From a virus, in IMG/VR virus record IMGVR_UViG_3300032293_000757, positions 1 to 36,551 of that record: a stretch of DNA of 36,551 nucleotides; one strand, written 5' to 3'. A model generated the notes under the pieces. That model worked only from the letters and a program-made list of their open reading frames with translations, did no database searches and was not told where the DNA came from. This document shows positions 1 through 36,551 of the stretch, in pieces. The position numbers and the translations under genes are program-made. Each line of letters starts with the position of its first letter. The first letter of the stretch is position 1.

Positions 1-573
1 GAAGGCAGCAAACGCGGTTGCTTTATTGGGTGCTTGGCGCACTCTGACGATCCAGGGATTAACGAACAAACCTACGGCTTGCCTGTAATGGTGCAGCGTA
101 TTGCTGAGTCGATCTTTGAAGCGCTCCCTCATGATGAAGCCAAAGCGTTTTTTGCGGCACTGCCTGATGCAATGGGCTGCGATGGTAAAGACTTAAGCAA
201 AGTCGGCTGGCAGTTTCTTGCTGCTGAGCTGCGTGCATTGCCTGAGCAACCTGATGAGGTTCAGGTAGTTATTGATCCTGTTATTGCAGGTATAGATCTG
301 CTTGCCAGTGGTCAGGAATGGGCTGCTGCTGCTGCTGCTCGTGCTGCTCGTGCTGCTTGGGCTGTTGCTCGTGCTGCTGATGCTGCTGCTGTTGCTGCTG
401 ATGCTGCTGCTGCTCGTGCTGCTGATGCTGCTGCTTGGGCTGCTGCTGCTGCTGCTGCTGCTAATGCTCGTGCTGCTGCTGCTGCTGCTCGTGCTGCTGT
501 TCGTCATCGGCAACGTGACACTCTGCTGGCTCTGATTAGCCAAGCGCCAGTGCTGGAGGCTGGCAATGACTGA
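1..573 (+). CDS. Alanine-repeat protein, 5'-partial
   Basis: The frame is open from base 1, so the true start lies outside the window; a TTG at 34 is only an internal candidate. About 100 ordinary residues (with acidic stretches such as LPHDEAKAFFAALP) lead into a 60-codon tract in which 45 codons are Ala, the rest Arg, Asp, Val, Trp and Asn. It then ends in an ordinary tail (RHRQRDTLLALIS). The tract should form a long alanine helix with regularly placed charged and Trp residues. Proteins with AARAADAAAWAA-type repeats are known in phages but I know no function for them. The stop overlaps the next gene by 8 bases, so translation is probably coupled. The plus frame is preferred to the Ser-rich and Leu-rich shadow frames because its non-repeat flanks look protein-like. 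Confidence 0.7.
   Translation, partial: EGSKRGCFIGCLAHSDDPGINEQTYGLPVMVQRIAESIFEALPHDEAKAFFAALPDAMGCDGKDLSKVGWQFLAAELRALPEQPDEVQVVIDPVIAGIDLLASGQEWAAAAAARAARAAWAVARAADAAAVAADAAAARAADAAAWAAAAAAAANARAAAAAARAAVRHRQRDTLLALISQAPVLEAGND
322..501 (+). repeat. Interrupted (GCT)n trinucleotide repeat
   Basis: Sixty consecutive codons are nearly all GCT (45 Ala), interrupted by CGT, GAT, GTT, AAT and two TGG codons. Every codon except TGG ends in T. Alanine codons in the flanking part of the gene are mixed (GCG, GCC, GCA, GCT). The uniform codon use points to expansion by replication slippage followed by point change, rather than ancient selection on each residue. Confidence 0.9.
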
Positions 574-847
574 CACTTTTCGTGCACTGTGCCAAGAGCT
601 GGTTCACCTCAACGAAGTGGAGGTAGATGACTGGACACGTAAATGGGCGGATGCTGTAAAGCGCACTAAAGCTGCCGCCCTGGCCCAGCCCGAGCCGCAG
701 GGGCCGACGGATGAGGCGATCTGTGATCTCTGGAGCTGGGCGGCTGGACAAGACCAAGGATCGTGGCCAACGCAACAACATTGTTTCGCCCGCGCCGTCC
801 TCGCCCGCTGGGGCCGCCCCGCCAACACTATTAACCAGGAGAACTAA
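566..847 (+). CDS. PEPQGPTDE-motif small protein
   Basis: A 93-residue protein with an acidic N-terminal half, a central AQPEPQGPTDEAICDLW block and a C-terminal FARAVLARWGRPA block. The same two blocks recur in the gene at 1084, so the two are paralogous in part. From memory this motif pair is common in picocyanobacteria and their phages; its role is unknown. GGAGG at 555-559 stands 6 bases before the ATG. The start overlaps the previous stop by 8 bases, and the stop overlaps the next ATG by one base (TAATG), which fits a coupled operon. No membrane segment or signal peptide is visible. Confidence 0.8.
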   Translation: MTDTFRALCQELVHLNEVEVDDWTRKWADAVKRTKAAALAQPEPQGPTDEAICDLWSWAAGQDQGSWPTQQHCFARAVLARWGRPANTINQEN

Positions 848-1068
848 TGGCCATGTTTGAAATTAAGCGTGAACGCATCGAGGCTATCCCCACTGACTAC
901 GCATTGGCTTATAGCGTCCTTGCAAGGCGCGTTGCTGCTATTGATGCAATCTTGCACAACGACCAATGGCCTGAGCACTGTATTAAACGTCTACGAGCAG
1001 AATCAGACGCCGCAATGGCGACTATCCAGCAAGTCGAAACAGTGCGGTTCACTATTTCAACCCATTAA
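847..1068 (+). CDS. Hypothetical 73-residue protein
   Basis: A small, probably helical soluble protein with many charged residues (FEIKRERIEAIPTDYALAYS at the start). I do not recognise the family. AGGAG at 837-841 lies 5 bases before the ATG, and that ATG overlaps the previous stop by one base. This favours the 847 frame over the alternative frame starting at 857. It sits in the early plus-strand operon between two PEPQGPTDE proteins. The product lacks obvious motifs, membrane segments or cysteines. Confidence 0.65.
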   Translation: MAMFEIKRERIEAIPTDYALAYSVLARRVAAIDAILHNDQWPEHCIKRLRAESDAAMATIQQVETVRFTISTH

Positions 1069-1083
1069 AGAAGGAGACTAATC

Positions 1084-1590
1084 ATGACTGACCAAGAGCT
1101 GATCGAACGCCTGCTGTTCCTCGCTGAAACGGCTGTGGATCAGGCGCTGGATCTGAATTACGACGACCCCGAGGATTACTTCATCTACCGCGAACTGCGG
1201 GAGCTGAAGGCTGTTGTTGCCGCCCAGCCCGAGCCGCAGGGGCCGACTGATGACGAGCTGGCGTTTCTCTACTACGTCCACTGCGGCGGCTCTGACGCTA
1301 TGGGGCAGGTGGGATTCGAGGACGCCGCCCGCGCCGTCCTTGCCCGCTATGGCCGCCCCGCCATCGAGCCGGTGCCTACGAGCGAGCGCCTGCCGGGGCC
1401 GGAGGATTGCGATGCGGAGGGGCACTGCTGGTTGTTCCGCGTGGCGTTAGATGGTGTTGGCGACTGGCACCAGAAAAGGCCGCACCCTTCGGCCGAGTCC
1501 AGCCAATTTTTCAGAGAAACCCACTGGCTCCCCCACTGGGCGCTGCCGGTGCCTGCACTAGCCAACACTATTAACCAGAACAATTATTAG
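1084..1590 (+). CDS. PEPQGPTDE / DUF551-like protein
   Basis: 168 residues. An acidic N-terminal segment (roughly 1-45) is followed by AAQPEPQGPTDDELAFLYY and AARAVLARYGRPA blocks shared with the gene at 566. A C-terminal part beginning TSERLPGPEDCDAEG and ending THWLPHWALPVP resembles the DUF551 pattern (S-x-R-L-P ... THW-x-P). AAGGAG at 1071-1076 sits 7 bases before the ATG. The last residues (ANTINQNNY) repeat the ANTINQEN ending of the first paralogue, so the two genes share both their middle and their 3' end. Function is unknown; such proteins are common in cyanophage and picocyanobacterial accessory regions. Soluble, no signal peptide. Confidence 0.8.
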   Translation: MTDQELIERLLFLAETAVDQALDLNYDDPEDYFIYRELRELKAVVAAQPEPQGPTDDELAFLYYVHCGGSDAMGQVGFEDAARAVLARYGRPAIEPVPTSERLPGPEDCDAEGHCWLFRVALDGVGDWHQKRPHPSAESSQFFRETHWLPHWALPVPALANTINQNNY

Positions 1591-1593
1591 GCC

Positions 1594-1875
1594 ATGGAAA
1601 TCCAAACACTTCGCGGCAACTTTTCTCAATTCAGCAAAGGTTTGTCAATTCGCGTATCAGACGGAAATGCAACGCTTGATACTTACATTGACCACAAGGA
1701 ATTGCGAGCTTTTGCTGCCATGCTTGTTGATATTGCCGATGACGCACTTTCCAAGATTGGAGAAGAAGCTCAAGATTGCCAATCGAAACTACGCGACTGT
1801 CTTATTGATCTGCAAAGCGGCGATTGGAAAGCGCCCCTTGTCGAGCCGGTGCCTAAGCGGGAGGCTGAGCAGTGA
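1594..1875 (+). CDS. Hypothetical 93-residue protein
   Basis: An acidic soluble protein that starts with a beta-rich looking segment (LRGNFSQFSKGLSIRVSDGN) and continues as a helix-rich half. Its tail, VEPVPKREAEQ, resembles the IEPVPTSERLP junction in the gene at 1084, so the 3' ends may share ancestry. No good ribosome-binding site precedes the ATG, and the previous gene ends three bases upstream, so translation may be coupled. The TGA stop overlaps a GTG start of a tiny ORF at 1872. I do not recognise the family. Confidence 0.65.
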   Translation: MEIQTLRGNFSQFSKGLSIRVSDGNATLDTYIDHKELRAFAAMLVDIADDALSKIGEEAQDCQSKLRDCLIDLQSGDWKAPLVEPVPKREAEQ

Positions 1876-1988
1876 AGCGCGACACACTGCGGCTTAGTTT
1901 GCACCAGTCTGTAAAAACCAGCAAGATAAAATTGAAGGGCAGCGGTGCGTCAACACCCTGCCCCATGACCAACCGCACAAACGGCTGA
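1872..1988 (+). CDS. Tiny 38-residue ORF, possible gene fragment
   Basis: This GTG-start ORF exactly fills the space between its neighbours. Its start overlaps the previous stop (GTGA) and its TGA overlaps the next ATG (TGATG). GGGAGG at 1859-1864 lies 7 bases upstream. Its first residues (VKRDTLRLSLHQS) match the start of the gene at 2530 (MKRDRLVLSPHQF) at K, R, D, L, L, S, H and Q. About two thirds of the first 48 bases are identical. It may therefore be the 5' stump of a copy of that gene left on the other side of the HNH gene. Coding status is uncertain. Confidence 0.5.
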   Translation: MKRDTLRLSLHQSVKTSKIKLKGSGASTPCPMTNRTNG

Positions 1989-2533
1989 TGGATCAAAACT
2001 TAGAGCAGTGGCGCCCCGTTGTGGGATACGAAGGGCTGTATGAGGTAAGCGATCACGGAAGGGTGCGGAGCCTTCCCAGGACTTGTCTAACAAAAGGAAA
2101 CGCGACTCGCACAGTTTCTGCCCGTGTGATGTCCCAAAACCGCGACGGCAGAGGATACCTTGCTGTAATCCTTTCAAAGGATGGGAAGAAAACCACAACA
2201 CGGGTGTACCTCATTGTTGCCAAGGCATTTATTGGCGAGCGTCCAGACGGCATGGTGGTGGCGCATGGGCCGGCAGGAAAAGACGACAACTCATTGGCTA
2301 ATGTGAGCTACAAAACGCAGTCAGAAAACTGCGCTGCGGACAAGCTTAGGGACGACACGCACACCAGGGGCGGGCGCAATTACAACGCCAGGCTCACAGA
2401 AGAGCAGGTCTTGTTTGCACGGAAAGCCGTAGCGCGTCATCAAGTTTCTATAGGGCACCTGGCCGACGCCTGGAACGTAAATCGAAGTACCCTCGGCAAA
2501 GCCATCAGCGGTCGCAACTGGAGCTGGCTATGA
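1988..2533 (+). CDS. NUMOD4 / HNH endonuclease with C-terminal HTH
   Basis: 181 residues. An N-terminal NUMOD4-type segment (about 7-30, WRPVVGYEGLYEVSDHGRVR) is followed by an HNH_3-type core (about 73-118). The core has VYLIVAKAF, then H93 in VVAHGPAG, D100-N101 and the TQSEN block. The C-terminal part (about 134-181) looks like a helix-turn-helix (VSIGHLADAWNVNRSTLGKA) typical of DNA recognition in free-standing phage homing endonucleases. The expected role is a site-specific nick or cut promoting spread of its own gene. The start lies in TGATG with the tiny ORF upstream, and the end overlaps the next gene by ATGA. The flanking ORFs begin alike, suggesting insertion here. The Asn before H93 seen in many HNH_3 proteins is Ala, a variant common in phages. 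Confidence 0.85.
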   Translation: MDQNLEQWRPVVGYEGLYEVSDHGRVRSLPRTCLTKGNATRTVSARVMSQNRDGRGYLAVILSKDGKKTTTRVYLIVAKAFIGERPDGMVVAHGPAGKDDNSLANVSYKTQSENCAADKLRDDTHTRGGRNYNARLTEEQVLFARKAVARHQVSIGHLADAWNVNRSTLGKAISGRNWSWL

Positions 2534-2859
2534 AGAGAGACCGACTTGTGCTCAGCCCGCACCAGTTCATTGAAACCTACCGCGACGGCAACGGTAGGGC
2601 CTACGTGGCCTACTCCAGCGGTACTTCGGTGTTTGTGCGCGACGTAAAGGAGCTGCGCCGCTTCCTAAGCATCGCAAAAGGGCTGCCTATGCGCGAATCG
2701 CTGGACTCGTGGCTTAGCAGCTTGGCGGACATGGACGCTAAGAGGAAGGGGGACGTTCCAGCGCCTGTTGGGGATGCTAATGTCGAAGGCTCGTTCGACC
2801 CGCTGGCCCATGGTCTGGACGAATCAGACCCCCAATTCAACACTAAGACGGTAATTTAA
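2530..2859 (+). CDS. Hypothetical 109-residue protein
   Basis: A soluble protein with a basic N-terminus (MKRDRLVLSPHQFIETYRD), a beta-rich section (GRAYVAYSSGTSVFVRDVKE), a helix, and an acidic disordered tail (GSFDPLAHGLDESDPQF). I do not recognise the family. The ATG overlaps the HNH stop (ATGA). The first twelve codons resemble the start of the small ORF at 1872, on the other side of the HNH gene, so this may be the intact member of a pair or the original host gene of the insertion. No membrane segments or cysteine motifs. Confidence 0.7.
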   Translation: MKRDRLVLSPHQFIETYRDGNGRAYVAYSSGTSVFVRDVKELRRFLSIAKGLPMRESLDSWLSSLADMDAKRKGDVPAPVGDANVEGSFDPLAHGLDESDPQFNTKTVI

Positions 2860-2864
2860 CGCTT

Positions 2865-3083
2865 ATGCGATGCCCAGGATGTGCGTGCCAGCGCAATAGC
2901 GTTGTCATGACGGCGTATGCCGACGGTGATCAAATCGTGCGGAGGAGGCACTGCCAAGCGTGTGAGCAGCGCTGGTACACGCTCCAAGCGCCTGAGCTGC
3001 TTCTACCAAGCGATGCTTTCCGGTGGATCGAAAAGGCTGGAAGGCGACGAACTGTAAAGCTGCTTGAACCAGGCCAAGAGTAA
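2865..3083 (+). CDS. NrdR-like zinc-ribbon protein
   Basis: 72 residues. C3-x2-C6 and C30-x2-C33 frame a zinc ribbon, with VRRRHCQACEQRWYT closely matching the NrdR signature RRRECxxCxxRFTT. NrdR normally continues with an ATP-cone and represses ribonucleotide reductase genes. Here the protein ends soon after the ribbon (FRWIEKAGRRRTVKLL), so the nucleotide-sensing half is missing. It is probably a small DNA-binding regulator; an effect on nucleotide reduction is inference only. It lies directly upstream of the sigma factor gene and near a nucleotide kinase, which fits control of transcription or nucleotide supply. An additional Cys at position 8 follows the first pair. Confidence 0.75.
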   Translation: MRCPGCACQRNSVVMTAYADGDQIVRRRHCQACEQRWYTLQAPELLLPSDAFRWIEKAGRRRTVKLLEPGQE

Positions 3084-3137
3084 GCTGCAGCGCTTAGCCG
3101 CGTTGCTTGGTAACCTACGCAAATCCCCATCAAGCTT

Positions 3138-4019
3138 ATGACCGACTCTGTTAAGGATTACTTAAACGAAATCGCTAGGTATCCGCTGCTTACAGCAGAG
3201 CAGGAGATTCAACTAGCGCGTCAAATCGAATGCGGCACTGCCCTAGCCGATAAGCAAGAACTTAGTGCTCAAGAGAAGCGCACACTTAAGGTGGCTGAAC
3301 GCGCTAAGCGTAAGCTGATTAACTGCAATCTTAGGTTGGTTGTCAGTGTTGCTAAGCAGTACACGCGGCGGCTGAATGGCAGCGGCATGGAACTTATGGA
3401 CTTAGTACAGGAAGGTGCATTCGGACTTACACGCGCAGTCGAACTATTCGACAGCAGTAAGGGTTACAAGTTCTCCACTTACGCTTACTGGTGGGTAAGG
3501 CAGGCAATTACGCGGGGCATTGACGCTAAGGAGCGGCTTATCCGTGTGCCGCAGCACGGACTCGACAAGGTATATAAGGTGGTGCGGTTTCAGAAGGCGC
3601 ATTTGCAGGAGCACGGCAAAATGCCTTCTGTTGCGCAGATGGCGGCAGAGGCAGATGTTGAGGTTGCGCACATGCAGACGCTTCTAGCCCGGAACGCCTG
3701 GCATCGCAGCCTCGATGCCCTGGTAAGTGAGACGGGCAGCCCAATCCTGGAGCTTATCCCTGACACCGATTCGCTGGATAGGCAGAAGGATTGCATGGAG
3801 AAGGATGAAAAACAGGCGATGTTCCAAATCGCCCTCGCCTGTCTAACTGAAGGCGAACTGCTTACGATCCAACGCAGATACGGGCTTAATGGCGGCGAAC
3901 CGATGTCACTGTCGAGCATCGCAGCTGAGGATAATGTTTCAAGAGAACGCATCAGGCAGCGCATCGAGGCTGCACACCTTAAAATGCGTCTGCGTTTGAA
4001 ATCAGTGAGGCTTGTATGA
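3138..4019 (+). CDS. RNA polymerase sigma-70 family factor
   Basis: 293 residues, all core regions present. Region 1.2 is 1-33 (DSVKDYLNEIARYPLLTAEQ). Region 2 is about 58-128, including DLVQEG, the 2.3 aromatic run YKFSTYAYWWVRQ and AITRGI. Region 3 is about 140-215. Region 4 is about 233-288, with a helix-turn-helix at SLSSIAAEDNVSRERIRQRI. The long region 1.1 of host RpoD is absent, as in the group 2 sigma factors of cyanobacteria, which it most resembles. It should redirect host RNA polymerase to phage promoters, probably the late minus-strand operon. The stop overlaps the next start (ATGA). The start is supported by region 1.2 beginning at residue 3; no clear Shine-Dalgarno is visible. 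Leu codons before A-starting codons are mostly CTT here. Confidence 0.93.
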   Translation: MTDSVKDYLNEIARYPLLTAEQEIQLARQIECGTALADKQELSAQEKRTLKVAERAKRKLINCNLRLVVSVAKQYTRRLNGSGMELMDLVQEGAFGLTRAVELFDSSKGYKFSTYAYWWVRQAITRGIDAKERLIRVPQHGLDKVYKVVRFQKAHLQEHGKMPSVAQMAAEADVEVAHMQTLLARNAWHRSLDALVSETGSPILELIPDTDSLDRQKDCMEKDEKQAMFQIALACLTEGELLTIQRRYGLNGGEPMSLSSIAAEDNVSRERIRQRIEAAHLKMRLRLKSVRLV

Positions 4020-4579
4020 CTAAGCTTATTGGGCTTTATTCTCCTGCGCCTCGTAGCGGCAAGACGGCGGTGAGTCATGCGCTGGAACGCAGCGTGTTTG
4101 TGCGGGTGCCCTTCGCAGAACCGTTGAAGGAAATGGTGTTTCCGTTGCTTGTAAGTATCGGCTATACGCCGGAGCAAGCTGCGCAGCGGTTGTATTCCGA
4201 CAAGGAGCTTGTGCTCGACCACTTAGGGGTGAGTACGCGCCACCTGCTGCAAACCCTGGGCACGGAATGGGGAAGAACCTGCATAGCGCCTGATGTGTGG
4301 CTGCGTGTATGGCAAGCACGCATTAAGCGCCACGAGTACGTTGTTGTGGATGACGTAAGGTTTGAGAACGAAGCAGAGCTGATCCGCAGCTTAGGGGGTG
4401 AGATGTGGAAGATTACTCGTAAAGGGATGGTTAATACGCACACGCACGCCTCCGAGGGAAGCCTAGATGATTGGCCCCATTTTGCGCGTTATATTGAGAA
4501 CGATGGAACATTAGAGCAGTTGCTTCATGCCGTCTCTCAGATACCACTCGGGCAGGATGGTGCTGATCCCCCAGGCTGA
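4016..4579 (+). CDS. Deoxynucleoside monophosphate kinase-like P-loop protein
   Basis: 187 residues with an N-terminal P-loop (GLYSPAPRSGKTAVSHAL, lysine near residue 17). A VPFAEPLKEMV segment is typical of phage dNMP kinases (T4 gp1 type). The likely lid/substrate section is LGVSTRHLLQTLGTEWGR, and a Walker B-like VVVDDVRFENEAE lies near 110-120. The RF-NEAE motif is characteristic of this family. The enzyme would phosphorylate dNMPs to dNDPs in the cytoplasm for phage DNA synthesis. It overlaps the sigma gene by 4 bases upstream and the next gene downstream. Confidence is good for the family and moderate for substrate. Confidence 0.85.
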   Translation: MTKLIGLYSPAPRSGKTAVSHALERSVFVRVPFAEPLKEMVFPLLVSIGYTPEQAAQRLYSDKELVLDHLGVSTRHLLQTLGTEWGRTCIAPDVWLRVWQARIKRHEYVVVDDVRFENEAELIRSLGGEMWKITRKGMVNTHTHASEGSLDDWPHFARYIENDGTLEQLLHAVSQIPLGQDGADPPG

Positions 4580-4835
4580 GGGGTGGATGCTGCGGCTGCG
4601 GACGAAGCAGGGCGTGCTGGAGCTGCCTTTGCGTGGTACGGAACTGGAGACGGCGCTTATGGAGGCCGAGCAGCTCTACGCCGATGCCCTGGTGGCTACG
4701 AACGGGAAGACGCGCTGCCAGCAGTGCATCCACTGGCAGTTCGTCGAGGGGTCGTGCGGCTTGGGCTTCCCCGAGGGCAAGCGCAGCGGCGGTAAGCACG
4801 CCAAGGATTGTGTAGCGTTTTGGCTTGATAAGTAG
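4557..4835 (+). CDS. Four-cysteine protein, zinc-binding candidate
   Basis: With the start at 4557 (MVLIPQAEGWMLRL) the product is 92 residues. An upstream ATG at 4527 would overlap the kinase by 53 bases, and a third ATG at 4587 has GAGGGG only 3 bases before it, so the start is uncertain. The N-terminal half is a beta/alpha segment (LRTKQGVLELPLRG). The C-terminal half carries C-x2-C-x9-C-x17-C around RCQQCIHW, SCGLGFPEG and KDCVAFW. This looks like a metal site, possibly a zinc or iron-sulphur protein. I recall similar CxxCxHW...LGFPE proteins in cyanophages but know no function. It is the last plus-strand gene of the early operon, followed by a hairpin. Confidence 0.7.
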   Translation: MVLIPQAEGWMLRLRTKQGVLELPLRGTELETALMEAEQLYADALVATNGKTRCQQCIHWQFVEGSCGLGFPEGKRSGGKHAKDCVAFWLDK

Positions 4836-4857
4836 CGCTAAGCGGCGCGGCTTAGCG
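4836..4857. terminator. Hairpin between convergent genes
   Basis: An 8-bp perfect stem (CGCTAAGC / GCTTAGCG) with a 6-base loop GGCGCG begins one base after the stop of the plus-strand gene ending at 4835. It covers the stop of the opposing gene at 4852. Position suggests a bidirectional terminator or transcript 3'-end protector; there is no T-run on either side. The same core occurs at 25171-25190 (17 of 20 bases identical), where it has a T-run. Confidence 0.55.
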
Positions 4858-5160
4858 GCCCAAATCGCGTAAGAGGTCGGCGGCCCACTCGTAATGCTCT
4901 TCGGTCGGGGCAGCGGGGCCTGGTTCCGCCATTAGCAGGGCCATTTCGACCTCCATGCTGCGTATGCGCCCTAAGAGGTTGTCAACGAGAGCGCTGCGGT
5001 GATACCAGTCAACAACTAGCTTGTCTACTAGGACTGAGAGTTCGTCGCGGCTTAGCTTGACGGCGGTGCGGCGGTCCAGCTCTAAGCGCAGTTGTGTTTG
5101 CAGATCGAGCTGTGGTACAAGCCAGTGCATTGAAGGCACGGCAGCATCTTCACTGGCCAT
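4852..5160 (-). CDS. Hypothetical 102-residue protein
   Basis: A helical soluble protein with a leucine-rich central region (LDLQTQLRLELDRRTAVKLS, then VDKLVVDWYHRSALVDNLLG) that could form a coiled coil, and an acidic end (TEEHYEWAADLLRDLGR). No catalytic motifs, cysteine clusters or membrane segments. I do not recognise the family. It is read leftward, facing the early genes, and its start is 44 bases from the divergent gene at 5204. The short space between holds a perfect dyad. Being the last minus-strand gene it may belong to the late transcript or have its own promoter. Confidence 0.65.
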   Translation of the reverse strand: MASEDAAVPSMHWLVPQLDLQTQLRLELDRRTAVKLSRDELSVLVDKLVVDWYHRSALVDNLLGRIRSMEVEMALLMAEPGPAAPTEEHYEWAADLLRDLGR

Positions 5161-5182
5161 AGCAACACTGTGAACACGAAGG

Positions 5183-5200
5183 CTTAGCTCTTATGCTAAG
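5183..5200. promoter_or_regulatory. Perfect dyad between divergent genes
   Basis: CTTAGC and GCTAAG form a 6-bp inverted repeat around TCTTAT. They lie 3 bases before the plus-strand ATG at 5204 and 22 bases from the minus-strand start at 5160. It could be an operator for divergent control or an RNA hairpin hiding the start of the 5204 gene. The same CTTAG/CTAAG words recur between other genes, so it may be a general sequence habit rather than a specific operator. Confidence 0.35.
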
Positions 5201-5203
5201 GCA

Positions 5204-5392
5204 ATGGGCTTACCTCGTCTACAACACATAGAAGGCGCTGGTGCGCCGGTGTGGCGCGTGAGCTATGCCGGGATGGAACGCAACTTCGCGGAGGATTGGA
5301 AAGCCGTTGAGTTTTACCAACACCTACTTAGTCGTCCAACCAATCCTGAATCCTTGCTGCGCGTGCTACGGTCCAGGTCGATTGAGCACTGA
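5204..5392 (+). CDS. Hypothetical 62-residue protein
   Basis: A small protein, MGLPRLQHIEGAGAPVWRVS at the start, followed by a helical half (NFAEDWKAVEFYQHLLSRP). The pattern of a short beta hairpin (VWRVSYAGMERNF) and a helix is protein-like, but I do not recognise the family. It is the only plus-strand gene within the minus-strand block. Its last 65 bases overlap, tail to tail, with the HNH gene on the other strand. That makes it less certain than the HNH gene, whose motifs are clear. Confidence 0.5.
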   Translation: MGLPRLQHIEGAGAPVWRVSYAGMERNFAEDWKAVEFYQHLLSRPTNPESLLRVLRSRSIEH

Positions 5393-5627
5393 ACCAGTCA
5401 TGCCAGTTTTCGCTGCCCTTGCTGCGGTTACAGGTACGACACGCAGGAACTAAGTTGCTGACGACGGTGTTGCCACCTTTATGCCGTGGTTTGACGTGAT
5501 CTAAGGTGTCGGCCGCGGCGTCACAATAGGCGCAGCAGTGCTGCCATGCCTCAAAAATCTGCTGCCTAAATCGTTGCTTAGCGGAGCGCTTGGGGACGAG
5601 AGATGTGCCATCAATCTGATGATCCAC
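5328..5627 (-). CDS. HNH endonuclease (McrA-like)
   Basis: 99 residues with the classic zinc-braced HNH core: C32-x2-C35 (CCAYC), D43-H44 (TLDHVKPRHKGG), N58 in VVSNLVPAC, C63-x2-C66 (CRTC) and N67. The DH, N and terminal N/K residues match a beta-beta-alpha metal nuclease. A short basic N-terminus (KRSAKQRFRQQ) should bind DNA. Small HNH proteins of this kind in tailed phages often work with terminase during packaging. Here the gene lies far from terminase in this linear map, though it could be closer in a circular genome. The start overlaps the end of the upstream gene by 17 bases. It is unrelated in sequence to the NUMOD4-type HNH at 1988. Confidence 0.9.
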   Translation of the reverse strand: MDHQIDGTSLVPKRSAKQRFRQQIFEAWQHCCAYCDAAADTLDHVKPRHKGGNTVVSNLVPACRTCNRSKGSENWHDWFSAQSTWTVARAARIQDWLDD

Positions 5628-5793
5628 GCAACTCCGGGATGGGTAGGGTGTTGACCGAGAGACCTAAGATATGGTCGTTTGATGGAGCTAATTCTGTGAG
5701 ACGGGAGGCGAAGTCGTCGCTTACGGTTTCGGGATCGTCGTCTTCGCTTTCGACGACGATTGTGTACTCGATCTCTAGGACGTACTGCCTCAT
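5611..5793 (-). CDS. Hypothetical acidic 60-residue protein
   Basis: A short beta-strand pair (QYVLEIEYTIVVESEDDDPE) is followed by a helix (VSDDFASRLTELA) and a second short beta/loop section. It is strongly acidic. I do not recognise it. Its ATG overlaps the stop of the metallophosphoesterase (ATGA), and its 3' end overlaps the HNH gene by 17 bases, so it looks like a genuine member of a coupled cluster. It could be a partner of either neighbour; nothing in the sequence decides. Confidence 0.65.
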   Translation of the reverse strand: MRQYVLEIEYTIVVESEDDDPETVSDDFASRLTELAPSNDHILGLSVNTLPIPELRGSSD

Positions 5794-6641
5794 ACGGTGG
5801 GGGTGCAGGTAATTTCAACGCCCCCGCGAGTGCGTGGACGCAGTGTAAGCCAGATTCCGCCGAGTGACTTTGGCATGACGATGCGCTCCACGGCCCAGCC
5901 GCCGGTGCCACCGAACTCCTGCTTGTAGGTGCCGCACTGGACGTGCCAGCGCTGCTCCACCCATGCGCGACCGTTCTGATCGACGCGGTAGCAGGAGTGT
6001 GCGACGACGCTGCGCTCGTGGTTGTGGCCGTTCACGAGGATGTCGGCGTCTGGAGCGATTGAGGCATAGCGTCCACCGCCCATGGTGCCTTTGGTGATGA
6101 TGCCACCCCATGCGCCGTGATGGAAGAACAACATGCAGCGCCTTGTCCTGTTACCGTCCTGCGTAAAGCTGAACCTCAGCCAGCCCTGATAGCCCATGTG
6201 TTCGATGTTGCTGCCGTTGTTGCGCATCAGCCGCACAACATTCTCTAAAGGGTCGATCTCCTGGTTGTTGCTTACAGCGGTTTCGTGGTTTCCATCGCCT
6301 GCCATAAGGATGATGTCTTGCCACGGCTTGAAGAACTCCGCTGCCTCACTAAATACGAGGTCAAAGTAATTGCCACCTAGGTGTTCGGGGCGAATGTCGC
6401 CCTTGCTGGCTCGGCGGTCTTTTTTGCCCTGCATGAGGCAGAGCACATCTCCGAACATAAGGACGTGGCCGTTCTGGGCGCGGCACTCATCGAGGTGCTT
6501 GCTCAGCAACTTGCGGTCACACTTTGGGTTGTCTAAGTGGATGTCACTAAGTAGCAGGAATGTCGCTGTTTCGCTAAAGGTTGTGTAGGGGATGCGCAGC
6601 TCTAGAAGCTCCGGTGTCTTGCGTATAGATGTGATGTTCAC
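5790..6641 (-). CDS. Calcineurin-like metallophosphoesterase
   Basis: 283 residues with the full metal-binding set in order: D33-x-H35 (LLSDIHLD), G-D65 (MFGDVL), GNHE with N118-H119 (MAGDGNHETA), H174 (LFFHHGAWGG) and GHNH at 205-208. This is the dinuclear-metal phosphoesterase fold; phage members may be nucleases or nucleotide phosphodiesterases. Substrate cannot be told from sequence. The N-terminus has no signal peptide, so it should act in the cytoplasm. It lies immediately downstream of the lysis cassette and couples by ATGA to the acidic protein at 5611. Length and motif spacing are normal for the family. I see no missing key residue. Confidence 0.9.
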   Translation of the reverse strand: MNITSIRKTPELLELRIPYTTFSETATFLLLSDIHLDNPKCDRKLLSKHLDECRAQNGHVLMFGDVLCLMQGKKDRRASKGDIRPEHLGGNYFDLVFSEAAEFFKPWQDIILMAGDGNHETAVSNNQEIDPLENVVRLMRNNGSNIEHMGYQGWLRFSFTQDGNRTRRCMLFFHHGAWGGIITKGTMGGGRYASIAPDADILVNGHNHERSVVAHSCYRVDQNGRAWVEQRWHVQCGTYKQEFGGTGGWAVERIVMPKSLGGIWLTLRPRTRGGVEITCTPTV

Positions 6642-6667
6642 AAGACGGGGCTCCGTGTGTACTTAGC

Positions 6668-7843
6668 CTAAGGGGCGTGGCTTACAAGCATTGCCCAGCC
6701 GGTGCCGGGGCCATCAACCTCCCAGCGACGCAACCAGTTTTTACGGCTGTAGGCGATTCCGGCACCTTTGGTGTGGTTGAGGTAGCCGCCGTTCACCATG
6801 TCGGCCTCGCCGTTCGGATCGTTGTGGATGTAGGCGCCGCTGGTTGCGCCGATAATCACGCTCCAGTGGCCGCCGCCGGTAGGCGCACCGACAGGCCCCT
6901 TGTGCAGCCAACCGACCATCACGGGGCGCCCTGCCTCCAACTCAGTGTCGATCACGGCAGGGCTGCAGTTCGTGCGCAGCCGCGCGTTGAGCCCTAGGGA
7001 CTGCAGCGCTTTGATCTGCGCTTGCGCGTCGGTGGTGTCGCCGTACTTGGCGCGGATCTTGTTATAGGCATTATCGTTGGCAATTTTGCCGTAGAACCGG
7101 CTTACCATGGCAGCGCTGCTGCTGAAGCATTCGCGGTAGCCGGTAGGGCCGTTGTCGTTCTGCGCCTCGTAAGAAACGCGCAGCAGGATGCCCTGCTGTT
7201 GCAGTTGTGGGGTGCCCTTCTGCCATAGTGCGCCTTCGGCCTTACGGCGGCGCAGTAGGCCGGCTTCGACATTCGTGCCAGGGTTGCGGTAGAGCAGCAG
7301 TACCGCTGGTACGGCAGCGAAGTCCTTGTCGCGCAGCGCTGCGCTGATGGTGTCGAACCCAGGCTTGCCGTAAAAGTCGGCGCCTAAGTTGTAGGCGAAA
7401 CTTACAAGTGCGCAGCGTTGCGGGTCGCCTAAGGCGTTCCAGGTTGGGATGGTGGAGCGGAGGCGTTCGGCGATGCGGTCCACCTCCAAGCGGAGAAGCA
7501 TATCGGCTTCGATTACGTTGATCTTATCGCCGCGTTTTACGGGGTCGCCAGCGCCATAGCGTGTTGTGCCGTAACCGATCGTCCAAGGATCACCACCGCT
7601 CAGCGGATCAGGATAGGCGCTAAGATGGCAGCCTTCAAATTCCTTGATTAGCTGGATCGCATCGGCGAGGTCGGTCTGCTTGCCTGGGACGCTCCAGGTC
7701 TTGAACCAACTCTGATCACGGCTTAGGAGTTGGGGAGCGCGTTTGTTGATGGCCGCTTCCAACTCACTTATGGCGGCCATTTGGTGGGGAAGGCCGCGGT
7801 AAAATTTGAATAGGTCAACTAAACGCAGTGGGCCGGAAGTCAT
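6668..7843 (-). CDS. Two-domain endolysin: GH24 lysozyme + C39-like peptidase
   Basis: 391 residues. Residues about 55-210 are a T4/P21-type lysozyme with E70 (IKEFEGC), D79 (AYPDP) and T88 (WTIGYGTT) matching the E-D-T catalytic set, plus SFAYNLG and RRRKAEGALW near the end. Residues about 220-388 resemble the papain-like C39_2 peptidases: C239 (YRECFSSSAAM), H326 (GGGHWSVIIG) and D342 (IHNDPNGE). The pair would cut the glycan strands and a peptide bond of the cell wall. No signal peptide or signal-anchor is visible, so export should need a holin. The first ~50 residues are extra and unassigned. The start overlaps the membrane protein gene upstream (ATGA), forming a lysis cassette. Confidence 0.9.
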   Translation of the reverse strand: MTSGPLRLVDLFKFYRGLPHQMAAISELEAAINKRAPQLLSRDQSWFKTWSVPGKQTDLADAIQLIKEFEGCHLSAYPDPLSGGDPWTIGYGTTRYGAGDPVKRGDKINVIEADMLLRLEVDRIAERLRSTIPTWNALGDPQRCALVSFAYNLGADFYGKPGFDTISAALRDKDFAAVPAVLLLYRNPGTNVEAGLLRRRKAEGALWQKGTPQLQQQGILLRVSYEAQNDNGPTGYRECFSSSAAMVSRFYGKIANDNAYNKIRAKYGDTTDAQAQIKALQSLGLNARLRTNCSPAVIDTELEAGRPVMVGWLHKGPVGAPTGGGHWSVIIGATSGAYIHNDPNGEADMVNGGYLNHTKGAGIAYSRKNWLRRWEVDGPGTGWAMLVSHAP

Positions 7844-8100
7844 GGGCGGTGCATGTGTTGGGGCATAGGCTGCCGGTAAGCAAAGGCGCCTTTAATCTCA
7901 GACCAGATGATGGGGCTGAGCATTGCAGCAACCACTGCGAGGATGATTACTTGCGCCATGCGCGTTTCAAGGCGGCCAACACGAACGCCCAAGCTGCTGC
8001 GCTCCCCTTTGTCACTTATGGCGGCGTCGAGCAGCTGCTTGAGTTGGCCCTCCAGCACGCCGATGGCGCGGAGGATCTCGCCGTGCGATGGCTCGCCCAT
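7840..8100 (-). CDS. Coiled-coil, single-TM lysis-associated protein
   Basis: 86 residues. An amphipathic N-terminal half (HGEILRAIGVLEGQLKQLLD) and a second helix (VRVGRLETRMAQ) lead into one hydrophobic segment at about 50-66 (QVIILAVVAAMLSPIIW). A short soluble tail ends in QPMPQHMHRP. This arrangement resembles haemolysin XhlA-like and other accessory holin proteins. Position directly upstream of the endolysin, with a 4-base ATGA overlap, supports a role in lysis, perhaps as holin or holin partner. The family assignment is by architecture, not by a recognised motif. Confidence 0.7.
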   Translation of the reverse strand: MGEPSHGEILRAIGVLEGQLKQLLDAAISDKGERSSLGVRVGRLETRMAQVIILAVVAAMLSPIIWSEIKGAFAYRQPMPQHMHRP

Positions 8101-8104
8101 TGGC

Positions 8105-8257
8105 TTAGCGCTTGCGGGATGCGATGCCGCGCAGTGCGGCGAGGATCAGCTGAACCCAGCCGTTGGCCTTGACGCCAGGCAGCAGGCTGAGGATTTCGGA
8201 GCCGGCCAGCAAGGAGGCCACGATGCCGGTTACTTGCTCGGGAGTAGGGGCGGCCAT
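8105..8257 (-). CDS. Small hydrophobic protein, holin candidate
   Basis: A 50-residue ORF beginning MAAPTPEQVTGIVASLLAGS with two apolar stretches (TGIVASLLAGSEILSLLPG and WVQLILAALRGIA) and a basic end (RGIASRKR). I recall similar SEILSLLPxVKANGWVQLI proteins in cyanophages. It ends 4 bases before the start of the coiled-coil membrane protein and so heads the lysis cassette. Its size and hydrophobicity fit a small holin or membrane partner, but the role is inference. No clear ribosome-binding site precedes the ATG. Confidence 0.75.
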   Translation of the reverse strand: MAAPTPEQVTGIVASLLAGSEILSLLPGVKANGWVQLILAALRGIASRKR

Positions 8258-8330
8258 AAGAGGGGGTGTCGCATAGGCAGCCTAGCCCGCAAGGCTTGCA
8301 TAGGCAGTGGCTCTGCACAGCGGCGGCGCT

Positions 8331-8345
8331 GTAGCGCAGCGCTAC
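8331..8345. repeat. 15-base palindrome
   Basis: GTAGCGCAGCGCTAC is a perfect palindrome around a central A, overlapping the stop codon of the 45-residue gene at 8342. It may mark an RNA 3' end or be chance. The 84 bases between the two small genes (8258-8341) also contain the 10-mer GCATAGGCAG twice, and I see no gene there. Confidence 0.35.
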
Positions 8346-8479
8346 GGCTTACCTTGGCCGCGGCGCAGCTTTCGGCCGTGGTTGGGTTTGCTGTGCTGGC
8401 CCTGACCTTGGCGGGTGAGCTTGGGCTTGCCTGCTACGTGCTCGACGCGAGCGGTGCCGGTCTTAGCTTTGACGGCCAT
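8342..8479 (-). CDS. Conserved small basic protein
   Basis: A 45-residue, Lys/Arg/Gly-rich protein starting MAVKAKTGTARVEHVAGKPK and ending RKLRRGQGKP. It has almost no hydrophobic residues, so it should be unfolded alone and bind nucleic acid or another anionic partner. From memory, very similar peptides (RVEHVxGKPKxTRQGxG) are widespread in cyanophage genomes with no known function, which supports it being real despite its size. It lies between the virion protein at 8510 and the lysis genes and would be expressed with them. Confidence 0.8.
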   Translation of the reverse strand: MAVKAKTGTARVEHVAGKPKLTRQGQGQHSKPNHGRKLRRGQGKP

Positions 8480-8509
8480 AAGTATGTGGCGGTGTAATGC
8501 TGGGTGTAC

Positions 8510-8914
8510 TTACGCTAACGTAAGAATACCAGCAGCGTCCCAAGTGATCGTGAAGGTCTCGCCGCTCAGTAGGTTCACAGTGGCGCCGTAGTCGTACCAG
8601 CCGATTAGCTCGTCATTAGGGGCAGTGTCGTTGTAGAGCACTACATAGCGGAATGCTGCCACCGTTCCCGATGCTGTGAGCACCAAGTCGTTGGCGTCCA
8701 ACTTGTAGGTGCCGCTTGTTTGGGCCGAAGTCACACCGGCTAGTACGCGGCTACTTAGGTTGGTGTAACTGATCTGCGTAATGTTGCTCAGCTGCGTGTT
8801 GGTGTTAACAGGCAGCGTATTAGTCAACGCCACGGTTAGCGTGTCAGAGCCAAGATTATGAACCTTCTCGGCAAGCGCCTCGACGAAGGAGTTGAACTTA
8901 TTGAAGGTGGCCAT
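8510..8914 (-). CDS. Putative virion structural protein
   Basis: 134 residues. A helical start (FNKFNSFVEALAEKVHNLGS) is followed by DTLTVALTNTLPV and a beta-rich body with NLSSRVLAGVTSAQTSGTYK, VAAFRYVVLYND and IGWYDYGATVNL. I recognise this as a recurrent family of environmental siphovirus and cyanophage proteins, placed near tail fibre genes and presumed virion components. It has no catalytic motif or signal peptide. Its position right after the fibre gene at 8962 supports a baseplate or fibre-associated role. The exact place in the particle is not shown by the sequence. Confidence 0.7.
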   Translation of the reverse strand: MATFNKFNSFVEALAEKVHNLGSDTLTVALTNTLPVNTNTQLSNITQISYTNLSSRVLAGVTSAQTSGTYKLDANDLVLTASGTVAAFRYVVLYNDTAPNDELIGWYDYGATVNLLSGETFTITWDAAGILTLA

Positions 8915-8961
8915 CGTAAGGCGTGCCGGTGAGGTATGTAGTTAGTTTAGGGCTACGCGGT

Positions 8962-9741
8962 CTAGCCCTCGTATATGATAGTGATCGTACCTGCATCAAA
9001 GGTGTCAGTGCTGCCGATGGTGGTAATGCGGACGCTATCCAAGACGCCGGCCAGTGCGAGCGTGCCGGCCACTGTCGAGGTCACAGCACTGCTGCTAAGT
9101 GCCGCGGTTCCACTGGCAGTCCAAGTGTTACCTGTAATGTTTGAGACACTCAGTTCGCCATGTCTTACAGCCGCAGCCGTATCGGCAGTGTCAAAGCTGA
9201 ACCTAAAACCAGTGGAAAGGGCGGCTGTAGCAACCGCTGAGCTACTGGCGCTGGATGCACCTAGGTAACCAGTTGCTATGGTGTTTAGCTGGACAATAAC
9301 GCTGTTAGTACCACTCGTACTAACGCCGCTAAGCAGTACCTTGATTTTTCTTACCCAGGTAGGGATACCAGTGAAGTCCACTGCTGTGCCAGATGTACTG
9401 GCCTGTGAGGTGGCACGGACTAAGCGTGCTCGGTCGGACCAGCTATTTACGCCTGAGCCGTTAGTCGCCAGCACCTGATCTGCCGTTCCAGCGGCGGCCG
9501 GCGCGACGACTAGGCCGAGGTTTACAGTGGCCAGGGTGCCGACTGTTACCCAGGCGCTGTTGGCGGCGTTGCGAATTTTGAGCAGGCCGGTTGTGGTATC
9601 GGCCCACCACTGGTAGGCGTAGGTGATAAACGGGGCAGTCGCACCACTGTTGTTGGTGACGATGGCGCTTAACGCATTGTTCAGGTCGGCGCGGACTGCG
9701 GGGCCACTGGCGTTGTCGATTACGTAGTCGTGCTGAGCCAT
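8962..9741 (-). CDS. Tail fibre-like protein
   Basis: 259 residues. The N-terminus (about 1-70) carries MAQHDYVIDNASGPAVRADL, NALSAIVTNNSGATAP and YAYQWWADTTTGLLKIRNAA, a well-known N-terminal module of tail fibre and tail-associated proteins. A linker with DQVLATNGSG follows. The C-terminal half (about 115-259) is Ser/Thr/Val-rich beta structure (FTGIPTWVRKIKVLLSGV ... TFDAGTITIIYEG), typical of a receptor-binding or trimeric shaft tip. It lies directly downstream of the split J gene. Probable role: host recognition at the tail tip. Confidence 0.75.
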   Translation of the reverse strand: MAQHDYVIDNASGPAVRADLNNALSAIVTNNSGATAPFITYAYQWWADTTTGLLKIRNAANSAWVTVGTLATVNLGLVVAPAAAGTADQVLATNGSGVNSWSDRARLVRATSQASTSGTAVDFTGIPTWVRKIKVLLSGVSTSGTNSVIVQLNTIATGYLGASSASSSAVATAALSTGFRFSFDTADTAAAVRHGELSVSNITGNTWTASGTAALSSSAVTSTVAGTLALAGVLDSVRITTIGSTDTFDAGTITIIYEG

Positions 9742-9745
9742 TGAG

Positions 9746-10990
9746 TCAGATCCTCCTGCCGTGACCGACAGCTGTGTAGGTGAATTGGCGGCTTACCGGG
9801 GTGCCCCCACTATTGAAGAATCCTACTTGAAAACCAGTGCTGGTAACGGCGGACACTGTGAAGTAATCCCCTGTCGCCAGGTTAAGTGCAGCGATATTGA
9901 TAGCGGGCGTGTCGTAGAAGGCACTAGCTAAGGTAGCGGTGTAGGTGCTCGCTCCGCTGGTTAGCTGGGCGGAGTGCTCTACGCGTTGCTGTAGCTCAAT
10001 GATAGCGCCGAGTTGGTTGATAATTGTGTTCTGACTTATCTGGTCGCTGTAAGAGGTCGCTTTGAATTGGAAGCCACGTCCACGGAGCATGTTGTTGGTA
10101 CAGATCCGCCATTCGCCCCAGGTCGGAGTGCCCGCAGGATTATCAGGAGTGCTGCGCACGTAAAGTAGCACGTTTGTGTCAGCTACGTCGATGCCGTCTA
10201 GATCGCCCCAGGTGTCTAAGTTTCCGAGGTTGTCGTCGAAGAGTGCGGCTACGTTGAATGGAAGTATGGCGAGACGGCGGGTTATGTTTGCGTCGTAGAC
10301 GGCACCGAGGTCGATAGAGGACGCAAATAGATACTCGCCGCTGGGGTTGACACCGCCTAGGGAATCGAGGGTGCCTAGCGCGTCGAAATTGCCGTCTGGT
10401 GCGAGCGTGTCGAATAGCGTGCCACTGTCAATAATGAGCCCGCCGCGTTGAGCACTGTAGTAAAGCCCGTTAGCGGTGCCAGGGAAGCCTGAGCTATCTT
10501 CGACTATGGACGAAACGACTAGACGCGGGTGAGGGCGAGGTAGGTCTACGGATGTAGTGGAAACATCAGCGGAGCGAATACCTCCACTTGTAGTAAACTT
10601 TAGGAGGTATGTACCTTGGAGGAGTGGGACGATGGTTGCGTTTTGAGCGCCTGATGCGTTTGGGACTATCTGTGTACTTGCCTCCCATGAAGCTCCGACC
10701 ATTACAGGTTGGTGCCGAATAAGTACACCGCCGCCTACTGTAACATTAACGTCTGATGTTGAAGCCCAACTGAGCAGCCCCGTGGTTTCGTCGATCGGCG
10801 TGATTGAAGCGCCGGTTACGTCGGGTGGGACGGTTACTTGAGTAAAGACCGTTTGCCTAAGCGTGGTCACGCCTGAGCGAACTCCGATGCCGTTTATTGC
10901 AACAATTTCAATGTCGTAGATGCCAGGTGCGGCGTTGGGAATTTCCGCGCTTGGAGCGTTGGTCTTAAAGGTTTGCCAGTTGTAACTCAT
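9746..10990 (-). CDS. J-like tail tip protein, C-terminal part
   Basis: 414 residues continuing the J-like protein. Its first ~40 residues (MSYNWQTFKTNAPSAEIPNA, PGIYDIEIVAINGIG) are the second half of an FN3 domain whose first half ends the upstream ORF (VEYEVRYRTVSQ). A second FN3-like region follows (about 50-145). Further C-terminal lies an LFDDNLGNLDTWGDLDG segment, typical of gpJ-type proteins. The end has beta-rich ASTYTATLASAFYDTPAINI. Its ATG overlaps the upstream stop (ATGA). It could be a translationally coupled second chain, the product of -1 frameshifting, or the result of a single-base assembly error. The role would be receptor binding at the tail tip. Confidence 0.75.
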   Translation of the reverse strand: MSYNWQTFKTNAPSAEIPNAAPGIYDIEIVAINGIGVRSGVTTLRQTVFTQVTVPPDVTGASITPIDETTGLLSWASTSDVNVTVGGGVLIRHQPVMVGASWEASTQIVPNASGAQNATIVPLLQGTYLLKFTTSGGIRSADVSTTSVDLPRPHPRLVVSSIVEDSSGFPGTANGLYYSAQRGGLIIDSGTLFDTLAPDGNFDALGTLDSLGGVNPSGEYLFASSIDLGAVYDANITRRLAILPFNVAALFDDNLGNLDTWGDLDGIDVADTNVLLYVRSTPDNPAGTPTWGEWRICTNNMLRGRGFQFKATSYSDQISQNTIINQLGAIIELQQRVEHSAQLTSGASTYTATLASAFYDTPAINIAALNLATGDYFTVSAVTSTGFQVGFFNSGGTPVSRQFTYTAVGHGRRI

Positions 10991-13509
10991 TGGCTTACAG
11001 TCCTGTAACGAACTTCGTACTCGACGGCCGTAGGGTCTCCTTGCCAGTCTACCACTAGCTTGTTCTGTATCTGTCCGTCAGCTTCGTAAACCGCGACTGT
11101 TGTATTTGCGTTCGTAGGTTCTGTGGGAGCAGGTACGCTTAGGGGTAGATAGGTTTTTCTTTCAAGCGAACGACCTCTTTCAATGTAGTCGTACTTGCTA
11201 GAGTTATACGATATGGCATTTATAACGTAAGTAGTGCCGTCTTGTTCTTGGACTCCAAGTACGCGCCAAGTGGTAGAAGACATGCTATTGTCGTTGTAAA
11301 TAAACGCGCCGCCGGCTAAGGGAGGTACATCAAATACCCCAGAAATAGTAATTCTATCGCCACTTACGCCGGCTACAGATTTTGTGGCAATAGTACCATC
11401 TGTCAGTGCTACAAGTATTGTAGGGGAGCCGCCCACAGGAAGATTAGTCGCAGCAACCTCGTCGATAATTATGTATGTGCTAGTGGCGGCTGCGATACGG
11501 CCGCCGCGTCGAACGCCTGAGCGTTGAGGATCAGATATAGCAATAACCATGCCAGGGCGAACATTTATTCCGGCGTCTATAGATGTCTTGAAGGTTACGG
11601 TCTCGTTCTCGTACTGCTCTGTATAAAGCAGCCACTCGCCCAGTCGATAAGCTTGACTACGGCTAGTGCAGGCAAACGCAGTTATTTCCGCTGTGATTAC
11701 GCCGTAACGGGCGATAGCTTCAGTGTCCTCTACTGATTCATAGGCTATTTCCTGGTTCTCTAGGTCTAGGTATCCGACTACGGCTACGGTGTGGCGAGTC
11801 TTTAGGCTACTGCCTGTGTATTGAAAACCTTCTTCAGTGACATTAGCTTGATTAAAAAGGTACACAGGATCGGTGGGACGATCCTGTGCGACCATGATCG
11901 AACCTGCGCTCCAGTAGGGCATGGCTCTGAATACCGAGCACATATCGTTTATGAGTTTATAGGCTTCTGTTAAATTCTGTATTGATACATTGCAGGAGAA
12001 ACGAGGCTCTTGCCCGCCTAGCCCATCGCTTACAAGCTCATTGCAATACACACTGGCTTGGTAGAAGCTAAACTTATCCAGGTCTCGCGCAGCTAAGTTA
12101 AAACCGTAGCGGCAATTTGTGAGCAAATCCCATAAGCACCAGGCGGGATCAGAGCACCATTCAGCGGCGCCAAACGTACCATCCCAGATGCCGACATAAG
12201 TTACTCGACCATTTTCGTAGTCTACAACGGCATTACTTGGTAGCTTTATTCGTAGACCTCGTACACGATAAGAACGGAGAGGTACGCGGCTAAAATCTTT
12301 TGCATTTAGTTGAATACCTAACAAAGCCGAATGCTTATATGATAACTTGGCGTCCGTAATTTCAGTGTAACTTAGCCACGTAAAAGAGTTTTGTACCTTA
12401 GGATTTGTGGAATCAGGGGTGATTCGCACAACCCTAACGTCTACGGGAAACACCCCGCTTATACCAAAAATATGACTGCGCTGGTACGCATCGCCTGTTC
12501 GTCCTGTTAAGTTGAAGTCTACTACAGGCGTGTAAACGCCACCATTGTACGCCACTTGGATTTGATAGTGTACTGAGCTGCCGATTATGTCGCCTTTATC
12601 TGTGATTTCTTGGAGAGCAGTAAAGTTTAGGGTTACATTAACTCTATTTACATCAGCGTCTGTAATACGCCTAGTTACAGGCTCGTTAGCTATTACGTTT
12701 ACTCCAACACTCCTTTCGTTTCTAGCACTATCAAAACCCGGTATGTAGGTTTGATTTCCTGTTCCATACCGCGCAGTCAGCGTAACATTATTAAAATTAT
12801 AGTCAGCGGCGGTAGGAGCTGTAATGCTCGCGGACGCACGTAGAATGGGAGTTTTATCAAAGTAAATATCTTTAAGCAAAGCTGTGTTGTATGTCGGTGT
12901 ATCACGAATGAAATTGCGTGCAGAGGGGAAACCTTCGATTTCACCTTCGCCTATAAGGTCTACGAACTGGACAAAAGCAGTCGAGTTTAGGGAGTCTTCC
13001 GACGTGGTGGGGGTGTAAGACCCTCCGCCGCCTTTACCGCCACCACCACCGGAACCGACCACAAATCCTGGTCCGAGACCGGCATTGTGGACACGGATTG
13101 ATCCTGCTACGAAGGTATGGTGACCCTCAACTGTCAGGTTATAAACGGTGCTTAGGGGTAGGGATTCGCGGCTAACTATGGGGCGTAGATGCCCGTTCTC
13201 ATCTACAAGGCAATCGTCGTCACCCAGCGTGCCGATCTCTACAAATGCGTTGAACTGATTTAGTACCCAGTGGTTGGGGGTGGCGTCTAGGTACGTACCA
13301 CCCCAGATGCAGTAACGGACTACGGGGTGGTTTTCATGTACATGTACCTTTAAGATTGCAGCTTCATGGTAGTTACCACGATCATCAAAACTAAGAACGT
13401 GGTCGCCATTCTGCAGCGAATCTATACGCCGTTCTCCGCCAGGAGTACGTATCAGGGTAGAGCCGATAAAACAGCCGCCACCACCTGAACCTGCTAATTG
13501 ATGTGTCAT
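10987..13509 (-). CDS. J: J-like tail tip protein, N-terminal part with Hint domain
   Basis: 840 residues. A 12-residue Gly-rich lead (MTHQLAGSGGGG) precedes an intein-like Hint domain (13-142). A second Gly-rich stretch follows, and then the usual gpJ start (LNSTAFVQFVDLIGEGEIEG at about 175-195). The body matches the phage tail tip hub: FDKTPIL, YQIQVAYNGGVYTP, SYRVRGLRIKLP, WCSDPAWCLWDLLTN, YKLINDMCSVFRAMPYWSAG and GMVIAISDPQRSG. The C-terminus breaks off in an FN3 domain (YEVRYRTVSQ) at a stop overlapping the next ORF. The order after gpI, and the lambda-like neighbours, support gpJ. The product sits at the tail end and contacts the receptor. Confidence 0.88.
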   Translation of the reverse strand: MTHQLAGSGGGGCFIGSTLIRTPGGERRIDSLQNGDHVLSFDDRGNYHEAAILKVHVHENHPVVRYCIWGGTYLDATPNHWVLNQFNAFVEIGTLGDDDCLVDENGHLRPIVSRESLPLSTVYNLTVEGHHTFVAGSIRVHNAGLGPGFVVGSGGGGGKGGGGSYTPTTSEDSLNSTAFVQFVDLIGEGEIEGFPSARNFIRDTPTYNTALLKDIYFDKTPILRASASITAPTAADYNFNNVTLTARYGTGNQTYIPGFDSARNERSVGVNVIANEPVTRRITDADVNRVNVTLNFTALQEITDKGDIIGSSVHYQIQVAYNGGVYTPVVDFNLTGRTGDAYQRSHIFGISGVFPVDVRVVRITPDSTNPKVQNSFTWLSYTEITDAKLSYKHSALLGIQLNAKDFSRVPLRSYRVRGLRIKLPSNAVVDYENGRVTYVGIWDGTFGAAEWCSDPAWCLWDLLTNCRYGFNLAARDLDKFSFYQASVYCNELVSDGLGGQEPRFSCNVSIQNLTEAYKLINDMCSVFRAMPYWSAGSIMVAQDRPTDPVYLFNQANVTEEGFQYTGSSLKTRHTVAVVGYLDLENQEIAYESVEDTEAIARYGVITAEITAFACTSRSQAYRLGEWLLYTEQYENETVTFKTSIDAGINVRPGMVIAISDPQRSGVRRGGRIAAATSTYIIIDEVAATNLPVGGSPTILVALTDGTIATKSVAGVSGDRITISGVFDVPPLAGGAFIYNDNSMSSTTWRVLGVQEQDGTTYVINAISYNSSKYDYIERGRSLERKTYLPLSVPAPTEPTNANTTVAVYEADGQIQNKLVVDWQGDPTAVEYEVRYRTVSQ
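13084..13473 (-). other. Intein-like Hint domain inside gpJ (BIL-like)
   Basis: Residues 13-142 of the J ORF, 130 residues, without a homing endonuclease. The first residue is Cys (CFIGSTLIRTPGGERRIDSL, block A). Block B has T77-x-x-H80 (ATPNHWVL). The end has VYNLTVEGHHTFVAGSIRVH and then Asn142 (blocks F and G). The residue after the Asn is Ala, not Cys/Ser/Thr, so the usual second transesterification of protein splicing has no nucleophile. This matches A-type bacterial intein-like domains, which mainly cleave at their ends. Both flanks are Gly-rich. Cleavage would remove the 12-residue lead and free the mature gpJ N-terminus; this is inferred. Confidence 0.85.
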
Positions 13510-13535
13510 TGTAGGGGAGGCTCCACTGTTGCGCC

Positions 13536-14102
13536 TTACACAACTGTAGTGCCAGCGCTGATCGTAATGCTGCCCACTACAACTTCGCCATAAATTATTG
13601 GAATGGGCAGCCCAGAGCGGCTGGTGTTTTGAATGCCTGAAAAGCTGTAACTTTGTGTTTTTGGGTCTTTTTCGCCGCCTAGGTTTAGATTAGCGTTTGG
13701 TACGGGAGAGAGCAACTGCGCAACACCACCCAGAACTAAGCTAGCACCTATACCTAGGAGCACAGGGCTTAGTGCTAGACCAAATAGGGCTAAACCGGGG
13801 ATAAAAAATGAGACTGCGATCAGCAAAACGCCGGCGATAATTCGGCCTACAGCACCACTACCGGCAATTACTGGTGTAAGTGATATGACTTCTGTATCGC
13901 CTGCGGGATAGTGAAGTTCATGCTCTGTAAGTATGTGCTTTCCTGTGCTTACGCGGTAATGCTGGTCGGCCATATGGCGTTCCAGGCAGGGAAAGTTACT
14001 AATCAAAAAGCGTACGGCTTCGGCAGCGCTTTCGACCTCCGCGTGAAATACACGCTGTCCCAGCTTTTTGGCTAGCTGCCCGTAGACCTTGATGGTCTTC
14101 AT
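13536..14102 (-). CDS. I: Tail assembly protein, lambda gpI-like
   Basis: 188 residues. An N-terminal ubiquitin-like segment ([20 protein letters not shown], about 1-80) ends with [16 protein letters not shown]. It is followed by a long Gly/Ala/Leu hydrophobic stretch (about 85-130) and a conserved C-terminal block ([20 protein letters not shown], then [14 protein letters not shown]). This is the normal architecture of lambda gpI. The protein helps form the tail tip initiator but is not retained in the mature tail of lambda. The ATG overlaps the gpK stop (ATGA), and gpJ starts 27 bases downstream. Nothing is missing. Confidence 0.9.
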
Positions 14103-14833
14103 GGTGTGGTGGACTGGAGCTTAGCCCAATCGTAGTGCCTAAGGCGCCTGCCGGTGCAGTGCTGCAGCCAGCCGCCGTAGATGTCACGACTGCTAAGACG
14201 CCCACGAATATGGTGAAGGATTAGGTTATCTCCTACATAGACGGCGCAGTGATCAAGACCTTTGCCGTCTATACGCAGGAGTAGTCCGTCCCCTCGTTGC
14301 AGTGGTTCCTCTTCAGGTATGACAGTAAAACCTGCGTTAGCCCAGCAATCGTCGAACATGGGCGCGGCTACAAAGTCTTCAGAGCTTAGTGGACGTTTCC
14401 AGTCGGGCAATGTTATGCCGTTTTCGGCGTACCAGTCACGAACCAGGGTCCAGCAATCTGCTACGCCCCATGCGTACTGGCGTCCTATTAAGGGGGCTTT
14501 GTAACCGCATGGAGCGAGTTCGGACCACGCGCCCATGTGGGGGTTGCAAATGTACCAGGCAAGGCCGGAAGATTCGCAAGCGGTGCGGTCGGCTTCGCTG
14601 GGTGCAGCCGGAGTTTTCGGATGACTGTGAAAAATGCCGGTGATTTCGCCCAGCTCTTCGGCGGCAGCGTAGGCTTCGGGGTCAAGTATGAACATCTCGT
14701 CAGGCTCGGCTGAGATGTTACGGCAGGGTATGTAGCGTTCACGCCCTTTGACAACAACTACAAGGCCACATGCCTCGCGTGGTACTTCTTGGAGTGCGTG
14801 CTGTAAAGCGTGGGCGCGACTTAGCTCGTTCAT
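14099..14833 (-). CDS. K: Tail tip peptidase, JAMM + NlpC/P60 (lambda gpK-like)
   Basis: 244 residues with two catalytic domains. The N-terminal Mov34/JAMM domain has E20 (PREACGLV) and H69-x-H71-x7-S79-x2-D82 ([14 protein letters not shown]), a complete zinc-peptidase motif. The C-terminal NlpC/P60 domain has C127 ([13 protein letters not shown]), H195 (LDHCAVYVG) and the HH pair at 207-208. As in lambda gpK it should act in tail tip assembly and local cleavage of peptidoglycan during DNA entry. The stop overlaps gpI, and the start is adjoined to gpL (one base shared). Both active sites look intact. Confidence 0.93.
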
Positions 14834-15582
14834 TAGAAGCTGTATTGACCGATGCCGGGGAATGACCCGAAGGGCAACACTGCGTTTGCGCCAAAACGGG
14901 CCTCACAGCTGGTAAGGCGTTTGCCGCAAACGTCAGCCAGCTCGTTGGGTGTGGCGTTGTCGTTCTCGTCGAAGTAGCCGGCGCCGGTATAACCGCATTC
15001 GGGGGAGCGGTAACGCCACTGGCAGATGTTGTTGATGGTTTGTCGCTTGGGGACGCGAACACCGGCTAAATCCAGGGCACTGACCAACTCAAATTCGACG
15101 ATTTCGCTTGTTTCGGCAGATTTACGGTCCACAAAGTAGACCTCTTCAGGTAGGGAGGCTGTGGCGTCGGGGCTGCCGAATGGGTTTGTGTCGTTCTCAA
15201 AATTCACTGCATCCAGGAAGCGAGCAAGGGTGCGGATGCGGACCACGCGGGCACCGGCTAAGTCGGCGCTGTAGGAGAAAGCAGCGATTTCCAACAAGAC
15301 GGCGGTAATGGTGGCATCGACGTTGGCGATGCGGATTTTTGGGCGTGGCAAGGAGCCGTTGCCTGTGTATTCAAAACCCTCGGCCTCGACCGGCCATGCG
15401 TAGTAGATGTTGTCGGCCCAGATGACGTGGCCTGAGACTTGCTTGGCATTAACTCCGGCGTGGAAGCGATACACCTCGCAGACGCCGTGGGTGCGGGTGC
15501 AGGTTGTGACCTCGTACAGCTCTATGATTGAGCTGGGATTGAGTTTAGCTAGCTCTTCGCGGACCTCGGCGGTTACGGTCAT
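14833..15582 (-). CDS. L: Minor tail protein, lambda gpL-like
   Basis: 249 residues. An N-terminal two-thirds beta-rich domain ([14 protein letters not shown], then [20 protein letters not shown]) is followed by a cysteine domain with C187-x8-C196-x22-C219-x6-C226. From memory this spacing equals that of the four cysteines which hold a 4Fe-4S cluster in lambda gpL. It therefore probably carries the same cluster and sits in the tail tip complex next to gpK. The start is just downstream of the 46-residue zinc protein, and the stop is shared with gpK. Two further cysteines at 28 and 35 are not part of that set. Confidence 0.92.
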
Positions 15583-15585
15583 GAC

Positions 15586-15726
15586 TTACCAGCGGCCATC
15601 AGGGCACTTCATATATGGTATGCGAGCCTTGAGCTGCATGTAGCAGCCGCACAACTTGCAGCGGTGCGAAGCAAGGAGGTAGTGGGGGCAAGCGGCACAG
15701 ATGGCCAGACGTTCGGAGGGAAGCAT
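15586..15726 (-). CDS. Small zinc-binding phage protein
   Basis: A 46-residue ORF, MLPSERLAICAACPHYLLAS at the start. It has C10-x2-C13 (AICAACPHY), C23-x2-C26 with a following Cys28 (RCKLCGCYM), and C41-P near the end (MKCPDGRW). The pattern RxxICxxCP ... CKxCGCxM ... KCPxxxW is familiar from many tailed phages, often beside tail or capsid genes. Its role is unknown. It fits tightly between the unknown protein at 15731 and gpL, with 3 bases before gpL's ATG. The motif makes it convincing in spite of its length. Confidence 0.85.
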   Translation of the reverse strand: MLPSERLAICAACPHYLLASHRCKLCGCYMQLKARIPYMKCPDGRW

Positions 15727-15730
15727 TAGC

Positions 15731-16843
15731 TTAGACAGGGGGTTCGTAGGCTTCATTGTGTACGGGGTCAGGTGCTAAAGGCCAAAACTGCGCCGCATAT
15801 AAATTAGGAAGGCCAAAACATACCTCCAATGTAACAGTGTAGCCTATACTGGCGTATAGTCCGGGTCTAACAGTAAAAGTAGCTGTTCTTTTATTTTTAG
15901 GGATATACACTACTGTAGGGCCATAAAACCCTCCAATAAAGCTAGTTCCGTCAAAGCCCGCGCTATACCGCAACACCATTACTCCGCCAACCGCTTGTTG
16001 ATCCATGGAAAGCGCGAACGTGTTGTCTCCGCCTCGCATAAGCGAGACCTTTACGGAACTTACAGGAACCAGTCTAACTACGGCGCTCCGAGCCGCCTCA
16101 TAAGCAGGGTTAGTGGAAAAAGTTGCACCACTTTGGTTTACGTAACTTTGGAACCACGGCCTGTGCGGCAGTGGTGGGATAAAGTCATACGCGCCTTCAT
16201 AGCGGTCGCTTATAATCGCCAAGGAACTGCCATTGTTGACTTCACCAGTTCCAAAAGCAACGGTGGTAGGGGCTTCGTACCCTGGAAGCGCCTGTCCGTA
16301 TGTTTGCCCGGTGAATGGGGGATCATTACATTGTAAGGTTGCTATATTAAAACAAGCAGCGCCGCTGACCACCGTTACGTCAGATTCGGTAGTAAACACA
16401 TTAAATAAATATGTGTTGAAAGTAAGTGCATAGTTTAAGTCGATGGTAAGCCCCACACCCGGCGTAACACCTCCACCCGGCGCACTCACCGACCATTTAA
16501 TGTCTCCGACATACTTTATAGTTTTATTGCTAAGCGTAGCCTTCCCCACTACATACTCACCAACTACAGCCGATACAAAACTAGCAGTTATTCGTCTCCG
16601 ATCTTGAGTGCAGTAGTAAACTGATCCGGGCGGACTTACAAGTGTACTAGCACTACTGTTTTTGCTTTTATCAAGTGATACGCTGTAGAAAAAACTTAAA
16701 GGAGTAAAAGCAGTAGCTCCTATACTACCACGATTGCACGCATCATCACCATCACCGTCATCAAGGCTGTCGCTGGCGCAAAAGCCCTCCTCGCAGAAAG
16801 GATCGTTGGTAGGTACGGAAACAAGAGGAAAGCGGTCAGGCAT
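15731..16843 (-). CDS. Unknown 370-residue protein in tail module
   Basis: I do not recognise it. The start (MPDRFPLVSVPTNDPFCEEG) is followed by a Cys/Asp-rich stretch (CASDSLDDGDGDDACNRGS), then mostly beta-rich Gly/Ser/Thr/Val sequence throughout. The beta-rich character and its place between the gpM-like protein and gpL suggest a virion component, perhaps an adhesin-like tail tip decoration. The DNA is clearly more A+T-rich and uses codons such as TTA and ATA more than the flanking GC-rich genes, a hint of recent acquisition. No catalytic motif, signal peptide or membrane segment. Confidence 0.65.
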   Translation of the reverse strand: MPDRFPLVSVPTNDPFCEEGFCASDSLDDGDGDDACNRGSIGATAFTPLSFFYSVSLDKSKNSSASTLVSPPGSVYYCTQDRRRITASFVSAVVGEYVVGKATLSNKTIKYVGDIKWSVSAPGGGVTPGVGLTIDLNYALTFNTYLFNVFTTESDVTVVSGAACFNIATLQCNDPPFTGQTYGQALPGYEAPTTVAFGTGEVNNGSSLAIISDRYEGAYDFIPPLPHRPWFQSYVNQSGATFSTNPAYEAARSAVVRLVPVSSVKVSLMRGGDNTFALSMDQQAVGGVMVLRYSAGFDGTSFIGGFYGPTVVYIPKNKRTATFTVRPGLYASIGYTVTLEVCFGLPNLYAAQFWPLAPDPVHNEAYEPPV

Positions 16844-16849
16844 TGGTAC

Positions 16850-17251
16850 TTACTCCGCGATCTCAAAAACTCGGCGGAAGGTGGCGGTGATGCGGCGCCA
16901 GTTGAAGGTGACGTGCCCTACGGTCCACTCGTCACAACGCCATCGTAGGGGATAGGCGGTGTCGGGGGGCTGCCAGTCGAAGGCTTCGCCCGCGCCAGCG
17001 CGAGCTTGGAGGAAGTCGTCGATGGTGGTGGCTTCGCCGTCCATGTAGCCCCAGGTATCCATATTGTTAAGGTTGTCGTCGAACAACGTAGCATCGGTGG
17101 TTTCCCAGGTCAGTGACCACTCGGGACGCACATTGTTTAGACCAAACCGCAACGACACCTCGTAGCCGTCGCCCATAAGCGTGCTGCTGTTAACAGGCGC
17201 CGTCCGCTTAGGAGCGGGGTGGATCGGTGCAATGGCGGGAAAGGTTGCCAT
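16850..17251 (-). CDS. Minor tail protein, lambda gpM-like (second copy)
   Basis: 133 residues with the Phage_min_tail pattern. LRFGLNNVRPEWSLTWETTD leads to an inserted LFDDNLNNMDTWGYMDG block, then DDFLQARAGAGEAFDWQPPD, then WRCDEWTVGHVTFNWRRITATFRRVFE. The last part is the family's C-terminal signature. A second gpM-like protein lies at 18527. The inserted block is nearly the same as one in the gpJ C-terminal ORF at 10193-10249, including at DNA level. It should help finish the tail tip between the tape measure and gpL. The stop is followed at a distance of 6 bases by the gene at 15731. Confidence 0.85.
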   Translation of the reverse strand: MATFPAIAPIHPAPKRTAPVNSSTLMGDGYEVSLRFGLNNVRPEWSLTWETTDATLFDDNLNNMDTWGYMDGEATTIDDFLQARAGAGEAFDWQPPDTAYPLRWRCDEWTVGHVTFNWRRITATFRRVFEIAE

Positions 17252-17260
17252 GTCGGCGGC

Positions 17261-17350
17261 TTAGAGGTAAGGACCAGAGATCCTATACGTAGCGGATGGC
17301 TTGTAGATCAAAGATGCGGGGATGGCGGTGTAGTGGGAGTAGATCATCAT
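17261..17350 (-). CDS. Tiny ORF filling a gap
   Basis: A 29-residue ORF (MMIYSHYTAIPASLIYKPSA at the start) that overlaps the LamG stop (ATGATG) and ends 9 bases before the gpM-like start. It fills an otherwise empty 95-base gap and has no recognisable family. A coupled start and lack of other use of the region speak for coding. Its size and aromatic/hydroxyl composition speak neither way. It could equally be a leader for the next gene. Confidence 0.35.
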   Translation of the reverse strand: MMIYSHYTAIPASLIYKPSATYRISGPYL

Positions 17351-18108
17351 GCGTCAGGGAATGGCGCAGTAGGTGCAGCGAAGTTGGCGGTGTAACGGGC
17401 GACGCCTTTTGTAATGCGTAGTTCATCTATCCATCCTTGATAGTTTTCATTGGCGCGGAATCCGCTATCTCCGACAGTCAAGCGAGCGCCGCTAGTTATG
17501 TCATCGCTGTTTGTGGACGTATCGACTAAAGTGCCATCTATGAAAGTTCGGAGGCTTGTGCCCTCACGGCTTGCTGCAACGTGATACCAAGTATCAACAG
17601 CGATAGTGCCCGCCGCCGTGCCTGAGCTATACCAAAGCAGTTGGCCGTTGTAAATGTAAAGCGTATTAACGTAAGTTGATGCGACCCCAATCAGGCCCTT
17701 GTAGCCTGTAACTGAGGACTCAGGCCGAATAAATGCCTCTACCGTAAAATCGCCTGTTCCCATCTCAAGAGGCCCCAGTCCGGTTCCAGTATCGAGACGG
17801 TCAAGAGTTCCATCGAAGTATGCCGATGCTCCACCAAACTTGCTCTGCGCTGTGCTGATCTGTGTGCTGCCGTTAGCAGTTACGGTTAGGGCATTGCTGC
17901 TGCTGTCTGTAAACGTGGTGCTGCCATTACTGCCGTTCATGTGCAGCAGCAGGCTTACGTTTGCCCAGTAGGGATCACCTGCAGTAACTTCTGGCCAAAT
18001 TGCAGCCCTTTGCGCCACGCTCTGCTCATTCTGAAACCACAGTCCCGATGCCGAGCTGGTTGTAGGCGTCCGCCTGACGCCCATTAAACCGCCGTTAAAG
18101 CCAAGCAT
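17347..18108 (-). CDS. LamG-domain virion protein
   Basis: 253 residues. Residues about 48-245 form a concanavalin A-like LamG domain: WANVSLLLHMNGSNGSTTFT, SKFGGASAYFDGT, GTGDFTVEAFIRP, WYHVAASREGTSLRTFIDGT and YQGWIDELRITKGVARYTAN. Such domains bind glycans or other surface ligands, and in phages they decorate capsids or tail tips. The N-terminal ~45 residues (MLGFNGGLMGVRRTPTTSSA) are low complexity. The start overlaps the stop of the gene at 18108. It sits between two gpM-like proteins, as if a cassette had been inserted. A role in host surface adhesion is inferred. Confidence 0.8.
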   Translation of the reverse strand: MLGFNGGLMGVRRTPTTSSASGLWFQNEQSVAQRAAIWPEVTAGDPYWANVSLLLHMNGSNGSTTFTDSSSNALTVTANGSTQISTAQSKFGGASAYFDGTLDRLDTGTGLGPLEMGTGDFTVEAFIRPESSVTGYKGLIGVASTYVNTLYIYNGQLLWYSSGTAAGTIAVDTWYHVAASREGTSLRTFIDGTLVDTSTNSDDITSGARLTVGDSGFRANENYQGWIDELRITKGVARYTANFAAPTAPFPDA

Positions 18109-18476
18109 CAGCTGATGTCCTCATAGGAGATGACCAGCTCCAAGTCGCCAGTGGCGCTGGCCTGTGCGCGGAGGCTGTGGCCTTCCTCCAAGTAGATGTA
18201 CGCCTCGCGGGTCACGAGCACCTGCGTAGCGTCAGCAGGCACGGCGATCGTCTTGCCGATGGCAAAGCCGGTGGTGCCGTTGTAGTGCTCCAGGCTGATG
18301 TCGGCTGTTGCTGCGCCGTCCACGTTGGCGCAGTACACCGAATTGATTTTCAGCACCTTGCCGCTGCTGGCGCCATTGCTCAGCGCTGCCGCCATCGAGG
18401 TAGTGACGGCATAACCCACGGTCTTGCCGTTGACGGTCGTGACGGAGCTGCCGCTCTTGATGTTGGGGGCTGCCAT
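18108..18476 (-). CDS. Conserved virion protein (cyanophage-type)
   Basis: 122 residues, all beta-rich: SSGKVLKINSVYCANVDGAA, ADISLEHYNGTTGF, KTIAVPADATQVLVTREAYI and LRAQASATGDLELVISYEDI. I recall close relatives in cyanophages and marine phages, where they are virion-associated. The ligand or position in the particle is unknown. Its stop overlaps the LamG start, and about 50 untranslated bases separate it from the gpM-like gene at 18527. No cysteine motif beyond one Cys, no signal peptide. Confidence 0.75.
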   Translation of the reverse strand: MAAPNIKSGSSVTTVNGKTVGYAVTTSMAAALSNGASSGKVLKINSVYCANVDGAATADISLEHYNGTTGFAIGKTIAVPADATQVLVTREAYIYLEEGHSLRAQASATGDLELVISYEDIS

Positions 18477-18526
18477 GGCAAATAGGGCGGGGACGCTGGA
18501 CCGTTATGTGCTCAGTGTAGCAAGGC

Positions 18527-19387
18527 TTAGGAAGACTCCTCAAACAGCAGCGGAGGGTCTTCGATCCAGGACTGCCACCTGTTCCAGTACACGGGTGGTG
18601 TATCCGCACTTACTTCTTCGATGTACAAGAATATGTCGGGATCGTAATAAGCCCAATCGCTCCAGAAACTCGCCGCATCTGCTGTGGCCGGTGGACTGGA
18701 GCCGCCGCCAAGGCTGAAGGACACATTGTTTGCCGTGAGTACAAACGCTCCAGGGGCCAGTAACACCCCTTGTGCTTTATCCAGCGCGATGTCATTACCA
18801 TTAAGTGCCAAGCTTCCAGTAATTGGACTTAAAATGTACGTACTGAAGAAGCTGGTATTGTTGCCAGTGAGTACAAACGCTCCCGTGGATGTCGATATAC
18901 GCTGCGCCACACCCAGCGCATTGTTATTACCGCTCAGGCTTACGCTGCCGGTGCCTGGACGTAAAATGTAACTACGGAATAGGGTCGTACTTCTGCCCGT
19001 GAGCGTAAAGTAAGCAACGAAGGCGCCCGAAAGGAAAGGCCGAGCGGGATCAAATACTTGACGAAAGGTGGCAGTGACTTCGTAAATGTTGCAGGAACTT
19101 AATTGCTTAGTCCAGTCATCGCAGCGGAAACGGCCTTGGGTCGCTCCAGGCGGAGTCCACACAAACCAAGAACCTGTCTGTGCCTGTTGAGCCAGGAATG
19201 CGTCAAGAGTGTTTGCTGCACCGGGCTCAAGCAACCATTTAACTTGCCATTCGGGCAATGTTTGATGCTGCCCTTGAGTAGCGCGTTGTTCGATCCCCCA
19301 GTTAGGCAGCTTGGCCGTGCGCTGACGGGGTTTGACCGTCTTGGTGGCGGGGTAGACGGGGGTGTAATCAGGCAGTAGGTTGCTCAT
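18527..19387 (-). CDS. M: gpM-like minor tail protein with repeat extension
   Basis: 286 residues. Residues 1-115 resemble lambda gpM: PNWGIEQRATQGQHQTLPEW, WLLEPGAANTLDAFLAQQAQ, GSWFVWTPPGATQGRFRCDD, then YEVTATFRQVF. Residues about 118-230 hold repeats of the form GxFxLTGNN...FxxxYILxPxTGSxxLxGNxxAL (GSVSLSGNNNALG, GAFVLTGNNTSFF, GSLALNGNDIALD, GAFVLTANNVSF). Repeats like these are known in phage and bacterial surface proteins. The C-terminus is acidic/aromatic (WSDWAYYDPDIFLYIEE). It directly follows the tape measure, the place of M in lambda. A second gpM-like gene is at 16850. Confidence 0.8.
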   Translation of the reverse strand: MSNLLPDYTPVYPATKTVKPRQRTAKLPNWGIEQRATQGQHQTLPEWQVKWLLEPGAANTLDAFLAQQAQTGSWFVWTPPGATQGRFRCDDWTKQLSSCNIYEVTATFRQVFDPARPFLSGAFVAYFTLTGRSTTLFRSYILRPGTGSVSLSGNNNALGVAQRISTSTGAFVLTGNNTSFFSTYILSPITGSLALNGNDIALDKAQGVLLAPGAFVLTANNVSFSLGGGSSPPATADAASFWSDWAYYDPDIFLYIEEVSADTPPVYWNRWQSWIEDPPLLFEESS

Positions 19388-19392
19388 ACCGC

Positions 19393-22300
19393 CTAGGCCA
19401 GCAGGCCGCCCGGCCGTTTTTGCCGAAGCAGCTCGTCTTGAACCGCTTGGCTTACGGCGCGGCCCAACTGCTCACTCTTGGCGGAATCTCCCTGCGCTTT
19501 GCTGCCGCTGGCGTCAACATTGACCGTGACATTGGTGGTGCCGCTGCCACCGCCGCCTGCTTCGACGCCCAGCCTTCCGCTGGGGAGGCGGCGGAGCGGC
19601 ATGATGGCTTCCGGGCCAGCCTCACCCATAAGCCCGAGGCGGCCGGCACCGCCATTGGCGAAGGGGAAAAGCGTCGGCTTATCGACGATGCCGCCCATGG
19701 CAAAGGGCACCACATTATTCTTGGCGAATACTCCGCCATAGCCGAATGCCATGCCGGGGATGCTCGCAGGGTTGAAGGGCATACCAGGAACAAGGGCCGA
19801 TGCTGGCGAACCACCAGGAGCAATGGCGCCGATGATCTGCATGATGCTGCGCAGCACCATTTGCTGAATGATCATGCGAGCCGTATCCCTAAGGATCGAG
19901 GCGGCGAACTCCTGGAAGTTGGCGGTGCCGGTGGTGACGAGGCTGAAGATGGCGTCCTCGACGCCTTTGATGCCGGTCTGGGCGAGCTGGGCCGTGGCCT
20001 CGCGCATGGTGCCGATCGACTGGACGTAAGCTTCGGCGCCTTCGCGTAGGCCGAGGCCGATGCGCTCGTCTTGGCGAGTGCGCATTGCCTTGTTGAAGGC
20101 TTCCGCAGCTTCTGCATTTTCTCGCAAAAGCCGCGCACGCTCGGCGTACTGTTCGTTCTGCGCAGCTAAGACGCTCTGAAGTTCGGCTGCTCTATCGGGG
20201 TTAGCTTTAACAAGCTGATTGTACGTAGTTTGTGCTTGGTTTTGCTCTTGCCTGATACCGAGTAAGCGTTCTTCCAGGTCTACAAACTCAGGGCGCACGC
20301 CTTCTAGGGTGAGGCGATTACGCAGAGTCTGCAGTTCGTTACTATCGCGCATTGTCGCGTTTTGTTGCCTAAGGGCATCTGTAGCCTTGAGCGTGAATTG
20401 CTCAAATAGCGTGGCGCGTTCCTTAGCTGCGTTGTCTTCGACAAGTTGTAGCTGCGCTTCGGCCTTGTTTACGTCGAGCCCCTCGATGACCGCACCACCG
20501 CTCGCTCTGATTGCGCGATTCTGCTGGGCTGCAGCGCCTGTGGGCATCCGCGCGGTTCCGGCAGATTGTGTGGGACGTACGAAATACCCTGATTTGAAAT
20601 AATCCAAATCGGGGTAGTTACCCGCGGTAAGACCGCGCTTACGAGACTGGTGGAACACATTATTTCCACCTGTGTACACGCCTACATGCGGAGTATCACC
20701 TGGACGCCCAGTAGCAACAATATCGCCGGGACGCAGTTTACTCCAGTCCCGCATGACTGTACCTGCATTGCGTACTGTGTCTGCCCATGCAGTTACACCG
20801 GGCAGAGTTATACCTAAAGACTTGTAGAAGCTCTTAACAGATTCAGAGCATTGGTTTGCAATACCTGTGAATTTTGCTGCCTCAGCTGTTGCCTTTGCGA
20901 TAGCAGTAGCACTGATGCCAGTACCGCCGGCGCGGAGTGCCGCTGCACCTTGGTCTGCAAAGGTGGCACGTATTGCAGCGCTTTGTTGCGTCTGCTTGGC
21001 CAGGCGAACATCCTGAACTGCGCGGACACGGCGCTCCTCGATTTCGCGGAGGCTGCGCTGCAGATCCTCAAAGTTGCTTACGATGTCGCGTGCTGCACCA
21101 GTTTCGCGCATGATGCGATTCTGTGCTTGGGCGTCGTCGAGACGTTTCTGCAGCTCATAGCGCTGACGGTCCAGCTCGATTTGGTGCTGGAACAGCCTGT
21201 CCGCTGCGTTGAGCTGCTGGTCGAGCAGGGTGTTGGCCAGGCGCTGTTGTTCGGCAGCCGCAGCTTGGCGCTCTCTCTCGGCTTTGTCCTTGGCTGCCTG
21301 TCTTTCCTTTTCCTTATCTGCGGCAGGGGAGGGGAATACGGACGGGCTTTCTGCAGTGCTCTGTTGCGCCTGCGGAAGCTTAAATATAGGTGACATTGCG
21401 GTAGCACCCGCCGCTATACCCTTTGTTACAGCCTTGCCTACATCTGCAATTCCAAGCAGTTTGAGGCCCGCCAGCAAAGGATTGCTGTAGTTGATCATGT
21501 TGCTGACGGTTTCGCGCCAGCGTCCTTTAATAAAGTCAAAAATGCTAGACCAAAACTTACCTACATTAGTGGCCACTACCTGCATGGTATCTCCCAGCCC
21601 TCCCACGTCTATACCGATAGCCTTTAACGCGGTAGAGCTTATTGTTTGCAGTCCTGTAAAGAAGCTGCCGATACGAGTCCAGAACGCAGAGACATCGTTG
21701 GCGATACTATCCCAAAACGCTTTAGCAACCTGTAGGTATGCAGGCATTCCCGTGGCGAAGAAATCGCGTACAGGTGCTGTGAAATCCATAAACGCATCAC
21801 CGGCAACACCGATTGCCTTAGCCACGCCCACAAACCCTTGTGCAGCAGCGACTACGGCAGGTGTGATGTCGGTTATAAATATGGCAAATGCGTTTTGTAG
21901 ATCGGCACCCAGAGGCTGTAGAGCGCGTCCAACCTCTAGTTGCATGTTTTGCATTGCAACGGTCAAACGGGCGCCGGCTTCTTGGCTGGACTTGGCGATC
22001 TTGAGTGCCGTTTGTCCGTACTCAGTGCTGATTAGCTGCAGGAACTTCATTAGGTCGTTCAGACCTACTTGGCCCTCCTGGAGCGCCTTCTGCAGCTGAG
22101 GGCCGGTCATGCCGGCCGCCTTGGCGAAGAGGGTGAAGGTGCCGGGCAGTCGCTCAGCGATCTGGTTGAGTTCTTCGGCGCTGACCTTGCCTTTGGAGAA
22201 GACCTGCGTGAGTGCGAGAAGGGCGCCATCGGCCTGCTCGGCGTTACCGCCGGTGGCTTTCACTGCCTCGCTTACGGCACGGAACGCAAAAGCGGAATCG

Positions 22301-24414
22301 CTTACCGTGCCACCGGCGCCCTTGACGGCGGCGCTCAGTCGGGTCATGCCCTGGATCGCAACCTCCTGGGGGATGTTGAGGTCGCGGGTTACGGAGTCGG
22401 CAGCCGCCAGAGCACGGGTGTAAGCGTCCTGTGAACCGACGATGCCGCGCAGAGCGATCTGCAGCTTGTCGATGCGGGCCGAATAGTCGGTGACGCCACC
22501 GAGCTGCTGGCGGAACATGCCGACCTGCGCACCAGCGGCCGCACCAGCGAAAGCGCCGCCCACGCCGCCCACGGCCAAACCGCCGAGGCCGCCAATCAAG
22601 CCCTCGGGGCCGCCGAAGATACCGCCGCTAAGCGCCGCACCGACGCCCTGGGCGAGCTGCATCCCGCTTAGGCGGCGGCCCCCGGTAATGCGTTCCCGTT
22701 GTGCCGTGAGCTGCTCCAGCTTTTTGGATGCTGTGTCGAATGCTGGTGCGGTACGGCCAACGGCATTGCGTAGTTCGGTCCAAGCGCCTATCTGCGCTTC
22801 CAGACTATTTACGCTGCCGTTACTTGCTTTTGTAGTCTTATCAATATCGACGTAAATATCGCGCAATGGGCGGCGTGCTCGTTCGGCAGATTTGCCCAAA
22901 TTGTCAAATTGAGCGGCTAACTGCCCCCCTAATGCTGGAGATACGCCTACAGCAGCGCTAGGCAGATCGCCACCTCGTAGAATCGCACGCTCATCGAGGA
23001 ACGCGCGACTACCTCTCGTTGGTGCTTGGCCTTCGGATGGGCCAAACGTGACTTCAGTGCGCCCTGGGACAAGACGGCGGGCACCACCGCTAATTGCAGC
23101 GCCCGTACCAGCGGCAGAGGTTTGGCCAGCCGCAGGTAGTAGCAGAGGAGTGTTAGCCACACCTTCACGTACACGGCGCCCCAGTTCCTCAATCGCCTGC
23201 TCCTGGCGTGCAACTGCAGCTCGGTTGAGATAGTTATCGCGTATGCGCTTATTAGCGGCGTTCTGCTCGGCTGTGGCAGCCTGCGTCGCCATAGTGCTTA
23301 CATTACGATATGCGCCAGCAAGATCGTTAAGCTGCTTTTCTAAAACACGAACTTGGTTAGCGTTTTGTGCGTAGGCAGCACTGCCTTCGGAGGTTGTGGT
23401 ATCAAGTTGCTGCATTTCTGCACGCAACGCTGTTACTACTTCCTGTAAATTGCGTGTACTGTTTGCTACGGTTTTGGTTTGTGCGCCCATTAGCAGCGCT
23501 TGAGCGTAGCCGCGTGCCACCTCAGTGGACTGCCGCTGCACGCCAGTCAACTGCATAAGCGTTTGTAGGTATTGAATGCTGTTGCGGTCTAAGTTAGCGA
23601 GGTCTTGTTGCAGTTCCTTTATTTGTTGTGCGTAGGCAGCGTTTGTATTTGGTAATTCGGGCAGGGAGGCACCTTCAAACCCAAAACGGCGTAGGTACTC
23701 AGGGTCTTGTGTTATTGCTGCGGATTCGCTTACGCGGCGGCGTTCCAAAATGCGTGGGGCGCCAGAAAGCTGATTGAGGCGACGTTGTGCCGTAGCCAGC
23801 TTATCGGCGGATGCAGTACCTTCTTTAAGGATGCGATTGTAGTCTTCCCATTGCTTAAGTACCTTGTCTGGCTTTACCGCCAACATGGCGGTCAAGGAAC
23901 TGTAATGCTTTCTGTTTGTTATTTCTCCCTGTTCTAAGGTAGCTGTAAGCCGCTGAATATCTGCGCCTAGCTGCTGGTGTACTTTGCCGTTTAAGGTAGC
24001 TTGATTTCTGAGGTCTTGAAGAGATTTTACATGCTCGCGTATAGATACTGCGGACTGCGCATGAGCCTTTGACTCATCGACAATAATGTCACGCAAGGCT
24101 GTGATTTGCGTATCTGTAAGGCGTGACTCTTGGCGCAACTGCGCCAGGTCTTTATTTAGGCTTTGCCATACGTCAGATCCGCGCCTAGCCTCGCCGACTA
24201 AAGCAGTAAAGGCATCGGTAAGCCCCTTGTTAGCTCGGGCGGTATCTCCTAGTTCGGTTTTTAGCTCAAGCAGCCGTTTGCGAGCAGCATCAAGCTGATC
24301 ATCCGTACCTCTCGTTACTTTTGTAAGTTCTCTAAAGGAACTGCGTAGTTTATTTAATTCCTCAAAACCTTGAATACCTAGCTGTACAACAATATCCTCA
24401 ATCTGCTTAGCCAT
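19393..24414 (-). CDS. H: Tape measure protein with embedded peptidase
   Basis: 1673 residues. Coiled-coil rich 1-580 is followed by a Gly/Ala-rich hydrophobic part (590-635). A tape-measure domain (about 640-845) has VTDYSARIDKLQIALRGIVG and KVSAEELNQIAERLPGTF. Hydrophobic patches (850-1000), a helical linker rich in K/E/R/Q (1030-1150) and an NlpC/P60-like domain (about 1175-1290) follow; the peptidase has C1189 (IANQCSESVKSF) and H1243 (TPHVGVYTGG). A second coiled coil (1310-1450) leads to the lambda-like C-terminus (FANGGAGRLGLMGEAGPEAI). It sets tail length and probably cuts peptidoglycan on DNA entry. At about 0.15 nm per residue the length would allow a tail of up to ~250 nm. GGAGG precedes the start by 9 bases, and the start overlaps the GT reading frame by 8 bases. 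Confidence 0.93.
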   Translation of the reverse strand: MAKQIEDIVVQLGIQGFEELNKLRSSFRELTKVTRGTDDQLDAARKRLLELKTELGDTARANKGLTDAFTALVGEARRGSDVWQSLNKDLAQLRQESRLTDTQITALRDIIVDESKAHAQSAVSIREHVKSLQDLRNQATLNGKVHQQLGADIQRLTATLEQGEITNRKHYSSLTAMLAVKPDKVLKQWEDYNRILKEGTASADKLATAQRRLNQLSGAPRILERRRVSESAAITQDPEYLRRFGFEGASLPELPNTNAAYAQQIKELQQDLANLDRNSIQYLQTLMQLTGVQRQSTEVARGYAQALLMGAQTKTVANSTRNLQEVVTALRAEMQQLDTTTSEGSAAYAQNANQVRVLEKQLNDLAGAYRNVSTMATQAATAEQNAANKRIRDNYLNRAAVARQEQAIEELGRRVREGVANTPLLLPAAGQTSAAGTGAAISGGARRLVPGRTEVTFGPSEGQAPTRGSRAFLDERAILRGGDLPSAAVGVSPALGGQLAAQFDNLGKSAERARRPLRDIYVDIDKTTKASNGSVNSLEAQIGAWTELRNAVGRTAPAFDTASKKLEQLTAQRERITGGRRLSGMQLAQGVGAALSGGIFGGPEGLIGGLGGLAVGGVGGAFAGAAAGAQVGMFRQQLGGVTDYSARIDKLQIALRGIVGSQDAYTRALAAADSVTRDLNIPQEVAIQGMTRLSAAVKGAGGTVSDSAFAFRAVSEAVKATGGNAEQADGALLALTQVFSKGKVSAEELNQIAERLPGTFTLFAKAAGMTGPQLQKALQEGQVGLNDLMKFLQLISTEYGQTALKIAKSSQEAGARLTVAMQNMQLEVGRALQPLGADLQNAFAIFITDITPAVVAAAQGFVGVAKAIGVAGDAFMDFTAPVRDFFATGMPAYLQVAKAFWDSIANDVSAFWTRIGSFFTGLQTISSTALKAIGIDVGGLGDTMQVVATNVGKFWSSIFDFIKGRWRETVSNMINYSNPLLAGLKLLGIADVGKAVTKGIAAGATAMSPIFKLPQAQQSTAESPSVFPSPAADKEKERQAAKDKAERERQAAAAEQQRLANTLLDQQLNAADRLFQHQIELDRQRYELQKRLDDAQAQNRIMRETGAARDIVSNFEDLQRSLREIEERRVRAVQDVRLAKQTQQSAAIRATFADQGAAALRAGGTGISATAIAKATAEAAKFTGIANQCSESVKSFYKSLGITLPGVTAWADTVRNAGTVMRDWSKLRPGDIVATGRPGDTPHVGVYTGGNNVFHQSRKRGLTAGNYPDLDYFKSGYFVRPTQSAGTARMPTGAAAQQNRAIRASGGAVIEGLDVNKAEAQLQLVEDNAAKERATLFEQFTLKATDALRQQNATMRDSNELQTLRNRLTLEGVRPEFVDLEERLLGIRQEQNQAQTTYNQLVKANPDRAAELQSVLAAQNEQYAERARLLRENAEAAEAFNKAMRTRQDERIGLGLREGAEAYVQSIGTMREATAQLAQTGIKGVEDAIFSLVTTGTANFQEFAASILRDTARMIIQQMVLRSIMQIIGAIAPGGSPASALVPGMPFNPASIPGMAFGYGGVFAKNNVVPFAMGGIVDKPTLFPFANGGAGRLGLMGEAGPEAIMPLRRLPSGRLGVEAGGGGSGTTNVTVNVDASGSKAQGDSAKSEQLGRAVSQAVQDELLRQKRPGGLLA

Positions 24415-24774
24415 CCTGCTTATCCTCCCCCTTAGCCAACGCGCTGAGAGCGGCAGTTTCCATGATCTGCAGGCCCTCCAGCATGTCGAGGCGGTCGTCC
24501 ACGCAGTATAGGTCCATCAGGCCGCCAGGCATCAGCAGCACCTCGTATTTCAAGCCGAGATAGCCCGCCATGGTGGTGTTCCACTGCGTCTGCATTCTTA
24601 GGAACATCATTACGATGTCCCAGTTTTCGTCCCAGACCTCGTAAGGGGCGGCGGGTTTGGGTTTCGCGTCTTCGGGTAAGACTAAGCCGAACACCTTAGC
24701 GTCGTCTTCGGTCTTGTCCTCCTCGCGCTTAGTGCTTCCGCTTACCCAGAACTCCGCCGCACCCTTCAGTTTCC
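24407..24774 (-). CDS. T: Tail assembly chaperone GT extension (DUF1799-like)
   Basis: This frame is open from the slippery site at 24769-24775 (LKGAAEFWVSGSTKREEDKT after the slip) to 24407. It has no ATG before the DUF1799-like core. An independent GTG at 24694 could start a 95-residue form. The core (VWDENWDIVMMFLRMQTQWN, then GLKYEVLLMPGG) resembles DUF1799, found in phages at the lambda T position. Like lambda gpGT it would be made as a C-terminal extension of gpG by -1 frameshifting. It would help load the tape measure with tail tube protein and leave before maturation. It overlaps the tape measure start by 8 bases. Confidence 0.8.
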
Positions 24775-25092
24775 CGACTTAGCGCCGTCGAAGGTCTCGG
24801 TGTAAGCCTTCAGGACACCGCGCACCCAGTAGGGGTCGTCGGCGAAGTCGGTGAGCGCTTCGATGGAGAAGGGGAGGTCGGTGCCGTCTTCGTCGCTGAT
24901 GCCGTTCCAGCCGAGCACGACGGCTTTGAGCAGGGGCAGATCGCCCTTCTCGCTGAGCTTGCCGAACTCCTTACGGCCCAGGCGCTTGAAAGTGATGTCG
25001 AAGGTGCTGGAGTCGAACGTGCCGCCGTCAGCAGGTTCTTCGATGGTTACAGGCCACTTGAAGGTTTTGACCTTCTTGCGAACGAACGCCAT
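24766..25092 (-). CDS. G: Tail assembly chaperone, lambda gpG-like
   Basis: 108 residues, MAFVRKKVKTFKWPVTIEEP at the start, then a beta/alpha body (FDITFKRLGRKEFGKLSEKG, GWNGISDEDGTDLPFSIEAL) and helix-rich end (DDPYWVRGVLKAYTETFDGA). Size, acidity and position between the tail tube and tape measure genes match lambda gpG. The last codons carry a GGGAAAC heptamer, followed at once by the TGA stop, so a share of ribosomes should slip -1 and continue into the DUF1799-like frame. It is separated from the tail tube gene by an intrinsic terminator. Confidence 0.88.
   Translation of the reverse strand: MAFVRKKVKTFKWPVTIEEPADGGTFDSSTFDITFKRLGRKEFGKLSEKGDLPLLKAVVLGWNGISDEDGTDLPFSIEALTDFADDPYWVRGVLKAYTETFDGAKSGN
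24769..24775 (-). promoter_or_regulatory. -1 ribosomal frameshift slippery site
   Basis: On the minus strand the gpG reading is TCG GGA AAC TGA. The heptamer GGGAAAC fits the X XXY YYZ pattern and permits slipping to GGG AAA, after which CTG AAG GGT opens the T frame. Lambda uses GGGAAAG at the same place in the same gene pair. The stop follows immediately, which limits unwanted read-on in frame 0. Confidence 0.85.
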
Positions 25093-25162
25093 AAGCTGTT
25101 CGGATGAGTTACTGGATGTACCGGCTTAGTGTAGGTGCTTTTCGCATACGCGGCAACGCAGC

Positions 25163-25193
25163 AAAAACCCCCTAAGCGGCGTGGCTTAGGGGG
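25163..25193 (-). terminator. Rho-independent terminator after tail tube gene
   Basis: On the minus strand a perfect 10-bp stem (CCCCCTAAGC / GCTTAGGGGG) with a 6-base loop is followed directly by five T residues. It lies 27 bases after the tail tube stop and before gpG. It should stop most transcripts after the head and tail tube genes, leaving the chaperone and tape measure genes lower expressed. The core is shared with the hairpin at 4836-4857. Confidence 0.85.
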
Positions 25194-25219
25194 CGGGTGG
25201 TGCGCGGCGGCGGCGTGGC

Positions 25220-26383
25220 TCAGGCGTAGATCAGGCGGATCTCGTCGTTGCCGGTGGTGGAGGGCACAGCGGTGTAGGGCAGGGCGAGCATGTGGATGCC
25301 GTCCTGGTCGGAGTAGCTGGGCGCTCCGATGTCCACGCGGTTGGAAACCAGCGAGACGATGTTACCAGCGGTCGTTCCATGGATGAAGGAAAGATCGCCC
25401 AGAGCGTTGTCGGTGAGAGAGGTGGTGAAGTAGTCCTTCTCTGCGATGGTGGGTGCTTCGATCGTTGCGGTGCCGGACACCGAGCGATCGGTGAGCAGCA
25501 CTTCCTTGGTGCAGCCGACGAGTTCGCGGTAGATGATGCTATTGCCGATGTCCAGGGCAACCGACTGGAGGCAGCCGGAGTAGCCCAGGAGGTTGAAGCC
25601 GCCGCTGTTGCCTGCCTTGAAGACGAGCGGGGCGGCCTGGTCGGCGTAGGTTACGGAAGGCGCGGCGGTATCGGTGGGGGCGTTGTAGATGCCCGTCATC
25701 GTGAAGTCGAGGGTCGGGATCTGGCCGACAGTGGTGTTCAGTGAGAACGTGCCACGGGCGCCGGTGAGCTTGTGGAGAACCCCGTCGATGTTGTAGTAGA
25801 GGGTTACCGAGCTGAAAGCGCTGCTGACAGGGGTGTAGACAGTCTGGAGACCGATGCTGTAGACGCTGGTGTTGTCGGGGGTGACGTTGCCGGCGAGGGC
25901 GCGGAGGGAGGCGACGCGGGTGGAGCCCACGTAGCCGGTGACGAGCGCGACGGTGCCGCTGCCAGTGCCGCCGGTGATGCGGATGATCTGGTTCTTGTAG
26001 GCGTCGTTGGTGGCGCTGGAGCCGACGGCCAGCGTGATGCTGTTCAGGGCGCCCGCGGTGGCGGTGCCGGTGACGGCGGGACTGACGGCGGTCTCGGCGA
26101 GGCCGCAGGCTTTCAGGATCGAGCCGTAGCGGGGTGCGGTGCCGGCAGCGCCGCTTCCGGCCAGCTCGACGCTGAAGGTGCATTCAACGCGGACGTTGGC
26201 GAGCAGCTGCTCGGACGCGCCCAGGTAAGGACGAACCAGGTCACGGTTGACGCTCTCGCTCTGGACCGGCGTGATGTTGAGGTCACGGACCAGCACGGCG
26301 TCGGTGCCCGTGGGGGAAGGATCGGAGCCGTAGGTGCCCTCGATCTCCGCCAGGAGGAGGCGCTTACGAGTGAGGAGTGCCAT
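25220..26383 (-). CDS. V: Major tail tube protein
   Basis: 387 residues. The N-terminus (MALLTRKRLLLAEIEGTYGS, then AVLVRDLNITPVQSESVNRD) and the ELAGSGAAGTAPRYGSILKA and CGLAET blocks (about 70-95) are characteristic of siphovirus tail tube proteins of this type. The rest is beta-rich, with a likely Ig-like insertion (VTGTATAGALNSITLAVGSS, TGGTGSGTVALVTGYVG, about 100-170). It assembles into the hexameric tube around the tape measure. An intrinsic terminator follows, as expected for a highly made product. The start gives the conserved KRLLLAxIE motif at residues 7-15. Confidence 0.9.
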   Translation of the reverse strand: MALLTRKRLLLAEIEGTYGSDPSPTGTDAVLVRDLNITPVQSESVNRDLVRPYLGASEQLLANVRVECTFSVELAGSGAAGTAPRYGSILKACGLAETAVSPAVTGTATAGALNSITLAVGSSATNDAYKNQIIRITGGTGSGTVALVTGYVGSTRVASLRALAGNVTPDNTSVYSIGLQTVYTPVSSAFSSVTLYYNIDGVLHKLTGARGTFSLNTTVGQIPTLDFTMTGIYNAPTDTAAPSVTYADQAAPLVFKAGNSGGFNLLGYSGCLQSVALDIGNSIIYRELVGCTKEVLLTDRSVSGTATIEAPTIAEKDYFTTSLTDNALGDLSFIHGTTAGNIVSLVSNRVDIGAPSYSDQDGIHMLALPYTAVPSTTGNDEIRLIYA

Positions 26384-26389
26384 CGTGAA

Positions 26390-26611
26390 TTACCTGGGGG
26401 TGTCTGAATACTGCGTACGCTGCATAAGCGTCCGCTGGCCGGTTGAGGAGTCGAGGGTGTACGAGCCGCCTTGGCCGCTGTACTCATCAATAAGCATAGG
26501 TGCGGGCGCTTCAACAGATTCTGCTGCAGCTTCTTGTTCCAGCTCCTGCAGACTGTACTCGGCAACTTCGCTGCTCAGGACATCCTCGGATGGTGCTGTA
26601 GTTCTTGCCAT
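26390..26611 (-). CDS. Small acidic protein before tail tube
   Basis: 73 residues. An acidic, Ser/Glu/Ala-rich, probably disordered first half (SEDVLSSEVAEYSLQELEQE) is followed by a conserved-looking tail (DEYSGQGGSYTLDSSTGQRT, then LMQRTQY). I recall proteins ending GGSYxLDxxTGxRxLxxRT next to phage tail genes, role unknown. It could be a partner of the tail tube or tail terminator. It lies 6 bases before the tail tube start. No cysteines or membrane segments. Confidence 0.6.
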   Translation of the reverse strand: MARTTAPSEDVLSSEVAEYSLQELEQEAAAESVEAPAPMLIDEYSGQGGSYTLDSSTGQRTLMQRTQYSDTPR

Positions 26612-26666
26612 AAGTGCTTGGGGGCTGCGTCGAGTCTAAGCGGCGGACATGGCACAGTTTGCGAAC

Positions 26667-27092
26667 TTAGCTGCTTAGTGTTGCCACTTGTGTGCGATAA
26701 AGGATGCGGAAGTTGTTGAAAATTACGCCTACGGGGGTGTCGGCAGCTTCTAAGGTAAATTCGGTGGGGCCTGGTTGGATGTCTATGCAGAGGCCGCCTA
26801 AAGTGAGGTCGGCCATTAGTTTGCTGTGTAGCGATTCGATTATGGGATCGGCGGCTTGATCGGGCACTGCGTCGCGCACGATAATCACCACGCGCATGTT
26901 TAGTGTGTGATCGAGTGTGGGCAGCGATGTGTTCTGCGTCGGCACATTGCTTACGGGCTCGACGATGAGGGCGGCGCTCTCGGCGCGTGCCACCGGCTCG
27001 ACGCGGCTGCGGTAGATGCGCGTGCCAACGCCAACGGTGCCGACGAGCGTGGTCCGCACCGCGCTAAGGATTTGTTCGCGCTTGGTTGTCAT
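26667..27092 (-). CDS. U: Tail terminator-like protein
   Basis: 141 residues from the ATG at 27092 (MTTKREQILSAVRTTLVGTV). A longer reading from 27257 adds a Arg/His-rich segment that is only the shadow of the upstream gene, so it is rejected. The pattern, helix REQILSAVRTTL, strands SAALIVEPV and MRVVIIVRD, helix IIESLHSKLMAD, then YRTQVATL, resembles lambda gpU-type tail terminators. These cap the tail tube and bind the head-tail joiner. The start overlaps the stop of the gene at 27092 (ATGA). Its place between head-joining and tail tube genes fits. Confidence 0.75.
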   Translation of the reverse strand: MTTKREQILSAVRTTLVGTVGVGTRIYRSRVEPVARAESAALIVEPVSNVPTQNTSLPTLDHTLNMRVVIIVRDAVPDQAADPIIESLHSKLMADLTLGGLCIDIQPGPTEFTLEAADTPVGVIFNNFRILYRTQVATLSS

Positions 27093-27706
27093 CAGCGGAC
27101 CTCGGTGGCGACGAGGCGACCCCGGCGAAAGTCGATGTCTTCGGTGCCGCTGTGGTTGGCGATGCGCAGTGCCACTTCGTCGCCGGAAGCCATGCTGATC
27201 ATCCAGTTGGTGACGAGTTTGGCTTCCTCGTTGCCGGAGCCAGTGAAGGCGCGGCATTCCGTTTGGTCTATGGCAGTGCCGTTCTTGGCCAGCTTGATGC
27301 CTAGGACTTTGTTATTGCCGCTTGCGGTTTTGGCGTCGATACTACCATAAATTTGCATTAGACGAGTAGCACCGCTTGTGTTCTTTATGGCGAAGGTATC
27401 GGTGGTGCCGAGCGTCATGCCGCTTGCGGATGCGGTGTCGAAGATGCCGGTAAGTCCCGTGGTGACGTAGACGCCTTGGGTGGTGATCGTGATGGTATCG
27501 GCGTCCATCTTGCTGGCCTGGCCGCGTACCAGGTCGGTGTCAGCGAAGATGTAGGGGAGGGCGGTCCAAGCTGTTGAGCCGGTGCCGACTTTGATTCTGC
27601 GGGTGTCGGACTCGATGCCCATCTCGCCGGAGAGGAGCGTGGGGTTGGCGGCGGTCCAGGCCGCTGCGGTGTCCGTGCGTAGTTGGATCTGGGCGATGGT
27701 GCTCAT
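27092..27706 (-). CDS. Virion protein with fibre-type N-terminus
   Basis: 204 residues. The N-terminal block (IAQIQLRTDTAAAWTAANPT, GEMGIESDTRRIKVGTGSTA, WTALPYIF) is the motif found at the start of many phage tail fibre, spike and hyaluronidase-like proteins. The rest is beta-rich (TFAIKNTSGATRLMQIYGSI, GIKLAKNGTAI, WMISMASGDEVALRIANHSG), like a jelly-roll or C1q-like domain. It is unusual for such a protein to lie among the head-tail joining genes; a head decoration or neck fibre is possible. Both ends overlap neighbours by ATGA. Confidence 0.7.
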   Translation of the reverse strand: MSTIAQIQLRTDTAAAWTAANPTLLSGEMGIESDTRRIKVGTGSTAWTALPYIFADTDLVRGQASKMDADTITITTQGVYVTTGLTGIFDTASASGMTLGTTDTFAIKNTSGATRLMQIYGSIDAKTASGNNKVLGIKLAKNGTAIDQTECRAFTGSGNEEAKLVTNWMISMASGDEVALRIANHSGTEDIDFRRGRLVATEVR

Positions 27707-28137
27707 GCTGTACCCCCACTGATGTCGTTGCCATCAATGTAAGTGGTGGAGGCGGCACCGCCGTCGATCAGTGGGTTGAGCTGATCTAGGCCGAGGTCGT
27801 CGATCGAGACCACAGCGCCGTTAGCGCTAAGGGGCGTGGTGGAGGTGGTGTGCGTGGTTTCTAGGTCGCGTTGTAGGGATAGCTGCGTGAACACCCCGTC
27901 GCTAATTAGGACGTTGGCGCGTACTGTATAGGCGGCGCCGTTTACGGTAAGTTTTGAGCCGTAGAGTAGGTCGCCAAACTTAGAAGATTCGCAAGTAAGT
28001 GTATATTCGGTGCTGATTACTTGGCCATCGACGATTAGTTCGCTGGGCATGTCGAGAATGCCTAGGCCGGATGCGGTGCCTGCCACAACGCTTACGCCGA
28101 AGTCGGCTAGGAATAAGTTGGTGTTTTCGGTGATCAT
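27703..28137 (-). CDS. Head-tail joining protein (gpFII-like)
   Basis: 144 residues. NLFLADFGVSVVAGTASGLG, GILDMPSELIV, and KFGDLLYGSKLTVNGAAYTV resemble FII-type head-tail joining proteins of siphoviruses, in which a short beta barrel links the portal/connector to the tail. The C-terminal 40 residues (ANGAVVSIDDLGLDQLNPLI) look like an added loop or strand. Its place after the small head proteins and before the tail terminator supports this. The start overlaps the gene at 28134 (ATGA). Moderate confidence in the precise family. Confidence 0.75.
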   Translation of the reverse strand: MITENTNLFLADFGVSVVAGTASGLGILDMPSELIVDGQVISTEYTLTCESSKFGDLLYGSKLTVNGAAYTVRANVLISDGVFTQLSLQRDLETTHTTSTTPLSANGAVVSIDDLGLDQLNPLIDGGAASTTYIDGNDISGGTA

Positions 28138-28331
28138 GCTGCTACAAGCCAGCTACTACCTGCTTCAGTGACTGAAGAGCCGAAGATGAAGAAGCCGCTA
28201 AATACAGAAGCATATACAAGCGGTTCGGCTGAAGTTTCTATAACAACATTTTCAGCTGTGGGTAGAAGTCCGGTGTTCAAACTTCGCTGCAGGCCGCTGG
28301 GTTGTAGTTGTGTGCCGAGACGCTCAGCCAT
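28134..28331 (-). CDS. Hypothetical 65-residue protein
   Basis: A small protein, MAERLGTQLQPSGLQRSLNT at the start, with an apolar beta-like stretch (VYASVFSGFFIFGSSVTEAG) that is too broken by polar residues to be a sure membrane segment. It overlaps both neighbours by ATGA, strongly suggesting a real, coupled gene in the head-tail region. I do not recognise the family. It could be part of the connector. No cysteines. Confidence 0.6.
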   Translation of the reverse strand: MAERLGTQLQPSGLQRSLNTGLLPTAENVVIETSAEPLVYASVFSGFFIFGSSVTEAGSSWLVAA

Positions 28332-28663
28332 CAGCTAACACCGAGTACCGTTGCAATACTAGGCGTACCACCGGAAATACTTGCAAGCCGCAAGCGTGCG
28401 TATTGCACCGGGCACCCGCTTAGTGCGTAGCCGTAAGTGCCGTTGGCTGTAATGGTGGTGTCGGTGTTGGCGGAACTTAGGTTGAAGAAGTTGGTGCCGT
28501 CGAGGCTGCCCTCAAACCGGATCACCACGTTGGTGCCGATGTTGCTGACGGTGACCTGGAAGGTCATGTCGGCGCCGGTCACCGTTTCCGTGGAGGTAAC
28601 GCCTGCGCTGGTCAGCGTGCCAAGCGAAACCGTGTCAAAACCACTGTCGTATCCGAATGGCAT
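28331..28663 (-). CDS. Beta-rich virion protein
   Basis: 110 residues. Blocks VSNIGTNVVIRFEGSLDGTN, FFNLSSANTDTTITANGTYG and QYARLRLASISGGTPSIATV form a beta sandwich-like pattern known from many phage virion decoration proteins. The N-terminus (MPFGYDSGFDTVSLGTLTSA) is a short leader. I recall relatives near the capsid genes of environmental siphoviruses, presumed capsid-surface or neck proteins. The stop overlaps the next start (ATGA). An 82-base space with a hairpin lies upstream. Confidence 0.65.
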   Translation of the reverse strand: MPFGYDSGFDTVSLGTLTSAGVTSTETVTGADMTFQVTVSNIGTNVVIRFEGSLDGTNFFNLSSANTDTTITANGTYGYALSGCPVQYARLRLASISGGTPSIATVLGVS

Positions 28664-28702
28664 GGGGGCCTCGTCAGGCGATGCGTAAGTGCGTAGGAAT
28701 TA

Positions 28703-28730
28703 GGCTGCGCAGCCCGTAAGCTACGCAGCC
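28703..28730 (-). other. Hairpin in an 82-base intergenic space
   Basis: On the minus strand GGCTGCG (28730-28724) pairs with CGCAGCC (28709-28703) around a 14-base loop, followed by TAATTCC. The inner copy GGCTGCGCAGCC is itself a perfect 12-base palindrome. A weak terminator, attenuator or RNA-processing site between two virion genes is possible. There is no T-run. Confidence 0.4.
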
Positions 28731-28745
28731 CGGATGTACGGCGGC

Positions 28746-29135
28746 TTAGCCGTACTTCTTGACGCCAACGCCATTCACCGAGAAGGTGAAGGAGGGGCTG
28801 CTGGTGCCACCGATCGTGTAGGTGACGCGAACGAAGCGGGCGGTTTCATCCGAGCTGATCACGAGCTTCTGCTGCGAGGCAGTGCTGGTGACGCGGGTGA
28901 AGGCGGCGCCGGTGACGGCGGCGTAGGTGCCACCGAGAGTGTCGCTGGCCTCGACGGTCACGTCGAGGGTGGGGTTGGTGCCGGCGCTGGCGGCGGCGGA
29001 GTCGAGCACGAGCACGACATCACCGTCGTATGCCTGCAGGTCGAGGCCGGTTGCGCTGCCGGTCGCGGTGCGAGCGGCGGTGGCGTGGAAGGTCAGCAGC
29101 TCAAGCTTGTCGAGCGCCTGTTGAATGAGGGCCAT
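28746..29135 (-). CDS. Virion/head decoration-like protein
   Basis: 129 residues. A helical start (LIQQALDKLELLTFHATAAR) is followed by TATGSATGLDLQAYDGDVVL, NPTLDVTVEASDTLGGTYAA and RFVRVTYTIGGTSSPSFTFS. It is a common family in environmental phages near the capsid gene, with a beta-sandwich look, likely a head decoration or stabilisation protein. The position, two genes downstream of the capsid fusion, agrees. The assignment is by recalled pattern, not by a named domain. Confidence 0.65.
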   Translation of the reverse strand: MALIQQALDKLELLTFHATAARTATGSATGLDLQAYDGDVVLVLDSAAASAGTNPTLDVTVEASDTLGGTYAAVTGAAFTRVTSTASQQKLVISSDETARFVRVTYTIGGTSSPSFTFSVNGVGVKKYG

Positions 29136-29138
29136 GGG

Positions 29139-29363
29139 TCAAGCCTCCTCGGCGGTGTGGATGGGGGTGGGTTTGCGGGGCCGTTTGGGGGCCTCACAGA
29201 TGAGGGCGGGCTCTACGGCAGGTTCGGGAGCGGGCTCGGGGGCGAGCTGCGCCTTGTTCATGCCGATGAGCAGATTGGCGTCAGCGGGGGTGGCTTCAAG
29301 GATGGAGCCGGCGCTTACCGGCTCCCCAGAGACCATCACTGAGCGAAGGATCTCGATCCTCAT
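29139..29363 (-). CDS. Small capsid-adjacent protein
   Basis: 74 residues. The first half (IEILRSVMVSGEPVSAGSIL, then DANLLIGMNKAQLAP) matches the short phage module MKxxxLRxxxxxGxxxxxGxxxELxxxxAxxLIxxGKA. The second half is Pro/Glu-rich (EPAPEPAVEPAL) and basic at the end (KRPRKPTPI), probably unstructured. Such genes often follow the major capsid gene; role unknown. The stop is 3 bases from the next start. Confidence 0.65.
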   Translation of the reverse strand: MRIEILRSVMVSGEPVSAGSILEATPADANLLIGMNKAQLAPEPAPEPAVEPALICEAPKRPRKPTPIHTAEEA

Positions 29364-29368
29364 GGCGA

Positions 29369-32300
29369 TCAGGTGCCGAAGCAGAAGGCGCCAGGTTGCT
29401 TGACCGCGAAGTCAACGTCCTGGAGGGCGATGACGCGGACCGTGCCAGCGGTGGAGCCGGCGTAAGGATCTACGGTGAGGTCGAGGCCGGACCACATGCC
29501 CACGACGAACTGGGAGAAGTCGCCGAAGAGGCAGTCGTTGTTGCCGAGCTGGTTGCTCACGATCACGGGGTAGCCGTTGATCTCGTCGTTCTCGTAGACG
29601 AACTTGGCTTCGGTGCCGGCGACGCTGGTGCTCTTGAGGGCACCGCGGGCGGCGGCGTTGATGATGTAGCGCATCGAGCCGGCGTCGGCGTTGGCGGTGG
29701 CCACGTCGGTTTCCATGCCGATGTACTCGGCGAAGGTGCCAAAGGTGCTGATCGTCTGGCTGCCGATGCCGGTGGTGTTGGTCAGGCCCAGGGGCTGGTT
29801 GGTGGAGCCGGTGCCGTAGATGGCGGCGCGGTCCAGCTCAAGGGCGATGATCTTGGCCAGGTCGGCACGGATCATCGACTCCACGTCGATCGAAGCCTGG
29901 AGCAGCAGGCGGCGGCTGTAATCGACGAAGGCGCCCACGGTCTTGGGCGTCATGTTCACCTGTTCGATTGCCTGCTGGCTCTCGGTGGGTGAGCCGCTTT
30001 CGCCGACCCAGTAAGCGGTCGCGGCGGAAGATTGTTTCGGGATGCTTACGTTGCCTTGGAGGCCGCTCAGCATGGTGACGCCGGCTTGCATCATCGCCAT
30101 GCGGTTACGCAGGAGGTCGATGAAGCTGCCGCTCAGCAGATCGGTGGAGACGAGGTTGCCACCGGCGGTGCTGGTGCCGACCACGAGGTCGCGGCGGAGC
30201 ACTTCGTTGGGGATGACGATGCCGTTGGAGGAGCGCTGATACCTCTCGGCGGCAGCCTTGCCGACCTCGATTTCAAACGCGGCGGCTTCGCGGGCAGCGC
30301 GGTCGCCGGGGTTGATGAGGTGGTTGAGGGCGCGGACGAAGGAGAAGCTGCGGACTTCCTTGTCGGTGAGGCCGAGGGCGGCGGAGTCGTCGTCATGGAC
30401 GCGACCTTGGACTTCGACGCGGGTGCGTCCGATGTGGTTCAGCACGGCTTCGCGGGCTTGGTCGAGGGTGGATTCGTTGTCGATGAGGGTGTCAGCCAGA
30501 TCGGTGCCGATCTGGTGCTGGGCGCACATGGCGCGGATGGCCGCAACACGCTCACGCTCGGACTGCCGAGCGGCGGATTGGACCTCCTGAACGTTGGTGG
30601 CTTGTTCCATGGATGGAGGATCTTGGGGGAAGTCAGCTCCGCGCTCGGCGGTCTGCTTAGTTTCTAGTGTAGGGGTTGACGCTTGATTTGTTTCTTGCGT
30701 CGTAAGTGGCGTGGGGGATGTGTTGGTGTCGTCGAGTGCGCGGCCCAGGCCAACGGTCTGGTCGGCGGGCACGCTTACTGAGGAGACTTCCAACACGTTC
30801 CAGCCCACTACTTGCATGTCGCCATTGGATGCTTCGCGCACATCGTTGATCTCGTAGGCGAAGGATACGTTGCGGACGATGCCCGCTTCGATGTCACGAC
30901 GGCGCTTGTATTCTTCTGTGCCTTTTTCGGTGGTGTTGGGGCTCCATTTCGTTTTGACGTAGAGGCGGCGATCGTCGCCAAGCCAGGCTTTTTCGGCGAC
31001 GCCGAGCACCACGTCGCGGTTGTGGTTCCAGAGCCAGGGGCCGCCGTCGTTCATGCGGGCCAGGTCCATGGCGCCGTCATCGTGCATCAGCACCTCGCGG
31101 CCCCACCAGCGCTCCACGGGCGCCTCGGAGCTGAAGCTAAAGGTGAGGCCAGCTTCGGTGCTTTCTTCGACGCGGAGACCTTGCGGAGCTTCGCGCCTAA
31201 GCACTTCCTTACTGATGGCCTTGATGTCGATTTTGCCGTCCATGGACTTGCCTGTAGCGGGCTCAAAGGAGATGGGCGTGTAGTCGTGATCGCTAAGCCA
31301 CTTCTTAGCTTCACTTACTGTAAAGCGTGCGGCGTCGAAGCGTAGGGCTTGTAGGCGCACGGGATCGTCGCCTTTGATTCCGTAAATGGAGTCGATACCT
31401 TGGGCGAAATCGTTGTTCTTGCGGCGGAAGCGGTCGAACTGGCCGGGGTCTAAGAGGCGGGCAGCGTGTTCGTTGGGGTAAGGGCGTTGTTCCAGGCTGC
31501 GGTCGTCGTCTTCGCTGTCGTCCGAAGGTTCGTCGAGGGGCTCGATCTTGCGGAGCGTCGAAAACTTATGGCCGACGAGGGTTTCGGTTTCGCTCCAGCC
31601 GTCCTGCTTAGGGCGGTAGATGCGGATCAGGGCGGCGGGGTCGTCGGCGGAGGCGTCGATGCTGAAGTCGCTGCCGGGGACGCCGAGGGTGCCGGTACGC
31701 ATGACGTGCTCGATGCGCCCGCGGGCCGTGCCACCGCTGGATTGCCAGGCAACGAAGTCGCCTTCGCTCAGCTCGCCGGCTGCGGCGCGTTGGGCTGCGT
31801 AGTCACGCACAGACTTAGCGGCGAGGCGCACTTCATCGGCAGAGGTAGCGGTACGGCTTTCGGCTGAGGCGTCAGCCTGGGGGGTGAGCAGCTGTTCTGG
31901 GATGATCCAGAACTTGCAGGCGCCTTCGGGGGCGATGTCGCCGGCAACGACTTCGCAAGCGCGAGGGCCGGCATAAAAGATGCAGTTGGAGCACTGCATC
32001 CCTTCGCTGGCGAAGGGGCTGACAGGCATGTAATGAGCGCCGTGAGCGCCAATGCCCTGATCAAACTGACCGAGATCATCGACAATTTCCTCCAAGGCTT
32101 CATAGAGCGCAACTTGGGGAGCTGTGAGGTCTGGCGTCAGCTCGCGTTGCTGATCGGCGGTGGCGTCCATGACAGCCGTAAGTGGTGTGCTATGCACTCT
32201 ATCGGTGGCGCTTTTTATGGTTTTGGCCTTAGCGTCGGCCCAGGTCTTGCCGGGATCGCCGCCCCAGGCGGCCCAGGCGACGCGGCCGGGTGACGGATAA

Positions 32301-32545
32301 GCGGGGCTGCCCGGTAAGTAGCCATCGCCCTGCTTGTCCACTTCGTGGCGAGCGAACCAGGCGGACATCGTGATGACGGTGGCGGGGCTCAGCTCATTAC
32401 CGCTGAGGATTTGGGTGGCGCGGCGGGCTGCTACGGAGGTGCCACCTTTGCGTCCCTCGGCCTTCCAGGCGCGGTAGCGCTCGGCCTCGGCCCGCATCCC
32501 CTTGGTGGGCATGAGGTTGATCTCGGTGCCGTTGACGTTGGCCAT
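29369..32545 (-). CDS. Multi-domain prohead protease - scaffold - major capsid fusion
   Basis: 1058 residues in one frame. 1-115: phage domain with GGTSVAARRATQILSGNELS and WFARHEVDKQGDGYLPGSPA. 185-210: cysteine cluster C185-x2-C188-x8-C197-x12-C210. 258-340: SH3-like block (EGDFVAWQSSGGTARGRIEH, DPAALIRIYR). 354-430: PYPNEHAARLLDPGQFDRFR. About 458-605: HK97-type prohead protease with H508 (WLWNHNRDVVLG) and S561 (RNVSFAYEI). 660-770: helical scaffold-like region. 775-1058: HK97-fold major capsid protein (IVIPNEVLRRDLVVGTSTAG, SIPKQSSAATAYWVGESGSP, YSRRLLLQASIDVESMIRAD, IYGTGSTNQPLGL). The protease probably frees the capsid protein by cutting in the linker. No separate capsid gene is seen. 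Confidence 0.92.
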   Translation of the reverse strand: MANVNGTEINLMPTKGMRAEAERYRAWKAEGRKGGTSVAARRATQILSGNELSPATVITMSAWFARHEVDKQGDGYLPGSPAYPSPGRVAWAAWGGDPGKTWADAKAKTIKSATDRVHSTPLTAVMDATADQQRELTPDLTAPQVALYEALEEIVDDLGQFDQGIGAHGAHYMPVSPFASEGMQCSNCIFYAGPRACEVVAGDIAPEGACKFWIIPEQLLTPQADASAESRTATSADEVRLAAKSVRDYAAQRAAAGELSEGDFVAWQSSGGTARGRIEHVMRTGTLGVPGSDFSIDASADDPAALIRIYRPKQDGWSETETLVGHKFSTLRKIEPLDEPSDDSEDDDRSLEQRPYPNEHAARLLDPGQFDRFRRKNNDFAQGIDSIYGIKGDDPVRLQALRFDAARFTVSEAKKWLSDHDYTPISFEPATGKSMDGKIDIKAISKEVLRREAPQGLRVEESTEAGLTFSFSSEAPVERWWGREVLMHDDGAMDLARMNDGGPWLWNHNRDVVLGVAEKAWLGDDRRLYVKTKWSPNTTEKGTEEYKRRRDIEAGIVRNVSFAYEINDVREASNGDMQVVGWNVLEVSSVSVPADQTVGLGRALDDTNTSPTPLTTQETNQASTPTLETKQTAERGADFPQDPPSMEQATNVQEVQSAARQSERERVAAIRAMCAQHQIGTDLADTLIDNESTLDQAREAVLNHIGRTRVEVQGRVHDDDSAALGLTDKEVRSFSFVRALNHLINPGDRAAREAAAFEIEVGKAAAERYQRSSNGIVIPNEVLRRDLVVGTSTAGGNLVSTDLLSGSFIDLLRNRMAMMQAGVTMLSGLQGNVSIPKQSSAATAYWVGESGSPTESQQAIEQVNMTPKTVGAFVDYSRRLLLQASIDVESMIRADLAKIIALELDRAAIYGTGSTNQPLGLTNTTGIGSQTISTFGTFAEYIGMETDVATANADAGSMRYIINAAARGALKSTSVAGTEAKFVYENDEINGYPVIVSNQLGNNDCLFGDFSQFVVGMWSGLDLTVDPYAGSTAGTVRVIALQDVDFAVKQPGAFCFGT

Positions 32546-32562
32546 AAGCGGAGGCGCTGCGG

Positions 32563-32602
32563 AGCGCTAAGGGGCGGTGGGGCGGTGGGGCGGCTTAGCG
32601 CT
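32563..32602 (-). other. Long-loop hairpin with G-rich tandem repeat at portal stop
   Basis: AGCGCTAAG (32563-32571) and CTTAGCGCT (32594-32602) form a perfect 9-bp stem around a 22-base loop made of GGGGCGGT repeated almost three times. The portal stop codon is inside the right arm. It could slow or end transcription between portal and capsid genes, but lacks a T-run. A similar layout lies at 34795-34878. Confidence 0.5.
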
Positions 32603-34187
32603 GCGGCTTAGCGGCGGCGCTGAGGTCGGTGCGGAGGTTGATGGGCTCGTCCTCGCCCTCTAAGTAGAGGGGTTCGATGTTGCGGCCTGGGGTTTCTGTG
32701 GGTGGATCGGTGGAGGTGGGAGCGGGGGCAGCGCCGCTTAGGCCGAGTTCTTGTTTGATCTCGTTCTCCTTGCTGATGGTGGTCATGGTGTTCATGAAGT
32801 CGTTGCCGGTGTACTCCATGATTTGTTCGGCGTGGGTTTGGAGCTGCAGGGCGCGGCTCATCTCCATGGCCTTCATTTCCTTGGCCGGATCGACCCAGCT
32901 CCAGGCGCGGGCCTGCCAGTGCGGAGTGTTGTAGCGCTCAGGTCGGGTCCACACGTCGCTGAACATCGGCATAGGCAGCTCAGCGAGCGCGGCCGCGGCG
33001 AGCCACTCCTCAAATACGCGCTGGTGTACCTGCTGAATTAGCACCGACTGGATTACGCGCCAGTGATCGCGGTCTTCCAGGATGCTGAGGCGTGAGGAGC
33101 TATAATTCGTGTCCGAAAAATCGCGGCTAAGTGTCTCGTAGGAGCAGCCGTAGCCGGCGGCGAAGCGACGGGCGAGGGTGCGGACCACCGCTTCGTATTG
33201 GCCGTCGTCAGGGCCGAAGTCTGGCGGGATGGCGGTTTCGCCGGGGAGCAGGAAGTTGTAGCTACCGGGCTCGGTGTTCCAGAGGCGCTTGCTGTCCTCC
33301 AGGGCGGGCGTGCCATCGGGGTTGGTGCTGCCGAAGGTCTCGGGCTCGGGGGTCTGGATCCAACCGAGGCTGTTGGCCTGCACACGCTTGCGCGTCCAGT
33401 GCGCCTCCTCGTACTTACCGAGATTCCACGACGTAGTAATTACCGAGGCGAACCAGGGGACGCCGCGTGTCTGCCCGACGCGCTCAGGCATAAAAACGTG
33501 AATAAAGTCGGCAGCATCTATAAAGAGATGCTTCTCATTACTGCCGATGTAGTTGATGAACTCAACGTCACCAGGGTGCTTACGCAGAATTGCGTAGCGG
33601 GTGGGCCTGCCCCATTCATTTAGCTCAACACCCATACGCCAGTAGTGCTTAGGGCGGTCGCTAAGTCCTGTGTATTCGTCGTCGATTTGATCGGCTTCGA
33701 TTAGCTCCAGGCTTAGGGGGACTTTGCTGCGGCCCATGGGCTGGCGGACCAGGCGGATGCCGATTTCGCCGGATTCGGGTAGGGCGCCGACGATGCTGAG
33801 TTCGATCCCGTGGAAGCTGAGGCGGCCGGTTACGTCGCAGGAGTCGGCGCGGCACCAGTGGTTCCAGGCGGCGAGGAGGGCGGCGTTGCGGCGCTCGTCC
33901 TTTTCGCTGCCGTCAGGGCGGAGCACCTGGGGCTGCATTTGGATGCCGCGGGCGCCGACGACGTTGATTTGGGTGGTGCGCTTGGCTTGGCGGGCGTAGG
34001 GGTTGTCGCGGACCAGCGCACGGCTGCGGTTGCGCAGCACCTTGAGGCTGCCGCGGATCTCGGCGTCGGCGCTGTTGCCGGAGGCGAGGAAGTCAGCCGT
34101 GAAGCGGTTCCACTTAGCGGCGTCGTAGGCGCGGCGGCCGTGTCGCGCAATGGCGAGCTGGCGGCGAAACCAAGTGCGGAGGCCCAT
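32595..34187 (-). CDS. B: Portal protein, lambda gpB-like
   Basis: 530 residues, about the size of lambda gpB. Characteristic blocks: RGSLKVLRNRSRALVRDNPY, KRTTQINVVGARGIQMQPQV, WNHWCRADSCDVTGRLSFHG, LELIEADQIDDEY, FIHVFMPERVGQTRGVPWFA, YGCSYETLSRDFSDTNYSSS and WVDPAKEMKAMEMSRALQLQ. It forms the dodecameric ring at the head vertex for DNA packaging. The disordered C-terminal tail is Pro/Thr-rich (APAPTSTDPPTETPG). Its neighbours, gpW-like upstream and the capsid fusion downstream, match the lambda order. Confidence 0.95.
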   Translation of the reverse strand: MGLRTWFRRQLAIARHGRRAYDAAKWNRFTADFLASGNSADAEIRGSLKVLRNRSRALVRDNPYARQAKRTTQINVVGARGIQMQPQVLRPDGSEKDERRNAALLAAWNHWCRADSCDVTGRLSFHGIELSIVGALPESGEIGIRLVRQPMGRSKVPLSLELIEADQIDDEYTGLSDRPKHYWRMGVELNEWGRPTRYAILRKHPGDVEFINYIGSNEKHLFIDAADFIHVFMPERVGQTRGVPWFASVITTSWNLGKYEEAHWTRKRVQANSLGWIQTPEPETFGSTNPDGTPALEDSKRLWNTEPGSYNFLLPGETAIPPDFGPDDGQYEAVVRTLARRFAAGYGCSYETLSRDFSDTNYSSSRLSILEDRDHWRVIQSVLIQQVHQRVFEEWLAAAALAELPMPMFSDVWTRPERYNTPHWQARAWSWVDPAKEMKAMEMSRALQLQTHAEQIMEYTGNDFMNTMTTISKENEIKQELGLSGAAPAPTSTDPPTETPGRNIEPLYLEGEDEPINLRTDLSAAAKPQR

Positions 34188-34193
34188 GGCGGC

Positions 34194-34742
34194 TTAGGAG
34201 AAGCGGATGTAGAGGGAGCGGCCGTCGCCTTTGCCGTTGACGACGTTTTCGGCGAGCTTTTCGCGGGCCACGTCGGCTTTGAGGCGGTCGCGCCAGGCGA
34301 TCAGATCGGCGAGGTCGGCGCGTTTGACCATGCGGCCACCTGTGGGGGTGCCGATGCGGTACTCCTGGGCGCCGGTGGCGAGGGCGCGGATGGCGGCCTC
34401 AACCGCGTCGAGGTCGATCTGGGCTTGGCTGCGCAGATCGAGGGCGGTAGGTGAGCCGGCGTAGGACAGCGCCGGGGACACGGTGAAGCCGCCGGTGCGC
34501 TCGGTAAGTGGTTGTGAGGCGGTGACGCTGACGGCTTGGTAGAACCATTGGCCGGTGGCGAAGGCGGCGGTGGTAAGCGCGGGCAGTGTGAAGGTCCAGA
34601 GGCTGCCGCTGAGTGTGCCGGAAGCTGTGGCGCCCGATGCAGCGTTAGTGCGAAAGTAATAGGCGTAAGAGGATGCGCCGACGGCGAGGTCGTCTGTCCA
34701 GCTTACAGCGTCTCCTGCATATATTTTTGAGGGAAATGCCAT
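34194..34742 (-). CDS. W: gpW-like head-tail connector with extra beta domain
   Basis: From the ATG at 34742 (MAFPSKIYAGDAVSWTDDLA) it is 182 residues; a GTG at 34751 would add three residues. The C-terminal ~75 residues (DLDAVEAAIRALATGAQEYR, GGRMVKRADLADLIAWRDRL, GDGRSLYIRF) have the helix-hairpin-helix look of gpW, which stabilises packaged DNA and prepares the head for tail joining. The N-terminal ~100 residues are an additional Ig-like beta domain (TASGTLSGSLWTFTLPALTT). It lies between terminase and portal, exactly where W is in lambda. Confidence 0.8.
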   Translation of the reverse strand: MAFPSKIYAGDAVSWTDDLAVGASSYAYYFRTNAASGATASGTLSGSLWTFTLPALTTAAFATGQWFYQAVSVTASQPLTERTGGFTVSPALSYAGSPTALDLRSQAQIDLDAVEAAIRALATGAQEYRIGTPTGGRMVKRADLADLIAWRDRLKADVAREKLAENVVNGKGDGRSLYIRFS

Positions 34743-34794
34743 CGGTGGCACGCATTTCGTATAAGTCTAGGTGGTAAGCGTTGCAGTGATAAGT

Positions 34795-34878
34795 GCTAAG
34801 CGGTAAGCGGTAAGCGGGAAGGGGCGTTGGGGCGTGGGAGCGTGGGAGCGTGGGGGCGCTGCGGCTTAGCGGCTTAGC
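34795..34878. repeat. Tandem repeats and G-runs between terminase and gpW-like gene
   Basis: TAAGCGG occurs three times in tandem (34797-34817). Then GCGTTGGG, GCGTGGGA, GCGTGGGA and GCGTGGGG (34824-34855) follow, and finally two copies of CGGCTTAG. Five G-runs of 3-5 between 34821 and 34856, with loops of 3-5 bases, satisfy the usual G-quadruplex pattern. GCTAAGC (34795-34801) can pair with GCTTAGC (34864-34870). The remaining bases from 34743 to 34794 hold nothing I recognise. The function is unknown; termination, pausing or packaging control are possible. Confidence 0.7.
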
Positions 34879-36535
34879 GGCCGAGGACGTTGAAGGCGGC
34901 GGAGGAGCGGGCGGGTTGGGAGGGGGCGTCGTCGGGGGAGGGGCGGAGCTTGCGTTCCAGCTGCTCCCAGATGGTGCGGCGGTCGTAGAGCTGGTAGAGG
35001 CGGTGCAGGGAGGCGTAGGCGTAAACGAGTTCGTCGAGGGCTTCGTTGGGTTGGCTGCTTTTCTTTACCCAGACGCGCTGGGGGTAGCCGTTCTTGTAGC
35101 GCATTACCTGCTTTTCGGCAGTTAGTTCCTCAAAATAGTCGAGGGGGGTCTTGGCGTGGAAGTGGAGGTAGCCGGGACCGGGTTCGTTGTGTTTAAGGCG
35201 GCCGAATAGCAGCGATTTGATGGCGTCGGAGCCTACGGGGAATACTTGGGCGCCTTTGCGTAAGGTTTGGCCTTTGTGGTTGAGATCGACCTTGCTGGCC
35301 TTGCCGATCGGTGGCTTGCCCTTGGTGGACATGCCTTTGATGGCGATGACGCCCTGGGCGGCGCGGTCGCGGGCGTAGGCGTAGACGGTGGCGGTGTGGT
35401 GGCCGCCAGAGTCGATTGCGCACACACTAATTCGCAGGTCAATTCCGTCTTCGCTTAGGAATGGTCGGCTTAGCACTTCGTCGAGTTGTTTCCATACGTC
35501 GGGGCGGGAGGGGTCGCCGTAGAGCTTGCTGCGGTCGATAAGCCACGCCTCCTCTTCGCGGCCCCACGCCCACACGCTGAGACTTAGGCGGTCGTCCTGG
35601 CAGTCGCAGCCGATCGTGAGCGCCAGGGCGGAGGAGGGGACGATGAGTGCTTCGTAGGTCTCCTTGGCGGTGCGTTCCAGCAGGGCGGAGGCGCCGATCT
35701 TGGAGGCGTATTCGTCTTCCCAGACCTCGCCTAAGACGGTGTTTACGAACGTCTTTAGTTGCTCGGCGTCGTTCTTTGACTCCAGGAACTCTTCGACCAA
35801 ATTAGACCACGAGGCGTTGGGGGAATAGGAGTAGGCAGCCCAGATGTGGAAGCTTACGTGCTTGCCGTTGCCGGGGATTGTGGAGCGCCATTCGCCGCGT
35901 TCGACCATCCAACGCTTCTTAGAGTGTGGGATGAGTTCGTTGCAGGATTCGCACTTGTAGGCGGTGGTGGAGGGGTCGTTGTCGGTCCAGGTCATCTGAG
36001 CCCAACGCAGGTACTGCATGTGGTTGCAGTGGGGGCAGGGCACGAAATAGCGGCGCTGATCGCCCTGGGCGAAGAGGCGCTCGATGCGGCTGAAGTCCTT
36101 GATGGTGGGGGTGGAGCCGGCGACGATTTTGCGGTTCCAATAATACTCGGTTCGGCGGATGCCGAGCTTGATCTGGTCGCCCTCCGTGCCAGCCGAGGGT
36201 GGGTAGCCATCCGTTTCGTCGAACAGGACAACGCGGCGGCTCACACGGCGGAAGCCGCGGGGGGAGTTGGCCCCAACGAGGCTGAGCGTTCCACCCGGAA
36301 ACTGCTTGTGCAGGATCGTGTTGGCGCCATCCTTAGCCTTGGCGTCGCTTACGAGGCCGGCTAGGCAGGGGGTGTCGCGCAGCATGGGCGCGATTTCTTC
36401 CTTCGAATAGCCCTGCGCGTCTTCGATGGTGGGCAGCACCAACATCAGGGGGCAGGGGTCTTGGTGGATGTGATAGGCAATTACGTGGTTGAGGATTTTG
36501 GAGTAGCCGACTCGCGCCGACTTCATAAGGGTTAC
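34874..36535 (-). CDS. A: Terminase large subunit, lambda gpA-like, 5'-partial
   Basis: The frame stays open beyond the first ATG (36526) to the end of real sequence, so the ATG is internal and perhaps 70 residues are missing. The visible part begins with the Walker A variant (MKSARVGYSK). Then come Walker B (VVLFDETDGYP, D103-E104), a zinc ribbon C164-x2-C167 / C192-x2-C195 (CPHCNHMQYLRW, CESCNELIPH), and the nuclease domain with an acidic start at D308 (LALTIGCDCQDDRLSL) and VCAIDSGGHHTATVYAY. It is the packaging motor and end-cutting enzyme. The small terminase should lie upstream, outside the window. GpA-type enzymes usually cut at cos sites. Confidence 0.93.
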   Translation of the reverse strand, partial: VTLMKSARVGYSKILNHVIAYHIHQDPCPLMLVLPTIEDAQGYSKEEIAPMLRDTPCLAGLVSDAKAKDGANTILHKQFPGGTLSLVGANSPRGFRRVSRRVVLFDETDGYPPSAGTEGDQIKLGIRRTEYYWNRKIVAGSTPTIKDFSRIERLFAQGDQRRYFVPCPHCNHMQYLRWAQMTWTDNDPSTTAYKCESCNELIPHSKKRWMVERGEWRSTIPGNGKHVSFHIWAAYSYSPNASWSNLVEEFLESKNDAEQLKTFVNTVLGEVWEDEYASKIGASALLERTAKETYEALIVPSSALALTIGCDCQDDRLSLSVWAWGREEEAWLIDRSKLYGDPSRPDVWKQLDEVLSRPFLSEDGIDLRISVCAIDSGGHHTATVYAYARDRAAQGVIAIKGMSTKGKPPIGKASKVDLNHKGQTLRKGAQVFPVGSDAIKSLLFGRLKHNEPGPGYLHFHAKTPLDYFEELTAEKQVMRYKNGYPQRVWVKKSSQPNEALDELVYAYASLHRLYQLYDRRTIWEQLERKLRPSPDDAPSQPARSSAAFNVLGR

Positions 36536-36551
36536 AGATCGGAAGAGCGTC
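36536..36551. other. Illumina adapter remnant
   Basis: The last 16 bases, AGATCGGAAGAGCGTC, equal the start of a standard Illumina TruSeq adapter. They are not phage DNA. The contig should be taken to end at 36535. Confidence 0.93.

Follow-up and report, generated by a model that had tools for sequence, protein, structure and literature searches.

A bacterial intein-like Hint domain at the start of the tail tip protein gpJ of uncultured phages, a candidate self-excising cassette

The tail tip protein gpJ binds the host receptor and is part of the hub that gates DNA release. The window analysed here, a stretch of viral DNA of 36,551 nt (all of IMG/VR record IMGVR_UViG_3300032293_000757), carries its tail genes in the order L-K-I-J:

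14833..15582, minus strand: gpL-like hub protein (phrog_18, E 3e-86)
14099..14833, minus strand: gpK-like tail protein (phrog_30, E 2e-94)
13536..14102, minus strand: gpI-like tail assembly protein, just upstream of gpJ (phrog_32, E 1e-47)
10987..13509, minus strand: gpJ (central tail fibre or hub protein) with an N-terminal Hint domain, 840 aa (phrog_31, Pfam, lambda gpJ structures in the PDB)
10990..13038, minus strand: gpJ hub body, residues 158-840 (alignment to lambda gpJ)
9746..10990, minus strand: next ORF, 414 aa, ATGA overlap with gpJ (weak match, continuing part of phrog_31)

The 840-aa ORF matched phrog_31 (E 5e-206), the Pfam families FNIII-A_GpJ and Phage-tail_3 and the lambda gpJ structures (E about 3e-108, PDB 8iyk); hub-domain homology and gene order agree in identifying it as gpJ. 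The 414-aa ORF showed a weak match to phrog_31 positions 915-1051, and gpJ seems to be split into two ORFs of 840 and 414 aa (window 9746-13509). Lambda gpJ residue 2 corresponds in the alignment to residue 158 of the window protein, so that everything ahead of that residue (lead, Hint domain and first Gly tract) is an N-terminal extension by comparison with lambda. Elsewhere the window contains a free-standing HNH endonuclease gene (1988-2533, about 9 kb from gpJ), a phage RNA polymerase sigma factor (phrog_351, 3138-4019), which Synechococcus phage S-LBS1 also possesses, and a tail-region ORF (17347-18108) matching pieces of baseplate wedge and other large-phage virion proteins. A 1058-aa ORF (29369-32545) matched head maturation protease and major head protein families and is possibly a protease-capsid fusion with an extra N-terminal part.

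The N-terminal extension of gpJ is made up of the following elements:

13474..13509, minus strand: lead (N-extein), residues 1-12, MTHQLAGSGGGG, with the motif of the Hint-free gpJ start
13084..13473, minus strand: Hint domain, gpJ residues 13-142, 130 aa, without endonuclease insert (profiles, PDB match, predicted fold)
13471..13473, minus strand: Cys13, intein position 1, block A nucleophile (invariant in 141/141 intact distinct copies)
13270..13281, minus strand: T77-P78-N79-H80, block B TxxH motif (sequence, copy comparison)
13117..13119, minus strand: His131, block F histidine of VYNLTVEGHHTF (invariant; both His codons occur)
13084..13089, minus strand: His141-Asn142, block G, end of the domain (invariant across distinct copies)
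13081..13083, minus strand: Ala143, +1 residue, without side-chain nucleophile (Ala in 139/141 distinct copies)
13021..13083, minus strand: C-terminal flank, residues 143-163, AGLGPGFVVGSGGGGGKGGGG (AGLG nearly invariant; second copy of the Gly motif)

The domain reads CFIGSTLIRTPGG...LDATPNHWVLN...TVYNLTVEGHHTFVAGSIRVHN and is followed by Ala143. An initial annotation had described residues 13-142 as intein-like on account of Cys13, TPNH, the His-Asn end, Ala143, Gly-rich flanks and the lack of an endonuclease. All of these read as it stated, and its coordinates (13084-13473) correspond to C13-N142 codon for codon. It had also suggested a search with Hint and intein profiles, and both kinds were matched by the first 166 residues of gpJ. 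In Pfam this piece scored against PT-HINT (PF07591) with E 5e-7 and 30.5 bits (cut-off 27.7), Hint_2 (2e-5), Intein_splicing (7e-5) and Hint (1e-4); when the full 840-aa gpJ was scanned, PT-HINT reached 26.3 bits, just under its cut-off. Among the NCBIfam models intein_Cterm was over its cut-off and intein_Nterm under. The best match of a PDB sequence search was 2LWY, a bacterial intein-like (BIL) domain (E 3e-7). In a diverse alignment all 33 members matched PT-HINT and Intein_splicing, and 31-32 of them matched both intein_Nterm and intein_Cterm at E 0.01. An AlphaFold2 model computed from this alignment had a pLDDT of about 97 over residues 13-142 and disordered flanks. Foldseek and VIA-align placed inteins, BIL and Hedgehog domains at the top of its fold matches; Z was 21.7 for Ssp DnaB (1mi8) and 21.0 for the BIL domain 2LWY. 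No endonuclease domain was found in gpJ by the Pfam scan or in the 130-aa domain, and this length was shared by all aligned J copies except that of locus L243. Profiles and predicted fold confirm, far beyond chance, that residues 13-142 are a complete endonuclease-free Hint domain, which by its sequence retains every part needed for self-excision. A class 3 intein was set aside as Cys1 is present. A translation artefact was likewise set aside; an in-frame Met lies near the lead in nearly all copies (it is not evident in L076 and L156).

The initial annotation had mentioned similar sequences in J proteins of uncultured phages, and these proved to be abundant. A scan of IMG/VR with the N-terminal 186 residues gave 450 relatives and a scan with the alignment 529, the two sets overlapping (more than 400 in each). 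In all of the 80 best relatives the Hint domain lay at the start of the gpJ ORF, with a short lead before it and the gpJ body after it. Of the 295 Hint ORFs in the full set of fetched loci, 285 included the gpJ body; five of the remaining 10 were short, lay at the end of a contig or locus and had gpJ-like flanks, and the others were distant Hints.

The catalytic residues are highly conserved among these copies. Twenty-two positions were invariant in 111 distinct copies, including Cys1, His119-Thr120 of block F and His129-Asn130 (intein numbering). At the invariant sites synonymous codons varied freely, with both codons seen at Cys, His and Asn in the same 111 copies. Block B was TPNH with a single TANH, and position -1 was Gly in 111/111. 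In a larger set Cys1 and the His-Asn end were unchanged in all 141 intact distinct copies, and the +1 residue was Ala in 139, Ser in one (L080) and Gly in one (L210). The median dN/dS (Nei-Gojobori) was 0.075 for the domain versus 0.125 for the gpJ body, taken as its first 300 residues, and the domain had the lower value in 22 of 30 disjoint pairs. Purifying selection on the domain is at least as strong as on gpJ, although selection of this strength would be equally expected if the domain had another, non-processing role. One copy departs from this pattern: in L243 (IMGVR_UViG_3300046777_002327, gpJ ORF from 2404) an in-frame loss has removed about 20 Hint residues including GTVYNLTVEG of block F, while the gpJ frame is still open; its close sister is the Hint-free L226. 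The L243 copy is probably a dead or dying allele or a misassembly. If it is neither an assembly error nor a dying allele, an open gpJ with a damaged Hint suggests that removal of the domain is possibly not strictly essential.

Inteins need Cys, Ser or Thr at +1 for splicing. A-type BIL domains, reportedly described by Amitai (2003) and Dassa (2004), manage without this residue, and the window domain resembles them most. It has blocks A, B, F and G with Cys1, TxxH, the VYN...H of block F and a His-Asn end, as in 2LWY, and no endonuclease; Cys, Ser or Thr is missing from +1 throughout, apart from the Ser of L080, and the fold is that predicted above. The proposal of an A-type BIL-like domain with Ala at +1 was thus borne out. 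Its position sets it apart. The BILs known so far occur in non-conserved bacterial proteins, within hypervariable stretches (PMC7765530), whereas the window Hint is found at the very N-terminus of a virion hub protein that is conserved. Class 1 mini-inteins (Ssp DnaB 1mi8, gp41-1) share the four splicing motifs A, B, F and G and the predicted fold (Z 20-22, 1.4-1.6 A), but they have Cys, Ser or Thr where the window has Ala143, and the Gly tract of the window is not a conserved active site. Unlike them, the gpJ cassette brings a repeat of the lead motif with it, and unlike full-length class 1 inteins it has no homing endonuclease. PT-HINT of polymorphic toxins was the best-scoring Pfam family; in those proteins it sits just before a C-terminal toxin (PMC3482391), whereas the window Hint precedes the gpJ hub body. 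Delivery of a toxin was set aside, a toxin domain being absent. Phage terminase and RNR inteins (e.g. of phiCbK) are also phage-borne Hint domains, but they lie in enzymes, are about 300 residues or more in length, have Pro at position 1 in one case and Cys in one, and none is in a tail tip protein (PMC3556154).

We think it likely that gpJ is made as a precursor and that its N-terminal A-type BIL Hint domain, an optional cassette, removes itself after translation. Cys13 would attack the Gly12-Cys13 bond with the assistance of T77 and H80, leaving a thioester on the 12-residue lead. Asn142 would then cyclise, assisted by H131 and H141, and release the gpJ body at Ala143. Subsequently the lead would be hydrolysed off, or the amine of Ala143 would attack the thioester so that lead and body become joined. 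In other words, mature gpJ would start with AGLGPGFVVGSGGGGGKGGGG if cleaved and with MTHQLAGSGGGG-AGLGPGF... if ligated, and either product would have a Gly-rich start as in Hint-free gpJ. We infer from this scheme that virions lack the domain. The peptide AGLGLGIAGAGGGGGGGK would be a semi-tryptic N-terminus of the cleaved form, IVGAGGGGGAGLGLGIAGAGGGGGGGK would indicate ligation and Hint-internal peptides with LDATPNHWVLNQFNAFVEI would come from unprocessed gpJ.

The relative weight of the two products is a matter of the flanking sequences and of Ala143. A-type BILs without a +1 nucleophile form the Cys1 thioester and cyclise Asn, giving mostly cleavage and some ligation by the freed amine (PMC4031507; PMC7664689). 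Ala at +1 rules out canonical transesterification and favours cleavage. An I-x-G-A/S-Gly motif is also present in the C-terminal flank, in 98 of 100 distinct cases; if released at Ala143, the body would therefore already be gpJ-like at its start, which again favours cleavage. On the other hand, the lead, about 10-18 residues long, is conserved too: 98 of 100 distinct leads retain the I/L-x-G-A/S motif found at the start of Hint-free gpJ, and the lead of a Hint carrier matches the native gpJ start of its Hint-free sister (L043 versus L214; L243 versus L226); this favours retention of the lead by ligation. Conservation of lead and second copy does not by itself separate cleavage from ligation. 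Residues of the two motif copies are correlated within loci (181 matches versus 153 expected, p 0.0005), shared ancestry remaining in this test. L210 (2557-3036), with Gly at +1, lacks the second motif copy and could regain a canonical gpJ start only via ligation. On balance we lean slightly towards cleavage as the main product, with both products expected; ligation may occur beside it, by analogy with what has been published for A-type BILs. The initial annotation had proposed that the domain cuts itself and the 12-residue lead off gpJ. Its first part is very likely, and Ala at +1 fits cleavage; the loss of the lead is in doubt because the lead is conserved and matches the native start.

The Hint domain is distributed patchily. 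Many gpJ genes recovered with the gpJ body are without it and start directly with M..I-x-G-A/S-G. In a gpJ-body tree of 97 rows its presence or absence needs 7 changes, at least 6 of which follow from branches with strong support. Within sister pairs in which one member has the Hint, the difference is the cassette: L043 reads MTDIQLISGAGGGGG, Hint, AGLGLGIAGSGGFGGGGKGGGG and the Hint-free L214 MSDIQLISGAGGGGGGGKGGG, while L243 begins MTDQRLISGAGGGGG before its Hint and the Hint-free L226 begins MTDQPLISGAFGG... Hint domains had a mean identity of 72% versus 52% for their gpJ bodies (L163 and L021: 85% in the domain, 46% in the body), and in the Hint tree L009 and L021 were placed, with moderate support, within the Hints of another gpJ clade. 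The higher identity of the Hints and the displacement of L009 and L021 both argue for exchange, and the cassette has probably been passed between gpJ alleles, with stronger constraint on the domain accounting for part of the identity gap. In L223 (IMGVR_UViG_3300049893_000962, 2056-2972) gpJ has two tandem Hints, a 435-nt unit with about 73% DNA identity between the copies. The motifs are intact in both, and ATTCATGG(C/T)GC... repeats occur at the joints. Long direct repeats flanking the domain were found neither in the window nor in L013, L223 being the sole locus with repeats, so recent repeat-mediated insertion is not supported in the window and L013. In its evolution the Hint domain plus AGLGxGxIAGxGGGG thus behaves like an optional cassette, one that enters, leaves and shifts between gpJ alleles at the Gly tract.

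Removal of so bulky a domain could time the assembly of the tail hub: the N-terminal region of lambda gpJ contacts gpL and gpI there (PMC10721106), and this junction has been called a focus of hypervariability in a recent comparison (PMC13243795). In one version, which takes up an idea of the initial annotation, the domain is maintained because its cleavage, slow or set off by a trigger, governs when gpJ folds, trimerises or enters the hub; gpJ would start at Ala143 and the lead would be discarded. Ala at +1 and the published dominance of cleavage in BILs (PMC4031507) agree with it, as do a flank motif that makes the body complete without the lead, a dN/dS below that of the gpJ body and a location directly before the position of lambda gpJ residue 2, where hub proteins meet (PMC10721106). 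However, many close relatives do without the domain, so hub assembly in general does not need a Hint; moreover, the lead is conserved, and cleavage alone would leave L210 without any motif. We regard such a switch as possible, though somewhat doubtful. The patchy distribution with its exchanges suits a mobile cassette as well as it suits assembly timing, or better, and a self-excising passenger, neutral or selfish, is at least as compatible with it. The domain could be a mini-intein that truly splices, ligating lead to body, and from which the endonuclease and the +1 nucleophile have been lost. The match between the lead and the native start of Hint-free sisters, the patchy and exchanged distribution, the tandem copy in L223, Ser at +1 in L080 and the start of L210, canonical after ligation and not after cleavage, all speak for it. 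Against it are Ala at +1 in 139/141 copies, a second copy of the insertion-site motif, which a normal intein would not bring, and the absence of an endonuclease for spread. This is a serious possibility that falls short of being probable. Both of these readings depart from the self-removal preferred here in the role or main product, not in the self-removal itself.

The domain might instead be retained in virions, with a structural or contact role at the hub. Its confidently predicted fold, tethered by flexible Gly-rich linkers, and the tolerance of a damaged copy in L243 would suit this, but if no reaction took place, it would be difficult to account for the constancy of precisely the catalytic Cys1 and His-Asn among copies that have diverged strongly, and many relatives lack the domain; we consider retention unlikely. 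Hedgehog-like conjugation, in which the Gly12 thioester would serve to link a further tail protein, or a host molecule, to the lead or to gpJ, is very improbable. Hint domains are able to transfer an acyl group onto an external nucleophile, as Hedgehog does (PMC7664689), and gpL, gpI and gpJ, the split hub proteins, come together close to the N-terminal region of gpJ (PMC10721106), but the lead has only about 10-18 residues and there is no sterol-type or partner domain. Returning to self-removal, the fullest version, which we put forward as rather doubtful, would make the Hint cassette, across a large group of uncultured phages, a recurrent, horizontally exchanged maturation element of gpJ that itself supplies the new processed N-terminus Ala-Gly-Leu-Gly..., with hub assembly depending on or timed by this self-editing.

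The chemistry is already known. A literature search, with most subscription papers outside its range, turned up no account of gpJ carrying a Hint or BIL domain; the location, the abundance, the tandem duplication and the apparent endonuclease-free mobility look new. Judging by the gene sequences, self-editing probably finishes the cell-contact machine in many uncultured phages. If self-removal takes place in these hundreds of environmental phages, virion maturation includes cleavage or splicing of a tail tip protein, and the annotated N-terminus of gpJ is wrong for the carriers. The cassette would also be a natural endonuclease-free Hint element with Ala at +1 moving between alleles of a virion gene, and would bear on how splicing elements lose, or manage without, the +1 nucleophile.

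The hosts of the carrier phages are likely cyanobacteria, to judge from sequence relationships: the closest isolate terminase was that of the freshwater Synechococcus phage S-LBS1 (46%). Among INPHARED isolates no phage had a Hint in gpJ, and the best distant matches were Hint domains of Ruminococcus phage proteins. Two such hypothetical proteins (L365, L366) have a BIL-type Hint with Ala at +1. In 84,980 reference genomes there were only two matches, a cyanobacterial MAG contig (L082) and a Flavobacterium MAG protein (L083), and with these two alone there is no clear prophage host. The Flavobacterium protein (L083:4375-6435) has a Hint of the same kind (45% identity) at its extreme C-terminus, ending VHN-GGKG.
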